The notes under the pieces: model-generated
The model's database searches: none
Told to the model about the DNA's origin: nothing
What the model saw: only the letters and a program-made list of their open reading frames with translations
Part shown: positions 1-64,000 of the stretch, piece after piece
Layout of the letters: the number at the start of each line of letters is the position of its first letter
Position numbering within the stretch: the stretch's first letter is position 1
Origin: Alphaproteobacteria bacterium
GTDB lineage: Bacteria > Pseudomonadota > Alphaproteobacteria > JANQMY01
Reading direction: 5' to 3'
Assembly: GCA_028289425.1 (NCBI GenBank)
Contig: JANQPL010000012.1
Coordinates: 248,001-312,000, forward strand
Length of the DNA: 64,000 nt
Translations under genes and position numbers: made by a program

Positions 1-585
1 GCCCCGGTCGATCCTGTCGAAGAGCCGGCGCCGGCGGCGACACAAGAAGCTGCCGAACAGGTTGCCGAAACACCTGATACCGCGGCACCGGTCGAAGAAA
101 CACCAGCCTCCAACACACCATTGAAGACCAATCAAGCCGGCCTCGATATCATCAAGGAAGCTGAGGGCTTACGGCTGGAAGCTTATTTGGAAGGTTCCAC
201 ATGGCTAATCGGCTATGGCCATTCGCGGACTGCGAAGGAGGGCATGACGATTACGGAAGCCGAGGCGGAACAATTGCTGCGCGAGGATCTGCTGGTCACC
301 GAACAGGCCGTTGCCCGGATCGTCACAGTGCCGCTCAACGAGAACCAATTCAGCGCCCTAGTGTCCCTTTGTTACAATATTGGCGCGCGCAACTTTGAAC
401 GGTCGACCGTCGTGGCGGCGCTCAATCAGGGGGATTATCAGGGGGCGGCAGACGCCTTTCCAAACCATGCGCGGGCGCGGGTGGAGGGCGAACTGGTTCA
501 GCTTCCCGGATTGGTTGCCCGCCGCGCCAAGGAACGCGATTTGTTCCTAAAGCCGGTTCAAATGGCATTGCGGGAGCAGGGCTGA
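1..585 (+). CDS. GH24 (T4-type) lysozyme, 5' end outside window
   Basis: Peptidoglycan-cleaving muramidase domain of glycoside hydrolase family 24. The reading frame is open from base 1, so the start lies upstream of the window. The first 40 codons are a low-complexity Ala/Pro/Glu/Thr-rich linker and the lysozyme domain begins near base 121 (KTNQAGLDIIKEAEG). The fold signature EGLRLEAY...IGYGH is clear, and the helical core continues to RRAKERDLFL at the C terminus. The classical E-x8-D-x5-T triad is altered: the Asp position is Glu (LEGS) and the Thr position before IGYGH appears to be Leu, with one residue fewer between them. It could be a cellular lysozyme, a domesticated endolysin, or a catalytically changed derivative. 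Next gene is tRNA-Pro, 89 bp downstream. Confidence 0.85.
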   Translation, partial: APVDPVEEPAPAATQEAAEQVAETPDTAAPVEETPASNTPLKTNQAGLDIIKEAEGLRLEAYLEGSTWLIGYGHSRTAKEGMTITEAEAEQLLREDLLVTEQAVARIVTVPLNENQFSALVSLCYNIGARNFERSTVVAALNQGDYQGAADAFPNHARARVEGELVQLPGLVARRAKERDLFLKPVQMALREQG

Positions 586-674
586 CAATCGCCGGTCCGC
601 GCGAAGCCGCTGGGGGAATTGCCCCTTGCCCCAAGACTCAAGACTGCCTATGTTCCCGGCTCTTGCGGACATGT

Positions 675-754
<80 letters not shown>

Positions 755-844
755 CCCTTTCCAGCTATCGCTTGCCTTCGCCTTTTTCTGTGTTTCGCAA
801 AATTGTCTTAGGCGGGACTTATGACCTCAAATTCAGTTCGTTGT

Positions 845-1504
845 TCAGTGTTGCGGAAACCCAATCTCTAGTTGATGCCTTATCGCCTTTTGAGCGGAAA
901 ATCCAAGTATTTGCGCCAACATAAGGTGCCGTTTCAGCGCTTCTATCCTATTGGCGTAGCTGCTCCATTGCTCGTCTGCATATTGGAGGCAATTACGTCC
1001 GTCGATTATTGCCGCATTCGTTTGCTGGGAGGTGATTTCGAGCCTATCCGCATACGAAATGAGTGAAGTGAGCACTGTCTCCTTAAGACCGCCCACTTTT
1101 ATGGCAACCATAGCGTTTCTCAGAATAGACTTTTCGATCTCTCCAGCTTGTAGTGCGCCGATGATGTGGCTGATGCGCTCCCCTGCCGTTTCGAATTGGC
1201 TAGCGTCGTAGAGCATCCGCTCATGCACTGCCAAAATTCGATTGTTGTCGCGAATTTCGATGTCGACAATAGCGAGTATGCCGCGCATTTCCTCCGCACG
1301 AAGGCGATTATCGCGTTGGCGGGCCAAGTCGGCGGTAACGATCACACCCATCAACAGCCCAAAAAAGCCAATCGCACTACCGACAACGGAACCATAGTAT
1401 GCCTCTAGATGCTTCCATTCGAAAACAAGTGGAATCGAAACCACGAACGCGACGACAGTCGCAGCTAGTAGAAACGCGATTGCGAAGGTTTTCTCTCGTT
1501 CCAT
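845..1504 (-). CDS. Hypothetical two-TM membrane protein (islet cargo)
   Basis: 219 aa, no recognised family. Two hydrophobic segments occupy about residues 8-28 and 38-58, with a short loop between them. The remaining 160 residues are polar and largely helical with heptad-like Leu/Ile spacing, predicted to face the cytoplasm (the LARQRDNRLR positive stretch follows TM2). The arrangement resembles the small membrane-anchored helical proteins often carried by phages and islands, but no function can be assigned. Base composition is more AT-rich than the flanking genes, and it is the only substantial gene between the two tRNA-Pro repeats, so it was probably acquired with the islet. Confidence 0.7.
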   Translation of the reverse strand: MEREKTFAIAFLLAATVVAFVVSIPLVFEWKHLEAYYGSVVGSAIGFFGLLMGVIVTADLARQRDNRLRAEEMRGILAIVDIEIRDNNRILAVHERMLYDASQFETAGERISHIIGALQAGEIEKSILRNAMVAIKVGGLKETVLTSLISYADRLEITSQQTNAAIIDGRNCLQYADEQWSSYANRIEALKRHLMLAQILGFSAQKAIRHQLEIGFPQH

Positions 1505-1958
1505 AGATGGTCGTGATCAATGTGCTCGGCTGTCGAATCAGGCCGCAAAAATTGTCCCGAGTCCAGCTAAGCTTCGGTTCCGCTCGCTTTGATAGCGCAC
1601 GACCGCGAACGGTACGGAAACTGTCTGATTCTCGGTTGTGAATCGAGGGAGTTGCTTCTTACTTCTGCCTCTGTCTTCGAAAAAGTGCGATGTTGTAGGC
1701 AGTGCGGAAGACCTGGCTTTCCGTATCGATGCAAGTTTGACAAAGTTGCTCCGAGACCAAAGGGTAGCGTGTTCGAATCACGTCGCCCCGACCATTTTCC
1801 TACAAAATGAACCTGTTACGTGTTGGTGCTCAAGCTTGTTCTCGCCCGTGCTGGGGGCCGTTTACCAAGAGTTTCATCGAAATTGAGCACCCCTTGGCGG
1901 GCGATCCGAGCTGATGCATAAAGGTGCGGGGAACATTTCCCGCGTCGGTAGGTGAGCC
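1505..1958. other. Non-coding stretch: islet right end and upstream region of the glycosylation cluster
   Basis: No convincing gene. It contains the right att copy at 1755-1797. The part after 1797 is presumably the original tRNA-Pro downstream sequence and should hold the promoter of the 1959 gene, although no clear -35/-10 pair stands out. Confidence 0.5.
1755..1797 (+). repeat. attR-like copy: isolated tRNA-Pro 3' fragment
   Basis: Second copy of the 43-bp repeat. There is no 5' half tRNA in front of it, so it is not a tRNA gene. Its three substitutions lie in positions that a functional tRNA would hold, consistent with drift after integration. Confidence 0.85.
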
Positions 1959-2951
1959 GTGACGGAAATATCAATCGTAACGCCCATGTACAATGAGTAC
2001 GAAACGCTCGACCTGTACTTCGAGCGTTTGATCCCGATTTTGGAGGAGGTCACCCCCTCTTACGAAGTGATCTGCGTCGATGACGGCAGCACCGACGGCA
2101 CCTTCGAGCGGCTAAAGGTTCATCACCAGCGCAATCCGAATATCAAGATCATCAGCCTGTCTCGAAACTTCGGGAAGGAAGCAGCGCTTACCTCCGGTCT
2201 TGATTATGCGTCGGGCCGGGCGGTGATTCCCGTGGATGCGGATCTGCAAGATCCGCCCGAGGTGCTGCCCGAAATGATCCAAAAATGGCGGGAAGGAGCG
2301 CAGGTGGTGCTGGCCCGCCGCGGCGACCGGCGCGAAGACACGGCCATGAAGCGGTTCTCGGCTCACTGGTTCTACCGTCTGTTCGACCGCTTGGCGGAAA
2401 CCGCGATCCCCGAAAATGTGGGCGACTTTCGGCTCCTGGACCGGGCGGTGGTCAACGCCCTTGGCCAAATGCCCGAGCGGTCCCGCTTCATGAAGGGGTT
2501 GTTCGCCTGGGTCGGCTTCAGGACGGTGGAAGTGGTCTATTCCCGGGAAGCACGAGCCGCCGGCCAATCGAAATTCAACTATTGGAAATTGTGGAACTTC
2601 GCCATTGACGGGATTTTGTCGTTTTCCACGCTGCCCCTAAAAATCTGGACCTATCTTGGCTTCGGGCTCAGCGCCTATGCTGCCGTCTATCTCGTTTATC
2701 TGTTGGTCAAGACCATGATCTACGGCGTGGATGTGCCGGGGTATGCCTCCACTTTGAGCGTGGTCTTGTTCTTCAACGGTATCATCCTGCTGGGCATGGG
2801 AGTCATGGGCGAATACATCGCGCGACTGTTTATCGAGGTTAAGCGGCGGCCGCTTTATCTGGTCAACGAGGTGGAGGGGTTTCCCACGTCGGACATTGCG
2901 CCGCTGCGCAAAGGTGAGCCTGACACGCTCGAATCCAACAAGATCGCTTAA
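1959..2951 (+). CDS. GtrB/DPM1-type GT2 glycosyltransferase (polyprenyl-phosphate sugar synthase)
   Basis: 330 aa with a GTG start. A GT-A fold occupies the first 230 residues, with the nucleotide-binding DDGSTDGT at 41-48 and the metal/phosphate motif VDADLQDPP at about 92-100. Two C-terminal transmembrane helices lie at roughly 230-260 and 270-295, as in GtrB and bactoprenol glucosyltransferases. The family transfers a sugar from UDP- or GDP-sugar to undecaprenyl phosphate on the cytoplasmic face of the inner membrane. It is followed after 2 bp by a GtrA-type flippase candidate and then by a GT39-type transferase, so the three genes form a complete lipid-linked glycosylation route. The sugar and the final acceptor (LPS, another envelope polymer or protein) cannot be read from sequence. 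Confidence 0.9.
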   Translation: MTEISIVTPMYNEYETLDLYFERLIPILEEVTPSYEVICVDDGSTDGTFERLKVHHQRNPNIKIISLSRNFGKEAALTSGLDYASGRAVIPVDADLQDPPEVLPEMIQKWREGAQVVLARRGDRREDTAMKRFSAHWFYRLFDRLAETAIPENVGDFRLLDRAVVNALGQMPERSRFMKGLFAWVGFRTVEVVYSREARAAGQSKFNYWKLWNFAIDGILSFSTLPLKIWTYLGFGLSAYAAVYLVYLLVKTMIYGVDVPGYASTLSVVLFFNGIILLGMGVMGEYIARLFIEVKRRPLYLVNEVEGFPTSDIAPLRKGEPDTLESNKIA

Positions 2952-2953
2952 GC

Positions 2954-3355
2954 GTGGCCATGTCCACGGAACTCCTACGCTTCGGCATTGTCGGCGTGCT
3001 GGCCACGATCGTCCACTATGTGGTGGCAGTGGCGGCGGTCGAGTTGATCGGCCTGGTTCCGGTCATCGCCAATTTGGTGGCGTTCTGCTGCGCTTTTCCG
3101 GTGAGCTTTGTAGGGCATCTCTACTGGACCTTCCGTGGGCAAACGGACGGCCATTCGGCGCAAGACCGTAGGCACTATTGGGGACGTTTCTTTGTAACCG
3201 CATTGGTGGGGTTGGGGGTCAGTCAGCTTGTGGTCTACGTTTTGGCTGATCTTTTGTCCGTACATCATCGGATAGCCTTTGCGGCGGCGATCCTGTTGGC
3301 ACCTGCAACCGTGTTCGTGCTCAGCAAGTTTTGGGCGTTTCGCGCGCCCGCTTGA
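2954..3355 (+). CDS. GtrA-like family flippase candidate
   Basis: 133 aa with four predicted transmembrane helices and the GtrA-like opening LRFGIVGVLATIVHYVV. A GTG start is used here; ATG at 2960 is an equally possible start two codons later. GtrA proteins are thought to move polyprenyl-phosphate-linked sugars across the inner membrane. The gene begins 2 bp after the GtrB-like gene, so the two are almost certainly cotranscribed and act in sequence. Confidence 0.88.
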   Translation: MAMSTELLRFGIVGVLATIVHYVVAVAAVELIGLVPVIANLVAFCCAFPVSFVGHLYWTFRGQTDGHSAQDRRHYWGRFFVTALVGLGVSQLVVYVLADLLSVHHRIAFAAAILLAPATVFVLSKFWAFRAPA

Positions 3356-3392
3356 AGGAGCCTATCGAAGAATCATTCGTTATCCTTGACGC

Positions 3393-4967
3393 ATGCCCAT
3401 CGCCAATGCGCTGAAGTCTCTGACCGACCGACCGATCATTGCCATCGTGCTGACGGTGTTGGTGCTGCGTTTGCCGAGCGCCTTTCAATCGGTCATCGAT
3501 TGGGATGAGTCGATTTACATTCTGGTGGCCCGGGAACTTCTTAACGGCTATCTGCCCTATTCGGCGGTGTTCGATCACAAACCCATCGGCCTTTATTACA
3601 TCTTCGCGGCGTTCTTGGGCGTGTTGGGGGATGATCCTTTTGCCATCCGCGTATTGGGGATCGCGGCTGTCATCGGCAGTTGCCTTTTACTGCGCCACAT
3701 CCTGATCTACTTTGCGGGGATTCGTCCGCACACCGCCTTGGTGCTGTCGCTTGCTTATGCGGTGGCGACAGGCGGGCTTGGCGGGGCCGCCGTCAATACG
3801 GAAATCCTCGTCAATTTTCTAACGCTATGCTGGATCTGTCTGGTCTTGGTCGGTGTCCGGACCAATGGGGTATGGGCGTTTTTGGCCGCCGGCGCCGCCA
3901 TGGGCCTGTCTTTTCAAATCAGCTATTTGACCGGGCTGCTGATCGTCGGGTTTGCGCTCGGCTATTTGTTGCTCAGGCTCACTCGGGAGGAGACAGCGGC
4001 TCGCGCACTGCAGGGCTTTGTCGTCGATGGGCTGGTGATTTTCTGTGGTTTTGCCTTGGCAACCATGGCACTGGTACTGCCGCTGCTTTTGTTCGGCAAT
4101 GCGGCCGAGTATGTGAGCCTGCAATATGCCTATCTCACAAACTATCGGCCGACGGTTTCCACGACTGAATCATTGGAACGGTTTTTCGAAACCGGCCAAG
4201 CCTTCTTGCCGTTGATTGCCATCATCTGGTTCGGTTGGGTGATCGGCGCGCGCCGTCCCCAGACGGATGATATTTTGAGAAACGTTTCCTTCGGCGAGAT
4301 CGCGCGCCTGATGCTGCCCATTTTGCTGGCTGCCTTTGTCGCGCTGTCGTCGAGTTTTCGCTTCTACCAGCATTACTTCTTGCTGCTTTTGCCGCCCATA
4401 TTCGTGCTGAGCGGCTTGGTGCTGTCGCGCTTTCCGGCACGCGTTTTGTTCTATCGGTTCGGGGTGGTGTTGCTGGTGGTCGCCAGTTTCAATCTCGGCA
4501 TCAGGGGCTTCATCGAAGCGGGCAAGGGCGCAGCCGTTGCCTTCCAAATGGCGTTTTCAGATCGTCTGCCGGCGGATCGTTCCCGGGCTCTGGCGCGAAA
4601 GTTAAAACCCTTACTTGGCAGGGGCGATACGATCTACGTGGCCTGCGACCAAACCATCTTGTATCAATTGGTGCACGTATCGCCGCCCACGCGATTTGCC
4701 CATTACCCCCATGCGCTTTATCCGTCTTATGCGAAAACGTTTGGGGTGGACGTGGCGGACCGCATCGATCAAGTGCTCGATCGACGTCCGCAAGTGGTTG
4801 TGTTGGGCAACCTCAACCGATGCCGCAAAGTGCCCGAAACCGTTTGGCAGTTGTTGGAAGACAAAATCCGGCTTGCCGGCTACGAGTTTTATGAGAATTA
4901 CCGGGGCGGCCGCATTTTCGTAAGGCCCAAAGCGCCGCCGGTTCAGTTCTCCCGGAGCCGGCCTTAG
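3393..4967 (+). CDS. GT39/ArnT-like integral membrane glycosyltransferase
   Basis: 524 aa with about 10-12 hydrophobic helices. The first periplasmic loop carries the catalytic acidic motif DWDES (36-40) and then HKPIGLYY, both typical of the PMT/ArnT (GT39/GT83) fold that uses polyprenyl-phosphate sugars on the periplasmic side. A soluble-looking C-terminal tail of about 130 residues follows the last helix. It lies 37 bp after the GtrA-like gene and supplies the transfer step of the cluster. The acceptor is unknown. Its TAG stop overlaps the stop of the convergent creatininase-like gene by 4 bp (TTAG). Confidence 0.85.
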   Translation: MPIANALKSLTDRPIIAIVLTVLVLRLPSAFQSVIDWDESIYILVARELLNGYLPYSAVFDHKPIGLYYIFAAFLGVLGDDPFAIRVLGIAAVIGSCLLLRHILIYFAGIRPHTALVLSLAYAVATGGLGGAAVNTEILVNFLTLCWICLVLVGVRTNGVWAFLAAGAAMGLSFQISYLTGLLIVGFALGYLLLRLTREETAARALQGFVVDGLVIFCGFALATMALVLPLLLFGNAAEYVSLQYAYLTNYRPTVSTTESLERFFETGQAFLPLIAIIWFGWVIGARRPQTDDILRNVSFGEIARLMLPILLAAFVALSSSFRFYQHYFLLLLPPIFVLSGLVLSRFPARVLFYRFGVVLLVVASFNLGIRGFIEAGKGAAVAFQMAFSDRLPADRSRALARKLKPLLGRGDTIYVACDQTILYQLVHVSPPTRFAHYPHALYPSYAKTFGVDVADRIDQVLDRRPQVVVLGNLNRCRKVPETVWQLLEDKIRLAGYEFYENYRGGRIFVRPKAPPVQFSRSRP

Positions 4968-5806
4968 CCCAACGGCTTTCCGTTTCGGAAGTCCATGATT
5001 TGCTGGTACGCGGCATCGACTTTGAGACCGATCATTATTTCGCCGATCTCCGCCGTTGCCTTGCGTGGATCGCCATGAACGCCCGATCTTTTGAACCCGA
5101 CGCCGCCGTTCAAAGCCGTAAGATCCATGCGGATGCCTTGCGGGAACGCCACCAGCATTTCGGACGTATCGCGGATGCCCGCATGGCCGCCGATTTCACC
5201 GTCCGAAAATCCCGCACCTTTCAGATGGCCGATCTGGCCGTTGTGCTCCGGATCGTAATAGGCCGATACGTGCAGTATACGGATATTCTTGTACGCAAAT
5301 TCACTGGCAAGCCGATTTGCGACAGCCTCCTGACCGGCTTGGTTTCCAAGACTGTCGCCAATGAACAGGATCTCCGTGAACCCATGGGCTGCAGCACTGC
5401 GCGCGGCATATTCCAGCACGCTTTCGAACACCTGATCCGGCACGCTGAACGTGCCGGGATAGGCCATGTGGCCTTTCTTGGTGTCGATGTCACCTTCCGG
5501 CACATAGGTAAGGGTGGGGGCGACTAGCGCGTTGCCTAGACGCCGCGCGAGCCGGCCGGCCGTTTCACGCACAACGTAATTGTGTTTACCCAAAACCATG
5601 TGCGGTCCGTTTTGCTCGACGCCGCCCGTTGGAATGATGATGGAAGTGTGGCCGCGCTTCAGGTGATCGCGCACCTCCACCCAGGTCAGTTCTTCCATAT
5701 ATACATTGTCGACGAACGGGGCCGAGATGGGCCGCCCCATGCCGTAAAACATGCCAACGACAACAGCGGCGAATGCGACGACAAGGGATGTGCGCAAGAG
5801 GCTCAT
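4964..5806 (-). CDS. Creatininase-family protein with N-terminal membrane anchor or signal
   Basis: 280 aa. Residues 6-25 form an uncleaved anchor or signal peptide, so the catalytic domain should be periplasmic. The family fold is recognised from PTGGVEQNGPHM..GKHNYV, the GDSLGNQ loop and GGHAGIRDTSEM. Relative to creatininase, the metal-site EQHG reads EQNG, the following Asp ligand reads His (GKHN), and the ETS Glu is Asp (DTS). The metal centre is therefore of a different subtype from creatinine amidohydrolase, and creatinine is not a safe substrate call. Its start overlaps the stop of the upstream hydroxylase-like gene by 4 bp (ATGA), so the two are translationally coupled. Confidence 0.8.
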   Translation of the reverse strand: MSLLRTSLVVAFAAVVVGMFYGMGRPISAPFVDNVYMEELTWVEVRDHLKRGHTSIIIPTGGVEQNGPHMVLGKHNYVVRETAGRLARRLGNALVAPTLTYVPEGDIDTKKGHMAYPGTFSVPDQVFESVLEYAARSAAAHGFTEILFIGDSLGNQAGQEAVANRLASEFAYKNIRILHVSAYYDPEHNGQIGHLKGAGFSDGEIGGHAGIRDTSEMLVAFPQGIRMDLTALNGGVGFKRSGVHGDPRKATAEIGEIMIGLKVDAAYQQIMDFRNGKPLG

Positions 5807-6795
5807 GTTTGGGCATCCAGTACGGGCCGGCGCACACGCTCAATCGCCTTACGGAACGGCAGGAAATAGAGCGCGGCGATGGAGTCGAATTCACGGTCTT
5901 CATTGTCATGAAGGCCCAGCCGGAAATCTTCTTTTCTTTCAGGAATATAGAGCGTTCCGAACATCCAATCCCAGATGCCGAAAATGAACCCCATATTCTT
6001 GTCGGCATGGCGCAATTCGCTTGAATGGTGCAACTGGTGGTGCGCGGGCGAAATGAAGATCTTGCCCCAGATGCCCTTCAAGGGAAGCCAAATGTGGGTG
6101 TGCCGCAGATTGTATCCGGCCAAATAGAAGACAAATACCACCGCATTGAGATGCAGGATCTTGATCTCTTGAGCGGCATCCGAAAAGGCAAAAGCGAAGA
6201 CGCCATAGACCACGCCCATCAGCACGCCGGACAGGGTGCCGGTCAGAATGTCGTCCACGGGATGCATGCGATAGACCGTCATGGGTGTCAGCGCCTGCGC
6301 ACTGTGGTGCACTTTGTGGAACTCCCAAAGCAGCGGTACTTTGTGCAGCAAATAATGCGCGAAAAAGATGCCGAAATCCTGCGCCAAAAGAACAGTCAGG
6401 GTAAGGACAACTCCGGCAAGCGCGATGGGAATGAGCGCATCATTCCCCGGCGCGACGAAGAGGGAACCCAATACCGACTGAACGGCTGCCGACACCATGG
6501 TCGATGACAGCACCAGGGTTCCCAGGAACAGCGCAAAAGCGATCCGGTTGATGAAGAAAAATTTATAGTCGAGAATTGACGAGGGGTGTGTGTAAATTTC
6601 TTTGGGGAAGCAGAAGCTGAAAAAGCTCTGAGCGTCATTATCTTTCTTGCGTTTCGCCGCCACATAGACCGCGAAGGCCATGACAATGGCCGCCACAAGG
6701 TAAAGGAAATAGATCCGCTGCCCTGAATGAAACACGTATAAAAATGGGTGAATGACGAGCCCGGCAATCTCATTGATTGCGCTGTTGATATCCAT
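5803..6795 (-). CDS. Sterol desaturase / fatty acid hydroxylase family protein
   Basis: 330-aa integral membrane di-iron protein. The eight-histidine signature is present: H147-x3-H151, H160-x2-H163-H164 and H253-x2-H256-H257, with further histidines near 232-234. Several hydrophobic helices lie before and between the boxes. Members hydroxylate or desaturate lipid chains, sterols or ether lipids using O2, and the substrate cannot be predicted here. It is the first gene of a two-gene minus-strand operon with the creatininase-like protein (4-bp overlap). Upstream lies a 268-bp gap that contains a structured repeat. Confidence 0.88.
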   Translation of the reverse strand: MDINSAINEIAGLVIHPFLYVFHSGQRIYFLYLVAAIVMAFAVYVAAKRKKDNDAQSFFSFCFPKEIYTHPSSILDYKFFFINRIAFALFLGTLVLSSTMVSAAVQSVLGSLFVAPGNDALIPIALAGVVLTLTVLLAQDFGIFFAHYLLHKVPLLWEFHKVHHSAQALTPMTVYRMHPVDDILTGTLSGVLMGVVYGVFAFAFSDAAQEIKILHLNAVVFVFYLAGYNLRHTHIWLPLKGIWGKIFISPAHHQLHHSSELRHADKNMGFIFGIWDWMFGTLYIPERKEDFRLGLHDNEDREFDSIAALYFLPFRKAIERVRRPVLDAQT

Positions 6796-6911
6796 CGCCT
6801 CGCCTCTCTTAATCCGGTCGCTTGTGCGAGAGGAGACTAGGACAATCGATTTAATGAGCGGCTAATCGTTAAACTTGAGTCGTATACAGACGAACGATTA
6901 ACCTTAACGAA

Positions 6912-7037
6912 AAATGGCGGCCCTAAAGCATGATCATGTTTCCAACATGATCATGCTTTAGATTCAAAGTCGGTCGCGGGATCGAACGGAAAACCGGTGC
7001 CCACTTTTCCTGATCCCGCTCCGGTAGGCCGCCATTT
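6912..7037. repeat. RIME-like structured intergenic repeat, copy A
   Basis: Two hairpins in tandem. The first has perfect 17-bp arms (6924-6940 and 6944-6960) around a TCC loop. The second has arms GCGGGATC (6976-6983) and GATCCCGC (7012-7019) enclosing GGAAAACCGGTGCCCACTTT. The pair is itself enclosed by AAATGGCGGCC (6912-6922) and GGCCGCCATTT (7027-7037). The same architecture occurs at 10518-10639, and the second hairpin recurs inverted at 32831-32884. It resembles the Rhizobium-specific intergenic mosaic elements. Confidence 0.8.
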
Positions 7038-7062
7038 CCGTACCATGTATAGAGGTACGCGC

Positions 7063-8640
7063 TTAGAGCTTGATTTCGTAAAGCCCGATCGAGCCGCTGA
7101 CCTCATAGGCGACCGCCAACAAAGGCACGCCAAAGGGCGAATCGTCCGCCGAAATGAACGTGACTCCCTCCGGACCCAGATCCTTGATCTTCGTCAGGTC
7201 ATCGCCCGCCGCGTCAAGGGACGGATCGAAATTGCGCCCGTTAAAGTAATGGGCAAATGATGGCGCCGCCGGGTCCGACACGTCATAGACCATGACGCCG
7301 CCCACGCGCTCTAGACCGATAAACGCATAGGTCTTGCCGCCCAGTTCCGCGATTTCCACATCTTCCGGCTCAGGCCCTTTGTCATCGCTGCGGCTGTCGC
7401 TCGAGTCATTCTCTTCATTGTGGGAGTTGAACGCCTTGGCGCCCAAAATCTGAAGCGTCTTAACCTCGATCTCATTGCCACTGTCGAAAACCAGCTTGCC
7501 GCTGTCATCCCAAATGGTGAAAGACCGGGCGCCATAGGTGTGCACCTTGTCGATGTCGCCATCCCCATCGGTGTCGCCATCGATGCCGGACGTTTTGATC
7601 CGGTCACCGGCGAGCGCCCGCTGTTCCGCGGTCATGGCGGAAGGGTCCAAATTCACTTTGCCAAGCCGCGTATCTTCCTCGCGCGCATCGCCTTCATTGG
7701 CGGTGATCAGATAGGTCTTGCCGCCCACTTCGTAAGACGCAATGCCGTCCGGCATGTAAAGGCCGAAGAAGGGGTGCGGTCGAATATCGCCCGGTGACGC
7801 CTTATCGTTGGAATCAAGGCCGTTGCGCTCAAGGCTGTGATCTTTAACGCCCAGCGACACAATGTCCGTCACACGTTTGCGGGCCACATCCACAATCGCC
7901 AGCGCGTTGGCCTCCTGCAATGTCACCCAAGCTGTTTTGCCGTCGCCGGATATGGTGATGTATTCCGGCTCAAGGTCGGTGCCCGGTTCCTTGTCCGGAA
8001 ACAGGCGAACGCCTTTCGCCCGCAAATCGTCGGCCGAGAAGGATTTGAAATCCAAATTTTCGGCGCTCACGCCATTGGTCACCTCGCTCACATCAATGAT
8101 GGAAATCGACCCTTCGGGATCGATGGCAGGATGCTCGCCGTCTTCTGATCCTTCATAGGGCTCGCCTTCGTTTGCGGTCAGCACCTTCTTACCGTCAGGC
8201 GTAAATGCGATCATGTCGGGCAAGGCGCCGACCGCCACATCGCGGATCCGGTTGCCGTCCGCATTGAAGAAGACCACCTTGCCCGGACGGCCTTTCTTTT
8301 TTGAGCCGGCCACTGCTGCCGCAATTAAATCGCCATGAACGGCCACACTGTTGGGGTTTTCCCCATCTTCAAGGGCCAGCGTTCCGGTTTTCGTCAGCGT
8401 GGCGGAGCCCGCGTCCGATCCCCCAATTGCGAAAACATCGATGCTGTCGTCATTGCCGTTGACCACATACATGGATTTCGAGCCGGGGTGGAAGGCGATG
8501 ATTTCCGCAGCGGATTCGTCAAATACATTGTGGTCGAACCGGGCTATTTCCTTCAGTTCGATGGCGTGAGCCGGCGCGATGAGCGCCGTGCAGGCGGAAA
8601 GAGCGGCCGCCATGGAAAGGCGTCTTAAATCAAAGGTCAT
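7063..8640 (-). CDS. Secreted choice-of-anchor-I type beta-propeller protein (phosphatase/esterase-like)
   Basis: 525 aa with a cleavable signal peptide (to about PAHA, residue 26). The mature part consists of repeated beta-propeller units (for example FHPGSKSMYVVNGNDDSIDVF, GDGKTAWVTLQEANALAIVD, GGKTYLITANEGDARE) typical of the choice-of-anchor I family, often annotated as alkaline-phosphatase-like. An acidic Ca-binding-like stretch DGDTDGDGDIDK is visible near residue 350. It is probably periplasmic or extracellular. It is divergent from an OprO/P porin with a PHO box in between, which would fit a role in phosphate scavenging, but enzymatic activity is not shown by sequence. Confidence 0.8.
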   Translation of the reverse strand: MTFDLRRLSMAAALSACTALIAPAHAIELKEIARFDHNVFDESAAEIIAFHPGSKSMYVVNGNDDSIDVFAIGGSDAGSATLTKTGTLALEDGENPNSVAVHGDLIAAAVAGSKKKGRPGKVVFFNADGNRIRDVAVGALPDMIAFTPDGKKVLTANEGEPYEGSEDGEHPAIDPEGSISIIDVSEVTNGVSAENLDFKSFSADDLRAKGVRLFPDKEPGTDLEPEYITISGDGKTAWVTLQEANALAIVDVARKRVTDIVSLGVKDHSLERNGLDSNDKASPGDIRPHPFFGLYMPDGIASYEVGGKTYLITANEGDAREEDTRLGKVNLDPSAMTAEQRALAGDRIKTSGIDGDTDGDGDIDKVHTYGARSFTIWDDSGKLVFDSGNEIEVKTLQILGAKAFNSHNEENDSSDSRSDDKGPEPEDVEIAELGGKTYAFIGLERVGGVMVYDVSDPAAPSFAHYFNGRNFDPSLDAAGDDLTKIKDLGPEGVTFISADDSPFGVPLLAVAYEVSGSIGLYEIKL

Positions 8641-9135
8641 GGTTTGGAGGGTCCCCTATCCGGTTGGTTTCGTTGCGGCGACCCGGCGGCCAATGGTGCG
8701 GCAGTTGGAAGCGGTCGTCCGTGTTTGGCTGTGGTACGGCGGGCATGCCGAACGGCCACACTCTGCTTAGCCAAAAATCTTTACGCTTTTTTAACGCTCG
8801 AACCCCAAATGAGGCGCCCATTAGGGAAAAAGGAGGACCTCACAGCGGCGCGTTAAACTCCCTCACCTCTCAGGCCGAGATGTGGCTCAGAATCCACACA
8901 TACACGGTAAACGGCTGGGTTTCTGGGCCAGAAGCAGTGTGTCACAAGACTGTCATGTGACCGTCATTGAACCTGCACACGCCAGGCGTACGACCGGACG
9001 CGGAGTGGTGGGGGCCTTACTCCTTACCGGGATCCCAATCAATTTCCCGGATGGACCCGTGAGGCGTGAGTAACGCTGCGGTGCAGCCCTCCTTCCCCAA
9101 TGTCTTAATTGTCTAAAGGGTAAGGACGAAACATT
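8641..9135. other. Divergent regulatory region between propeller protein and porin
   Basis: 495 bp without a convincing gene. It contains the three-unit PHO box at 8940-8972, which is 164 bp from the porin start and 300 bp from the minus-strand gene. No second PHO box was found facing the minus-strand gene. GGAGG-like and AT-rich patches near 8780-8840 may belong to the minus promoter. Confidence 0.6.
8940..8972 (+). promoter_or_regulatory. PHO box, three 11-bp PhoB half-sites
   Basis: Three consecutive 11-bp direct repeats: TGTCACAAGAC (8940-8950), TGTCATGTGAC (8951-8961) and CGTCATTGAAC (8962-8972). The TGTCAT/TGTCAC heptamer and 11-bp period are the known PhoB recognition pattern. The site lies upstream of the OprO/P-type porin, which suggests induction under phosphate limitation. 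Confidence 0.8.
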
Positions 9136-10509
9136 ATGTCGAAAGCAAAATGGCTTTCCGTCGCGCTTGGCAGCACGGCAATGGCGGCAGTTTTGGCAGC
9201 CACACCGGCGCAAGCTGACCGGCTGCAATCACTGCAGAACCAAATTGACGCTCTGCAAGACCAAGTGATGGAGCTCAAGGCCAACCAGAAAGCAGCTCCG
9301 GAAGGGGACTGCATTAAGTGGAAATTTGATCCCGCACCGCAGTTCGGAACCTGCGACGGCAAATTCGAAGCCAACCTTCGTGGCCGTTTGATGATCGATG
9401 CGGGCTTTGCCGAAGATGACAATGGCAATCTGGACGTGGAAGCCACCGAAGCACGCCGCGCGCGCTTGGGCATCGAAGGTAAGGCTTGGAAGGTTTTCAA
9501 ATACAAGTTTGAAACCGACTTTGCTGACAATGGCGTAGACGTGACCGACGCCTATGTTCAGTACAAAGGCAAGCAGCTTGGTGGTGTCAGCGTTCTTCTT
9601 GGTCAGGCGAAGACGCCAAACTCCTTGGAAGAACAGACTTCTTCGCGCTTTGTAACCTTCTCTGAGCGGGCGGCGTTCACCGACGCTTTCTCGTTTGGCC
9701 GTCAGATCGGTGTGATCCTCGGTTACAAAAACGAATTCAACAATGTGGGCTGGAAGATCGATGCTGGTGCATTCCGCGGCAGCTTTGACAATGACAGTTC
9801 AGATCAGCCACAGGAAGGCCGCACGCTGGCGGCTCGCTTGGCAACCTGGACCGAAATGAACGACAACATTTTCCACCTCGGTGGTTCGGTACGCAGCCGT
9901 CGCCTCGGTGAAGTGGATGACGCTGCCGATATCGACTACGAACAGCGCCCGTTCATTCATACGAGCGATGACGAAATCGTCGAGACGCCGAACTTGCTGG
10001 ATGAAGGTGACGAAGATCTGCTCTTCGGTGTCGAGGGTGCGTGGCAGTGGGATGGTCTGCACGTAGCCGGTGAGTGGGCGCAGTTGAATATCGAAGCTGA
10101 CCCCACCAACGATCCGGAGTTTGCGGTTGCCACAGACCTTACCTATCAAGGTTGGTATGTGGACGTCGGGTACTTCATCGGCGGAAAGCGTGGCTACAAG
10201 GAAGGCAAGTTCGGCCGGCCGAAGGTTGACAATCCTGTCGGCCTCGGCGGTTGGGGTGCTCTCCAATTGGCCTACCGCTTCGACAATCTGGACCTGACCG
10301 ACGGGTCTGACATTGATGGTCAGGGTGGTGAATTGACCCAGCACATTATTGCCGTGAACTGGTGGTTGAACCGCCACACGCTGCTGAGCTTCAACTACGC
10401 GCGCGGCGATGTCGACGACAACTTCTCGGGTGACTCCGAAATCGGAGCCGACGCGGGCGGTAACAATAAATTCGACGCGTTCAACGTTCGGGCGCAAATC
10501 GACTGGTAA
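9136..10509 (+). CDS. OprO/OprP-type phosphate-selective porin (paralogue 1)
   Basis: 457 aa. A signal peptide ending AQA (residue 27) is followed by a short coiled coil (DRLQSLQNQIDALQDQVMEL), a cysteine pair (DCIKWKFDPAPQFGTCDGKF) and a long beta-strand-rich barrel ending in an aromatic-terminated strand, VRAQIDW. This is the layout of phosphate-selective porin O and P family outer-membrane trimers that pass phosphate or pyrophosphate. The triple PHO box 164 bp upstream supports the role. A close paralogue lies at 12044-13375. A RIME-like repeat and a strong terminator follow the gene. Confidence 0.9.
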   Translation: MSKAKWLSVALGSTAMAAVLAATPAQADRLQSLQNQIDALQDQVMELKANQKAAPEGDCIKWKFDPAPQFGTCDGKFEANLRGRLMIDAGFAEDDNGNLDVEATEARRARLGIEGKAWKVFKYKFETDFADNGVDVTDAYVQYKGKQLGGVSVLLGQAKTPNSLEEQTSSRFVTFSERAAFTDAFSFGRQIGVILGYKNEFNNVGWKIDAGAFRGSFDNDSSDQPQEGRTLAARLATWTEMNDNIFHLGGSVRSRRLGEVDDAADIDYEQRPFIHTSDDEIVETPNLLDEGDEDLLFGVEGAWQWDGLHVAGEWAQLNIEADPTNDPEFAVATDLTYQGWYVDVGYFIGGKRGYKEGKFGRPKVDNPVGLGGWGALQLAYRFDNLDLTDGSDIDGQGGELTQHIIAVNWWLNRHTLLSFNYARGDVDDNFSGDSEIGADAGGNNKFDAFNVRAQIDW

Positions 10510-10517
10510 AACGCACT

Positions 10518-10639
10518 AGGGCATGATCATTTTTCAAAGAAACATGATCATGCCTACGATTCACCGTTGGTCGCGCGATCGGACGGTTAACCGGATTCCA
10601 CTTAACCTGATCGCGCTCTAGATTTTGCCCTAAATCTAG
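10518..10639. repeat. RIME-like structured intergenic repeat, copy B
   Basis: Same plan as copy A. The first hairpin has arms GCATGATCAT (10521-10530) and ATGATCATGC (10544-10553). The second has arms GCGCGATC (10573-10580) and GATCGCGC (10609-10616). An extra hairpin CTAGATTT/AAATCTAG (10618-10639) follows. The second-hairpin stem differs from copy A at a position where both arms changed together, so base pairing is conserved. Confidence 0.75.
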
Positions 10640-10643
10640 TCTT

Positions 10644-10677
10644 GAGGCGGAGGCTATGCCCTCCGCCTCATTTTTTT
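10644..10677 (+). terminator. Rho-independent terminator of porin 1
   Basis: A perfect 9-bp stem GAGGCGGAG / CTCCGCCTC (10644-10652 and 10661-10669) with an 8-base loop is followed by A and seven T residues. Confidence 0.9.
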
Positions 10678-10772
10678 GGCTATGGTTGCCAAAAACGGAT
10701 GCGAATTTGGTCTCGATTTCGTAAGGGGAATTCCCTACATTCCAGCTCAAACCAGGAGGAGTCGAGGTCGAA

Positions 10773-11078
10773 ATGCTTGCGCGCATCTACAAGCCTGCGA
10801 AAACAGCCATGCAGTCTGGCCGGGCAAATACGAAGGAATGGCTTCTTGAGTATGATCAAGAACAGGCCCGCAGGATCGAGCCGATCATGGGCTGGACAAG
10901 TTCATCCGATATGAGAAGTCAGATCCGCCTGGAATTTGACACCAAGGAAGAGGCGGTTCAGTACTGCCAGCGGCACGGCATTCCATACAAAGTGGTGGAG
11001 CCGAAAGAACGGCGGCTCCACAAGAAAGCCTATGCCGACAATTTCCGGTTCGACCGCGTCCAAACATGGACGCATTAG
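10773..11078 (+). CDS. NDUFS4-type complex I accessory protein
   Basis: 101 aa, matching the ETC complex I conserved region (NDUFS4, mitochondrial 18 kDa/AQDQ subunit) found in alphaproteobacteria. The hallmarks are ARIYKPAKTAMQSG near the N terminus, then WTSSSDMRSQIRLEFDTKEEAVQYC and the terminal YADNFRFDR. It acts on the matrix-side (cytoplasmic) peripheral arm of NADH:quinone oxidoreductase. The gene is monocistronic here and away from the nuo operon, as is usual. RBS-like AGGAGG lies at 10754-10759. Confidence 0.92.
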   Translation: MLARIYKPAKTAMQSGRANTKEWLLEYDQEQARRIEPIMGWTSSSDMRSQIRLEFDTKEEAVQYCQRHGIPYKVVEPKERRLHKKAYADNFRFDRVQTWTH

Positions 11079-11098
11079 GCGTCTAAGCGACTGGTACT

Positions 11099-11175
<77 letters not shown>

Positions 11176-11216
11176 CTCCATCAAGGACGATCGATCAAAC
11201 CCAACTTAATAAGCGG

Positions 11217-11825
11217 CTACTCTGCCCGCGGTGCTGCAACGCCGACAAACAAACTAGATGCGCCGTCCACCCGCCATTGACCGTCCGCGCCCCGCTTGGT
11301 GAGAACCGGTCGAGGCGAATCGGCCCCCGTGCTCGCCAGATAGACGCGAATAAGATCGTCCGATTCAACGCTGCGTGCGTTGCGCGTGAACACGAAGTCG
11401 TAGGGCAGAGGAGGCAGGACATAGTTGTCGTTGCGCGACGTGCCTTGTACGTATGATCGCGCCATCCCGGGATCGCGCTTGAGCCGCAGGTCGATGTGAT
11501 CTTGATAGGCGACATCCGGTTGGCGTCCGTTGTGCCCGTTCGGGCCGTCGATCAAATTCACATCGGTCAAAACAAGAGTGAAGAAAGCGCGGGCGAGAGC
11601 GGCGTCGCCTTCATAGGTGAGCATTGCCACAGCGAAACATGCGGCGGCGCCCTCCGGCGAATTGTTTTGTTTCTGAAGTGCGGCAAACCCCTCGACATTT
11701 TGCGGCAGGCTGCCGATGCGGATCGTCTCTGACGCGAAAAGGGGACTCTGTGAAACAAGGAAAAATAGGATGGCAATGGCGAATGTCCGTGTAGGTCCAG
11801 CGACTTTCATGGGTTTTCCCCCCAA
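11217..11825 (-). CDS. Hypothetical secreted protein (possibly DUF6935-like)
   Basis: 202 aa from the first ATG; a start at MKVAGPT, five codons later, is equally plausible. A signal peptide runs to about LFAS (residue 31). The mature part is a single globular alpha/beta domain with PQNVEGFAALQKQNNSPEGAAACFAVAMLTYEGD near its start and a basic middle. No catalytic motif is recognised. The opening resembles DUF6935 proteins, but this is a recollection and not a firm call. It lies alone between tRNA-Arg and porin 2. Confidence 0.7.
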   Translation of the reverse strand: MGGKPMKVAGPTRTFAIAILFFLVSQSPLFASETIRIGSLPQNVEGFAALQKQNNSPEGAAACFAVAMLTYEGDAALARAFFTLVLTDVNLIDGPNGHNGRQPDVAYQDHIDLRLKRDPGMARSYVQGTSRNDNYVLPPLPYDFVFTRNARSVESDDLIRVYLASTGADSPRPVLTKRGADGQWRVDGASSLFVGVAAPRAE

Positions 11826-12043
11826 AGATTTTCATTGAGATGTGCATCCAGTCGGGAATTTTGGGCGGCTTTGCCCGGACCGTCAAACCATACCCTAAGC
11901 CGCCGCGGAACAATCGGTCGTCTTCCCACCGCCCGCAACGTGTCCCGGACCGCTTTTGCGCCGCCATTAATCCTTTATTTGGGAATATTCGCGATTGGTT
12001 AATCGTTGACCCATTTTGGTTGTGTGAAGGGGAGCATCGATTG

Positions 12044-13375
12044 ATGGTTTCGCACCGTGGCGCGCTGGCAGGGGGCTTTTTGACCGCCTGCCTTGCTTTG
12101 TGGTCCATGCCGGCGCTGGCAGACAGGCTGGAGTCCCTGCAGCGCCAGATCGATGCGCTCAACGCGGAAGTGCAAGAGCTCAAAGCGGGGCAAGGCGCGC
12201 CGGGCGAACAAGGGGATTGCGTCCAGTGGAAGTTCGATCCGGCGCCGCAATTTGCCAGCTGCGATGGCAAGTTCGAAGCCAATTTGCGCGGCCGGCTGCA
12301 AGTGGATGCGGGATTTGTCGAGGACGATATCGGCAATTTGGACGTGGAAGGCACCGAAGCCCGCCGGGCACGCTTGGGCATCCAAGGCCGGGCTTGGACG
12401 GTTGTGAAGTACAAGTTCGAGGCTGACTTTTCCGACAATTCAGTTTCGGTGGAAGACGCAAACATTCAGTACGCGGGCGATGCTCTTGGCGGCATCAAGG
12501 TGCTGGTGGGCCAGACCAAAATTCCGAACTCGCTCGACGAACTCACCTCATCCCGTTTCACGACTTTTGCGGAACGCGCTGCTTTCACCGATGCGTTCGG
12601 TTTGACCCGCCAGTTGGGCATTCTGCTGAGCTACGACAACGAAGTGAACGGCATCGGTTATGCCATCGACCTGGGCGCGTTTCGCGGCAACTTCAGCGGG
12701 GATGGTCCCGACCAGCCTCAGGAAGGCCGCACCTTAGCAGGTCGCTTGGCCGGTTGGACCAAAGTGAACGACAACCTCTTTCACTTGGGTGGGTCCGTGC
12801 GCAGCCGTTCATTGGGGGATACGGACAGCGATATCGACTATGAGCTAAGACCGTTCGTACACGTCACCGACGACGAAATCATCGGCACCAACGCCATTCT
12901 GGACCCCAATGACGAGGACTTGTTTTTCGGCTTAGAGGGCGCGTGGCGGTGGGAAGGTTTCCATGTGCAAGGCGAATGGGGACAGGTGAGTTTAGACACG
13001 TCCGCGGACGATGTCACATTCAATGGCTGGTATGTGGATGCGGGCTATTTCATCGGGGGGCGGCGCACCTACAGCAAGGGCAAGTTCGGGCGGCCTGTGG
13101 TCGAACGAGCGGTAGGGGCCGGCGGCTGGGGCGCCTTTCAGGTGGCCTATCGGTTTGACACGGTCGATCTGTCCGACGGGACCCAATTGGGCGGCGAGCT
13201 TAGCCAACACATCATCGCCCTCAATTGGTGGCTCAATCGTCACACCCTGTTGAGCTTAAATTATGCCAATGGCGATGTTGAGAACAATTTCCTCAATGCC
13301 TCCGATATCAACGCAGACGCCAACGGCAATAATGGCTTTGAAGCGGTCAATGTGCGGGCTCAGATCGACTGGTAG
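12044..13375 (+). CDS. OprO/OprP-type porin (paralogue 2)
   Basis: 443 aa, closely similar along its whole length to the porin at 9136: signal peptide ending ALA, coiled coil RLESLQRQIDALNAEVQEL, the cysteine pair DCVQWKFDPAPQFASCDGKF and C-terminal VRAQIDW. The start at 12044 is chosen because AAGGGGAG lies about 10 bases before it and a normal signal peptide follows; a longer in-frame extension to 11840 gives implausible sequence. No PHO box is seen upstream, so regulation probably differs from paralogue 1 (phosphate, pyrophosphate or another anion). Confidence 0.9.
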   Translation: MVSHRGALAGGFLTACLALWSMPALADRLESLQRQIDALNAEVQELKAGQGAPGEQGDCVQWKFDPAPQFASCDGKFEANLRGRLQVDAGFVEDDIGNLDVEGTEARRARLGIQGRAWTVVKYKFEADFSDNSVSVEDANIQYAGDALGGIKVLVGQTKIPNSLDELTSSRFTTFAERAAFTDAFGLTRQLGILLSYDNEVNGIGYAIDLGAFRGNFSGDGPDQPQEGRTLAGRLAGWTKVNDNLFHLGGSVRSRSLGDTDSDIDYELRPFVHVTDDEIIGTNAILDPNDEDLFFGLEGAWRWEGFHVQGEWGQVSLDTSADDVTFNGWYVDAGYFIGGRRTYSKGKFGRPVVERAVGAGGWGAFQVAYRFDTVDLSDGTQLGGELSQHIIALNWWLNRHTLLSLNYANGDVENNFLNASDINADANGNNGFEAVNVRAQIDW

Positions 13376-13404
13376 TTTTTCCAATCCGTGATATTGAATT
13401 GCGG

Positions 13405-14250
13405 ATGACCATTCTCGGCACAAGTCAAAAACGCGCCTTCGAAGAAGATGGTTTTGTCGTCCTGCCGCGTTTCGCAACCGCGGCAGAGATGGAAAGCTTG
13501 CGTCGACGGGCGGCGGAAATCGTTGATGCCTTCGATCCATCGAAGCAGTCGGCGATCTTTTCCACTAAGGATGAAAGCGCCAATCAAAACGATTACTTCG
13601 TTCAGTCGCGCGAAAAGATCAGTTGTTTCTTCGAAGAAGAAGCGTTCGATGATGCCGGCCAGTTGAAGCAAGAAAAAGCTTTGTCTATCAATAAGATCGG
13701 CGCGGCTCTTCATGATTTGGATCCTGTGTTCGACAGGTTCTCCCACAGCGAGAAACTAAAGGCTCTGGCGCCAGACCTGCGCCTTGAACAGTCTCAAATT
13801 TGGCAATCCATGTACATCTTTAAACAACCCCACATCGGCGGCGAAGTGGTGTGGCACCAAGACGCGAGCTTTTTCTACACTGAACCGATCAGTGTGGTGA
13901 CGTTCTGGTTCGCCCTGGAAGATGCAACCGTGCAAAACGGGTGCTTGTGGACACAGCCCGGCTCCCACAAAGGGCCGCTTCGGGAACGCTATGTTCTCAA
14001 CGATCAAAATGTCTTGGTCAGATACGACGTGGACACCTCACCTTGGCCGGATGAGAAAGATGCGATTCCGTTAGAAGTGGAAAGCGGCACGCTGATCTGC
14101 TTTCACGGATTGCTGCCGCATTACAGTGAATCCAACCGGTCGGAGAAATCGCGGCACGCCTACACACTTCATGTGACCGATGCGCGGACCGATTATGCGG
14201 CTGACAATTGGATTCAGCGCAGCGCCGCACTGCCCGTGCGCGGCTTCTAA
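13405..14250 (+). CDS. Phytanoyl-CoA dioxygenase (PhyH) family protein
   Basis: 281 aa. Fe(II)/2-oxoglutarate dioxygenase with the facial triad H151-x-D153 (VWHQDASFF) and distal H239 (HGLLPHYSESN), and 2-oxoglutarate-binding R250. The N-terminal FEEDGFVVLP is the usual PhyH opening. Bacterial members hydroxylate varied substrates (acyl-CoA, ectoine, secondary metabolites), so none can be named. ATG at 13405 is preferred over the TTG six bases upstream. Its stop overlaps that of the convergent GATase gene by 4 bp. Confidence 0.88.
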   Translation: MTILGTSQKRAFEEDGFVVLPRFATAAEMESLRRRAAEIVDAFDPSKQSAIFSTKDESANQNDYFVQSREKISCFFEEEAFDDAGQLKQEKALSINKIGAALHDLDPVFDRFSHSEKLKALAPDLRLEQSQIWQSMYIFKQPHIGGEVVWHQDASFFYTEPISVVTFWFALEDATVQNGCLWTQPGSHKGPLRERYVLNDQNVLVRYDVDTSPWPDEKDAIPLEVESGTLICFHGLLPHYSESNRSEKSRHAYTLHVTDARTDYAADNWIQRSAALPVRGF

Positions 14251-15116
14251 CCAACGCGCGGCAGAACTTTCTGTTCGATCCAGTTACGCGCTTCCGCGAA
14301 ACGAGTCTTTTCATCTAGAATGTCGTCATCGATCCCGTGACGCCAGGCAATGTCCTGCCGCGTAGGGGTCCGGTGTAGCGCTGACCAGTCGGCGGAAAAT
14401 GCGGCGGCTTGTTCTGCGCTCTCGAAGTGTCCGTCTTCGATTAGACCCGATGACCGTCCGGCAGCGAGTTGTGCCACATATTCCAACGTGAACTCCGGAT
14501 GGTACTGCACGGCCCAAAACGAGCCACCGTCATGGTCGATGTCGAGCGCCTGCACCTCAGTCATCTTGTTGGACGCAAGCAGAGTTCCCCCAGGGGGCAG
14601 AGTTTCGACCATGTCGAAATGAACCGTGAACGCATCGAACGCAGCGTTTTTGCCCCGATACATGGGATGGGATAGGCCCGCCTGGTTCAGTGTGATCTTT
14701 CGGGAAAGGCCGAATTCGCGCCCCTTGGGATTTGCGGTGCACACGCCGCCGGCCGCCGCGGCGGCAATTTGGGCGGCCCAGCAACTGCCGAATTGGGGCA
14801 CGCCCGATTGATAAATCGCCCGCGCATAGTCGATTTGCCGCGTCACCCGCGGTTCGACCTTGTGGATCGTCAGGCTCGATCCGGTCCACGCCACCCCACG
14901 ATATTTGAGCAGGTCCGCGCCTTGAGGCAATGGCGACCCGGCATCGGCGGGATAGACGATATCGGCCGAGCAGGTGACGCCGTCGGGAACGCTCGCGTCC
15001 AGCATGCGCTTGTAAAGCGGGCCGGCCTGTTCACAGCCGAAGCTTTCCAATTCGGAACGGCCGGCTTGGTCGTAGCCGTCAACGATTAAGAAGTTGATGG
15101 TGTCCTGGGCGGTCAC
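14247..15116 (-). CDS. Class I glutamine amidotransferase-like protein
   Basis: 289 aa with the triad of class I GATases: nucleophile C112 in FGSCWAAQ, and H207 and E209 in QYHPE. It is a stand-alone domain without a synthetase partner, similar to the GMP-synthase-like GATases that act as gamma-glutamyl hydrolases. The neighbours give no pathway. The nucleophile elbow reads G-S-C-W rather than the more usual G-x-C-x-G, which is common in this stand-alone subgroup. Confidence 0.85.
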   Translation of the reverse strand: MTAQDTINFLIVDGYDQAGRSELESFGCEQAGPLYKRMLDASVPDGVTCSADIVYPADAGSPLPQGADLLKYRGVAWTGSSLTIHKVEPRVTRQIDYARAIYQSGVPQFGSCWAAQIAAAAAGGVCTANPKGREFGLSRKITLNQAGLSHPMYRGKNAAFDAFTVHFDMVETLPPGGTLLASNKMTEVQALDIDHDGGSFWAVQYHPEFTLEYVAQLAAGRSSGLIEDGHFESAEQAAAFSADWSALHRTPTRQDIAWRHGIDDDILDEKTRFAEARNWIEQKVLPRVG

Positions 15117-15221
15117 GGTTTGGAGTAATGCCTTTCAACGCGTTTCGATCGTTTGAGTATTGAGTTAGGATCGCCGGAAAACAACCGCAATATGCGGGCA
15201 GATCATATGGAGGTGCGGCAA

Positions 15222-16091
15222 ATGAAATTCGGTTTGGTTCCCATCAATATCGGCATGCGGTCATCCCGAACGATTGTCGGTCTATCCCAATTGGCGGAGG
15301 ATTGCGGCTTCGAATCCGTCTGGACCGCAGAGCATGTGATGGTGCCGGTCGATTACACGTCCAAATATCCGTACAATGACAGAGGTAAGATGGATGCGGA
15401 GCCCGAGACCAATATGGTCGACCCGATTGTCGCCTTGTCGCTCGTGGCAGGCGCCACCAAATCCATCAAGCTCGGCACCGGCGTCAATATCCTGCCCCAA
15501 GCGTCTCCGTTGCTGATGGCCAAACAGGCCGCAAGCCTGGATTTCGTATCCGGCGGCAGGCTGCTGTTGGGGTTAGGTATTGGTTGGCTCAAAGAAGAAT
15601 TCATTGCCATGGACACGCCATTCGAACGGCGGGGCGCGCGGTTTGATGATTATGTGGTTGCCATGAAGAAGGTTTGGTCTGGAGAGGTGGTGGAACACAA
15701 AAGCGAGTTTGTCCACTGGACGGGATTCAAAAGTTATCCGGTGCCGGTGCAGCAACCGCATATGCCCGTCATTATCGGCGGTAATGCGGGCAGAGTTTTC
15801 GAGCGGGTCGCCAAACACGGGGATGGCTGGTATGCGCCGCCTCTCAAAGACCCGGAAGAGCTTGCGCCCCGCATCGAAGCGCTACGTAAGACGTGCGAAG
15901 AGGTCGGGCGTGATTTCAACGACATCGAAATCTCGGCCATGTGGGATGCCCGTGGCGGCCTCGATGCGGCCAATCGCATGGCTGAGATGGGCGTCAGCCG
16001 GCTGGTCGCGCCGATCAATACGTTGGGCCAAGGACGGGCCAGCGACTCCATTAAAGAATTCGGCGATCAAGTCATCTCAAAAGCGCAATAA
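15222..16091 (+). CDS. LLM-class flavin-dependent oxidoreductase (F420-type family)
   Basis: 289-aa TIM-barrel luciferase-like monooxygenase. Seen are the N-terminal FGLVPINIG strand, GFESVWTAEHVMVP, the IKLGTGVNILP strand, FVSGGRLLLGLGIGW and the IIGGNAGRVFERVAKHGDGWY segment typical of the TIGR03619-like branch. The cofactor may be FMN or F420. The start at 15222 is supported by GGAGG at 15209-15213. An upstream in-frame extension is unlikely to be translated. Substrate unknown. Confidence 0.87.
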   Translation: MKFGLVPINIGMRSSRTIVGLSQLAEDCGFESVWTAEHVMVPVDYTSKYPYNDRGKMDAEPETNMVDPIVALSLVAGATKSIKLGTGVNILPQASPLLMAKQAASLDFVSGGRLLLGLGIGWLKEEFIAMDTPFERRGARFDDYVVAMKKVWSGEVVEHKSEFVHWTGFKSYPVPVQQPHMPVIIGGNAGRVFERVAKHGDGWYAPPLKDPEELAPRIEALRKTCEEVGRDFNDIEISAMWDARGGLDAANRMAEMGVSRLVAPINTLGQGRASDSIKEFGDQVISKAQ

Positions 16092-16203
16092 ATTCAAGTG
16101 CTTCGCTTGCGCTTGCGGGGCAAACCAAAACCAATAATATTAGACGCCAAAGGGGATGGCTTTGCGCGGCCGCGCGCGAAGTCTTGGAAACGCGGGTGGT
16201 CTC

Positions 16204-17493
16204 ATGGCGAGACATTCATGGGCAAACTGGTCCGGCTGGGTGAAGTGCGCCCCTAAGACGATCGAGTCGCCGCAATCCGAAGGGGATTTAAGCCGCGTCG
16301 TTCGGAATGCGACCGGGCCGGTTCGGGTGGCGGGCAGTGGGCATTCCTTCACGCCGCTCGTGGAGACCAACGGCACCATCATTTCTATGGACGGTTTGAC
16401 CGGCGTCGATCTCTGCAATCTGGAACAGCGTGAGGTCAATGTGTGGGGCGGCACCCGGATTTGCGATTTGGGTCTTCCGCTCAAGGACTATGACCTTGCG
16501 CTCGCCAACCAAGGCGACATTGACCGGCAGACCATCACCGGCGCCATCGGCACGGGCACCCATGGCACGGGCCGGGCGCTTGGTAGCCTGTCGACCCAAT
16601 TGGCGGCATTTCGTTTGGTCACGGCGGTAGGCGATGTGCTGCATTGTTCGCCCGACGTGAACACCGACGTGTTCGAAGGGGGGCGGGTGTCGCTGGGCGC
16701 TCTGGGCATTATGTCTCAAGTGCGGATGAAATGCCGGCCGGCCTACAAGCTCGAAGAGCATATATGGCCAATGGATGTGGATCATTGTTTGGGGCGTCTT
16801 GATGCCTTTGACGATGCGAACCGACACTTCGAGTTCTTTTGGTTTCCGTATACAGACAATGTGATCGCAAAAACGCTGAACGAAACGCAAAAAGGTGCGC
16901 CGGACCCAAGGCCGCCGGAAGCGCGGTCCATGCGGCGCGCCGAAAACCGGGTCTTTCAAATGGCCTGCGAGGCGGGCCGTTTCCTGCCGTTCCTCAAACC
17001 GTCCCTGCAAAGGTATCTTACCAACTCGTCGGGGGAATCGACCCGCATTCGCTGGAGCTGTGAGGCCTTTCCAAGTCCAAGAACGGTGCTGTTCAACGAG
17101 ATGGAATATGCAATTCCGGCGGAAGAAGGCGCCGATTGCGTGCGTGAAATCGCAGCCTATATACGCGGGCGGCGCTTCAACGTGATGTTTCCCATCGAAT
17201 TCCGGCGGGTGGCGGATGACGATATTTGGCTAAGCCCGTTTTACGGCCGTCCAAGTGTGACGATCTCCATCCATCAGTATGCGAAGCAACGCTATCGTAG
17301 GTTCTTCGATGGGTGCGAGGCGATATTCCGATCTTACGGCGGGCGGCCCCATTGGGGCAAATTGCATAGCCTGAAGGCGAAAGACTTCGAAGCGCTTTAT
17401 CCGAAATGGGGCGATTTCCTCGCGCTTCGGCAGCGGCTTGATCCCGACCGAAAATTCGTCAACCCGCATCTCAAAGAGATTTTTGGATTGTAG
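16204..17493 (+). CDS. D-arabinono-1,4-lactone / L-gulonolactone oxidase family FAD enzyme
   Basis: About 430 aa. VAO-type FAD-binding domain with VRVAGSGHSFTPL (possible covalent His), the GAIGTGTHGTG loop and GALGIMSQVRM. The C-terminal ALO domain contains HWGKLHSL and ends with LDPDRKFVNPHL. Family members oxidise aldonolactones to ascorbate-like products. The N terminus NWSGWVKCAPKTIESP is typical. ATG at 16204 is preferred; another in-frame ATG at 16156 would add 16 residues. The gene probably stands alone. Confidence 0.88.
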   Translation: MARHSWANWSGWVKCAPKTIESPQSEGDLSRVVRNATGPVRVAGSGHSFTPLVETNGTIISMDGLTGVDLCNLEQREVNVWGGTRICDLGLPLKDYDLALANQGDIDRQTITGAIGTGTHGTGRALGSLSTQLAAFRLVTAVGDVLHCSPDVNTDVFEGGRVSLGALGIMSQVRMKCRPAYKLEEHIWPMDVDHCLGRLDAFDDANRHFEFFWFPYTDNVIAKTLNETQKGAPDPRPPEARSMRRAENRVFQMACEAGRFLPFLKPSLQRYLTNSSGESTRIRWSCEAFPSPRTVLFNEMEYAIPAEEGADCVREIAAYIRGRRFNVMFPIEFRRVADDDIWLSPFYGRPSVTISIHQYAKQRYRRFFDGCEAIFRSYGGRPHWGKLHSLKAKDFEALYPKWGDFLALRQRLDPDRKFVNPHLKEIFGL

Positions 17494-17506
17494 GAGGCCG
17501 CCAGGC

Positions 17507-17722
17507 CTATTCGAACAGGGCGACCGTTTGACCTTCCTTGACAGGGTCGCCTTCCGCCACCAGCACGTCCACCACTTTGCCGTCGGTTGGTGCTGACACG
17601 GGAATTTCCATTTTCATGGATTCCAGGATGATGATGGGGTCTTCTTCCTCCAAAGCGTCACCGGGCTTTGCTTCCACTTTCCATACTTTGCCGGTCACAT
17701 CGGCTTTGACCTCAACGGGCAT
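17507..17722 (-). CDS. Stand-alone biotinyl carrier protein
   Basis: 71 aa consisting only of the biotinyl/lipoyl hammerhead. The biotin-accepting K37 lies in ESMKMEIPV and the C-terminal half repeats the fold (GKVVDVLVAEGDPVKEGQ). It would carry CO2 for a carboxylase whose other subunits are not in the window. It lies 89 bp downstream of hisI on the same strand and may share its transcript. Conventional AccB is about twice as long with an extra N-terminal region that is absent here. Confidence 0.9.
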   Translation of the reverse strand: MPVEVKADVTGKVWKVEAKPGDALEEEDPIIILESMKMEIPVSAPTDGKVVDVLVAEGDPVKEGQTVALFE

Positions 17723-17811
17723 AAAGTTCCCCTCATTCGAATTTTTGTTGGATGACTTTCATAGACGATTGCCCTGAATGATCAAGAAAGCGAACGATCA
17801 CCCAAAACCAA

Positions 17812-18198
17812 TCACGAGTCCTTGAGTGTGTCTTTCACGGCACGGCGTGTAAAGCAGGTGCGCGTCCCCAGATGGCAGGCGGGACCTGTTTGGTCGACCG
17901 ACAGCAGGATCGTGTCACCGTCGCAGTCGATGCGCATTTCCACCAGCTTTTGTATGTGGCCTGACGTTTCGCCTTTGCGCCAGGCTTCTTGCCGCGACCG
18001 GGACCAATAGGTGACCCAGCCCGTTTTTAGTGTTTCGACGACCGAGTCCGCATTCATCCAGGCCATCATCAACACCTGGCCGCTGATCACATCTTGGGCG
18101 ATCACGGGCACTAATCCGTCCTTGTTGAAGGAAAGCTCGCCAAGAACCGCATCGGCGGTTTGCGAAGTAAATCCATCTGCGGGCGTGAATTTTGTCAT
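17812..18198 (-). CDS. hisI: Phosphoribosyl-AMP cyclohydrolase HisI
   Basis: 128 aa. Opens the purine ring of PR-AMP in histidine biosynthesis, in the cytoplasm. Seen are VIAQDVISGQVLMMAWMN, YWSRSRQEAWRKGETSGH, the Mg site DCDGDT and the zinc-binding cysteine segment GPACHLGTRTCF. There is no fused HisE domain, as is usual in alphaproteobacteria. Its ATG overlaps the stop of metC by 4 bp, so the two are coupled; a longer N-terminal reading exists but lacks support. Confidence 0.95.
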   Translation of the reverse strand: MTKFTPADGFTSQTADAVLGELSFNKDGLVPVIAQDVISGQVLMMAWMNADSVVETLKTGWVTYWSRSRQEAWRKGETSGHIQKLVEMRIDCDGDTILLSVDQTGPACHLGTRTCFTRRAVKDTLKDS

Positions 18199-19352
18199 GA
18201 CGGCCCCTTTGCTAGCCGTTTGAAACCGTTTTCCAGATCGGCAATTAAGTCGTCCGGGTCTTCGAGCCCTATATGGTACCGCAAGCCCGCCTTTGAAGTA
18301 TCCCATTTGGTGGCGGTGCGGTGGGCCGCCGGATTGATGGTAATGGCCAGGCTTTCATAGCCGCCAAAGGAAAAGCCGATGCCGAAGAGTTTGTAGCTGT
18401 CGACCATGGCATCGACGGCTTCTCCCGGCGGGTGTTTCAACACGATGCTGAGAAGCCCAGACGCCCCGCTAAAATCTCGGCGCCAGATGCTGTGCTGCGG
18501 GTGGCTTTCCAGAGCCGGATAACTGACCCGTTCCACCTCGGGGCGTTGTTCAAGCCACTTGGCGACGATCAGTGCATTTTCATAATGGCGGTCCATGCGC
18601 ACCGCCAACGTCCGCAGTCCGCGTTGCGCCAGATAGACGTCGTCGGGCCCCACTGAACTGCCCAGCAGCCCGTGCATTTGAACCACTTTATCCAGATGGG
18701 CTTCCGTAGTGCTCACCGCGCCCATGAGCAAATCCGAATGGCCGCCCACATATTTGGTGATCGCTTGAATGGCCACATCGGCGCCCAGCGCAAACGGTTT
18801 CATGAAGTAGGGCGACGCCCAGGTGTTGTCGACAAAAACGACGGCGCCTTTTTCATGGGCAACGGTGGAGATGGCGGGAATGTCTTGAACCTCAAAGGTC
18901 TGCGATCCGGGAGACTCACAAAAGACAACGCGCGTGTTTTCTTGGAACAGGTCTGCGATGCGGGCGCCAATCTTGGGATCGTAGAATGTGGTTTCCACGC
19001 CCAGGGGCTTCAAAGCCAAATTACAAAACCGGCGCGTGGGGGCGTAACAACTATCCGTCACGAGAACATGGTCGCCCGCGGAAACGAAACTCAGCAGCGC
19101 CGTGCTGATGGCCGCGAGGCCCGATGGCGTGAGCACCGCATCATGACCGCCCTCCAGTTCGGCAAGCGCCTTCTTGAAAGCAAAAGTAGCCGGCGATCCG
19201 CGCCGGCCGTAACTGAATTTCAGATCGCTTTGTTTTATCGCCTGGGCATTGGGCAACAGCACGGTCGACGCGTGATAAACCGGTGGATTGACAATTTCGA
19301 TGTCGTCTTCAAACTTGCGCCCCGCAGTGACGATTTTGGACTCTTCTTTCAT
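18195..19352 (-). CDS. metC: Cystathionine beta-lyase MetC
   Basis: 385-aa PLP enzyme of the Cys/Met metabolism family, converting cystathionine to homocysteine, pyruvate and ammonia. The Schiff-base lysine is K200 in ITKYVGGHSD. VDNTWASPYFMKPF and the substrate-binding FGGYESL are present. ATG at 19352 gives the family length. It is divergent from aapJ across 140 bp; metC next to an aap operon is the arrangement known from Rhizobium leguminosarum. Downstream hisI overlaps by 4 bp. Confidence 0.93.
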   Translation of the reverse strand: MKEESKIVTAGRKFEDDIEIVNPPVYHASTVLLPNAQAIKQSDLKFSYGRRGSPATFAFKKALAELEGGHDAVLTPSGLAAISTALLSFVSAGDHVLVTDSCYAPTRRFCNLALKPLGVETTFYDPKIGARIADLFQENTRVVFCESPGSQTFEVQDIPAISTVAHEKGAVVFVDNTWASPYFMKPFALGADVAIQAITKYVGGHSDLLMGAVSTTEAHLDKVVQMHGLLGSSVGPDDVYLAQRGLRTLAVRMDRHYENALIVAKWLEQRPEVERVSYPALESHPQHSIWRRDFSGASGLLSIVLKHPPGEAVDAMVDSYKLFGIGFSFGGYESLAITINPAAHRTATKWDTSKAGLRYHIGLEDPDDLIADLENGFKRLAKGPS

Positions 19353-19492
19353 CTGTATACCTAACGATTTTGCTCGTTGCAGCGGTGCAGCCGTTGTTCC
19401 CGGACATTTTGTGCTGAGCCGAAAATGTGGCACAAACACTGCGTTTTTGACAGGCTGTCGGGTATTGTGCAAGCGCTCGGAGAACTGAACAT

Positions 19493-20575
19493 ATGAGATT
19501 TTGGGGCGGGCTGGCCGTTGCGCTGGTCGTTTTCGTTGGCGCCTGCGGAGAGCGCGACCGCCCGGCCGGAGAGGCGCCGGACGCCGGAGCACCTGCGTCT
19601 GGCGGTACGGCGGCGGCATCCGCCGGCCGCACCCTGGACGCGGTCCGCGCCAAAGGATTTGTCCAGTGCGGCGTGAGCCAGGGCTTGCCGGGCTTTTCCA
19701 ACCCGGACGATCGGGGGAATTGGACGGGCATCGATGCGGAATTCTGCCGGGCTGTGGCGGCCGCCATATTTGGCGATGCCGGCAAAGTGAAATTCACGGC
19801 ACTGTCGTCCAAGGAACGGTTTACCGCGCTTCAATCCGGCGAGATCGATGTCCTGTCCCGCAACACCACGTTTTCCATGTCACGCGATACCAATCTTGGA
19901 TTGGATTTCGTTGGCGTGAATTACTATGACGGCCAGGGCATGATGGTCCGCAAGAATTCGGGCGTGGCCAGCGCCACCGAATTGGACGGCGCCACGGTCT
20001 GCACCAATTCGGGCACCACAACGGAACTCAACATTTCGGACTATTTTCGCACCAATCAGCTCGACTTCGATTTGGTGGCCTTCGAAAAAAGCGACGAGGT
20101 GGTGGCGGCCTATGACGCCGGCCGCTGCGATGTGTACACAACCGACCAATCGGGACTTTACGCGGATCGTTTGAAACTTCAAAAGCCCGACGAACATATG
20201 ATCCTGCCGGAGATTATTTCCAAGGAGCCGCTCGGGCCGTCCGTCAGGCAAGGTGATGCTCAGTGGGCGGATATTGTACGGTGGACGCACAATGCCATGC
20301 TCACGGCCGAGGAACTTGGTGTCACCAAGTCAAATGTGGAGGAGATGCTCGGGTCGCCAAACCCGGAAATTCGTCGGCTGCTGGGCTTGGAAGGGGCATT
20401 CGGTGAAGGGCTTGGCGTATCGAATGAGTGGGCCTATTTCATTGTCAAGCATGTGGGCAATTATGGCGAGGTGTTTGAGCGCACGGTGGGGTTGGGGTCA
20501 CCCTTGCAAATCGAGCGTGGTCTCAATGCCCTCTGGACGGACGGTGGCTTGCAATATGCGCCCCCCATTCGCTGA
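19493..20575 (+). CDS. aapJ: General amino-acid ABC transporter, substrate-binding lipoprotein
   Basis: 360 aa of the AapJ/BztA type. The signal peptide ends in FVGAC with the lipobox cysteine at residue 18, so the protein is likely a lipoprotein, whereas most AapJ proteins are soluble; an Ala/Gly-rich linker of about 25 residues follows. The binding domain begins TLDAVRAKGFVQCGVSQGLPGFSNPD, characteristic of AapJ, with DVLSRNTTFSMSRD as the ligand-binding loop. First gene of aapJQMP; the next gene starts 6 bp later. Confidence 0.93.
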   Translation: MRFWGGLAVALVVFVGACGERDRPAGEAPDAGAPASGGTAAASAGRTLDAVRAKGFVQCGVSQGLPGFSNPDDRGNWTGIDAEFCRAVAAAIFGDAGKVKFTALSSKERFTALQSGEIDVLSRNTTFSMSRDTNLGLDFVGVNYYDGQGMMVRKNSGVASATELDGATVCTNSGTTTELNISDYFRTNQLDFDLVAFEKSDEVVAAYDAGRCDVYTTDQSGLYADRLKLQKPDEHMILPEIISKEPLGPSVRQGDAQWADIVRWTHNAMLTAEELGVTKSNVEEMLGSPNPEIRRLLGLEGAFGEGLGVSNEWAYFIVKHVGNYGEVFERTVGLGSPLQIERGLNALWTDGGLQYAPPIR

Positions 20576-20581
20576 GCGTTT

Positions 20582-21616
20582 ATGACTGATCACTCCAGCA
20601 CAAGCGCGCCCTCCACCTCCCTCCTAGAGCGCGTTCAGCAGATTTGGTTTCATGAGACCTATCGCGGTTATCTGATCCAAGGCGTGCTTCTGGTCGCGAT
20701 TTTATGGGTCGCTTTGAGCATCGCCCAGAATGTGAGCGAGAACCTGGCGCGGCAACAGATCGCTTCGGGATTTGGATTTCTCGACACCACGTCCGGATTT
20801 GTCATCAGCCAGCGTCTGGTGGACTACAGCGAAACCTCTTCCTACGGACGCGCGCTCTATGTGGGCTTTGTGAACACGCTGGCGGTGGCGATCGTGGGTA
20901 TCGTGATGGCGACGGTGTTGGGGTTTGCCATCGGCATTGCGCGCCTGTCATCGAACTGGCTGCTGTCCCGTTTCGCCACCAGCTATATCGAGCTGTTGAG
21001 AAACGTTCCTCTGCTGCTTCAGATCTTTTTTCTGTACTTCGGTGTGTTGAGAACGTTGCCTTTTCCTCAAGAGGCATTTTCCATTGGCCAATTGATCTTT
21101 CTCGACAACCGCGGGCTGCATTTTCCGATGCTCGCCTATGGTGCCGACGGTTTGTTTTTGAGCGTGCCGGAGCTTGGGCGGTTCAATTTTGCCGGCGGCG
21201 CAAACGTCAGTCCGGAATACCTGTCGCTGCTGCTGGCGCTTACTCTGTATACGGCGGCGTTTATCGCGGAAATTGTCCGGGCGGGCATTCAATCGGTTCC
21301 CACCGGGCAGATCGAAGCGGCACGGGCCTTGGGCCTCAATCGCCGAAAGGTCTTGCGCTTCGTGGTGATGCCTCAGGCGCTGCGCGTGATCATTCCACCG
21401 TTGACGAGCCAATATCTCAACCTCACCAAGAATTCTTCGCTTGCGGTGTTCATCGCCTATCCGGAGTTGGTGTCGATTGCCGGTATCACACTCAACCAAA
21501 CAGGGCAGGCAATCGAAGTGCTGAGCATTGCCATGATCGTTTATCTTACGCTCAGCCTGCTGACATCCTTGGCCATGAACCTCTACTACGCGCGGACCGA
21601 GGTGGCCGGGAAATGA
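20582..21616 (+). CDS. aapQ: General amino-acid ABC transporter permease
   Basis: 344 aa, HisM-type permease with the long N-terminal insertion between TM1 and the core that typifies AapQ/BztB. The EAA loop reads EAARALGLNRRKVLRFVVMPQALR. Pairs with AapM in the inner membrane. Its TGA overlaps the ATG of aapM (ATGA at 21613). Confidence 0.93.
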   Translation: MTDHSSTSAPSTSLLERVQQIWFHETYRGYLIQGVLLVAILWVALSIAQNVSENLARQQIASGFGFLDTTSGFVISQRLVDYSETSSYGRALYVGFVNTLAVAIVGIVMATVLGFAIGIARLSSNWLLSRFATSYIELLRNVPLLLQIFFLYFGVLRTLPFPQEAFSIGQLIFLDNRGLHFPMLAYGADGLFLSVPELGRFNFAGGANVSPEYLSLLLALTLYTAAFIAEIVRAGIQSVPTGQIEAARALGLNRRKVLRFVVMPQALRVIIPPLTSQYLNLTKNSSLAVFIAYPELVSIAGITLNQTGQAIEVLSIAMIVYLTLSLLTSLAMNLYYARTEVAGK

Positions 21617-22722
21617 GCATGCCCAGCCGCGAAAGCTCCATATCGCCGGCCGCCTGGATGCGCGCCAACCTGTTCGCAACGCCTGTCGATGGCGCCATTA
21701 CGGTCATCATGGGCGGCATTATCGTCATGATCGCGATTCCCGTGATTGACTGGGCATTGCTGTCCGCGATTTGGGTGGGCTCCGACGGGTCCCAATGCCG
21801 GGTCGAGGGGGCGGGCGCCTGCTGGCCCTTCGTCACGGCGAAATTCAATCAGTTCATCTTCGGTCGTTTCCCGGACGAGGAACAATGGCGCGTCATCTCG
21901 GTGTTTGTGCTGGGGGGCGGTGCGATTGCCTGGCTTGCTTGGCCGAACGCGCCGGCGAAGGCGCGCATTGCCGTGTTTCTGCTGATGGCGTTTCCATTTC
22001 TTGCGGCCCTCCTGCTTGCCGGCGGTGTGTTGGGACTTGCCCCTGTAGAGACAAATCTGTGGGGCGGCATGCTGATCACCCTGGTGGTCGCCTTTGTCGG
22101 CATTGTCGCTTCTTTACCGCTGGGCGTTCTCTTGGCGCTAGGGCGGCAGTCCGAGCTACCTATCGTCCGGCTTGTGTGCGTGGGGTTCATCGAATTCTGG
22201 CGTGCCGTGCCCCTGGTCATTTTCCTCTTCATGGCCAGCAATATGCTGCCGCTGTTTTTTCCGGCGGGGGTCACGGTCGACAAATTGGTGCGGGCCCTGG
22301 TGGCAGTCGCGTTGTTCAGTTCAGCCTATATGGCCGAAGTCGTGCGCGGCGGCCTTCAAGCGGTGCCCAAAGGACAATTCGAGGCTGCCCTTTCGCTGGG
22401 CATGGGCTATTGGCGCGCCATGGTGCTGATCGTTCTGCCCCAGGCCCTTCGCCACGTGCTGCCCGGGATCGTGAACACCTTCATTGGCTTGTTCAAAGAC
22501 ACATCTCTGGTCTATGTGATCGGTCTGTTCGACATGCTGGGCGTGATCACCGTCAACCTGACCGACCCCGTCTGGTTTTCCGCTCAAACAGCCGCGACGG
22601 GCTACGTGTTCGTAGCCTTCATTTTCTGGATCTTTTGTTTTGCCATGTCGCGATACTCGGTGCGCCTCGAGGAGAATTTGGGACAATCGCGCGGCGCCAA
22701 CAGCTATGCGAGTTTGAGATGA
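21613..22722 (+). CDS. aapM: General amino-acid ABC transporter permease
   Basis: 369 aa, second HisM-type permease with about eight predicted helices. The EAA loop is [24 protein letters not shown]. The start at 21613 is fixed by the ATGA overlap with aapQ and by the beginning of homology; the same frame is open further upstream inside aapQ but that part is not coding. Overlaps aapP by 4 bp. Confidence 0.92.
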
Positions 22723-23489
22723 CACAAAGCAATTCGCCTTCAGCGGACCATATAATTCACATCTCCGGACTCAATAAGAGCTTTGGCGATCTGCATGTGC
22801 TGAAAGATGTGGATTTGACCGTGTGCGCTGGAAACAAGATTGTGGTGTGCGGACCGTCCGGGTCCGGAAAGTCGACCCTGATTAGATGTATCAACCGCCT
22901 GGAAGCCCATGACAGCGGGACCATTCAGGTGGATGGCAAGGAATTGGGTGATGATTTGCGCGCCGTCGAAGAAGTGCGCCGCGAAGTGGGCATGGTGTTT
23001 CAGCAGTTCAACCTGTTCCCCCATTTATCCATTCTAGAGAACTGCACCTTGGCGCCCATTCAAGTGCGTAAGGTCCCCCGGCCTGAGGCTGAAAAACAGG
23101 CCATGGCCTTGCTGGAGCGCGTGCGCATCCCGGAGCAGGCACACAAGTTTCCCAATCAGCTCTCCGGAGGACAGCAGCAGCGGGCGGCCATTGCCCGCTC
23201 CCTGTGCATGACGCCCAAGATTATGTTGTTTGACGAGCCCACCTCGGCGCTCGATCCGGAGATGATTAAAGAGGTGCTGGACGTAATGCTGGACCTGGCC
23301 GAGGGGGGCATGACCATGATCGTGGTCACCCACGAAATGGGATTTGCCCGCACGGTCGCTGACAGGATCCTCTTCATGGATGAAGGGCGCATTTTGGAAG
23401 ACGCGTCGCCAACTGAGTTCTTTGACTCCCCAAAACATGCGCGGACCAAAGAGTTTCTGAGCCAGATCCTTGATCAGACCGGACACTAG
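22719..23489 (+). CDS. aapP: General amino-acid ABC transporter ATP-binding protein
   Basis: 256 aa. Walker [11 protein letters not shown]-loop QQFNLFPHL, signature LSGGQQQR, Walker [14 protein letters not shown] and the H-loop VTHEMGFA are all intact. Energises AapQM. The start at 22719 is set by the ATGA overlap with aapM. The TAG stop shares CTAG (23486-23489) with the stop of the convergent acetyltransferase gene. Confidence 0.95.
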
Positions 23490-24022
23490 TCTTCAAGGGG
23501 TGTCAGGGTTTCGGTGGTGCGGCCATAGGGTATAAATCCGGCCTTTTGGTAAAGCGGCAAAGCGGCCGGGTGATCGCAGGTGCAGGTCTGCAGGTGGACG
23601 CGGCTGGTTCCGTCCCGCCACGTCCGCTGAAGCATGGCGGACAAAAACGGTTTGCTCAGGCCCTGACCGATGAAGCCCGGCATCAGCCCGAAAAAGGTGA
23701 TTTCCACGTCCGGTGAATGGCGGAAATCGAGCTCCGCATAGCCGGCGATTTCGGCCCCCACATGGAGACAGTGGATTTCCACCGCCGGGTCGAGGATCGT
23801 TTGGGCGAGCTTCTCGTCGGTCCACCATTTGCGATTGACCCACAAATAGTCCCGCCCAACCGCGTCATACAAATAGCGATAGAAGGCAACCGACGGATTT
23901 TGCTCGTGCACGATGGTGACCGGCTTGCCGTCAAAGTCGGCGGTCAGCTTGCGCGGACGTGCCTTCATTTCGAGGAAGGTGACCACCGTTGAAACGGCTT
24001 GGGAAGGGGATGAGTTGCTCAT
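23486..24022 (-). CDS. GNAT-family N-acetyltransferase
   Basis: 178 aa. The acetyl-CoA-binding motif A is readable as [21 protein letters not shown], followed by the C-terminal [15 protein letters not shown]. Substrate unknown. Last gene of the minus-strand operon cysK-sseA-GNAT; its ATG overlaps the stop of sseA by 4 bp. Confidence 0.88.
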
Positions 24023-24873
24023 GTTTCAATCGGCAGGTCGTTGCGCGCTCCCCATTCGGCCCAGGAGCCATCATACAAGCCACCGTCAGGCGCCTTCAAT
24101 TGATGAAGCGCCAGTCGCAAAATGGCGGCGGTGATGCCCGAACCGCAGGTGGCGGCGATCGGTTGGGCCGGATCAAGACCGGCTTTGCGGAACACGTCCG
24201 AGATCGCGTCGGGCGGCAGTAACTCGCCGCTCTCGTTCAAAACCGCTTTGTACGGAACATTCTTAGAGCCGGGAATATGGCCGCCCCGGACGCCGGGGCG
24301 CGGTTCAGCTTCCTGGGCGAGGAACCGGGGCGCGCCGCGGGCATCGGCGATCTGAATCCCTTCGGCGGACAGGGACGATGCGATGGCCTCAGATTCAATC
24401 AACATTTCCGGCCGGGCCGTCGCTTTGAATTCGGATCGGCGCCGTGTCACGGGTTCCGTTGAGAGTGGGCGGTTCTCCCGCCGCCATTTCGGCAATCCGC
24501 CATCCAGCACCGCCACCTTGTCGTGGCCCATGGCGCGGCACATCCACCACAGGCGTGCGGCACTGAACAGACCTGCGCCGTCATAGCAGATGATGAAATG
24601 ATTGCTGCCCAGGCCCAGCGCCGACATCTTTTCCGCGAAATGTTCCGCCGTCGGAAGCATATGGGGCAGGGGCGATTTGGGATCGCTGATATCATCGAGA
24701 TCCACATACGCCGCCCCCGGAATATGCCCTTGCGCGTATTCCGCTCTTGGATCCCGCTTCATGTCGGGCAAATACCAGGACGCATCGGCTATGGCGACCG
24801 CGTCGTCATCTAGCCGATCGGCCAGCCAAGCGGTAGACATCAATCCGGACGATGGGTCAGGCAAAGATTGCAT
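24019..24873 (-). CDS. sseA: 3-mercaptopyruvate sulfurtransferase
   Basis: 284 aa with two rhodanese domains. The active-site cysteine is C243 in TCGSGITA, the motif that separates mercaptopyruvate from thiosulfate sulfurtransferases. Transfers sulfur from 3-mercaptopyruvate to thiols or cyanide. Its first 17 bp overlap the end of cysK, so the two are cotranscribed, giving a cysteine synthesis and breakdown unit next to metC and aap. Confidence 0.93.
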   Translation of the reverse strand: MQSLPDPSSGLMSTAWLADRLDDDAVAIADASWYLPDMKRDPRAEYAQGHIPGAAYVDLDDISDPKSPLPHMLPTAEHFAEKMSALGLGSNHFIICYDGAGLFSAARLWWMCRAMGHDKVAVLDGGLPKWRRENRPLSTEPVTRRRSEFKATARPEMLIESEAIASSLSAEGIQIADARGAPRFLAQEAEPRPGVRGGHIPGSKNVPYKAVLNESGELLPPDAISDVFRKAGLDPAQPIAATCGSGITAAILRLALHQLKAPDGGLYDGSWAEWGARNDLPIET

Positions 24874-25903
24874 TTCTGAAGTCGTCCGAGAGCTGAGGCC
24901 CTCTGTCCAGCCATTCAGGCACGGGCAATCCCTTCTCCTTCAGGAAGTCCGGGTTGAAAAGCTTGCTTTGATATCGCGTGCCAAAATCACAGAGGACGGT
25001 GACGATTGTGTGGCCGGGACCCAAATCCTGCGCCATGCGGATCGCGCCTGCCACATTGATGCCGCTGGAGCCGCCAAGGCATAGACCTTCTTCCGTCAGC
25101 AGGTCGAAGACGATGGGCAGCGCTTCTTCGTCGGGGATCTGGTAGGCATCGTCAATCGGGGCGCCTTCCAGATTGGCTGTTACCCGTCCTTGACCGATCC
25201 CTTCGGTGATGGAGGTGCCCTCCGCCTTCAGTTCGCCGTGCTTGTAGTAGTGGTACATGGCGGCCCCCATGGGATCGGCGGCGGCGATCTGGATGTTGGC
25301 GTTGCGTTCCTTGAGCGCGATGCCGACACCCGCAAGCGTGCCTCCAGTGCCGATGGCGCAGGTAAAGCCATCCACTTTTCCGTCGGTCTGATCCCAGATC
25401 TCAGGCCCCGTTGTGCGCACGTGGCCGTCCCGATTGGCCACATTGTCGAACTGGTTGGCCCATATGGCGCCATTCGCCTCGGTCTCGTTCAGCTTTTCCG
25501 CAAGCCGCCCGGAATATTTCACGTAATTGTTGGGGTCCTTGTAGGGCACCGCAGGAACCTGGATGAGTTCCGCGCCGGACAGGCGCAGCATGTCCTTTTT
25601 TTCCTCGCTTTGAGTGTCCGGTATCACGATGACCGTTCTGAAGCCCATGGCGTTCCCCACCAGGGCAAGGCCGATCCCCGTATTCCCGGCCGTGCCCTCG
25701 ACGATGACCCCACCTGGCCGCAGCTTTCCGGATTTGACCGCTTCCTCGATGATGAAAAGCGCTGCGCGATCCTTCACCGACTGACCCGGATTCAAAAACT
25801 CCGCCTTGCCGAGAATCTCGCATCCGGTCAGTTCAGACGCCTTCTTGAGGCGGATCAGCGGCGTGTTGCCAATCGTCTCCAGCATTCCATTTTTTATGGT
25901 CAT
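24857..25903 (-). CDS. cysK: Cysteine synthase (O-acetylserine sulfhydrylase)
   Basis: 348-aa fold-type II PLP enzyme. The Schiff-base lysine is K44 in NPGQSVKDRAA, the phosphate/substrate loop is EGTAGNTGIGLA, and the PLP phosphate cradle is GTGGTLAG. It is longer than E. coli CysK (323 aa), mainly through a C-terminal tail, as in many alphaproteobacteria. First gene of the cysK-sseA-GNAT operon. A cystathionine beta-synthase-like role cannot be excluded from sequence alone. Confidence 0.93.
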   Translation of the reverse strand: MTIKNGMLETIGNTPLIRLKKASELTGCEILGKAEFLNPGQSVKDRAALFIIEEAVKSGKLRPGGVIVEGTAGNTGIGLALVGNAMGFRTVIVIPDTQSEEKKDMLRLSGAELIQVPAVPYKDPNNYVKYSGRLAEKLNETEANGAIWANQFDNVANRDGHVRTTGPEIWDQTDGKVDGFTCAIGTGGTLAGVGIALKERNANIQIAAADPMGAAMYHYYKHGELKAEGTSITEGIGQGRVTANLEGAPIDDAYQIPDEEALPIVFDLLTEEGLCLGGSSGINVAGAIRMAQDLGPGHTIVTVLCDFGTRYQSKLFNPDFLKEKGLPVPEWLDRGPQLSDDFRNAIFA

Positions 25904-26001
25904 GTAATGAGGTCTCGTTGGAAGGTGATTGTGTTTTGGCCAACCTATCTGCCTGCCTGGGCAGGTTCAAGCAGCAGGCCCCTTGTCGGCTGACCGCCCG
26001 G

Positions 26002-26031
26002 TGATCCGGTTTGCTTTCCTCTGCGTAGAAA
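26002..26031 (+). promoter_or_regulatory. Candidate RpoE (ECF11) promoter of chrR
   Basis: TGATCC (26002-26007), an 18-base spacer ending GCG, then TAGAAA (26026-26031). The same architecture occurs before the SDR gene and the FAD-oxidoreductase operon in this window, and resembles promoters of the singlet-oxygen sigma factor RpoE of Rhodobacter. It would leave a leader of about 85 bases before chrR. Confidence 0.65.
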
Positions 26032-26122
26032 AGGAAACAAGTAGTCGTTTATTCTCAAAACAGGTCATCATATCTTGTTTTAAATCAAACACTTAGATGT
26101 CCTTTTTGAAGTGAGAGAGCAA

Positions 26123-26788
26123 ATGGTCGCCTCCGAAAAGCTCGAGGAACTGTTACTAGAATACAGCGCTGGGACTCTGTCTGAGACCCCTTCCTTGCTT
26201 GTGGCTACTCATCTCGCACTGTCGCCTGCCTCTCGCAAATTGGTGCGCGACATGGAGGAGATTGCCGGTGCGCTGCTTAGCTTGGGCGGCGAGCCGGAAA
26301 GTTCAAGTCTTGCGCTTGATGCCGAATTGCTTACCAAGCCAAACAAAATTGCCCCGGACCGTCAGTCCGGCCCTGGGCGTCGGCCGGCAGCGCCGAGCGA
26401 CTTGCCCGAGCCGCTTGCCTCCTATGTGGGGCGTTTGGCAGAGGTCCCATGGCGCCGCAAATTGCCTGGTCTGAAAGAGTTTGAGCTGCCCGCGGCAGCG
26501 GACGGCTTCGATGCGAAGCTCTATCGGATCAAAGCCAGCCGCTCCATGCCTCAACACACCCATGACGGGGACGAGCTGACCCTGGTGTTGGAAGGCGGGT
26601 TTTCGGACCAAACCGGTAGCTATCGGGCCGGGGATGTGGCCATCGCCGACCCCTCGGTCGACCACCGCCCTTACGCTGATCCGGACGGGGATTGTATTTG
26701 TCTGGCCGTCACTCGGGGCCCGCTGCGTTTGACGGGCCCCCTTGGACGGGTCTGGCAGGGATTTGCTGGCAAAAATGACAAATCATGA
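26123..26788 (+). CDS. chrR: ChrR-type cupin anti-sigma factor, orphan and lacking N-terminal zinc ligands
   Basis: 221 aa. The N-terminal anti-sigma domain LLLEYSAGTL...VATHLALSPASRKLV matches ChrR, the cytoplasmic inhibitor of the singlet-oxygen sigma factor RpoE. However, the H-x3-C-x2-C zinc site reads H30-x3-S34-x2-S37 and no early histidine is seen. The C-terminal cupin keeps its metal ligands H145, H147, E151 (QHTHDGDE) and H181. Normally chrR follows rpoE directly; here no sigma gene is upstream or anywhere in the window, and the gene has its own candidate RpoE-type promoter. ATG at 26123 is preferred; a GTG four codons upstream is possible. Confidence 0.88.
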   Translation: MVASEKLEELLLEYSAGTLSETPSLLVATHLALSPASRKLVRDMEEIAGALLSLGGEPESSSLALDAELLTKPNKIAPDRQSGPGRRPAAPSDLPEPLASYVGRLAEVPWRRKLPGLKEFELPAAADGFDAKLYRIKASRSMPQHTHDGDELTLVLEGGFSDQTGSYRAGDVAIADPSVDHRPYADPDGDCICLAVTRGPLRLTGPLGRVWQGFAGKNDKS

Positions 26789-26949
26789 CAACCAATTGAT
26801 CAATTGGCCCGCGACATTTGGTGAAAAATGTGTTACGTTGCCAGCTTCACGTTCGGGGATCGGGGTTGAGATCCTTCCGGTAACAATAAAAAACGTTACG
26901 TCACAATCAAGAAATCCGACTTGGTGTGCGTTGTTGGGGACCTAGTTAC

Positions 26950-27690
26950 ATGTCGTTGCATGGCTTTGTCGGTGTTCTTGCGTTTGTTCTAACCCTTCTA
27001 TTTCCAGCACTGGCCTCCGCAGATAGGGCGATCGAGCTCGCCGCCGTGGAAACACGTCAACCGGGGGCCTACGAAAGCCAGCACCGCCGCTTGAGCTTTG
27101 ATGTTCAGCGGAAGGGCAAAACCATCGGCCAGCACGTCGTTAACATTCGTGAAGACGGCGACCAGGTGGTGGTCGACACCAAAATCGACATCAAGATCAA
27201 TATCGCCTTTGTGACGGTGTTTACCTACAGCCATACCGGTCACGAGGTCTGGCAAGATGGCAAATTGGTCAGCCTGGACAATGTATCGAACGACAATGGC
27301 AACGAAATCGTGCTGACGGCTGAGCGCGGCACTGAGGGGCTCATCGTCCATGGGACACGTTTCGACGGTGCCATGACCGATCTGACCATTCCCACCAGCT
27401 ATTGGAATACGGCGACCGTTCAGTGTAAGCGCATGTTTAATACTCAAAACGGAAAGCCGATGGACGTGAATGTCCAAGAGGACGGCAGCGAGATCATACA
27501 AGCAGGGGGCCGGACGGTTGAGGCAACCAAATACACGATCGACGGAGATCTAAAGAAGCAGATCTGGTACGACCGTGCAGGCACATGGGTCAAATCGGTC
27601 TTCAATGTCCGTGGCCAGCAAATTGAATATGTGCTGGTTGACGACAAGGTTGAGACCGCCAGCAACGATCCGCGTATCCTTACCCGCTAG
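26950..27690 (+). CDS. DUF6134 family secreted protein
   Basis: 246 aa from ATG 26950. A signal peptide runs to about ASADR. The mature domain starts LSFDVQRKGKTIGQHVVNIREDG and continues with YSHTGHEVWQDGKLVSLDNVSNDNGNE, a pattern I recognise as DUF6134 (a periplasmic beta-sheet domain of unknown function). A single cysteine (C, near VQCKRMF) is present. It lies 161 bp after chrR on the same strand, and DUF6134 genes tend to accompany the same lipid/RpoE genes, but no independent RpoE-type promoter was found in front of it. Confidence 0.8.
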   Translation: MSLHGFVGVLAFVLTLLFPALASADRAIELAAVETRQPGAYESQHRRLSFDVQRKGKTIGQHVVNIREDGDQVVVDTKIDIKINIAFVTVFTYSHTGHEVWQDGKLVSLDNVSNDNGNEIVLTAERGTEGLIVHGTRFDGAMTDLTIPTSYWNTATVQCKRMFNTQNGKPMDVNVQEDGSEIIQAGGRTVEATKYTIDGDLKKQIWYDRAGTWVKSVFNVRGQQIEYVLVDDKVETASNDPRILTR

Positions 27691-27765
27691 AGCAAAACTC
27701 CCCACCCAAACCTTAAGAAATTAGAGCGCCCCAAAAGTTAGGGAATGCCAGGTCGCGCCTGATGG

Positions 27766-27795
27766 GGATCCGTCAGGGCGAATTTGGCGTACAAA
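27766..27795 (+). promoter_or_regulatory. Candidate RpoE (ECF11) promoter of the SDR gene
   Basis: GGATCC (27766-27771), an 18-base spacer ending GCG, and TACAAA (27790-27795). It has the same spacing and the same GCG before the -10 as the chrR and FAD-operon promoters. Predicted transcription start is about 20 bases before the gene. Confidence 0.6.
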
Positions 27796-27823
27796 TGGCA
27801 CAGGTCCAACGAAGGATAAGAAA

Positions 27824-28621
27824 GTGCCCATGGAAACCCCCTCTAAGCCCAAATTGGTGTGGATCACCGGCGCGAGCACCGGTATCGGCAGGGCGACTGC
27901 CAAACGCCTCGCCGAGCAGGGCTGCACGGTTGCGGTAACGGCCCGCAGCAAAGAGCCCCTCGACACGCTCGAACAAGAGTGCAAAGGCCTGCCGGGTGAC
28001 ATCGCCGTGTTCGACGGGGATGTGACCGATGCCGAACGTATGGGCGCCGTTGTCGAGGCGATCGAACAGCGTTATGGCCCCATCGACTTGGCGATCCTGA
28101 ATGCGGGTATTTACCTGCCCATGGAAGTGACGGCGCTAGACCTTGGTAAGTTCCGACAGTCGCTCGATGTTAACTTGATGGGCGTGGCCAATGGCCTTGC
28201 CCCTTTGCTGCCCAAAATGATCGGCCGCAAGACCGGGCATCTGGCCATCGTTTCTTCCGTGACCGGATATGGCGGCCTGCCCACCAGCCTCGCTTATGGC
28301 GCGACCAAAGCCGCCCTAATCAACATGGCGGAGACCCTCAAAATCGAACTTGACCGGCATCAGGTGAATGTAAGCGTCATCAATCCCGGTTTTGTGGAAA
28401 CGCCGGCGACGGATGAAAACCCGTTCCCCATGCCCTTTATCGTGCCCGCGGATGTGGCGGCCCAGCGCATTGTCGCGGGCCTCGAGAAAGGCAAGTTCGA
28501 AATCACCTTCCCCAAGCGTTTCACCTATTTGCTCAAGGCCATCAATATGTTGCCCCGGCGTTGGTATTTGGCGTTGGTGAAGCGCGCAACCGGTTGGCAC
28601 AAACTTCCGGCGGCAAGTTAG
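27824..28621 (+). CDS. Short-chain dehydrogenase/reductase (RpoE-regulon type)
   Basis: 265 aa, classical SDR: TGASTGIG cofactor loop near residues 15-22, NAG at the end of beta-4, the SSVTGYGG serine and YGATK catalytic Tyr/Lys. A 40-residue tail rich in basic and aromatic residues may touch the membrane. GTG at 27824 is used because AAGGA lies 8 bases upstream; ATG two codons later is possible. An SDR gene belongs to the RpoE/ChrR regulon near the CFA-like gene in Rhodobacter sphaeroides, which agrees with the promoter seen here. Substrate unknown, probably a lipid or carbonyl product. Confidence 0.87.
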   Translation: MPMETPSKPKLVWITGASTGIGRATAKRLAEQGCTVAVTARSKEPLDTLEQECKGLPGDIAVFDGDVTDAERMGAVVEAIEQRYGPIDLAILNAGIYLPMEVTALDLGKFRQSLDVNLMGVANGLAPLLPKMIGRKTGHLAIVSSVTGYGGLPTSLAYGATKAALINMAETLKIELDRHQVNVSVINPGFVETPATDENPFPMPFIVPADVAAQRIVAGLEKGKFEITFPKRFTYLLKAINMLPRRWYLALVKRATGWHKLPAAS

Positions 28622-28756
28622 GCCATTGTGATTTCATCTCGACAAGGTGGCAAAAAAAGTCGCTCGTCGCGAGCCGCCGTGGTGCTGTAGGGCGTATCGG
28701 GCGAAGCCGCAATACGCCGCAGCCGGCTCAAAACGGTGCTGATTACTTCTTCTGTA

Positions 28757-30052
28757 TCAGTTGCGGACGAACGCTACCTGAGTCACATCGATGTTCCGTG
28801 AACGGAAACCTGCCTCGCAATAGGAGAGGTAGTAGTGCCACATGCGGCGGAAGCGCTCGTCAAATCCCATTCGGGTGATCTTGGGCCAGGCTTCAAAGAA
28901 GCGGTCGCGCCAAATGGCCAGCGTCTGGGCGTAATCGGTACCGAAATCAATGTTGCGGTCAAAGGTCAACCCAGAGGCGCTGGCGTGTTCCAGCAAGTGT
29001 TTCGGTGACGGCAGCATGCCGCCAGGAAATATGTAGCGGCGAATGAAATCGGAATTCTGGCTGTAGGTATCGAAGTGCTTTTCGTCGATGGTGATGATCT
29101 GCATCGCAGCGCGGCCGCCATCGACCAAACTATCGGACACCTTCTTGAAGAATGTGGGCCAGTATTCTTGGCCGACCGCCTCAAACATTTCGATGGACGC
29201 TACCCGGTCGAACTTTTCGGTGACATCGCGGTAGTCCTGAAAACGCAGCTCGACTTTGTCCTGCAGACCCGCGCGCGCAATCCGTTTGCGGGCAAACTCC
29301 AACTGCTCTTGGCTGATGGTCAGGCCCACCACGTTGCAGCCGACGTCCTTCGCGGCGAATTCCGCAAAGCCGCCCCAGCCGCATCCGATTTCAAGCACGT
29401 TCTGGCCCGGCTGCAGGTCCAGCAATTTTGCGAGCGAGGCATATTTGTTGATTTGGGCATCGGATAAATCTTTGGTCTGAGGATCGAATTTAGCTGACGA
29501 ATAGGTCATCGTCGGATCGAGCCATTGTTCGTAAAAGTCGTTCCCGAGATCGTAGTGATAGCTGATGTTCCGTTTGGAACCGGAACGAGAGTTTTTGTTC
29601 AGCATATGAAGCATGCGCTGAAAGAACTTCACCACGGGGCGTCCCGAAAAGAACGATTCAACTTTTTCGCTATTGCGGGCGACCACTTCAAGCAAGGTTT
29701 CAAGGTTAGGGCTGTCCCACTCGCCTTCCAGATAGCCTTCCGCAAAGCCAATGCCGCCGCCACGCACCAAACGGCTGGCAAATGAAAAGTCGTTCACCCG
29801 CAGCGTTGCATCGTGACCGGGCGTTTTGCCCTGAAATTTGAACCGTCGACCGTCGGGAACGATGACCGTGATAGAGCCCCATTCAAGATGGGTTGCCACC
29901 CGGGCGATCACTGAAAACCATCGGGGCAGTCCGGTAAGAACATTCAAATTGTCAGCCGTGACCAGGGTTTCGGGCTGCTGCGCCTCGCTATTACCGTTCG
30001 CCGGGGCAGAGCCGAATGGAGCGGATGTCGAATTCGCGTCGATATGTGCCAT
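28757..30052 (-). CDS. CFA-like SAM-dependent fatty-acyl methyltransferase
   Basis: 431 aa of the cyclopropane-fatty-acid synthase family. The N-terminal lipid-binding domain is followed by the SAM site VLEIGCGWGGF (219-229) and the family sequences HYDLGNDFYEQWLD, YSSAKF and FIRRYIFPGG. Acts on unsaturated phospholipid acyl chains at the membrane. In RpoE/ChrR regulons a homologue (UfaM) methylates cis-vaccenoyl chains on the way to furan fatty acids, so the product may be a methylated rather than a cyclopropane chain. Last gene of the FAD oxidoreductase-DUF1365-methyltransferase operon. Confidence 0.9.
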   Translation of the reverse strand: MAHIDANSTSAPFGSAPANGNSEAQQPETLVTADNLNVLTGLPRWFSVIARVATHLEWGSITVIVPDGRRFKFQGKTPGHDATLRVNDFSFASRLVRGGGIGFAEGYLEGEWDSPNLETLLEVVARNSEKVESFFSGRPVVKFFQRMLHMLNKNSRSGSKRNISYHYDLGNDFYEQWLDPTMTYSSAKFDPQTKDLSDAQINKYASLAKLLDLQPGQNVLEIGCGWGGFAEFAAKDVGCNVVGLTISQEQLEFARKRIARAGLQDKVELRFQDYRDVTEKFDRVASIEMFEAVGQEYWPTFFKKVSDSLVDGGRAAMQIITIDEKHFDTYSQNSDFIRRYIFPGGMLPSPKHLLEHASASGLTFDRNIDFGTDYAQTLAIWRDRFFEAWPKITRMGFDERFRRMWHYYLSYCEAGFRSRNIDVTQVAFVRN

Positions 30053-30123
30053 CTGTTGGTTCTCCTCACTGATTGGAGGCCAGAGTTTTCGTTACTCAAC
30101 CTGTCGTGGCGCGTCCTGTAGCC

Positions 30124-30939
30124 CTATGATAGGTGACCGCGCACAACTTCGTAAGAGGTTTTCTCCGCCGGTTTTGATGCCGCATGCCCGTGATATCGGG
30201 CGCCCTTCAGCCAAAGCCTCAGGGCCTGCCAATGGATGGCGGCGATCACGCCCACCGTCATCAGCGGATAGGTGAAAAACACCCGCAGAAGATTTTTGTC
30301 GGTGAGGGCAGACTGCGTCCCGGTCATGGAAGCCAGCAATAAATCGCCATCGGCATCGGTTTGGCGGATTTTCAGCGCCATGCTGGCGTCCGGCTGCATG
30401 ATCGAAAAATGATACGTTGCCTGCATGCCAATGAAGGGGGATACGTAGAACGACTTGTCCGCACGGTGCTCCTTGATCGCGTCCGTGTCTTCGTCGATTG
30501 AAACGGGTACGACATAGGTGTGAGACTCGCCGTAGGTGTTGTGTACTTCGTACAGAATGGCGCGCAGCGTGCTGCGGTCATCGAAGCAATAAAACACCGA
30601 TAACGGATTGAACACATAGCCAAGAATGCGAGGCATGCACAACAACATGATCGGCCCACAGACGAAATCCAACCCAGCCTCGTGCAATAGTTTCTCGGCC
30701 CAAGGTCTCAATGGGCTGCCGTCGCGGGGCCCGTGATCTCGGTCGAAGAAGCTAAACAGGTTCCAGCGATTGTGCGAAAACAGTTTTCGTTTCTTGGACT
30801 GGTTTGAAAACTCGTCAATGTCAAAATAGCCGGTGAAGAAGCGGTAGCTGAACCTGTGGCGAAACGGATTGAGCCGCGCATGCATCACATTGCCTTCGTA
30901 AAGGCAAGCGGGAGCAGATTTGGGGTGCACAGATGTCAT
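30124..30939 (-). CDS. DUF1365 family protein
   Basis: 271 aa from the ATG at 30939, one base after the preceding gene. It shows the DUF1365 pattern: LYEGNVMHARLNPFRHRFSYRFFTGYFDIDE, FNPLSVFYCFD and EVHNTYGESHTYV near mid-protein, with a hydrophobic C-terminal segment (YPLMTVGVIAAIHWQALRLWLKG). The molecular function is not established. The family is nearly always encoded between the FAD oxidoreductase and the CFA-like enzyme, so it is assumed to take part in the same lipid modification. A longer reading overlapping the upstream gene is disfavoured. Confidence 0.88.
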   Translation of the reverse strand: MTSVHPKSAPACLYEGNVMHARLNPFRHRFSYRFFTGYFDIDEFSNQSKKRKLFSHNRWNLFSFFDRDHGPRDGSPLRPWAEKLLHEAGLDFVCGPIMLLCMPRILGYVFNPLSVFYCFDDRSTLRAILYEVHNTYGESHTYVVPVSIDEDTDAIKEHRADKSFYVSPFIGMQATYHFSIMQPDASMALKIRQTDADGDLLLASMTGTQSALTDKNLLRVFFTYPLMTVGVIAAIHWQALRLWLKGARYHGHAASKPAEKTSYEVVRGHLS

Positions 30940-30940
30940 C

Positions 30941-32242
30941 TCACTCTGCAGCTTCGCGGACGATTTGATCCTCTTCCCATGGTACAACGGCACCGAGCTC
31001 TCTGGCCACATGAAGTCCTGCCTTCAGCCCATCCTCGTGAAAGCCGCTGCCACAATAGGCGCCGGCGAACCAGGTGCGGCGCGTACCTTGAATGAGCGGC
31101 AATTGCTGTTGGGCATTCAGGGCTGTCCCATCGAACTGCGGATGATCGTAGTCAAAGCTGGCGAAAGTAAGATGGTCGCGCGGCGGCTTGGCGGGGTTCA
31201 GGCTGACGAACAGGGGGTATTTCTTGTCGATGTTCTGTAACCGGTTCATCCAATAAGAAACGGACACGGTTTTGGTAGACGCATTTTCCGGTCCGTCCTG
31301 ATCGCCGCACATATAGTTCCAACTCGACCAAATGACCTTCTTGTTCGGCATGAGCGCCGGATCCCTGTGCAGATAGGCTTTGTTGGGGGCGTAACGCAGG
31401 GCGGACAGAAGCTCTTGCTCGTCTGGTTGTGCGTCGGATAGAAGGCCCAATGCCTGATCACTGTGGGTCGCGATGACCACATGGTCGAACTTCTCGCGCG
31501 ATCCGTCCCAACTTTCAACAAAGACCCCGTCCATCACCCGTTGTATGCGTGTCACCGCCGCATTGAGTCGGACTTTGTCGGCGAACGACGCGGATATCTT
31601 TTTCACGTATTCGCGGCTGCCGCCCGTAACCGTCCGCCACAGGGGCCGCTCGCGGTAGATCAAACGATGATTGTTAAAGAACGACACAAAACTTTCGGCG
31701 GGGAAGTGCAGCATTTCTTGCGGGCTGGTGGACCAGATCGCGCCGCCCATAGGAAGCAGGTAAAGGTCCCGAAATTTCTTGGCGAAGTTTCTGGCATCCA
31801 GATATTCCCCAAGAGAACATCCGGTTAGGTGACCGCCCTCCAGATCCTCGACGCATTGTCGGTTAAAACGCAAGATTTCCGTCAGCATATGGATGAATGA
31901 TGGGCTGAACAGATTTTTCTTTTGAGCGAAGATCTCCCAGAAATTACCACCGGCCCATTCGGTGCGGCCATTCCGTGCGCTGACGGAAAAGCTCATATTG
32001 CTCGATTGGCTCGCAACGCCCAAATGGTCGAACAAGGCGACGAGATTTGGATAGTTGTGTTCGTTGTACACGATGAAGCCGGTATCGACGGGTATAACTT
32101 TTCCATCATAGTCCACGTCCACCGTGTTGCTGTGTCCGCCCAAGCGGTCGGCTTTTTCGAAGACCGTGATGTCGTGGTGTCGGTTAAGGAGGTAGGCAGC
32201 GGAGAGGCCCGAGATGCCTGTCCCAACGATTGCAATTTTCAT
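30941..32242 (-). CDS. FAD-dependent amine-oxidase-like oxidoreductase (lipid modification operon)
   Basis: 433 aa. The N-terminal dinucleotide fold IVGTGISGLSAAYLL (GxGxxG at 7-12) and ADRLGGHSNTVDVDYDGKVIPVDTGFIVYN are typical of the flavin amine-oxidase family and of the subgroup that precedes DUF1365 and CFA genes. TWFAGAYCGSGFHEDGLKAG near the C terminus completes the FAD site. Probably oxidises or desaturates an acyl chain in the pathway. First gene of the operon; a candidate RpoE promoter lies about 205 bases upstream. Confidence 0.9.
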   Translation of the reverse strand: MKIAIVGTGISGLSAAYLLNRHHDITVFEKADRLGGHSNTVDVDYDGKVIPVDTGFIVYNEHNYPNLVALFDHLGVASQSSNMSFSVSARNGRTEWAGGNFWEIFAQKKNLFSPSFIHMLTEILRFNRQCVEDLEGGHLTGCSLGEYLDARNFAKKFRDLYLLPMGGAIWSTSPQEMLHFPAESFVSFFNNHRLIYRERPLWRTVTGGSREYVKKISASFADKVRLNAAVTRIQRVMDGVFVESWDGSREKFDHVVIATHSDQALGLLSDAQPDEQELLSALRYAPNKAYLHRDPALMPNKKVIWSSWNYMCGDQDGPENASTKTVSVSYWMNRLQNIDKKYPLFVSLNPAKPPRDHLTFASFDYDHPQFDGTALNAQQQLPLIQGTRRTWFAGAYCGSGFHEDGLKAGLHVARELGAVVPWEEDQIVREAAE

Positions 32243-32446
32243 ACTGAATGGCCCTGTTCTGAAGAGGACGTGAATGAGTAATGGTCAGTGTTTGTGTGCT
32301 TTTTTGCTTTGGTCCTTGCTTCAGTCCCCACCAATCCTGCTGCTCCCCTGCCAAGGTTTTGTCTCATTGTCGGCCCGCGAACGAATTGCCCATCGGGTCC
32401 GTGGCAAGGGCAACCACCGGATTGCACTTAAGATTACCCGTACTGT

Positions 32447-32476
32447 CTCTTACGCAAAGAGGTCGGTAGTGGATCA
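32447..32476 (-). promoter_or_regulatory. Candidate RpoE (ECF11) promoter of the FAD oxidoreductase operon
   Basis: On the minus strand, TGATCC (32476-32471) is followed by 18 bases ending GCG and then TAAGAG (32452-32447). This is the best of the three copies. It gives a leader of about 200 bases before the FAD oxidoreductase gene at 32242. Confidence 0.7.
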
Positions 32477-32548
32477 ACGGGCGTTTCACGTCAATATTCC
32501 GCGGAACGCGGATGAAATCGTATGATTTTTGACGCCTAAGTGAAACGC

Positions 32549-32585
32549 AAAACGCCATCGGCCGTGAGGGCCGATGGCGTTTTTG
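32549..32585 (-). terminator. Terminator downstream of tRNA-Asn (bidirectional)
   Basis: An 11-bp stem CGCCATCGGCC / GGCCGATGGCG (32553-32563 and 32569-32579) has a T-run on both strands (TTTT on minus, TTTTT on plus). It begins 7 bases beyond the tRNA-Asn 3' end. Confidence 0.88.
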
Positions 32586-32591
32586 GGATGG

Positions 32592-32667
32592 TGGCTCCCC
32601 GGGCCGGACTCGAACCAGCGACCCAGCGGTTAACAGCCGCTTGCTCTACCAACTGAGCTACCGGGGA
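32592..32667 (-). tRNA. tRNA-Asn(GUU)
   Basis: 76 nt on the minus strand. Acceptor TCCCCGG / CCGGGGA, anticodon loop CTGTTAA (anticodon GTT), T loop GTTCGAGTC, and encoded CCA. Confidence 0.96.
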
Positions 32668-32830
32668 TCACTAACTGTATGGGCACGAAGGCCGTACCAT
32701 GCCTGCCCACCACGAAGCGGTGCGTATAGCAGACACCGTCCACCAGATCCACTCTAATGTTTATAACGCGTCAAACTTTATTTTTCGGTTTACGCCTTTG
32801 ATTTAGCTTGCTTATTAGCGTGAAAACTTG

Positions 32831-32884
32831 CTAGAGCGCCGGGCGAAAAAGTGGGCACCGGTTTTCCCATTTTCCGGCGCGACC
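32831..32884 (-). repeat. RIME-like repeat, copy C (second hairpin only)
   Basis: The hairpin arms GCGCCG (32836-32841) and CGGCGC (32875-32880) enclose AAAGTGGGCACCGGTTTTCC, the exact reverse complement of the core of copy A at about 6989-7009. The flanking CTAGAGCG and GCGACC also match copies A and B. The first hairpin (GCATGATCAT type) is missing. Confidence 0.75.
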
Positions 32885-32947
32885 ACAAAAGACTCTGTCG
32901 TATCGGGTGCGCCAACTACGTGCCGGATACTATAGCCGAGCAATGCT

Positions 32948-33229
32948 ATGGCCAGGATCAAATTCGCCGGTCGCACAATTTCGTTACCGGCGTCCTCATT
33001 TGCGCGCGTCTCGTTGGGTGTGGCCCTCATTGTGGGGGGCGTGCTTGGATTCCTGCCCGTTTTGGGCTTTTGGATGTTGCCGCTTGGCATTCTGGTCTTG
33101 TCGATCGATGTGCCGCATATCAGGCGGTACCGCCGGCGGTTTGTTGTGTGGTGGGGCCGCTCTCAGTTCAATCGATGGAAAGGTCCGTCTTCGCCCACCA
33201 TGTCCGGTCCTAATCGCAGTAGCGATTAA
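32948..33229 (+). CDS. Small membrane protein, PGPGW-like
   Basis: 93 aa. One long or two closely spaced hydrophobic helices (ARVSLGVALIVGGVLGFLPVLGFWMLPLGILVLSI) contain the Gly/Pro-rich kink of the putative PGPGW transmembrane family. They are followed by a basic-aromatic stretch VPHIRRYRRRFVVWWGR that should sit at the cytoplasmic face. Such proteins are widespread in Rhizobiales. Function unknown. Confidence 0.75.
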   Translation: MARIKFAGRTISLPASSFARVSLGVALIVGGVLGFLPVLGFWMLPLGILVLSIDVPHIRRYRRRFVVWWGRSQFNRWKGPSSPTMSGPNRSSD

Positions 33230-33258
33230 AAAAATGGGCCATCCGGGGGGATGGCCCA
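33228..33258 (-). terminator. Terminator for the TPR-TauD operon
   Basis: Read on the minus strand: a perfect 10-bp stem TGGGCCATCC / GGATGGCCCA with a 4-base loop, followed by seven T residues. It lies about 130 bases after the TauD-family stop codon. It also forms a hairpin just after the plus-strand small membrane protein gene. Confidence 0.88.
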
Positions 33259-33388
33259 AAGTGGGTATTGGTGGGGTGTCTTCAGGGGGAAGACGCGAAC
33301 ACTCTCTCACAGGCGGCTTAAGTCGGCGTTAAAGCAGCCACTAAAAGTTGAACGGTTTCTGATTTTTTTGTGCGGCTGTACGCTGCGG

Positions 33389-34240
33389 TTAAGCCGGAAC
33401 ATCGCCCGTCAGAGTGATGCGGCTCATCACGCGCCGATGGCCTTCGTAATCATTCATGGCATAGTGCATCACGCCGCGATTGTCCCAAAACGCGACGGAC
33501 CCCTTCTGCCAGTGAAATCGGCAGGTGAACTCTGGACGTGTCGAATGCGTGTACAAGTATTGAAGAAGGGGACCGCTTTCCTGTTCGGTCATATCTTCGA
33601 AGCGCAGGGTAAACATGGGATTCACGTAAAGTGCTTTGCGCCCGCTCTCAGGATGAGTTCTGACCACCGGATGCGCATGCTCTTCAGCGACCGCATCTGA
33701 ATATGTATATTTCAACGTAGACTCGCCGCGATACTTGGCGCCGGCGCTGCCGCTCGGATCATAGGCGACCTTCGCGCTGTGGATAGCGCGCACGCCATCC
33801 AGCATTTTTTTCAGGCCGTCGGAAAGTTGATCGTAAGCGGTATACATGTCCGCATACAGCGTATCGCCCCCCGCGGGCGGTATTTCCTCAGCATACAGAA
33901 TGGTTCCCAAACTTGGTGCCGCGAAGAACGAATTGTCCGAATGCCATTCCGTGCCGAAGGAAGCAGGCTCGTTGGCAGGTTTCTCAATCTTGATGATTTC
34001 GGGCCGCTTGTCGGTCCCCGCCACAATGGGATGTATTTCCGGCTTTCCGAATGCCTGGGCGAAGGCAAGGTGCGTGTCCGGCGTCAATATCTGGCCGCGA
34101 AAGAAGATAACGCCATATTTTAGAAGCAGTTCCCGAAGTTGGGCGATCATATCGGGAGAAGGCGTGTGTGACAGATCCACGCCAAAAACCTCGGCGCCGA
34201 TCGTCGCCGCCAACGGGCGGACTTCCAGCGCGGCACTCAT
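33389..34240 (-). CDS. TauD/TfdA family dioxygenase
   Basis: 283 aa. Fe(II)/2-oxoglutarate dioxygenase with H100-x-D102 (TEWHSDNSF), distal H259 (NRGVMHYAMNDY) and the 2-oxoglutarate-binding Arg in GHRRVMSR. PLAATIGAEVFGVDL and YGVIFFRGQ at the N terminus are typical. Family members release sulfite from taurine or cleave aryloxy-acids; no transporter for such substrates is adjacent, so the substrate is open. It starts 10 bp after the TPR gene and is presumably cotranscribed. Confidence 0.88.
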   Translation of the reverse strand: MSAALEVRPLAATIGAEVFGVDLSHTPSPDMIAQLRELLLKYGVIFFRGQILTPDTHLAFAQAFGKPEIHPIVAGTDKRPEIIKIEKPANEPASFGTEWHSDNSFFAAPSLGTILYAEEIPPAGGDTLYADMYTAYDQLSDGLKKMLDGVRAIHSAKVAYDPSGSAGAKYRGESTLKYTYSDAVAEEHAHPVVRTHPESGRKALYVNPMFTLRFEDMTEQESGPLLQYLYTHSTRPEFTCRFHWQKGSVAFWDNRGVMHYAMNDYEGHRRVMSRITLTGDVPA

Positions 34241-34249
34241 GACGCGACC

Positions 34250-35041
34250 TCAGTTCGTAGGTGGTTCTTCCGAGACAATTTCATCAGGAACCAATTTTGG
34301 ATCCGAAGCGCCTAGCTCCGCAAGGGCGTCGATGCATATAGCACACCCCGGATCCAGGGTAAGCGCCCCTCGATAGTCGTTGATGGCACGCGCGCGCCGG
34401 TCCAGCGCATGATTTGTCTCCGCGCGGGCAAGGAAGGTTTTGCTGCTGCGCGGCGCCAGGCGTACGGCCCGATCAAAATCGGCAACCGCCTTCCGGTCCC
34501 GGCCGATCTCACGATAGGCCATCCCACGGGCCATGAACCCTTCCAGACTGTTGGGGTTAATCCGAACCACTTCTCCGTAATCACGTGCCGCCGAAGCGTG
34601 ATTTCCGCGTTTCACCAACAAATCGCCCCGGCCCATAAAGGCATCGGCAAAGTTCGGCGCATATTTGACGGCTTGCCCATAGTCACCAATGGCAGCGCTG
34701 TCGGAACCAAGTTCTGCATAGGCCGCGGCCCGGCCCGCATAGGCCGCCGCATATTTGGGGGCGAAACCAATCGCGTCACCAAAATCCTCAAGGGCTTTCT
34801 GCGCGTCCCCCTGTTCCAGATACTTTTTGCCGCGGTTGTAGTGCAGAACGGCGCGTCGTGTGAAATCCAGCGTGTCAGACCCAAGCGCCGCATTTAGGGC
34901 CTCTATGGTCGATAGATCGAATTGCTCCGAGATTTCACCCTCTTGTTGCGCCAAAACGGTTGAGCAGCCAAAGGAGCAGGCCAGCGCAGCCCCGATCAGC
35001 CACCTCGACCATTGTGTGATTACCGTCTCGCTCATATGCAT
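34250..35041 (-). CDS. Secreted or lipid-anchored TPR repeat protein
   Basis: 263 aa. A signal sequence (WSRWLIGAALACSFGCSTVLA) contains two cysteines, so lipidation is possible. About five consecutive 34-residue TPR units follow (for example AVLHYNRGKKYLEQGDAQKALEDFGDAIGFAP and AYAGRAAAYAELGSDSAAIGDYGQAVKYAP). TPR arrays bind partner proteins in the periplasm. A CAIC pair lies near the C terminus. ATG at 35041 or 35035. Operon with the TauD-like gene. Confidence 0.85.
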   Translation of the reverse strand: MHMSETVITQWSRWLIGAALACSFGCSTVLAQQEGEISEQFDLSTIEALNAALGSDTLDFTRRAVLHYNRGKKYLEQGDAQKALEDFGDAIGFAPKYAAAYAGRAAAYAELGSDSAAIGDYGQAVKYAPNFADAFMGRGDLLVKRGNHASAARDYGEVVRINPNSLEGFMARGMAYREIGRDRKAVADFDRAVRLAPRSSKTFLARAETNHALDRRARAINDYRGALTLDPGCAICIDALAELGASDPKLVPDEIVSEEPPTN

Positions 35042-35439
35042 TCACTCATCAGTTCTATCCTAGCCGACCCAGCAGAGGCTGTTTACTCAAGTAAATATGC
35101 CATTTTTGAAATAGAACCAAATCCTGGGTTGCTAAGTCTTGTTTCTTCTCTGCCGTTAACCAAAAAAAGGCCCTAATAAAAACGATGCTACGAAGACATC
35201 AGGCACCTTGTCTCGTTGTTTTCCGGCAATTTTTCTTTTCGGGTCTTTGGGACGGTTCGGACGTTTGGTGCAGATACGTTACCTATTAGCCCGATTCTTC
35301 AGCAGATCTGTATTTTTAGGAACGTGTCCGCACGCCTAATCCCAGGCGCACTAGTGTCCCGAATCCGAAGTTCGTTACATTAGAAAGGCGTGCTCCTTAC
35401 GAGCTTCGGATTCGTAAGGAAACTAGGGAGGGTGTTTAT
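35042..35439. other. Non-coding region with promoter of the TPR operon and a palindromic element
   Basis: About 400 bases without a gene. The AT-rich part near 35080-35200 is the likely promoter region of the minus-strand TPR gene. The end near tRNA-Cys carries the inverted repeat described at 35351-35426. Confidence 0.5.
35351..35426. repeat. Inverted-repeat element downstream of tRNA-Cys
   Basis: The arms GAATCCGAAG (35361-35370) and CTTCGGATTC (35404-35413) are bounded by CTAG at 35351 and 35423. A second, mutually exclusive hairpin CCTTACGA / TCGTAAGG (35395-35402 and 35412-35419) uses the right arm as its loop. There is no T-run, so it is not a standard terminator. Confidence 0.6.
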
Positions 35440-35513
35440 TGGAGGCCACGGCCGGAATCGAACCGGCGTACACGGATTTGCAGTCCGCTGCGTCACCACT
35501 CCGCCACGTGGCC
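35440..35513 (-). tRNA. tRNA-Cys(GCA)
   Basis: 74 nt on the minus strand. Acceptor GGCCACG / CGTGGCC, anticodon loop CTGCAAA (anticodon GCA), T loop GTTCGATTC, and encoded CCA. Confidence 0.96.
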
Positions 35514-35735
35514 ATTTTATTGGTGCGAAGGCGCGGGATATAGCAAAGCTGGCGTCTGGGTACAATCACTTAAGGGGACAGGGCGGCCGTGTGAGATCGT
35601 GCCACAGGCCGAGTTAATTGTTTTAAGGCAGCGCTCATCCTATAAACCTTCGGGCAAAAAGCGCCGATTCGACCCAGGATGGGTGCGCCCCAGAATTCTG
35701 AACACCGGAACGCAAGAACCAATCAAGGGGTTAAA

Positions 35736-36392
35736 ATGACCGACAGCTTTCGGACCGCCCGCCGAAATATGGTCCTAAGCCAGATTAATACCGATCACGT
35801 GACGGACCGTCGGCTGCAAAACGCCATGGATACAATCCCGCGGGAATTGTTTGTACCCCATATGAAAAGGGCAGTTGCCTATTCGAGCGACAACATCGAT
35901 CTTGGTGGCGGACGCTTGCTTCTGGCGCCGCGCACATTGGGCAAGATGATCCAAGCGTGCGACATATCCCCTGAAGATGAGGTATTGGTGGTCGGCGCGG
36001 GCACGGGCTACTCCGCCGCAGTAATCGCGCAACTGGCGGCAGTCGTCCTTGCCCTGGAATCGGATCAAATGTTGTTCGAGGCCGCCACCAGCACGCTGCT
36101 TGACCAAGGCGTCGATAACGCGGCGGTGGTGTCGGGCACATTGCCGGCAGGTCACAAACAGGGAGCACCATACGACGTGATATTTGTCGATGGCGCCGTC
36201 ACGGAAATCCCCTCCGAACTTGAAAAGCAGCTCAAAGAGGGTGGGCGCCTGATTTATCTGGAACAGGTTGGTCCGTTGTGCCGGGCCGTCTTACAGGTTC
36301 GATCCGGCGGCATCACCAGCGGAAGGGCTATTTTCGACGCCGCAGGCTCGATTTTGCCCGGATTTGAGAAGGCCGAAGAGTTCTCTTTCTAA
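35736..36392 (+). CDS. Protein-L-isoaspartate O-methyltransferase family protein
   Basis: 218 aa. SAM-dependent fold with motif I VLVVGAGTGYSAAVIAQL and the PIMT N-terminal helix PRELFVPHMKRAVAYSSD. It differs from true Pcm (56710 in this window): motif I lacks the usual EIGTGSGYQ and the TISQP segment reads LLLAPRTLGKM. It represents the PIMT-like paralogue that commonly precedes tolC in alphaproteobacteria. ATG at 35736 is preceded by AAGGGG. Activity on isoaspartate is uncertain. Confidence 0.88.
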   Translation: MTDSFRTARRNMVLSQINTDHVTDRRLQNAMDTIPRELFVPHMKRAVAYSSDNIDLGGGRLLLAPRTLGKMIQACDISPEDEVLVVGAGTGYSAAVIAQLAAVVLALESDQMLFEAATSTLLDQGVDNAAVVSGTLPAGHKQGAPYDVIFVDGAVTEIPSELEKQLKEGGRLIYLEQVGPLCRAVLQVRSGGITSGRAIFDAAGSILPGFEKAEEFSF

Positions 36393-36401
36393 ACCATAAT
36401 C

Positions 36402-36433
36402 TGGGCGCGCTTGGGGTGTGGCAATCGCGCCCA
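36402..36433. repeat. Inverted repeat between PIMT-like gene and tolC
   Basis: Perfect 8-bp arms TGGGCGCG (36402-36409) and CGCGCCCA (36426-36433) enclose 16 bases. The T-run expected of a terminator is absent, so it may be a weak attenuator or a processing site. Confidence 0.45.
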
Positions 36434-36561
36434 AACACCGCGAAAAAACGTCTTTGGTCAGAAATTGCTATTTTTTTCTCAGTATGGTCGTTTGGCGTTC
36501 AAGTTTTGTTGATGTCTGCGAACATATGTAGACGAGGGTTGTGTAGGGGAGCTTTGCTTTT

Positions 36562-37941
36562 ATGCGGAAGACCGGCCGGATCAAAACCAGACTCATTATT
36601 GGCATCGGGGCTTCTTTGTGCCTTTTTGGCGCCGGTCATGCAGCTGCGGACTCCCTGGAAGATGCCCTTGTGGCGGCTTACAACAGCAATCCCGACCTTC
36701 GCGCAGAACGGGCAAATCTACGTTCCGTAGATGAAAACGTGGCCCAGGCCATATCCGGCTGGCGGCCGACAATCTCGGTCGATGCATCCATCGGGCTGAC
36801 CACCCGTCGTTCGGCGCCTAGTTTTGGCGCGCCCACACAGGACCTGGAACCGGTCACAGGGTCTGCAACGGTGACACAACCCGTCTTCACCGGATTTCAG
36901 ACGTTGAATTCCTTTCGCCAAGCCCAGTCTCAAGTGCGCGCCGGCCGGGCGAACCTGCTGTCGGTCGAACAGCAAACCTTATTGAGTGCAGTCACCGCCT
37001 ACATAGATGTCTGGCGCGATACGGCCGTGGTGGAGCTCAACCAAAACAACGTGGCGGTTCTGAGAAAGCAGCTCGAAGCATCGCAAGACCGGTTTAGTGT
37101 CGGTGAAATTACCCGAACCGACGTTGCCCAGTCTGAAGCCCGCCTCAGCGGTGCCATATCGGCACTGATCACCTCAGAATCTCAATTGACCAACAGCCGC
37201 GCCACCTATGCCCGCATTGTCGGCAACAGCCCGGGAACGCTGGAACCGCCGCCGGCCCTGCCGCCATTGCCGGCTACTCAGGATGAGGCACTTTCGATTG
37301 CGCGAGATACCAATCCGGATCTGCAGCGTGCGAAGCACAACGAACGTGCCGCCGCCTTTGCCGTTGCAGTGGCGCGCGGCAGTCTATTGCCTCAGATCTC
37401 GTTTCAGGGGCAGTTTGCCCACGCGGAAGATACGTCGATTGTCGGCAGCCAATCCGACGAGAAATCTATCAGCGGTCAGCTTTCCTGGCCGTTTTATCAG
37501 GGCGGCCGGGCGCAGTCACAGGTGCGTCAGGCGCGCCAGGTCAAACGCCAAAACCAGGCTTTGATCATCAGCACCGAGCGCCAGGTGGTGGAAGGGGTGG
37601 CGCAAGCCTGGTCTTCGCTCACGTCAGCGCGGGCGACGATTGAATCGGACCGCGAACAAGTGCGCGCCAACGAAATCGCCTATGAAGGTGTTCAACGTGA
37701 AGCGGAAGTCGGATCGCGGACCACGCTCGATGTTCTGGACGCGGAGCAAGAATTGTTGGATGCTCGCGTTGCCCTTGTGGGCAGCCAGCGGAACGAGATT
37801 ATCGCGGGCTATCAGGTCCTGGCTTCGGTCGGTTACCTAACGGCAGAGCAGTTGGAGCTGCCGGTGGAAGCCTACGACCCGTTCAGGAATTACCGATCCG
37901 TTAAATGGCGGCCGTTCGGTACATGGATCCGCAAAGAGTAA
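36562..37941 (+). CDS. tolC: TolC family outer-membrane efflux/secretion channel
   Basis: 459 aa. Signal peptide to about AAADS, then two OEP repeats, each opening with the helix pattern seen at SLEDALVAAYNSNPDLRAERANL and ATQDEALSIARDTNPDLQRAKHN. Forms the trimeric channel-tunnel used by RND pumps and type I secretion. No pump or ABC exporter gene is adjacent. It precedes popZ and valS as in other alphaproteobacteria. Confidence 0.93.
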   Translation: MRKTGRIKTRLIIGIGASLCLFGAGHAAADSLEDALVAAYNSNPDLRAERANLRSVDENVAQAISGWRPTISVDASIGLTTRRSAPSFGAPTQDLEPVTGSATVTQPVFTGFQTLNSFRQAQSQVRAGRANLLSVEQQTLLSAVTAYIDVWRDTAVVELNQNNVAVLRKQLEASQDRFSVGEITRTDVAQSEARLSGAISALITSESQLTNSRATYARIVGNSPGTLEPPPALPPLPATQDEALSIARDTNPDLQRAKHNERAAAFAVAVARGSLLPQISFQGQFAHAEDTSIVGSQSDEKSISGQLSWPFYQGGRAQSQVRQARQVKRQNQALIISTERQVVEGVAQAWSSLTSARATIESDREQVRANEIAYEGVQREAEVGSRTTLDVLDAEQELLDARVALVGSQRNEIIAGYQVLASVGYLTAEQLELPVEAYDPFRNYRSVKWRPFGTWIRKE

Positions 37942-38067
37942 GCTGCGCGCGGCGAACCGCTCCAAAAGACTGCGCGAAAATGTTATTTTTATTAGTAGAT
38001 TTACTATAAGTTTGTCTTTCCCTGTCATAGGGATAGTGCATGGTTCAGCCAGCCTAACGGGAAGCGT

Positions 38068-38661
38068 ATGTCAGAGCAAAACACCCAACAAGAACCGACC
38101 ATGGAAGAGATCCTGGCGTCGATCCGCCGGATCATTTCCGAAGACAGCGAAGAAGGCGCGGAAGCGGCTGCTCCCGAACAAGCGGCGCCGGCGCAAGAGC
38201 CCGTGGCAGAGGATGACGACGTCCTTGAGCTGACGGAGGAGGCGCCGGACGACGAAACGCCCGCGCTGGAAGTCGTGGAAGAAGAGCCGGTTGCGGAAGA
38301 AGTTGCAGAGCCCGAGCCGGAACCAGAGCCCGAGCCTGTCGCGACGGCGGATCCGGAACCCGAACCCGAAACGTCGGTCCCGGTGACAGAGGAACCGGAC
38401 GATGTTGTGTTTGTAGATGATGAGCCAAAAGAGGCAGCTATGAGTGATTCCTTGATGAGCGATACGGCCCGCGGGGCCTTGAGTGCCTCTTTCGGCGCCC
38501 TGTCTAGCCGGACGCAGGTGGCCGAAGCACCGGGCAACACGATTGAGGGCATGGTGCGCGAATTGTTGAAGCCTATGCTCAAGGAGTGGCTGGATCAAAA
38601 CCTGCCGCCGCTTGTCGAACGCCTCGTGAAGCAAGAGATCGAAAGGGTCTCGCGCCAATAG
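38068..38661 (+). CDS. popZ: Polar organizing protein PopZ (DUF2497)
   Basis: 197 aa. The N-terminal PTMEEILASIRRIISED helix (about 10-26) binds client proteins. A disordered Pro/Glu/Asp-rich linker runs over about 30-125 with an EPEPEPEP stretch, and the C-terminal oligomerisation helices are VRELLKPMLKEWLDQNLP and VERLVKQEIERVS. This three-part layout matches Caulobacter PopZ, which forms polar condensates that tether ParB and cell-cycle kinases. It lies between tolC and valS, the usual place. Confidence 0.93.
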   Translation: MSEQNTQQEPTMEEILASIRRIISEDSEEGAEAAAPEQAAPAQEPVAEDDDVLELTEEAPDDETPALEVVEEEPVAEEVAEPEPEPEPEPVATADPEPEPETSVPVTEEPDDVVFVDDEPKEAAMSDSLMSDTARGALSASFGALSSRTQVAEAPGNTIEGMVRELLKPMLKEWLDQNLPPLVERLVKQEIERVSRQ

Positions 38662-38727
38662 CGCCTTGCTTGGACTGAGCGTCCAATTGTCAATCGTCGA
38701 GCTTCGGTGTAAATCCCGAAGATATGC

Positions 38728-38757
38728 ACAGGCAGTCTCTCGCAGAGGCTGCCTGTT
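38728..38757 (+). terminator. Hairpin between popZ and valS
   Basis: The arms CAGGCAG-TCTCT and AGAG-GCTGCCTG form a stem with one mismatched pair and a CGC loop, ending in TTTG. It is a probable weak terminator or attenuator 36 bases before the valS start codon. Confidence 0.5.
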
Positions 38758-38792
38758 TGAATTTGTCGACGCTCAATTGGCTGGTTGCCGTC

Positions 38793-41453
38793 ATGCTTGA
38801 AAAGAATTTCCGTCCCGAAGAGGCCGAAAAGCGGCTCTACGATCTGTGGGAGCGGTCCGGCGCCTTTGCCGCCGGTCAGCGTCCCGACGCGGACCCGTAT
38901 TGCATCGTGATCCCGCCGCCGAATGTGACCGGCAGCCTTCACATGGGGCATGCCCTCAACAACACCCTGCAAGACATTTTGGTGCGCTTCGAACGCATGC
39001 GCGGGCGCGACGTTCTGTGGCAGCCGGGCATGGACCATGCAGGTATTGCAACTCAGATGGTGGTCGAACGCCAGCTCGAGGCCGAGAACAAGACCGACCG
39101 TCGGACCATGGGGCGTGAGGCCTTTGTTAAGCGGGTTTGGGAATGGAAGGGTGAATCCGGCGGCACCATCATCAATCAGTTGCGGCGCCTGGGGGCGTCC
39201 TGCGATTGGAGCCGCGAACGCTTCACCATGGACGAAGGACTTTCGGCCGCGGTCGTTAAGGTTTTCGTTGCGCTCTATCGCGAAGGCCTAATCTATAAAG
39301 ACAAGCGGTTGGTCAATTGGGACCCAAAACTGCTGACCGCGATTTCCGATCTTGAAGTCCAGTCGAAGGAAACCGCCGGCCATCTGTGGCACATTAAATA
39401 TCCGTTGGCGGATGATCCGGCGAAATTCATTGTGGTTGCCACGACTCGCCCGGAAACCATGCTGGGTGACGCCGCGGTCGCGGTGCATCCCGACGATGAC
39501 CGCTATAAGCATTTGATCGGAAAGCGGGCACAATTGCCGCTCACGGATCGAACCTTGCCGATCGTTGCCGACGATTATGCGGATCCGGAGCAGGGATCCG
39601 GCGCCGTGAAGATTACGCCGGCCCACGATTTCAACGACTTCGAAGTCGGCCGCCGCCATGAATTGGAAATGCTCAACATTCTCGATGAGCATGCGGCGCT
39701 CAATGAGAATGTGCCGCTGGCCTATCGCGGCCTCGACCGGTTCGATGCGCGCAAGCGCATTGTTGCCGACTTAGAAGAGCAGGAGCTGCTCGAAAAGATT
39801 GATGACCACACCCACATGGTGCCCTTTGGCGACCGGTCCGATGTGGTCATCGAACCTTGGCTTACCGATCAATGGTATGTGGACGCCAAGACGCTTGCCA
39901 AACCGGCGATCGAAGCGGTCGAAAGCGGCAAGACCCGGTTTGTCCCGGTCAATTGGGAAAAGACCTATTTCGAATGGATGCGGAATATCCAGCCCTGGTG
40001 TATTTCGCGCCAGCTTTGGTGGGGACACCGCATTCCCGCCTGGTACGGTCCCGACGGCAAACTGTTCGTCGAAGAGAACGAAACGGCAGCCCAAAAGGCG
40101 GCCGAGGCTCACTACGGCAAACCAACGAAGCTCACCCAAGATGAAGATGTGCTGGACACTTGGTTTTCATCGGGGCTTTGGCCGTTCTCGACTCTGGGCT
40201 GGCCTGAAGAGACGCCCCAGCTTGCCCGCTATTACAAAACGAATGTGCTGGTCACCGGCTTTGACATCATCTTCTTCTGGGTTGCCCGGATGATGATGAT
40301 GGGCTTGCACTTCATGAAGGAAGTGCCGTTCGACACGGTCTACATTCACGCGCTGGTGCGCGATGAAAAGGGCGCCAAAATGTCCAAGTCCAAGGGCAAC
40401 ATTATCGATCCCCTGGCGTTGATGGACAAATACGGCGCTGATGCCTTGCGCTTCACTCTGGCCGCCATGGCGGCCCAGGGGCGCGATATCAAGCTCGCGG
40501 AATCGCGCGTCGAAGGCTATCGCAATTTCGGCACGAAGCTGTGGAACGCCGCCCGCTTCAGCGAGATGAACGAGTGCGCGCGCGATCCTGGTTTCGATCC
40601 CGCTTCGGTTACCGAGACGGTCAATCTGTGGATCGTGCATGAGATTGAGAAAACCCAGCAGGCCGTCACCCAAGGCATTGAAGAGTACAAATTCAACGAA
40701 GCCTCCAATGCCATCTATCGTTTCATTTGGCATGTCTTCTGCGATTGGTATTTGGAATGCATCAAGCCAATCCTGAATGGCGAAGATGGTCCGTCTAAAG
40801 ACGAAACGCGGGCCTGTGCTGCCTGGGTGCTGGATAACATGTTGGCGCTTCTGCATCCCTTCATGCCCTTTGTGACCGAAGAGCTTTGGCAGAACACGGG
40901 CGTTGTCGGTGGTAAACGCGACAGCCTTTTGATTGCTGAAAAATGGCCGTCATCGTCCACCGATGTGGGCGCAGAAGCGGCCGACGAGATGGCATGGGTG
41001 ATCGAGCTGATTACGCAGATCCGGTCAGTCCGCGCCGAAATGAATGTGCCGGCCGGCGCAAAGGTGCCTTTGGTGGTCCGTGAATCGGACCCGCAGGCTG
41101 CCGGGCGTATGGAACGGCACGAAGGCCTCATTATGCGGCTTGCACGCCTGTCCACCTTGCACCAGGTCGACGCTATGCCTGAAGGGGCTGCGCAGATCGT
41201 GCTGGATGGCGCGACACTGGCGATCCCGTTGGCGGAGATCATCGATCTGGATAAGGAAAAAACACGGCTTTCCAGGGAACTCGAAAAGGTTGCCAAGGAG
41301 ATCCAGAAACTGGAAAGCAAACTCGCCGATCAGAAGTTCTTATCAAAAGCGCCGGAAGATGTGATTGAGCTTCAGCGCGAGCGGTTGGAAGATGCCCAGG
41401 CGACCGGCTCGAAACTGACAGAAGCGCTCAACCGTCTTGCGAAAACGGCCTGA
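38793..41453 (+). CDS. valS: Valyl-tRNA synthetase
   Basis: 886-aa class Ia synthetase charging tRNA-Val in the cytoplasm. HIGH motif as HMGH (50-53), CP1 editing domain with [15 protein letters not shown] as AKMSKSKGN near residue 530, and a C-terminal coiled coil ([26 protein letters not shown]) that clamps the tRNA. ATG at 38793 ([16 protein letters not shown]) starts the homology. Confidence 0.97.
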
Positions 41454-41535
41454 CGGTAGCAGGGGTCAAAGGCTCCCTAATCCCGGGAATCTCTTCTAGG
41501 ATCGGGCTCGATATGCTGCAGGAGAGGGACGACCC

Positions 41536-43260
41536 GTGACCGCCAGAAAATTCGACAAATCCAAACTGCCGAGCCGCTATGTAACCGAGGGACCGGAACG
41601 CGCGCCTCATCGGTCTTACTACTATGCGATGGGGCTCACGGAAGAGGAAATCAATCAGCCGATCGTGGGCGTTGCTTCCTGCTGGAATGAAGCCGCGCCG
41701 TGTAACATTTCGCTCATGCGCCAGGCCCAGTCCGCGAAGGCCGGGGTGAAGGACGCCGGGGGCACGCCCCGTGAGTTTTGCACCATTTCGGTGACGGACG
41801 GCATCGCCATGGGCCATGAGGGGATGAAGTCGTCCCTGGCGTCACGGGAGGTGATCGCCGATTCGTGTGAGCTCACCATGCGCGGCCATTGCTACGACGC
41901 GCTGATCGGTTTTGCCGGCTGCGACAAATCTCTGCCGGGCATGATGATGGCCATGGTGCGGCTCAACGTACCGTCCGTGTTCATGTATGGCGGGTCGATA
42001 TTGCCGGGGCGCTATCGCGGCCGCGACGTGACGGTTCAAGACATATTTGAAGCGGTGGGCCAGCATGCGGCGGGTCAAATCAGCGATGAGGACCTTCACG
42101 AACTGGAATGCGTGGCCTGTCCGTCGGCGGGCGCCTGCGGCGGGCAATATACCGCCAACACCATGGCTTGTGTGTCGGAAGCGATGGGGCTGGCGCTGCC
42201 CGGCTCGGCCGGCGCCCCGGCGCCTTACGAAAGCCGGGATGCTTATGCCGAAGCCAGCGGCCGGGCGGTCATGGACCTCATCGCGAAGAACATCCGTCCG
42301 CGAGACATCGTTACCCGCAAAGCACTGGAGAACGCGGCAACTGTTGTCGCAGCAACGGGCGGTTCCACTAATGCGGGCCTCCACCTGCCGGCCATTGCTC
42401 ATGAATGCGGCATCGATTTCGACCTTCTGGATGTGGCCGAGATCTTCAAGAAGACGCCCTACATCGCCGACCTTAAGCCCGGCGGGAAATATGTGGCCAA
42501 AGACGTGTATGAGGCGGGCGGCATACAGATCGTTCTCAAGACGCTTTACGAAGGCGGCTACATCCATGGGGAGTGCATGACCGTCACCGGCAAAACCATG
42601 GCGGAAAACCTGGAGCAGGTGCAGTGGAACCCGGATCAAAACGTGGTCCGGCCGGTGTCCAATCCCATCACGCCCACGGGTGGTGTCGTCGGGCTTCAGG
42701 GCAATTTGGCCCCCGACGGTGCCATCGTCAAAGTGGCCGGCATGGACAATGTCAAGTTCACCGGCCCGGCGCGCTGCTTCGACTGCGAGGAAGATTGTTT
42801 CGCCGCGGTGGAGAAAGGTCAGTATAAGGAAGGCGAGGTGCTGGTCATTCGTTACGAAGGACCGAAAGGGGGGCCGGGCATGCGCGAGATGCTCTCGACC
42901 ACATCGGCGATTTACGGCCAAGGCATGGGCGACAAGGTCGCTCTGATTACCGATGGCCGGTTTTCCGGGGCGACCCGTGGCTTCTGCATTGGTCATGTGG
43001 GGCCGGAAGCCCAAGATGGCGGCCCTATCGGCCTTCTCAAAGATGGCGACATAATTTCGATCGATGCCGAGCAAGGGACAATGACGGTCGATCTTAGCGA
43101 TGACGAATTGGCCGAACGGCGCAAATCGTGGGCACCGAAACAACCTTCCTTTAAGTCCGGGGTGCTATGGAAATACGCTCAAATCGTCGGATCGGCCCGA
43201 AAGGGCGCGGTCACCCATCCTGGGGGCGCTGAGGAAGTGACGTGTTACGCCGACATATAA
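41536..43260 (+). CDS. ilvD: Dihydroxy-acid dehydratase
   Basis: 574 aa. Dehydrates dihydroxy-isovalerate and -methylvalerate in branched-chain amino acid synthesis. Fe-S ligand cysteines are found in [26 protein letters not shown] and [15 protein letters not shown], with the C-terminal [17 protein letters not shown] start with GGAGAGGGA upstream. The 3' end overlaps the Sel1 gene by 19 bp. Confidence 0.96.
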
Positions 43261-43988
43261 CAAAGTACGTTTTTTCCTTCATTATCGGCTCGCTCTTGGC
43301 CGCGGCGCCGATCCATGCGGCGTCTTCGGTTGAAACGGAAGAGGGGCTGAGCGCTTATTCCGAGGGGCATTTCGAGAAAGCCTACGGCCATTTCATCAAG
43401 GCGGCATCTGCGGGCGATGCGCGGGCCCAGTTCTACATCGGCAATATGCTGTTTGGCGGGCAGGGAACCGATCGGGATTTGGTGTTGGCAGCACGCTATT
43501 ACGAACTCGCGGCTCTGCAGGGCCATACGGAGGCGCAAGTGGCGCTTGCCACCATGTACCGGTCCGGGGCCGGCGTTCAGCGGGACTACTACAAGGTGCT
43601 TTATTGGCTGGAAGAAGCGGCGATGGAGGGGCACCCCATTGCCCAGCTTGATCTGGGCCATATCTCCGAAACCGGCGATAACGGCGCTACGGAGCCCAAT
43701 TTGGACTATGCCATTCGCTGGTACGACATGGCCGCTCGCAACGGCGTCGTGCGGGCCCAAGCGAAACTGGGTCAGCTTTATTTGGGGAATCCCAAAACGC
43801 CAGACGACCAAGCCCTGGGTTATGCGTGGCTTACCATCGCGGAGAGTAATGCCTCTTCGGAAACGCGTGCCGACATCGCCTCGGTGCGCGAGGAGTGGCA
43901 GGCCAAAGTCGAGAAATCGGTGATCGACACGGCGACCGAAACCGCCGCCACACTGATCTCGGAGATCGATCCGGCGAACCGCGACTAG
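43242..43988 (+). CDS. Secreted Sel1-like repeat protein
   Basis: 248 aa. Signal peptide to about IHAA, then four or so Sel1 repeats (for example [36 protein letters not shown]) that stack as an alpha solenoid and usually mediate protein contacts in the periplasm. GTG start inside the end of ilvD, giving a 19-bp overlap and likely coupling. Its TAG shares CTAG with the stop of the convergent xthA. Confidence 0.85.
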
Positions 43989-44773
43989 GCCGCCAGTTCC
44001 AGCTCACACCAAATGGGAACATGGTCCGACGGTTTTTCCCACTCCCGCACATATTGATCGATGGCGCAGCCTTGCAAGTAGTCGGCCGCCTGCGGCGACA
44101 ACAACAAATGGTCGATGCGAATACCGTGGTTCTTACGGTAGGCGCCGCCTTGGTAATCCCAGAACGTATACTGATGCGGCTCCGTATGGCAGGCACGGTA
44201 TGCATCGGTCAGCCCCAGGTTGACGATCTTGCGGAAGGCTTGCCGGGTCTCGAGGCGAAACAGGGCATCGCCGCTCCAAGCCTCTGCATCGTGCACATCG
44301 TCCGCTGTCGGAATAACATTGTAATCGCCCGCAAGCACGAACCGTTCTTCGGCCGCCAAAAGCTTGACCGCATGCTTGCGCAGCCGCTCCATCCATTTCA
44401 GCTTGTACGGATATTTTTCGGTGTCCACCGGATTACCGTTGGGCAAGTAAATGGACGCAACCCGAACGATCCCATCTTGGCAAGAAATGGCGGCTTCCAA
44501 ATAGCGTGCCTGGTCGTCGGACTTGTCGCCCGGCAGCCCGCGCCGCACATCTTCCAAGGGGTGCTTAGAAATGATCGCGACGCCGTTATAGGTCGGTTGT
44601 CCGTGTACGGCTAGATTGTAGCCCGCTTCTTCGAAGGCTTTTGTCGGAAACTTTTCGTCCACCAGCTTGATTTCCTGGAGGCAGACCACGTCCACGTCGG
44701 ATTCTTTCAGCCAATCGAGTACGTGCTGTTGGCGGACTTTCAAGGAGTTTACGTTCCAGCTTGCAATCTTCAT
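43985..44773 (-). CDS. xthA: Exodeoxyribonuclease III
   Basis: 262 aa. AP endonuclease and 3'-5' exonuclease of base-excision repair. Motifs in order: IASWNVNSLKVR, LQEIK (metal Glu), GDYNVIP, and the catalytic SDHVPIW near the C terminus. Family length. Followed by a DoxX-like gene upstream on the same strand and by a convergent 4-bp overlap with the Sel1 gene at its stop. Confidence 0.95.
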   Translation of the reverse strand: MKIASWNVNSLKVRQQHVLDWLKESDVDVVCLQEIKLVDEKFPTKAFEEAGYNLAVHGQPTYNGVAIISKHPLEDVRRGLPGDKSDDQARYLEAAISCQDGIVRVASIYLPNGNPVDTEKYPYKLKWMERLRKHAVKLLAAEERFVLAGDYNVIPTADDVHDAEAWSGDALFRLETRQAFRKIVNLGLTDAYRACHTEPHQYTFWDYQGGAYRKNHGIRIDHLLLSPQAADYLQGCAIDQYVREWEKPSDHVPIWCELELAA

Positions 44774-44796
44774 GGTCGTTCAAACTTTCGGGATAT

Positions 44797-45219
44797 CTAC
44801 CGTAGACCGATGTCTTTCATCAGGTCTTCGAAGTTTTCTTGCAACAAATACAATAGACCGGCGGCGGAAAGGAAGACACCAACGGCCATGATGAACAGGG
44901 TTGGATCGCCTTGAACGAAAATGCCTAAAGGGGAGAACAGATGAAAAAAAAGCGCGCCGGTTATCACCGCCAGCGCACCGATTGCGCCGATAATGCGCGT
45001 TGCCGGAATCAGCACCAGGACACTGACGATGAATTCAGCAACGCCGATCAGATAGCGCATGCCGGGCTCGAAAAAGGCAAGGCCGATCCAGTCTTCAATG
45101 GTCTGGAAGATGTAGATGCTCTCGGGCGCCGATTGAAACTTGAAGGCCAGCGACTGCAGGAAGATCAGCGCGATGTAGATAGACAAAACCCACGGCAGAT
45201 ACCGCTGAACGTTTTGCAT
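44797..45219 (-). CDS. DoxX-like small membrane protein
   Basis: 140 aa with four predicted helices (YLPWVLSIYIALIFLQSLAF, MRYLIGVAEFIVSVLVLIP, IIGAIGALAVITGALFFHLF, FIMAVGVFLSAAGLLYLL), the topology of DoxX/MauE family proteins. No cysteine pair for disulfide chemistry is present. ATG at 45219 is preferred to an upstream TTG. It lies 23 bp ahead of xthA and may be cotranscribed. Function unknown. Confidence 0.8.
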   Translation of the reverse strand: MQNVQRYLPWVLSIYIALIFLQSLAFKFQSAPESIYIFQTIEDWIGLAFFEPGMRYLIGVAEFIVSVLVLIPATRIIGAIGALAVITGALFFHLFSPLGIFVQGDPTLFIMAVGVFLSAAGLLYLLQENFEDLMKDIGLR

Positions 45220-45318
45220 ACGGGCCCCAAATTCAACGAAAGACAATACGTTCCGACAGTAAGCGAAATTGCAGACGCAACCTAGTCAATTGGGGGATTT
45301 GTGATTGGGGGATAGACG

Positions 45319-45672
45319 TTAAATCGAAAACGAGGTGCCGCAGCCGCAGGCGGCTTGGGCAAGCGGATTGTTGATTTGAAAGGCGGCGCCGATCAAGTCA
45401 TCGACGAAGTCTATTTCCGACCCTTCCATGTACATAAGGGACATGGAATCGATCAGGACCGTCGCGCCGTTTTTCACGATGACCAGATCGTCATCGGTTT
45501 TTGTGTCGTCCAGCGTAAAACCATATTGAAAGCCGGAGCACCCACCGCCGGACACTGAAACACGCAACATTTTGTCGCCGTCTTCGGCGCTGATGATCTC
45601 GGCGATACGCTTGGCCGCGCGATCGCTGACGGTAACTTCATGGGAGGCTGGGGCGTCGATGGTCGTACTCAT
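45319..45672 (-). CDS. erpA: Iron-sulfur cluster insertion protein ErpA
   Basis: 117-aa A-type Fe-S carrier with the three invariant cysteines C45 (GGGCSGFQY), C109 and C111 (AACGCGTSF). Delivers [2Fe-2S]/[4Fe-4S] clusters to apoproteins. The extended N terminus (MSTTIDAPASHEVTVSDRAAKR) is common in alphaproteobacteria. Divergent from dgt, as usual in the class. Confidence 0.94.
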   Translation of the reverse strand: MSTTIDAPASHEVTVSDRAAKRIAEIISAEDGDKMLRVSVSGGGCSGFQYGFTLDDTKTDDDLVIVKNGATVLIDSMSLMYMEGSEIDFVDDLIGAAFQINNPLAQAACGCGTSFSI

Positions 45673-45829
45673 GGGGCTGCCTTTGTGCGGCCGGTCCCTT
45701 CCGGCCTTATCCGTTATGTAATTACCAGATTTTCTCTGTCAATTGGTGTATGTCAGCGCCATTAATAGGCCAATTTTCACGCGGACAGTGCGCACAGATA
45801 TCGGAAAGCAACCAAAGAGGGCATTGGAT

Positions 45830-46999
45830 ATGGAATATGCGCCATTTGCTTGTTTTTCGGATCAAAGTCGGGGTCGGCTTTTCTCTGAGCCCGAGGCAAC
45901 CACGCGCACGGCATTTCAGCGCGATCGGGATCGGATTATTCACTCGGTCGCTTTTCGGCGCCTTCAATACAAGACCCAGGTCTTTGTCTACCACGAGGGG
46001 GATCATTACCGGACCCGGCTGACCCATTCCCTGGAGGTAGCGCAAATCGCACGGTCGATCGCTCGGGTGCTCCGGGTGGATGAGGATCTCACCGAAGCGG
46101 TCGCGTTGGCCCATGATTTGGGCCATACCCCCTTCGGGCACGCCGGCGAAGAGGCCTTAGATGCGTGCATGGCGGATCACGGGGGGTTCGATCACAACGG
46201 ACACGCCTTGCGCCTGGTCACAGCCCTTGAGAAACGCTATGCGGATTTCGACGGCCTTAACCTCACCTGGGAATGTCTTGAAGGGCTTGTGAAACATAAC
46301 GGCCCACTGATCACGTCAGACCGGTCCCCAGAAAGCTTGCCTGAAGCGATTGCGGAATATCAGGACACCCATGACCTGGAGTTGGAGACCTTTCCGTCGG
46401 CCGAGGCGCAGATCGCAGCCCTTTCCGACGACATTGCCTACAACAATCACGATATTGACGATGGGCTCAGGGCTGGGGTGTTTTCCGTTGATCAACTGCT
46501 CGCAATTCCTTTGGTGGGCGACATTTTCAGATCGGTGATGGACCAAAACCCTGGGCTGGAAGAACGCCGTCTAATCCACGAGGCGGTGCGGCGGCTGATT
46601 GCCGCAATGGTGGACGACCTTTTGGCAGAGACGCGGCGGCGCATTGAGGCTCTTTCGCCCAAATCGGCCGACGATGTGCGCCGGGCCCCGCGGGCGGTCG
46701 TTGCGTTCAGTGACGAGATGATGGAAAACAACCGCGCTCTGAAAGAGTTTCTGTTCGAAAACATGTACCGCCATTTCAAGGTCAACCGCATGATGACCAA
46801 GGCAAAGCGGGTCGTGACCGATTTGTTCGAGGTCTTGCGGGAAACCCCCTCTTTAATGCCCAACGGCCGTGATCTGGCGGCACAAGGCCTGTCGCAAAAG
46901 GAAACCGCGCGGATTGTGTCGGATTACATCGCGGGCATGACGGACCGGTTTGCGTACAAAGAACATCAACGTCTATTTGAACTTGCGCCGCCCAGTTAA
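45830..46999 (+). CDS. dgt: Deoxyguanosinetriphosphate triphosphohydrolase-like protein
   Basis: 389 aa. HD-domain dNTP triphosphohydrolase: H66 in [12 protein letters not shown], the H95-D96 pair in [13 protein letters not shown], and a later Asp in [14 protein letters not shown]. Opens [14 protein letters not shown], typical of the alphaproteobacterial branch. ATG at 45830 starts the homology. argS follows after 20 bp. Confidence 0.94.
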
Positions 47000-47019
47000 C
47001 AAAAAGATCGAACCACTTC

Positions 47020-48786
47020 ATGAATTTGTTTCAACACTTTGATTTGGAAATAAGAAACTGCCTTGAGGCGCTGCAGCGGGACGGACACCTTCCGCCCGAC
47101 TTGGATTTTGGCAATGTGAAGGTTGAGGCGCCCAAGGACGAAGCCCATGGTGACCTATCCACCAACGCGGCGATGGTTCTTGCCAAGCAAGCAAAAAAAC
47201 CGCCGCGTGAGATTGCCGAGCTGTTGAGCAAATCCCTCGAGGGGGTGGCGGGTGTTCAGTACGCGAATGTTGCCGGACCGGGCTTCATCAATCTGCGGCT
47301 CGACGATGCGTTTTGGTATGGGCAACTCTCGGCGATGCTCGAGCAGGGTGCGGCGTTTGCCAAAAGCACAATCGGTAAGGGCGAAAAAGTTAACGTGGAA
47401 TATGTTTCCGCCAATCCTACCGGGCCAATGCATGTGGGCCATTGCCGGGGTGCCGTGTTTGGCGATGCCTTGGCCCGACTGCTCGAAGCTGCCGGATATA
47501 ACGTTGCGCGCGAATATTACATCAATGATGCCGGGGCGCAGATCGATGTGTTGGCGCGTTCCACGTATTTGCGTTACCGCGAAGCGCTGGGTGACCACAT
47601 CGGCGACATTCCCGAAGGCCTATATCCCGGCGATTATCTGATCCCCGTCGGCAAGGACCTCGCCGACCAGCATGGACCCGCTCTCAAAAGTATGGATGAG
47701 GGCGACTGGCTGCCCATCCTGCGGGATGCCGCGATCGAGGCCATGATGGTGATGATCAAGGACGATCTCGCCGCTTTAGGCATCCATCAAGATGTCTTTT
47801 TCTCCGAGCGTACGCTTCACGATACATCCTCTGGCCCCAGCGCGATCGAAAAAACAATTGCCGCTTTGGAGAAAGACGGCCTCATCTACGAAGGCGTATT
47901 GGAGCCGCCGAAAGGCAAGAAGCCGGAGGATTGGGAGCCGCGAGAGCAAACCTTGTTTCGGGCCACCGATTTCGGCGACGACACGGATCGGCCGCTCAAA
48001 AAGTCCGACGGCAGCTTCACCTATTTCGCCTCGGACATTGCCTATCATCTCCATAAGATCGAACGCGGCTTTGCGAACCTCATTAACGTTTGGGGGGCGG
48101 ACCATGCAGGCTACATCAAGCGCATGAGCGCGGCGGTGAGCGCCATCTCCGGCGGCAAGGCCTCTCTCGACGTTAAGGTCTGCCAGCTGGTTCGCTTGTT
48201 CCGCGATGGCGAACCGGTGCGCATGTCAAAACGGGCGGGGAACTTTGTTACCTTGCGCGATGTGGTCGATGAAGTGGGGCCGGACGTGGTGCGCTTCATC
48301 ATGCTCTACCGCAAGAACGATGCGACACTCGATTTTGACTTTGCCAAGGTGACGGAGCAGTCAAAGGACAATCCGGTCTTCTATGTCCAATACGCACATG
48401 CCCGCGTGCACTCGGTCATGAAGACCGCTCAGGAAGCCTTGCCAGGGTTGAGCAATTCGCCTAATGATTTTTCCAGTAGCGATTTTTCGTTGCTGAAAGA
48501 CGACTCGGAACTTCGGTTAATTAAACAAATGTCGGCGTTCCCGCGTGCCGTCGAAATTGCCGCACAGGCACACGAGCCGCACCGAATTGCGTTTTTTTTG
48601 TATGACTTAGCGTCTGAGTTTCATGCACTTTGGAACAAAGGCAAAGAAGACGACACGCTCCGGTTCGTGCTAAGTGATCACCCGGAACTCACGAAGGCAC
48701 GCTTGGGGCTGATTCTGGCGGTAGCACAGACGATCGCGATTGGATTGGGGATATTGGGGGTCAAGCCGGTAAAGGAAATGCGCTAA
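47020..48786 (+). CDS. argS: Arginyl-tRNA synthetase
   Basis: 588-aa class I synthetase. HIGH reads HVGH (138-141, after NPTGPM). As is common in ArgRS, the KMSKS loop is replaced by [10 protein letters not shown]. The N-terminal additional domain recognises the tRNA D loop and the C-terminal all-helical DALR domain ends [14 protein letters not shown]. Directly abuts the SPOR gene (stop TAA followed at once by ATG). Confidence 0.97.
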
Positions 48787-49740
48787 ATGGCAAACCCGGA
48801 AAAAGCCGTCTACGAAGATCTTTCGGACGACAACTATATCGATCCGTTTGATGAGGAAGAATCCGAAAGCGAACGGGGCCCTATCGTTATTGTCATTGCC
48901 CTGATTACCCTGGCAGCGCTGCTTGGTGTGTTGTGGGTCGGTGTGAAGCTGGGCGCGCGCGAAGGTGCAAGCGGCCCGCCAATTCTGCGTGCGGACACGG
49001 CCCCGGCCAAATCGGTGCCTGAGAATCGTGGCGGTCTTGAAATACCCCACACGGACAAGACGGTGTTCGATGCCATTAACGGCAAACAAGCCGAAGAGCC
49101 GGAAGAGCTTCTGCCGCCGCCGGAAGAACCTCTCATTCTGCCGGAAACGGCGGCCACGCCGGAAACACCGGCGGTTGCGGAAGCCACGGGCGAAGATGTG
49201 GGGACGGACATAAATGTTGCCGAAGCGCAAGCGGCGCTCACGGATCTGATCAGAGAGCAATCGGGCGAGCCGGAAACGCCGCCAGTCGATCAATCGGCGA
49301 GCGGGACGGATGTAGCACCGGCGCCCCCGCCGGCGGCTGCGGAGCCCGAGGCACCCGCCGCGCCCCAAGAGACTGCTTCCGCCACGCCCACAACGAATGG
49401 CGAGGTTCCGCTTGAGTTCGAAAAAGTGCCTAAGCCGGATTCGAATTTGGCCACAGCGGCGCCTGCCGACCAGCCGCCGGCTGCCGCAATGGCCGATCCC
49501 TTCTTTGTCCAGGTGACATCCGTCCGGACGGAAGCCGATGCGCAGGCCGCTTGGGGCCGCCTGCAAGGAAAGTTCGGCGGTCTGGTGGCCAGCTATGGGC
49601 CCGATATTCAGACCGTGGATCTGGGGGAGCGGGGTATCTATCACCGCTTGCGGGTGGGACCTTTGGATGGCCGCGATGCGGCTTCGGGCTTGTGCGGACA
49701 GTTTAAGCAGCAAGGCCAGGATTGCATAGTCGTCAAATAG
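48787..49740 (+). CDS. SPOR-domain membrane protein
   Basis: 317 aa. A short acidic cytoplasmic N terminus, one transmembrane helix at about 35-57 (IVIVIALITLAALLGVLWVGV), a long Pro/Ala/Glu-rich periplasmic linker, and a C-terminal SPOR domain (DPFFVQVTSVRTEADAQAAWGRL...HRLRVGPLDG...DCIVVK) that binds denuded glycan at the division septum. Usual neighbour of argS in alphaproteobacteria. Confidence 0.92.
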   Translation: MANPEKAVYEDLSDDNYIDPFDEEESESERGPIVIVIALITLAALLGVLWVGVKLGAREGASGPPILRADTAPAKSVPENRGGLEIPHTDKTVFDAINGKQAEEPEELLPPPEEPLILPETAATPETPAVAEATGEDVGTDINVAEAQAALTDLIREQSGEPETPPVDQSASGTDVAPAPPPAAAEPEAPAAPQETASATPTTNGEVPLEFEKVPKPDSNLATAAPADQPPAAAMADPFFVQVTSVRTEADAQAAWGRLQGKFGGLVASYGPDIQTVDLGERGIYHRLRVGPLDGRDAASGLCGQFKQQGQDCIVVK

Positions 49741-49936
49741 CGGCGGATCGGCCGGCGCTGTTCAGATCCTGCGACTCGCTACGTGCCACAGAGATCTGAT
49801 TGTCAAGATTGACAAGGCCCGTGCTTTTGGCCGATGAGGGAGGGCAAGCTCCGCCTTCAGCACCATAAAGCCTCCATTCTCCAAGAGGGGCGCGTCGACG
49901 AGCTGCTATTGCCAAGATGAGAGAGCGTCCACGTTC
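49741..49936. other. Gene-free gap where nagZ is normally found
   Basis: 196 bases with no open frame that resembles beta-hexosaminidase. In most alphaproteobacteria nagZ sits here between the SPOR gene and scpA. Nothing else is recognised; the scpA RBS region (GATGAGAGAGCG) is at the right end. Confidence 0.55.
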
Positions 49937-50752
49937 ATGGAACCAACCTTTGAGGATCCCGCCGCTCCGCTATATGCGGCGGCCGCAGCAGCAACAGATC
50001 CCTCCAATCTGATCATCGATGTGGATGGCTTTGAGGGGCCGCTCGATTTGCTTCTGGTATTGGCGCGTTCTCAAAAGGTCGATCTGAAAAAGATCTCGAT
50101 TCTGGCGTTGGCCGATCAATATCTGCGCTTTATTGAAGAGGCCCGTGCACGCAAGCTTGAGCTTGTGGCGGACTATTTGGTGATGGCCGCCTGGCTTGCC
50201 TATCTCAAGTCGCGCTTGTTGTTGCCGGAACCGGAGGAAGAGGAAGGCCCCAGCGGGGAAGAACTGGCCGCCCGGTTGGCGTTTCAACTACAACGGTTGG
50301 AAGCCATGCGGAACGTGGCGGCACGGCTGATGGGACGGGATCGCCTGGGCCGCGATGTGTTCGCCCGCGGCATGCCTGAAGGCATCCGAATTAATCGCCG
50401 TACGGAATATTCGGACAACATTTACGATCTGCTTAAGGCGTATTCGGATCAACGCATCAAGCGCACCGGCGAAACCATGACCATTGTTCGTGCGCCAGTC
50501 TTGGCTGTGGAAGAAGCGCGCGCCCGGCTTGAGAATATGCTTGGGAAGATCTCCGATTGGAGCCGCTTGGACGGATTGCTTTTGGCAGAAATCGGTTTCG
50601 AATACGGCCGCACCACATTGGCGAGTTCCCTGACCGCAGGTCTGGAACTGGTCAAAGACGGTCATTTGGAAATGCGTCAGCTCAACCCGTTTGGCCCGAT
50701 TTACATAAGAAGGCGAGAGCAAAACCCGTCGCCCGCAAACGAGCAAGGATAG
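49937..50752 (+). CDS. scpA: Segregation and condensation protein A
   Basis: 271 aa. Kleisin that bridges SMC heads together with ScpB. The N-terminal DVDGFEGPLDLLLVLARSQKVDLKKISI is diagnostic and the C-terminal winged helix contains LLLAEIGFEYGRTTLASSLTAGLELVKDG. A 30-residue N-terminal Ala-rich extension is present. scpB starts 4 bases after its stop. Confidence 0.95.
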   Translation: MEPTFEDPAAPLYAAAAAATDPSNLIIDVDGFEGPLDLLLVLARSQKVDLKKISILALADQYLRFIEEARARKLELVADYLVMAAWLAYLKSRLLLPEPEEEEGPSGEELAARLAFQLQRLEAMRNVAARLMGRDRLGRDVFARGMPEGIRINRRTEYSDNIYDLLKAYSDQRIKRTGETMTIVRAPVLAVEEARARLENMLGKISDWSRLDGLLLAEIGFEYGRTTLASSLTAGLELVKDGHLEMRQLNPFGPIYIRRREQNPSPANEQG

Positions 50753-50756
50753 AAAC

Positions 50757-51638
50757 ATGTCGTCGATGACCATCGATCCGCACAGCGAACCGGTCGACCA
50801 AACTCAAGGCGAAGACGAAGGGACCTCGTCAAACGTGACTCAATTGTTTCCCGATCAAGCACAGCATCTGCGGATGTTGGAAGCTCTTCTGTTTGCCGCA
50901 TCGGAACCCTTGGACGAAGCGACAATCGCATCGCGACTTCCCGAAGACATCGACATCCCCTCTTTGCTGGAGCAATTGCAGAAGCTTTACGAAAACAGGG
51001 GCGTTAATCTGATTTCCGTCGACGGCTGCTGGACCTTCCGAACAGCCGCAGATCTTGCCTTCATGATGCAAAAGGATGCGGTGGAACAGCGGCGCCTGTC
51101 GCGCGCCGGGATCGAAACCTTGGCCATCATCGCGTACCACCAGCCGGTGACGCGCGCCGAGATCGAAGAAATCAGGGGTGTGTCGGTGAGCAAAGGGACG
51201 CTGGACGTGTTGATGGAAGTGGGATGGGTGCGCCCGCGGGGTCGCCGCAAAGTTCCCGGCCGCCCGGTGACCTATGGCACGACACATGACTTCATGAGCC
51301 ATTTCGGCCTTGCTTCCATTGACGATTTGCCGGGTCAAGAAGAACTCAAAGCTGCGGGTCTTTTGGACGCTAATCTGCCGCCGGATTTCGAAGTGCCCGT
51401 ACCGAAGGACCAGGCCGACGACGATGATGAAGAAGAGTTCGGCGAAGAGTTCTCCGAGGGCAACGCCACGGTCGATGCGATCGAGGAATTCGCGAACTCG
51501 CTCAACGAAGACGGCATTGTCCGGTCCGAGGCATCGGAGGACGATACCGATGAGTTGCCAGGGGACGATGTAGAGGATGGCGGGGAGCCGCTAAATGAAG
51601 AACAGGCAGAGGAAACCGACGCCGAAGAAGACGACTAA
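50757..51638 (+). CDS. scpB: Segregation and condensation protein B
   Basis: 293 aa. Two winged-helix domains with RMLEALLFAASEPLD, LSRAGIETLAIIAYHQPVTRAEIEEIRGV and RPVTYGTTHDFMSHFGL, followed by a long, very acidic tail of about 75 residues (DDDDEEEFGEEFSEGN to ETDAEEDD). Partner of ScpA in the SMC complex. The tail is longer than in enterobacterial or Gram-positive ScpB. Confidence 0.95.
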   Translation: MSSMTIDPHSEPVDQTQGEDEGTSSNVTQLFPDQAQHLRMLEALLFAASEPLDEATIASRLPEDIDIPSLLEQLQKLYENRGVNLISVDGCWTFRTAADLAFMMQKDAVEQRRLSRAGIETLAIIAYHQPVTRAEIEEIRGVSVSKGTLDVLMEVGWVRPRGRRKVPGRPVTYGTTHDFMSHFGLASIDDLPGQEELKAAGLLDANLPPDFEVPVPKDQADDDDEEEFGEEFSEGNATVDAIEEFANSLNEDGIVRSEASEDDTDELPGDDVEDGGEPLNEEQAEETDAEEDD

Positions 51639-51765
51639 TCTTCGACACCTGTCATCTGATCAACCTGCGCCTTGCGGAACCCAGCGATAGGGCTTACATC
51701 ACCATATTAAGAATAGTTCGCAATTGGCCGGCTCCCGCGGGGGTGGCGAAACAAACGCCGGTGGC

Positions 51766-52836
51766 ATGAACGACCCCGAACCAGATAAATCAGCTCTGCT
51801 GGAGCTGCGCGACATCGTTCTGGCCTACGGCCGCAACCGTGTCGTCGACGGCGTCAACCTGGCTATTGGCGGGAATGAGCTGGTGTGTCTGCTGGGGCCC
51901 TCGGGATGCGGCAAGACATCGACCCTCAGGATTGCCGCGGGGGTCGAGCGCCAGACCAGCGGCAGCGTGTTTTTCGACGGAGTGGAGATTTCTGGGGGAC
52001 GCCGGCATGATCCCCCGGAATCGCGGCAAATTGGCCTCATGTTCCAGGATTTCGCTCTCTTTCCCCATATGACCGTGCTGGCCAATGTGGGATTTGGCCT
52101 CAAAAAGCTGGAACGGACAGAAAGGCGGCGTAAGTCGCAAGAGGCACTGGACCGTCTAGGGATCGGTCATCTGGCAGACGCTTATCCCCACATGCTGTCC
52201 GGTGGCGAACAACAGCGGGTCGCCCTGTGTCGGGCGCTCGCCCCGAACCCTCGGATCATGCTGATGGACGAACCGTTTTCCGGGCTCGACAGGGGGCTTC
52301 GTAACGCGGTCCGGGAAGACACCCGCCGCACCCTGGCCCAAGAAGGCGCCAGCGGATTGCTGGTCACCCACGATGCCGATGAAGCCATGCATATCGCGGA
52401 CAGAATTGTCCTGATGCGCGACGGCAAGTTTGTACAGTTCGGCAGCCCGAGCGAAATCTACCGCCACCCCATCGATCTAGAGTCCGCCGAATTGTTTAGC
52501 GAAATCAACAAATTGGAGGCAGTTGTTGAGAACGGAAATGCGGTCACGGCGCTGGGCAGTTTCAACGCGCCAAACTTTGCGCAGGGGACGCCTGTTTGGG
52601 TCGCGCTGAGATACGGCGATTTCCGCATGAGAGAAAACGACGCCAGCCCGACCTATCGTCTGCCGGTTACCGTCCGCGGGGTGCGGTTTTTGGGGCGGGA
52701 TAGCCTGATTGAATTTGACGGTGGAGATGGGTCAAAGCTGTTCAGGGCGCGTCTTGGGGAGCCGCTCGCTATTGGCCCCGGAGACCAAATAGAGCTCAAG
52801 ATACCTGCCGATAAAGTGTTGATATTTAAGCGCTAA
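51766..52836 (+). CDS. FbpC-like ABC transporter ATP-binding protein (orphan)
   Basis: 356 aa. Walker A GPSGCGKTS, Q-loop MFQDFALFPHM, signature LSGGEQQR, Walker B IMLMDEPFSGLD and VTHDADEA. The C-terminal TOBE-like domain and overall length match Fe(III)/thiamine/spermidine importers of the FbpC/PotA class. No permease or binding protein is nearby, and the gene interrupts the usual scpB-tatA order. ATG at 51766 is chosen; an upstream TTG in frame is weaker. Confidence 0.9.
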   Translation: MNDPEPDKSALLELRDIVLAYGRNRVVDGVNLAIGGNELVCLLGPSGCGKTSTLRIAAGVERQTSGSVFFDGVEISGGRRHDPPESRQIGLMFQDFALFPHMTVLANVGFGLKKLERTERRRKSQEALDRLGIGHLADAYPHMLSGGEQQRVALCRALAPNPRIMLMDEPFSGLDRGLRNAVREDTRRTLAQEGASGLLVTHDADEAMHIADRIVLMRDGKFVQFGSPSEIYRHPIDLESAELFSEINKLEAVVENGNAVTALGSFNAPNFAQGTPVWVALRYGDFRMRENDASPTYRLPVTVRGVRFLGRDSLIEFDGGDGSKLFRARLGEPLAIGPGDQIELKIPADKVLIFKR

Positions 52837-52984
52837 TGATTGTTTTTAGCGCTCGCCTGCCTCCTTTACCCAAGACAAAGCGTTCCTATGTAAAAGTAGC
52901 GAGAGGGCCGCCGATATCGCTTGACAATTTGGCTTGCAAGCGCGCTTGTGGCGGTTCAGGGATACTCCATTCAGGAGATACTTC

Positions 52985-53191
52985 ATGGGTATTAGCGTTT
53001 GGCAAATCTTGTTGGTCGTGGTGCTGGCCATTCTTCTATTCGGCCGCGGCAAAATCTCCGAACTAATGGGAGATGTGGCGAAGGGCATTCAGAGCTTCCG
53101 GAAGGGACTGAAGGAAGACGGCGAACAGCCGATGAAAACGATCCAAAGCGAAAGCGACGAAAAGGCCGCCAACAAGGACGGCGCGGCGTAA
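52985..53191 (+). CDS. tatA: Sec-independent translocase protein TatA
   Basis: 68 aa. One transmembrane helix ([17 protein letters not shown]) with FG-hinge and amphipathic helix [19 protein letters not shown], then a charged tail. Forms the pore of the twin-arginine pathway with TatB and TatC. ATG at 52985 gives the canonical MGISVWQ start with GGAGA upstream. Confidence 0.95.
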
Positions 53192-53227
53192 CCGGCCGGT
53201 TTGCGACCACCTGACAAGGTTCGTTTC

Positions 53228-53626
53228 ATGTTCGACATTGGTGGCTGGGAACTTCTTCTATTGATGGTCATCGCCCTGATCGTGGTTGGCCCGAAAGAGC
53301 TGCCGACCATGATGCGCGTGATCGGCCAATGGACCGGCCGTGCGCGGGCGATGGTGCGCGAATTCCAGGCCAGTTTCGAAGAAATGGCCCGTCAGGCGGA
53401 GCTGGATGAAATCAAGAAAGAAGTGGGCGACATCGCCGGCGGCAAGGAGCTCAAAGATCTTCAGAACCAGATCAGCAAATCCGTTGACAATATGATTGAT
53501 CCGCCCAAACCCATCGACACCAAGGACGGGTTTCATCCGCCTGCCGAGGATACGGCTGCGGATCCGGAAGCTGAAAAGCCTGCCGGTACAACCGACGCAA
53601 ATCCGAGCGCGCGGACGGCCGGATAA
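53228..53626 (+). CDS. tatB: Sec-independent translocase protein TatB
   Basis: 132 aa. MFDIGGWELLLLMVIALIVVGPKELP is the TatB signature, followed by the long amphipathic helix MMRVIGQWTGRARAMVREFQASFEEMARQAELDEIKKEV and an acidic, Pro-rich tail. Receives twin-arginine signal peptides with TatC. Confidence 0.95.
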   Translation: MFDIGGWELLLLMVIALIVVGPKELPTMMRVIGQWTGRARAMVREFQASFEEMARQAELDEIKKEVGDIAGGKELKDLQNQISKSVDNMIDPPKPIDTKDGFHPPAEDTAADPEAEKPAGTTDANPSARTAG

Positions 53627-53632
53627 AGCGCC

Positions 53633-54427
53633 ATGAGCCAAGAAGATATCGATGCCACAAAGGCGCCGCTGATCGAACACCTAATCGAACTTCGGTCGCG
53701 ATTGATCAAGTCATTGGCCGCCATCGCGGTTACGTTTGTGGTTTGCTACTACTTTTCCGACGACTTGTTTAACATATTGATCGTGCCCTATCAGGCTGCG
53801 TCGGGATCCACGGATGTGACGCTGATCTACACGGCGCCTCAAGAAGCCTTTGTGACACGCATCAAGTTGGCGCTTTGGGGCGCCGTCTTTTTGGCGTTTC
53901 CGATCATTGCCATGCAGCTTTGGTTGTTTGTTGCACCCGGTCTCTATGCCAACGAACGCAACGCCTTTTTGCCGTTCCTGCTTGCCACGCCCGTGCTTTT
54001 CGGATTGGGGACGGCGCTCTGCTATGGGGTCATTTTGCCCCTGGCTTTGAGCTTTCTGCTGAGTTTCGAACAGGCAGGCGGCAGCGGCCTGGCGGCCATC
54101 GAAAGCTTGCCGCAAGTGAGCCGATATCTCGGCTTCATCATGACGATGATTTTGGCCTTCGGCATATCGTTTCAACTGCCGGTGCTGCTCACACTGATGG
54201 GCCGCGTGGGACTGGTCACTGCGCAACAGCTTCGGAGCGGCCGCAAGTTTGCCATCGTCGGCATATTCGCGGCCGCGGCAATCCTCACGCCGCCGGACAT
54301 TGTCAGCCAGATCGGCCTGGGCGTGCCCATAATCCTGCTGTACGAGATTTCGATCTTGTGTGTGGCCACCATTGAACGCCGGCGGGAAGAGCAGGAGGCC
54401 AAGGAAGAAGCGAAAAGCGTCGGCTGA
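53633..54427 (+). CDS. tatC: Sec-independent translocase protein TatC
   Basis: 264 aa with six predicted helices. APLIEHLIELRSRLIKSLAAI and the periplasmic TAPQEAFVTRIKLALWGAVFLAFP are family hallmarks; the twin-arginine receptor. Starts 6 bases after tatB. The polar C-terminal tail is Glu/Lys-rich. Confidence 0.96.
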   Translation: MSQEDIDATKAPLIEHLIELRSRLIKSLAAIAVTFVVCYYFSDDLFNILIVPYQAASGSTDVTLIYTAPQEAFVTRIKLALWGAVFLAFPIIAMQLWLFVAPGLYANERNAFLPFLLATPVLFGLGTALCYGVILPLALSFLLSFEQAGGSGLAAIESLPQVSRYLGFIMTMILAFGISFQLPVLLTLMGRVGLVTAQQLRSGRKFAIVGIFAAAAILTPPDIVSQIGLGVPIILLYEISILCVATIERRREEQEAKEEAKSVG

Positions 54428-54544
54428 TCTTCTGGCCAATTTTGTCGCACATTGTTAACCAGACCTGTTGCCGACTCGGGCTATAAGCCCGCTGGGGTGA
54501 CAAATCGATGAGTGGCTTCTCGGCCATATATTCAGGTAGTTTCC

Positions 54545-55822
54545 ATGTTTGACCTTAAACAGATCCGCAACGATCCGGAGGCATTCGACAGCGGTTGGGC
54601 GGCACGCGGGCTTGACCCGCAGACGTCCGCCATATTGGCCAAGGACGAAGCGCACCGAAAAATGCTGACGGAGTTGCAAGATCTTCAGCAGAGGCGCAAT
54701 GCGGCCTCAAAGGAAATCGGCAGCGCCAAAAAGGCTGGGGATGAGGCCAAGGCGCAAGCGCTGATGGCGGAGGTCAACACCATCAAAGACCAGATGGCAC
54801 GCCTTGAGGGCGAAGCCGAGGCGGCAGGCCGGGGAATTGAAGAGGTGCTGTCCGGTTTGCCGAATATCCCGGCGGCAGATGTCCCCATTGGCGAGGACGA
54901 AGACGCCAATGTGAAAGTCCGGCAATGGGGGACTGCACCGGCGCTCGATTTTGAGCCGAAATCCCATGATGATCTCGGCGGACCGCGCATGGATTTCGAA
55001 GCGGCGGCGCGCATGTCCGGCGCCCGCTTCGTTGCGCTGAAAGGCCCCCTCGCGCGCCTCGAACGGGCGATTGCGGGTTTCATGCTTGATTTGCACACCA
55101 CCGAATTTGGCTATCTGGAAGTGGTGCCCCCGATGCTGGTGCGGGACCAAGCCATGTTCGGAACGGCCCAGCTCCCGAAATTCGCGGACGATCAGTACCG
55201 CACCACCAATGATTTCTGGCTCATCCCCACCGCGGAAGTGCCGCTGACCAATTTGGTGCGGGAGCAGATATTGGACGAAGAAGAGCTGCCGTTGCGCTTC
55301 ACCGCCTACACACCCTGCTTTCGGCAGGAGGCGGGCGCTGCCGGGCGGGACACAAGGGGCATGATCCGTCAACACCAGTTCTCAAAGGTGGAATTGGTGA
55401 GCATAACAACGCCCGACAAATCGGAAGAGGAACACGAACACTTAACGGCTTGCGCCGAGGCGGTGTTGCAGCGCTTGGACCTCACCTATCGGGTGATGGT
55501 GTTGTCGTCGGGCGATATGGGGTTTTCCGCCCGCAAGACCTATGACCTGGAAGTCTGGCTGCCAAGCCAAGAGCGCTACCGGGAAATTTCCAGTTGTTCC
55601 TTGTGCGGCGATTTTCAGGCCCGGCGCATGGGCGCGCGCTATCGTCCGGCGGAGGGCAAAGGCACCCAGTTCGTGCACACTCTGAACGGATCGGGCTTGG
55701 CCGTTGGGCGGACTTTGGTTGCCGTTGTGGAGAATTATCAGAATGCGGATGGCTCGATCACCATACCGGATGCGTTGCAGCCCTATATGGGTGGCCTCAA
55801 CAGAATAGAACCAGCCTCATGA
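54545..55822 (+). CDS. serS: Seryl-tRNA synthetase
   Basis: 425-aa class IIa synthetase. The N-terminal coiled-coil arm (about 30-100) grips the tRNA-Ser long variable arm. Motif 2 [30 protein letters not shown] and motif 3 [20 protein letters not shown] are intact. ATG at 54545 gives the standard [14 protein letters not shown]. Its TGA overlaps the surE ATG. Confidence 0.97.
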
Positions 55823-56661
55823 CACCCGCGAAGGAAGATGGCGGGAAGGGTTCCTCGGGGGCGAAAAAACTGCCGCTGCGCATTTTGTTAACGAATGACG
55901 ACGGCATCCACGCACCGGGTCTCAAGGCACTGGAGAAGATAGCCAAAGAACTTTCGGAAGATGTGTGGGTGGTGGCGCCGGAGACGGAACAAAGCGGCGC
56001 CTCCCACTCACTCACCCTCAATGACATTTTGCGGACGCGTCAATTGTCCAAGCGGCACTTTGCCGTACGCGGAACACCCGCCGATTGCGTCGTCATGGGG
56101 GTGAGGAACTTGATTACCGACAAACCGCCGGATTTGATCATGTCGGGTGTGAATCGTGGTTCCAACATTGCGGATGACATCACCTATTCGGGCACCATCG
56201 CCGGTGCCATGGAAGGTACGTTGTTGGGATTTCCGTCGATTGCGCTGAGTCAGGCCTACGGTTTTTCCAGCACGCGCGACAAGGTCAAATGGTCCACGGC
56301 GGAACATCACGGGCCGGAGCTCGTGCGCCGCCTGCTCCAACAGGGCTGGCCGTCGGACGTACTGATCAACATCAACTTTCCTGATGTCGCCCATTCCGCC
56401 GTCGAGAAGGTCGAAGTCACGGTGCAGGGCAAGCGCGATCAGTCCAATTTGGCCATCGATGAACGCAAGGACGGGCGCGGTAATCCCTATTATTGGCTGG
56501 GCTTTGCATGGCGCTTAAGCAATCCACCCGAAGGCACTGATCTTAAAGCAATTTATTCCAACAGAATCTCCGTGACGCCGCTTCATCTCAACCTCACGCA
56601 CAAATCCACCCAGTCGCGTTTGAAGAAAGTATTGGATGGGTCTCCGCCCGCCGGATCATAA
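55819..56661 (+). CDS. surE: 5'-nucleotidase SurE
   Basis: 280 aa. Metal-dependent nucleotidase/exopolyphosphatase with [12 protein letters not shown] (N26-D28), SGASHSLT and [17 protein letters not shown]. About 18 extra residues precede the usual start, set by the ATGA overlap with serS. A later internal start is less likely because of that coupling. surE-pcm adjacency is widespread and ties both to survival of stationary-phase damage. Confidence 0.94.
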
Positions 56662-56709
56662 TGATTTCGGCACCGATCGGGCGCCGTCGAACAAGAAAGT
56701 GGAGCCCCA

Positions 56710-57351
56710 TTGAGCGAAGAGGCGCCAAAAATCAAGCTGATCATGGAGTTGCGCCGGCGCGGGATCACGGACCAACGGGTCCTTGGCGCTATGGAGCGCG
56801 TGCCCCGCGAGCTGTTCGTCCCGCACCTCTTTTCAGATCAGGCATTTGATGACACGGCACTCCCGATAGACTGTGGACAGACCATCAGCCAGCCCTTTGT
56901 GGTGGCCTACATGACACAAATGCTGGCCGTGGGGGACCGCATGAAAGTGCTGGAGATCGGCACGGGCTCCGGTTATCAGACCGCTATCTTGGCGGCGCTG
57001 TCCAGGCGCACGTACACGATCGAAAGATATCGGCCATTAATGATTGACGCCGAACGACGTTTCAAAGAGCTAAAAATATCAAACATAACAACGCGGGTAG
57101 GGGACGGGCTTAAAGGATGGCCTGAGCAAGCGCCCTTCGACCGCATCATAATTACGGCAGCGGCTGAAGAATGGCCGGTAGAGATCTGTAATCAATTAAA
57201 AATCGGTGGTCTGATGATCATGCCGATCGGAAAGACGAGTACGGATCAAAAACTCGTCCGTATAGAACGCACCGAAGAAGACTTTGACGTGACCGACTTA
57301 ATACCTGTACGATTCGTTCCGCTGGTGGAAGGGGTGGCACGAGAAAATTGA
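56710..57351 (+). CDS. pcm: Protein-L-isoaspartate O-methyltransferase
   Basis: 213 aa, canonical PIMT: RVPRELFVPHLFSDQAFDDTALPI, the TISQPFVVAYMTQ substrate loop, the SAM motif VLEIGTGSGYQTAILA, and PFDRIIITAAAEEWP. Repairs isoaspartyl residues in aged proteins. TTG start, preceded by GTGGAG. Second PIMT-type gene in the window and the more conserved one. Confidence 0.94.
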   Translation: MSEEAPKIKLIMELRRRGITDQRVLGAMERVPRELFVPHLFSDQAFDDTALPIDCGQTISQPFVVAYMTQMLAVGDRMKVLEIGTGSGYQTAILAALSRRTYTIERYRPLMIDAERRFKELKISNITTRVGDGLKGWPEQAPFDRIIITAAAEEWPVEICNQLKIGGLMIMPIGKTSTDQKLVRIERTEEDFDVTDLIPVRFVPLVEGVAREN

Positions 57352-57354
57352 ATC

Positions 57355-58380
57355 ATGCGGGTATTAAGCAGGGTACGTATCTTCTGTTTGGGGATGGTTG
57401 CGGTCGCGCTGTCGGCCTGCGCCCAATCGCCTGGCTCGAAACCGTTCTTCTTTCAGGACGGCTACTCGGAAAGTAGCGCCCGCGCGCGTGCGTCGAACAA
57501 TACGGGCGGCGATGCGGTGATCGTTAACAAGGGCGACACGCTCTACAGCATCGCCCGGCGCACCGGCACAAGCGTAAAGCATCTGGCATCGGCCAACCGG
57601 TTAAGGCGGCCCTACACCCTGGAGGTCGGCCAACGGCTTGTCGTGCCGGCACGGCAGACCGCCATGGCAGCCCCGCCGCCGCCGGCGGCGCAGAAGATCC
57701 ATGTGGTCCGGCGCGACGAAACTCTTTACCGGATCTCTGTTAACAACGGCACGTCGGTCGCAACCCTTGCAAGTCTTAACGGCATCCGTCCGCCTTATGA
57801 TTTGGCGGTCGGTCAGCAAATTCGATTGCCCGGTCAACGGGGCACGTCGACGGCGACAGGCGCCATCGCACCACCGCCTGGTCATCTGCGCAGCAAACCA
57901 CCAGAAACAAAGTCCGTTCGACGCCAAGAGACCCGCCAGGCGGCCCTATCGGAGCCGCCACGGACTCGCAGAAGCACTTTGAGGGCGCCGCCGCGCACCA
58001 CCAACAGCCGGTTTATTTGGCCGGTTGAGGGACGCGTCATCTCGCGGTTCGGCGGTAAGGCGACGGGCCTGCGCAATGATGGGATCAACATCAAAACCGA
58101 CGAAGGCGCGCCGGTGCGCGCGGCTAATTCTGGCATTGTGACCTATGCGGGGAACGAACTGCGCGGCTATGGCAATTTGCTCCTTTTGAAGCACAGCGAC
58201 GGCTACATCACGGCCTATGCGCACAACAGCGAATTGCTGGTAGAGAAGGGCGCGCGAGTCAACAAGGGACAAGTGATCGCCTCAGTTGGGCGGACGGGGA
58301 ATGTAAACGAGCCTCAACTTCATTTTGAAATCCGGCGAGGCTCTAAAGCGATTGACCCGGAAAAGTATCTGGGCAAGTGA
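57355..58380 (+). CDS. LysM-LytM lipoprotein with degenerate M23 site (NlpD-like)
   Basis: 341 aa. Lipoprotein signal with lipobox LSAC (C22), two LysM domains (VNKGDTLYSIARRTGTSVKHLASANRL and VRRDETLYRISVNNGTSVATLASLNGI) and a C-terminal peptidase-M23 fold. The zinc ligands are largely lost: HxxxD reads NDGIN and the HxH motif reads QLH, with only the YAHNSE His kept. Like E. coli NlpD it is expected to activate amidases at the division site rather than cut peptidoglycan. It follows pcm after 3 bases, as in many proteobacteria. Confidence 0.9.
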   Translation: MRVLSRVRIFCLGMVAVALSACAQSPGSKPFFFQDGYSESSARARASNNTGGDAVIVNKGDTLYSIARRTGTSVKHLASANRLRRPYTLEVGQRLVVPARQTAMAAPPPPAAQKIHVVRRDETLYRISVNNGTSVATLASLNGIRPPYDLAVGQQIRLPGQRGTSTATGAIAPPPGHLRSKPPETKSVRRQETRQAALSEPPRTRRSTLRAPPRTTNSRFIWPVEGRVISRFGGKATGLRNDGINIKTDEGAPVRAANSGIVTYAGNELRGYGNLLLLKHSDGYITAYAHNSELLVEKGARVNKGQVIASVGRTGNVNEPQLHFEIRRGSKAIDPEKYLGK

Positions 58381-58387
58381 CGTTCGG

Positions 58388-59257
58388 TCAGAGCGGTTCC
58401 AACGGCTGCTCCAAGCGTCCCGCAAGATCCTGTATGAACTGCCACGCAACCCGGCCGGAGCGGGCGCCGCGCGTGGCGGACCATTCAATGGCTCGGGCGT
58501 GGGCGTCTTCTTTGCCGGTCTTCAAGCCGTAATGGGCAATATAGCCGTCGACCATGTCCAGATAGTCGTCTTGGCTGCAATTGTGAAACCCCAGCCACAA
58601 ACCGAACCGGTCCGACAGGGAGACTTTTTCTTCCACTGCCTCGGCGGGATTAATGGCGGTCGACCGCTCGTTTTCCATCATGTCGCGGGGAATGAGATGG
58701 CGCCGGTTGGACGTGGCGTAAAAAATTACGTTGGCGGGGCGGCCTTCGACCCCACCTTCGAGCGCCGCTTTTAGAGATTTATAGCTTGCATCATTGCCAT
58801 CGAACGAAAGGTCGTCGCAAAAGGCGATGACCTGGCGCTCAGACCCACGAAGCTGCCGCATCAAGGCGGGCAGGCCGTCAATATCCTCCCGATGGATCTC
58901 CACAAGGCAGAGCGCGTTTTTTAGGTCCTGGTTCACGGCCGCGTGGACCGCCTTTACCAGCGAACTCTTGCCCATGCCCCGTGCGCCCCATAGCAGCGCA
59001 TTGTTGGCCGGAAAGCCGCGGGCAAAGCGCCTGGTATTGTCGAAAAGAATGTCGCGCACATGGTCGATCCCCTTGAGCAGGCCGATATCCACCCGCGCTA
59101 CGTTTTCGACCGGGTCGAGCGCGCCCGATGTGTTCCAAACGAACGCCTCATGGCTGAACAAGTCGTGGGGGCTCTCTGCCGGCGGCGACAGGCGTTCCAA
59201 CGCGTCGGCGATGCGCTGGAGCTGTTCTAAAACGTCGGCGTTGGTAATTGCTGGCAT
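58388..59257 (-). CDS. DUF815 AAA-type ATPase
   Basis: 289 aa. Walker A GARGMGKSS (91-99), Walker B VIAFCDDLSF, and sensor region FYATSNRRHLIPRDMMENE. DUF815 ATPases are conserved in alphaproteobacteria next to yajC. Their role is not established; a DNA-replication or remodelling function is sometimes proposed from the DnaA/DnaC-like fold. Divergent from yajC across 197 bases. Confidence 0.9.
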   Translation of the reverse strand: MPAITNADVLEQLQRIADALERLSPPAESPHDLFSHEAFVWNTSGALDPVENVARVDIGLLKGIDHVRDILFDNTRRFARGFPANNALLWGARGMGKSSLVKAVHAAVNQDLKNALCLVEIHREDIDGLPALMRQLRGSERQVIAFCDDLSFDGNDASYKSLKAALEGGVEGRPANVIFYATSNRRHLIPRDMMENERSTAINPAEAVEEKVSLSDRFGLWLGFHNCSQDDYLDMVDGYIAHYGLKTGKEDAHARAIEWSATRGARSGRVAWQFIQDLAGRLEQPLEPL

Positions 59258-59454
59258 GCCGGCGGACCGTACCCTATCTATGGCGGGTGCAGCGCGTTCC
59301 GCTAAGAAGCGCTTTCAGGAGCCGGAAGGCTGGCTTTGCATTGCATTCCGGTGCTTCAGGGTTATATTCCGCGGGATTCGATCGCGCAAATGCCGCCAAA
59401 TCAGGGCCCAAACCGGCCGAAACAGCGGAAAATCGGCGCTAACTGGAGGCCTTA

Positions 59455-59808
59455 ATGTTTATCAGCCCAGCCTACGCCCAGGCGTCCGGTGGAGGGGGAG
59501 ATTTCCTCATCTCCCTGTTTCCGATCATCCTGATGTTCGGCATTGTTTACTTTTTGATTATTCGCCCCCAGCAACAAAGGGTTAAGCGTCATCAGGAGAT
59601 GGTGTCGAACATCCGCCGCGGGGATACGGTCGTAACGTCGGGCGGCATTATGGGAAAAGTCACGAAAGTGGCCGATAACGAAGCGACAGTCGAGATAGCC
59701 GAGGGGGTGCGGGTGCGCGTGGTCAAGAGCACCATTTCCGAGGTGACCTCGAAACCCGAGCCGGCCGGGTCGGGCGCAGCGCCCGCCAAGTCTGAGGGCT
59801 CGAATTAG
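59455..59808 (+). CDS. yajC: Preprotein translocase subunit YajC
   Basis: 117 aa. One transmembrane helix (about 17-37, ISLFPIILMFGIVYFLIIRPQQQ) followed by the conserved QQQRVKRHQEMVSNIRRGDTVVTSGGIMGKV domain. Associates with SecDF in the inner membrane. First gene of yajC-secD-secF. Confidence 0.95.
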   Translation: MFISPAYAQASGGGGDFLISLFPIILMFGIVYFLIIRPQQQRVKRHQEMVSNIRRGDTVVTSGGIMGKVTKVADNEATVEIAEGVRVRVVKSTISEVTSKPEPAGSGAAPAKSEGSN

Positions 59809-59840
59809 TATTTCTGGCCGCAGGAACGAAACGCTCACCA

Positions 59841-61445
59841 ATGCTCCATTTTTCACGTTGGAAAACCATCGCAGTCATCGGCGCATGCCTTTTGGGGGTG
59901 CTCTTTGCACTACCGAATTTCTTTTCTCAGCAGCAACTTCAATCAGTTGCCGGATGGAGTTTCGTTCCGTCACAGCAGATTAATTTGGGTCTCGATTTGC
60001 GGGGAGGCGTCTATCTCCTCATCGAAGTCGATGTGGAGTCGATTAAAGCGGAACGGCTGGAAACGCTTAAAGACGATATCCGATCTGCATTGCGCAAGGA
60101 ACGCATCGCGTATACCGGCCTGAACATTGTCGATGATACGGTTGGTGTGCGTATTACCCGCGAAGAAGATGTGGAGACCGCGCGCGGTAAGATTGATGAA
60201 CTCGTGGCGCCATCTACAGGTTTGCTGGGGCAGCTTCAGCAGGAATACACTGTTGTGACCGGCGAACGGTCGATCACGGTGCAGATGACCGACAGTTTCC
60301 TGGTTCGGCTGACCCGGGAAGCGGTTACTCAATCGATCGAGATTATCCGGCGCCGGATCGACGAATTAGGAACCACCGAACCGATCATCCAGCAGCAAGG
60401 CAATGAACGCATCATCGTTCAAGCGCCGGGTGTGGATGATCCGGAAGAACTAAAGCGCATTATCGGAACGACGGCCAAGCTCTCCTTCCATTTGCTGGAT
60501 TCGTCCGTCTCTATCCAAGAAGCGATGAACGGCCGGGTGCCGCCGGGCGCCGAGTTGCTTCCATCCGTGGAGGAAAACGAAGGCCCATTCCTCATCAAAA
60601 AGCGCGTCATGGTAAGCGGCGATGATTTGGTGACGGCGAGCGCCGAGTTCAGCCAGCAAAACGGCGAATGGGTGGTCGCCTTCCGATTCAATACGTCAGG
60701 GGCCCACAAATTCGGCGATGCCACGCGGCAGAATGTGGGCCGTCCCTTCGCCATTGTTTTGGACAATCAAGTCATTTCGGCGCCTGTCATCCGAGAACCC
60801 ATTCTGGGCGGCAGCGGCATTATCAGCGGCAATTTTACCGTGGAATCCGCCAACGAACTTGCCATCTTACTCAGCGCTGGTGCGCTGCCGGCGCCCTTGA
60901 AATTTGTTCAAGAAAGTTCCGTGGGCGCCATTTTGGGCAAGGACTCTGTGGCGAAAGGACAGCTTGCGGCCGTGGTCGGCTTTGCGGCCGTGATCGTCTA
61001 CATCTTTCTGAGTTATGGACTATTCGGCGCGTTCGCCAATATCGCGCTGATCATCAACGTCTTGCTCATTGCCGGCGCCCTATCGTTCTTGCAGGCGACC
61101 CTCACCTTGCCAGGCATTGCCGGCATTGTGTTGACCATCGGCATGGCGGTCGATGCTAATGTGCTGATCTTTGAACGCATACGGGAGGAATTTGCCGCCG
61201 GCAAATCGCCGATCAACTCGATTGATGCGGGCTATTCCCGGGCGCTGGGCACCATTCTTGATGCGAACATCACCACATTGATTGCGGCGGTCTTGCTGTT
61301 CTCGTTCGGCTCCGGCCCGGTTCGCGGGTTTTCGGTGACATTGGGCATCGGCATCATCACCTCGGTGTTTACGGCCTTTGTGGTTACGCGGCTGATGATC
61401 GCCACTTGGGTGCGCGCGCGCCGGCCCTCATTGCTGCCGATCTAG
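59841..61445 (+). CDS. secD: Protein translocase subunit SecD
   Basis: 534 aa. TM1 at the N terminus, a large periplasmic P1 domain opening with LGLDLRGGVYLLIEVD, and five C-terminal helices with GIAGIVLTIGMAVDANVLIFERIREE. Uses the proton gradient to pull translocated proteins from SecYEG. Complete and of family length. Confidence 0.97.
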   Translation: MLHFSRWKTIAVIGACLLGVLFALPNFFSQQQLQSVAGWSFVPSQQINLGLDLRGGVYLLIEVDVESIKAERLETLKDDIRSALRKERIAYTGLNIVDDTVGVRITREEDVETARGKIDELVAPSTGLLGQLQQEYTVVTGERSITVQMTDSFLVRLTREAVTQSIEIIRRRIDELGTTEPIIQQQGNERIIVQAPGVDDPEELKRIIGTTAKLSFHLLDSSVSIQEAMNGRVPPGAELLPSVEENEGPFLIKKRVMVSGDDLVTASAEFSQQNGEWVVAFRFNTSGAHKFGDATRQNVGRPFAIVLDNQVISAPVIREPILGGSGIISGNFTVESANELAILLSAGALPAPLKFVQESSVGAILGKDSVAKGQLAAVVGFAAVIVYIFLSYGLFGAFANIALIINVLLIAGALSFLQATLTLPGIAGIVLTIGMAVDANVLIFERIREEFAAGKSPINSIDAGYSRALGTILDANITTLIAAVLLFSFGSGPVRGFSVTLGIGIITSVFTAFVVTRLMIATWVRARRPSLLPI

Positions 61446-61465
61446 CGGCGAAGGAATAACTCATT

Positions 61466-62413
61466 ATGTGGCAACTTCGTCTCATCCCCAAGAAAACCAA
61501 AGTCGGATTCATGCGGTGGCATGTGCCCACTGCGATCTTGTCCGCCATATTGGTCGTGGCGTCCATCGGTCTTTTCTCCGTCCAAGGATTAAATTACGGC
61601 ATCGATTTCAAAGGCGGGTCACTGATCGAATTTCGTACGCAGGGTGCGGCCGACTTTGGACAGATTCGAGCCTTGTTGGGAGAGATGGATTTGGGCGACG
61701 TCCAAGTGCAGGAATTCGGCGCTGATGATACGGTGCTGGTGATCGTCGAAACCCAGCCGGGCGGCGTCGAAGCACAGGATGCTGTTGTCGATCAGGTGAT
61801 TGGCGTGCTCGACGAGAATGTGGATGGAGGGATCACCGTAAATCGGCGCGAATTCGTCAGCGGCGGTGTGAGTCAGGAATTGGTGCGCAACGGCACCATT
61901 GCGGTGGTGCTCGCGATTCTCGCCATGCTGGGCTATATCGGATTCCGGTTTGAATTCAATTTCAGCATCGGCGCCATCGTGGCGTTGTTGCACGACGTCA
62001 TTCTTACCATCGGTGTGTTTTCGCTGGTCCGATTGGAGTTCGGCCTGCCCATTGTCGCGGCTCTCTTAACCATTGTCGGTTATTCCATGAACGACACGGT
62101 GGTCGTCTATGACCGGGTGCGCGAGAATCTGCGAAAATACAAAAAAATGCCGCTTGTGGAGCTTCTTGATTTATCGATCAACGACACCCTGTCGCGCACA
62201 TTGATGACGTCGGTGACCACCTTGCTGGCCTTAGGCTCCCTATACTATTTGGGGGGGGAAAATATTCGCGGCTTCACCTTCGCGATGATCTGGGGCGTTT
62301 TCGTGGGTACCTATTCGTCCATTTTCATCGCCGCGCCGCTGTTGATGTATCTGAATGTGAAGCGGGACTGGAGTGAAGATGCCGCCCGCAAGACGGCGGC
62401 CGCAAGTCCGTGA
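61466..62413 (+). CDS. secF: Protein translocase subunit SecF
   Basis: 315 aa. GIDFKGGSLIEFRT in the periplasmic domain and VGYSMNDTVVVYDRVRENLRK in the membrane core are the SecF signatures. Six helices. Forms the SecDF-YajC complex with the two preceding gene products; 20 bases separate it from secD. Confidence 0.97.
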   Translation: MWQLRLIPKKTKVGFMRWHVPTAILSAILVVASIGLFSVQGLNYGIDFKGGSLIEFRTQGAADFGQIRALLGEMDLGDVQVQEFGADDTVLVIVETQPGGVEAQDAVVDQVIGVLDENVDGGITVNRREFVSGGVSQELVRNGTIAVVLAILAMLGYIGFRFEFNFSIGAIVALLHDVILTIGVFSLVRLEFGLPIVAALLTIVGYSMNDTVVVYDRVRENLRKYKKMPLVELLDLSINDTLSRTLMTSVTTLLALGSLYYLGGENIRGFTFAMIWGVFVGTYSSIFIAAPLLMYLNVKRDWSEDAARKTAAASP

Positions 62414-62454
62414 TGGTCCGGCGTTAAGCGGGTCCCCATTGTAAGCGAGTTTTC

Positions 62455-62835
62455 ATGCTCGAAATCAACACGCCGGATTTTGGTGGTCAGCCCCCCATTG
62501 ATGCTTATGGCAATGGGGGGTTCCGCATCGGCGCCATCCGTCATAATGGGTCGCTTTTGTTAACGCCTGGACGGGCGTTGGAATGGCCTGTCAAAAGTGT
62601 TAACGAGCTTAACGCGGACTCATTCGAGATTCTTGCCGAAGAATCTGACAGCATTGAACTTCTCTTGCTGGGTTGTGGCCACCGAATCGAAATGATTCCG
62701 AATGCGCTCCGCGACGCGCTTCGCGGGATGGGCATGGTTCTGGAGCCCATGGACACGGGCGCCGCCTGCCGTACCTACAATGTTCTTTTGGCGGAAAAAC
62801 GCAAAATCGCAGCGGCACTCATCGCCGTGGACTGA
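62455..62835 (+). CDS. Mth938-like domain protein (NDUFAF3 family)
   Basis: 126 aa. Single Mth938 domain with IDAYGNGGFRIGAIRHNGSLLLTP and a central VELLLLGCG-like strand (IELLLLGCGHRIEMIP). Homologous to mitochondrial complex I assembly factor NDUFAF3, and conserved next to secDF in alphaproteobacteria. 41 bases after secF; probably in the same transcript. Confidence 0.9.
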   Translation: MLEINTPDFGGQPPIDAYGNGGFRIGAIRHNGSLLLTPGRALEWPVKSVNELNADSFEILAEESDSIELLLLGCGHRIEMIPNALRDALRGMGMVLEPMDTGAACRTYNVLLAEKRKIAAALIAVD

Positions 62836-62985
62836 CGATTTGCGTTTGCACCCGGCAATTCTGGCAATTACAATGCGCGCCGAGATTCAATCGCGAGACC
62901 GCTGATTTTCAGACCGAAGACGGTCCCGGTCAGCCGGTTCTGCGCGACGAGAAATGCAGAGATTTTTACTGGGGAGTTACAGACA

Positions 62986-63600
62986 GTGGCTGCAATCCTA
63001 ACATCCTTACGCAACACGGTGATCGCGGGCTCGGTTCTCGCGTTTGTCCTTTTTCTGATGTACATCCAAATCCAGGGATTTGGCGGTGAGGCGTTTTGGG
63101 CGTTTTTCTTCCGTTGGCTGCACGTCTTGAGCGGCGTCATGTGGATCGGTCTGCTTTGGTATTTCAACTTTGTTCAGATCCCGACCATGCCGAAAATCCC
63201 GGACGAACTGAAACCGGCTGTGGGCGGTTACATCGCTCCGGAAGCGTTGTGGTGGTTCCGTTGGGGCGCCATGGCGACGATCGTCACGGGACTTATCTTG
63301 GCTGCACTAAACAATTATCTGGGTGATGCATTATTGCTGGGCGCCCTCAATGATTTTAGTGTGCCGAAGAACATTGCCATCGGCATCGGCATGTGGCTGG
63401 GGATCATCATGTGGTTCAACGTGTGGTTCGTCATTTGGCCCAACCAGCAAAAAGCGCTCAACATCGCCAACCAATATCCGGATATCAGCCCCGAGGACAA
63501 AGCGGCCTCTGCGCGCACCGCCATGTTGTTCTCGCGGACGAACACCATGCTGTCGATCCCCATGCTCTTTGCCATGGTTTCGGCACAGAACATCTACTAA
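62986..63600 (+). CDS. PuuD-like membrane protein lacking the cytochrome c domain
   Basis: 204 aa with five or so helices. RWLHVLSGVMWIGLLWYFNFVQIP, APEALWWFRWGAMATIVTGL and WFNVWFVIWPNQQKAL match the membrane half of urate hydroxylase PuuD, including the conserved His in the first motif. True PuuD carries a C-terminal cytochrome c domain that is absent here, so urate oxidation is doubtful and an electron-transfer role with a separate partner is possible. GTG start with GGGGAG 9 bases upstream. Confidence 0.85.
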   Translation: MAAILTSLRNTVIAGSVLAFVLFLMYIQIQGFGGEAFWAFFFRWLHVLSGVMWIGLLWYFNFVQIPTMPKIPDELKPAVGGYIAPEALWWFRWGAMATIVTGLILAALNNYLGDALLLGALNDFSVPKNIAIGIGMWLGIIMWFNVWFVIWPNQQKALNIANQYPDISPEDKAASARTAMLFSRTNTMLSIPMLFAMVSAQNIY

Positions 63601-63621
63601 GCGAAATACGATTTGAATGGC

Positions 63622-63652
63622 GGGGCCGTCCTTTGCGGGGCGGCCCTTTTTT
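63622..63652 (+). terminator. Rho-independent terminator after the PuuD-like gene
   Basis: GGGCCG (63623-63628) and CGGCCC (63641-63646) form the stem, extended by a few G-C pairs in the loop, followed by six T residues. Confidence 0.8.
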
Positions 63653-63668
63653 GTGGCAAGACGGCACC

Positions 63669-64000
63669 ATGGAGACGCAGCACGGACTGTCCTATTGCGC
63701 GGACATGGTTCGGCGGCTTGACAAAGACCGCTTCCTCACCGCCTTGTTCGCGCCGGAACCCGGCCGAGCTCGGCTGATGGCGCTTTATGCCTTCAATCTT
63801 GAAGTGGCCCGCACACGGGAACAGGTGAGCGAGCCGATGATCGGTGAAATTCGCCTGCAATGGTGGCGGGATGCGCTGGACGCCATCTACAAAGGATCGC
63901 CTCCGGAGCATGAGGTGGCGCAGGCGCTGGCCCGAGCCATAGGCGAGGCGCAGTTGGAACGGGGTGTGCTTGACCGGCTGATCGATGCGCGCAGTTTCGA
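63669..64000 (+). CDS. Squalene/phytoene synthase family protein (NDUFAF6-like), 3' truncated by window end
   Basis: The first 110 codons are visible from the ATG at 63669. LSYCADMVRRLDKDRFLTALFAPEPGRARLMALYAFNLEVARTREQVSEPMIGEIRLQWWRDALDAIY is the typical N terminus of the alphaproteobacterial trans-isoprenyl-diphosphate-synthase-like proteins related to the complex I assembly factor NDUFAF6. Its place after the Mth938 (NDUFAF3) gene supports a complex I link. The aspartate-rich second half is outside the window, so catalysis of phytoene synthesis cannot be judged. Confidence 0.85.
   Translation, partial: METQHGLSYCADMVRRLDKDRFLTALFAPEPGRARLMALYAFNLEVARTREQVSEPMIGEIRLQWWRDALDAIYKGSPPEHEVAQALARAIGEAQLERGVLDRLIDARSF

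Follow-up and report, generated by a model that had tools for sequence, protein, structure and literature searches.

The locus and its promoter-like sites

The window, by which we mean the whole 64,000-nucleotide stretch analysed here, carries a chrR-like anti-sigma gene with no sigma gene beside it, nor was a sigma gene found anywhere else within the window. We call such chrR genes orphans. This one is flanked by a divergent cysK gene and, downstream, by a DUF6134 gene and a short-chain dehydrogenase (SDR) gene; on the opposite strand lies an operon encoding an FAD amine-oxidase-like protein, a DUF1365 protein and a CFA-type methyltransferase (Table 1).

Table 1. Genes and predicted promoter sites of the locus, in window coordinates
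Feature	Position	Strand	Remarks
cysK, divergent neighbour marking this type of orphan-chrR locus	24857..25903	-	NF007989; not a predicted sigma target
Predicted ECF11 sigma promoter TGATCC-N18-TAGAAA, before orphan chrR	26002..26031	+	22.6 bits, window rank 2
chrR-like anti-sigma gene without neighbouring sigma gene	26111..26788	+	ATG start possible at 26123
DUF6134 gene	26926..27690	+	PF19630; ATG start 26950; after chrR in other orphan loci
Doubtful ECF11-like site GGATCC-N18-TACAAA, before SDR gene	27766..27795	+	11.3 bits, noise level
Short-chain dehydrogenase (SDR) gene	27824..28621	+	PF00106; near chrR in 15 orphan loci
CFA-type methyltransferase, candidate ufaM	28757..30052	-	PF02353; family and order match PMC7380195
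DUF1365 protein, candidate ufaO	30124..31011	-	PF07103; probably starts near 30940
FAD amine-oxidase-like protein, candidate ufaD	30941..32242	-	PF01593
Predicted ECF11 sigma promoter TGATCC-N18-TAAGAG, before FAD-DUF1365-CFA operon	32447..32476	-	22.7 bits, window rank 1

At the level of protein families, the three-gene operon matches the genes for furan fatty acid synthesis, and we regard it as a candidate ufaD-ufaO-ufaM operon. UfaD, UfaO and UfaM make furan fatty acids, UfaO contains DUF1365, and R. palustris has the three genes side by side (PMC7380195). In P. syringae, the homologue of RSP1091 (UfaD) carries the annotation flavin-containing amine oxidase (PMC5507510). The window thus has the same three families as the ufaM/ufaD/ufaO pathway (RSP2144, RSP1091, RSP1090; RPA2569-2571), in the adjacency seen in R. 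palustris. In R. sphaeroides, the furan-fatty-acid genes fall within the core sigma-E regulon (PMC6852236). Upstream of the operon's promoter, beside a tRNA-Asn gene, the window also contains a strong hairpin followed by a run of T's (GCCATCGGCC...GGCCGATGGC; 32540-32667).

A preliminary description of this DNA had reported three sites, before chrR, the SDR gene and the FAD operon, with boxes 18 bases apart and GCG ahead of the TA. All of this was confirmed at the positions in Table 1. The same description wrote the consensus as [T/G]GATCC-N15-GCGTA. Judged by its letters and spacing, this motif is the known ECF11 sigma promoter, TGATCC-N16-CGTA (identical to TGATCC-N15-xCGTA), and hence not new: the same consensus was published for P. 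syringae PSPTO_1043 (PMC5507510), and in Shewanella mapped transcription starts lie downstream of TGATCC/CGTA elements (PMC4336711). The published form occurs exactly at 26002 and 32476; the site at 27766 departs from it at a single base, having G instead of T at the first position. Sites before sigma genes in other genomes have T at this position with a frequency of 0.98, and G is nearly absent.

The proposed pattern, KGATCC-N15-GCGTA, matches the window three times, against a mean of 0.09 in 100 shuffles, none of which reached three. In the 5.42-Mb genome it has four matches and its reversed control none; the fourth lies about 60 bp upstream of a fasciclin gene. The preliminary description had proposed a genome scan to see whether hits cluster before oxidative and lipid genes and before an ECF11 sigma gene; the scan returned the window's three sites and the fasciclin site, and the ECF11 sigma gene described below has no site. 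Because the pattern was fitted post hoc, with the sites already known, and because the window shuffle rate scales up to about 7 expected matches per genome, the sites are notable for their position and clustering, not for their number. A broader pattern, TGATCY-N15-SCGTA, gave 14 matches in this genome (G000), many of them within coding ORFs, so that it adds candidates only. One site of the TGATCC-N16-CGTA form (G000:C7:94209-94234; L302) lies 69 bp upstream of a DUF1295 gene (PF06966), a candidate regulon member. A further site, scoring 19.2 bits (G000:C18:177714-177739; L313), is 70 bp upstream of a penicillin-acylase-like gene (PF01804). This one shares sequence with a short ORF and could be a chance match.

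Since the pattern was post hoc, we tested the sites independently with a matrix built from 68 sites before sigma genes, all from other genomes. In 60 simulated windows of 64 kb, the best matrix score had a median of 13.1 bits and a 95% limit of 16.8; the largest, 22.7, was reached in one of the 60. The two highest scores in the real window were those at 32476 and 26002 (Table 1), whereas about one chance match per 64 kb is expected at the 11.3 bits of the 27766 site. In a congener, G001, chrR retains its site (24.4 bits) and so does the FAD orthologue, and both spacers have diverged from those in the window. That all three sites are chance matches is therefore hardly credible: the number of exact matches expected per genome and the noise-level SDR site are what one would see by chance, but a matrix trained elsewhere ranks the other two sites first and second and the congener keeps both with unrelated spacers, which already disfavours chance for 26002 and 32476. 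Strong sites in G001 also precede folE (GTP cyclohydrolase I; 24.6 bits) and a gene for an HlyD-type membrane fusion protein (25.4 bits; L021, L028).

The idea that the three sites define one stress regulon is supported for chrR and the FAD-DUF1365-CFA operon; the SDR gene has only its position in favour. The 27766 site is doubtful: among the 15 orphan-chrR loci with an SDR gene, only the window's own has a site near that gene and the 14 others have none. No SDR orthologue was found in G001 at E 1e-40. The SDR gene may instead be transcribed from the chrR promoter. So, probably, is the DUF6134 gene, before which none of seven orphan loci has a separate site.

A distant sigma gene and a census of ChrR loci

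If chrR is an orphan, where is its sigma factor? Among ten matches to sigma region 2 in the genome, only one is ECF11-like, and it is encoded on another contig (G000:C20:37390-37977). In the PDB it most resembles R. sphaeroides RpoE (2q1z_A, E 1e-51; next match E 1e-20), and by this similarity we assign it to the ECF11 group. It is followed by a gene for a second ChrR-family protein (G000:C20:36643-37320; L015), which is 33% identical to the window ChrR and lacks the HxxxCxxC zinc motif. The chrR gene of the window is therefore an orphan, and is itself predicted to be a target of sigma. We found no ECF11 element upstream of this sigma gene, the best score being -5.7 bits within 480 bp and -4.8 within 1.2 kb, and none upstream of the sigma gene of G001. 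The preliminary description, which read the locus as an RpoE/ChrR regulon, was thus right about the regulon for chrR and the FAD operon, and missed the absence of rpoE here, which leaves chrR an orphan under predicted sigma control, the lack of a site before the sigma gene and, as described below, the loss of zinc ligands.

We then asked how common this arrangement is. ChrR relatives were present in 148 of 385 alphaproteobacterial genomes searched, and 142 loci were classified: 118 had a sigma gene just upstream of chrR and 24 were orphans. Of the 118, five belong to genomes with the split arrangement, as second copies, leaving 113 pairs. At zero mismatches, the published consensus stood before 77 of the 113 paired sigma genes and 18 of the 24 orphan chrR genes, and before none of the 23 sigma genes of split genomes. 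The matrix gave 94/113, 21/24 and 1/23; its figure for paired genes is partly circular, as it was trained on such sites, and the consensus figure is not. The single positive among split genomes was G325, whose sigma gene lies about 1.3 kb from chrR. In paired loci, an element directly before chrR was seen in 2 of 118, both weak. Four more orphan chrR loci, all with the site, came from scanning named genomes (Ferrovibrio, a Hyphomicrobiaceae MAG, UBA7691 and TGS_PRO4).

The element itself is sharply defined by its spacing. At N15, it was found upstream of the sigma gene or orphan chrR in 83 of the 142 loci (68/118 for sigma genes beside chrR, 15/24 for orphan chrR genes); the remaining spacings between 10 and 20 yielded two matches in total, and the reversed pattern none. 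Among 51 paired sigma-chrR loci with the FAD operon, 42 also carry the element ahead of that operon.

The split arrangement recurs across many bacterial families. On the sigma tree, it requires about five changes, which are strongly clustered, and a single origin may be compatible with the well-supported branches. The association between the split state and the sigma site (Fisher p 7.5e-14) counts related genomes, and because of the clustering the independent pairs are too few for a phylogeny-corrected test. We also considered that a sigma gene might hide between cysK and chrR, and rejected this, as the ORFs in loci with room for one are others (NUDIX-like and so on, by eye).

These data bear on the most ordinary account of the locus, namely that it belongs to a standard ECF11 regulon in which chrR moved by neutral shuffling and the sigma gene activates itself through an unrecognised element. 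Site calls depend on the model, independent origins are few, and 19 of the 113 paired sigma genes also fall below the matrix threshold, so sigma genes with no clear site are not confined to genomes with the split. However, the published consensus is missing before all 23 sigma genes of split genomes and present before 77 of 113 paired ones, extending the search to 1.2 kb upstream of the sigma gene brought no gain, and cysK neighbours two thirds of the orphan chrR genes (16/24, against 0/118 where sigma is beside chrR). We consider neutral shuffling unlikely, while noting that the sigma gene could be self-activated through a site too diverged for the matrix to recognise, or one lying farther away.

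The window ChrR protein

The window protein is a genuine member of the ChrR family by profile and by predicted structure. It scores 166.3 bits against TIGR02451, above the curated cut-off of 124.5, and its best PDB match is ChrR in 2z2s (E 7e-34). Its structural model (mean pLDDT 86.7) shows a confident helical N-terminal domain and a cupin, and in the PDB it comes closest to ChrR from 2q1z, over both domains, and from 2z2s.

In R. sphaeroides, ChrR binds zinc through His6, His31, Cys35 and Cys38, and this is required for inhibition of the sigma factor (PMC6852236). Three of these four anti-sigma-domain ligands are missing from the window protein. Where R. sphaeroides has THLSLCDECR, the window has THLALSPASR, with both cysteines replaced by serine; His6 is absent, and only His31 is kept. 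The cupin metal ligands, by contrast with these, are all retained (His141, His143, Glu147 and His177, corresponding to window H149, H151, E155 and H185). Without these zinc ligands, a ChrR might contact sigma in another way or fail to bind it. Across the census, the zinc motif was lost in 11 of 24 orphan ChrRs and 22 of 113 paired ones; we rejected its loss as a defining mark of orphans, since it is commoner in them yet present in both classes. As zinc-free members are also common throughout this anti-sigma class (PMC7406223), the loss alone is not extraordinary.

The window ChrR might nevertheless have ceased to be an anti-sigma factor and become a decoy or a free cupin sensor, leaving inhibition to the second ChrR. 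The lost ligands and the position of the second ChrR gene next to the sigma gene would fit such a role, but several observations make it improbable. The N-terminal domain is nearly identical in the window genome and G001, although much elsewhere has diverged, and the predicted fold keeps that helical domain and matches R. sphaeroides ChrR across both domains. Moreover, the second ChrR lacks the zinc motif too, zinc-free anti-sigma domains are common in the class, and several genomes with the split yielded no ChrR other than the orphan at E 1e-10.

A proposed circuit and its relation to known systems

We propose that what lies in the window is one half, effector and brake, of a membrane-oxidation stress regulon of the ECF11 (RpoE/ChrR) type, rewired so that the brake is inducible and the sigma factor does not amplify itself; we put the probability of this reading at roughly 0.8. 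When free, the sigma factor encoded on contig C20 would transcribe chrR, probably with the DUF6134 and SDR genes, from 26002, and the ufaD-ufaO-ufaM-like operon from 32476, as well as the fasciclin gene elsewhere in the genome. Newly made ChrR would recapture the sigma factor, giving negative feedback. Because chrR has a site and the sigma gene has none, activation would raise the brake and not the sigma factor, in place of the usual self-amplification: ECF sigma factors are typically self-activating and co-transcribed with their anti-sigma factors (PMC8103513). Turnover of ChrR under singlet oxygen requires furan fatty acids in R. sphaeroides (PMC6852236), so the ufa-like operon would also feed back on sigma activity. 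The sites, the gene families, the lack of a sigma gene beside chrR and of a site before the sigma gene, the lost zinc ligands and the recurrence of the split in other families come from computation; that the sigma factor binds the sites and the window ChrR binds the sigma factor, together with the inducing signal and the dynamics, we infer.

The ECF11 promoter and its core regulon are already known. The R. sphaeroides RpoE-ChrR system (ECF11) has a homologous sigma factor and ChrR, the same promoter element and the same target families (FAD oxidoreductase, DUF1365, CFA and SDR). There, however, rpoE and chrR make up a single operon, itself part of the core regulon, and the zinc site of ChrR is required (PMC6852236), whereas in the window genome chrR is separate with its own site, the sigma gene has no such promoter and the zinc ligands are missing. 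The P. syringae PSPTO_1043 and S. oneidensis RpoE2 regulons likewise share the consensus TGATCC-N16-CGTA (PMC5507510, PMC4336711) and differ in that sigma and chrR are both listed behind one element.

In the literature searched, we found no description of the split wiring of chrR and sigma, although it may have been noticed earlier, for example by Dufour et al. 2008. For orphan or unlinked chrR genes, that literature yielded only the stand-alone chrR of Rhodospirillum centenum, RC1_2981, which has TGATCC within its reported upstream sequence; the passages of that report consulted here treat the gene as a CgrA target and discuss neither sigma dependence nor the wiring (PMC4681086). Comparing related systems with and without self-activation offers a way to probe what self-activation is for: the size of the response, the speed of shut-off or cell-to-cell variation. 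Zinc-free ChrRs, for their part, bear on the question raised in PMC6852236 of what the zinc of the anti-sigma domain does in the singlet-oxygen response.

A broader generalisation is more tentative, and we would give it slightly less than even odds: that several alphaproteobacterial lineages have turned the self-amplifying ECF11 circuit into one in which stress induces the anti-sigma factor alone, the amount of sigma being set separately, and that duplicated ChrRs share the work as a standing and an inducible brake. The standing brake would adjoin the sigma gene, while the inducible, often zinc-free one would sit with lipid genes, whose products would trigger its destruction. In a quick and weakly resolved ChrR tree, the sigma-adjacent second copies, from three families, form a group that also includes two paired ChrRs (SH-aLRT 98), as an old duplication would predict. 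At two paired loci (L189 and L192, in G265 and G169), where no orphan chrR was listed for either genome, the ChrRs cluster with those second copies that split genomes carry, and the sigma genes have no site either. Finally, an open frame elsewhere in the window genome (G000:C9:113865-114452; L019/L020) encodes two ChrR-cupin-like repeats, with no match to an anti-sigma domain, and is possibly akin to the two-cupin ChrR-like protein 3o14.
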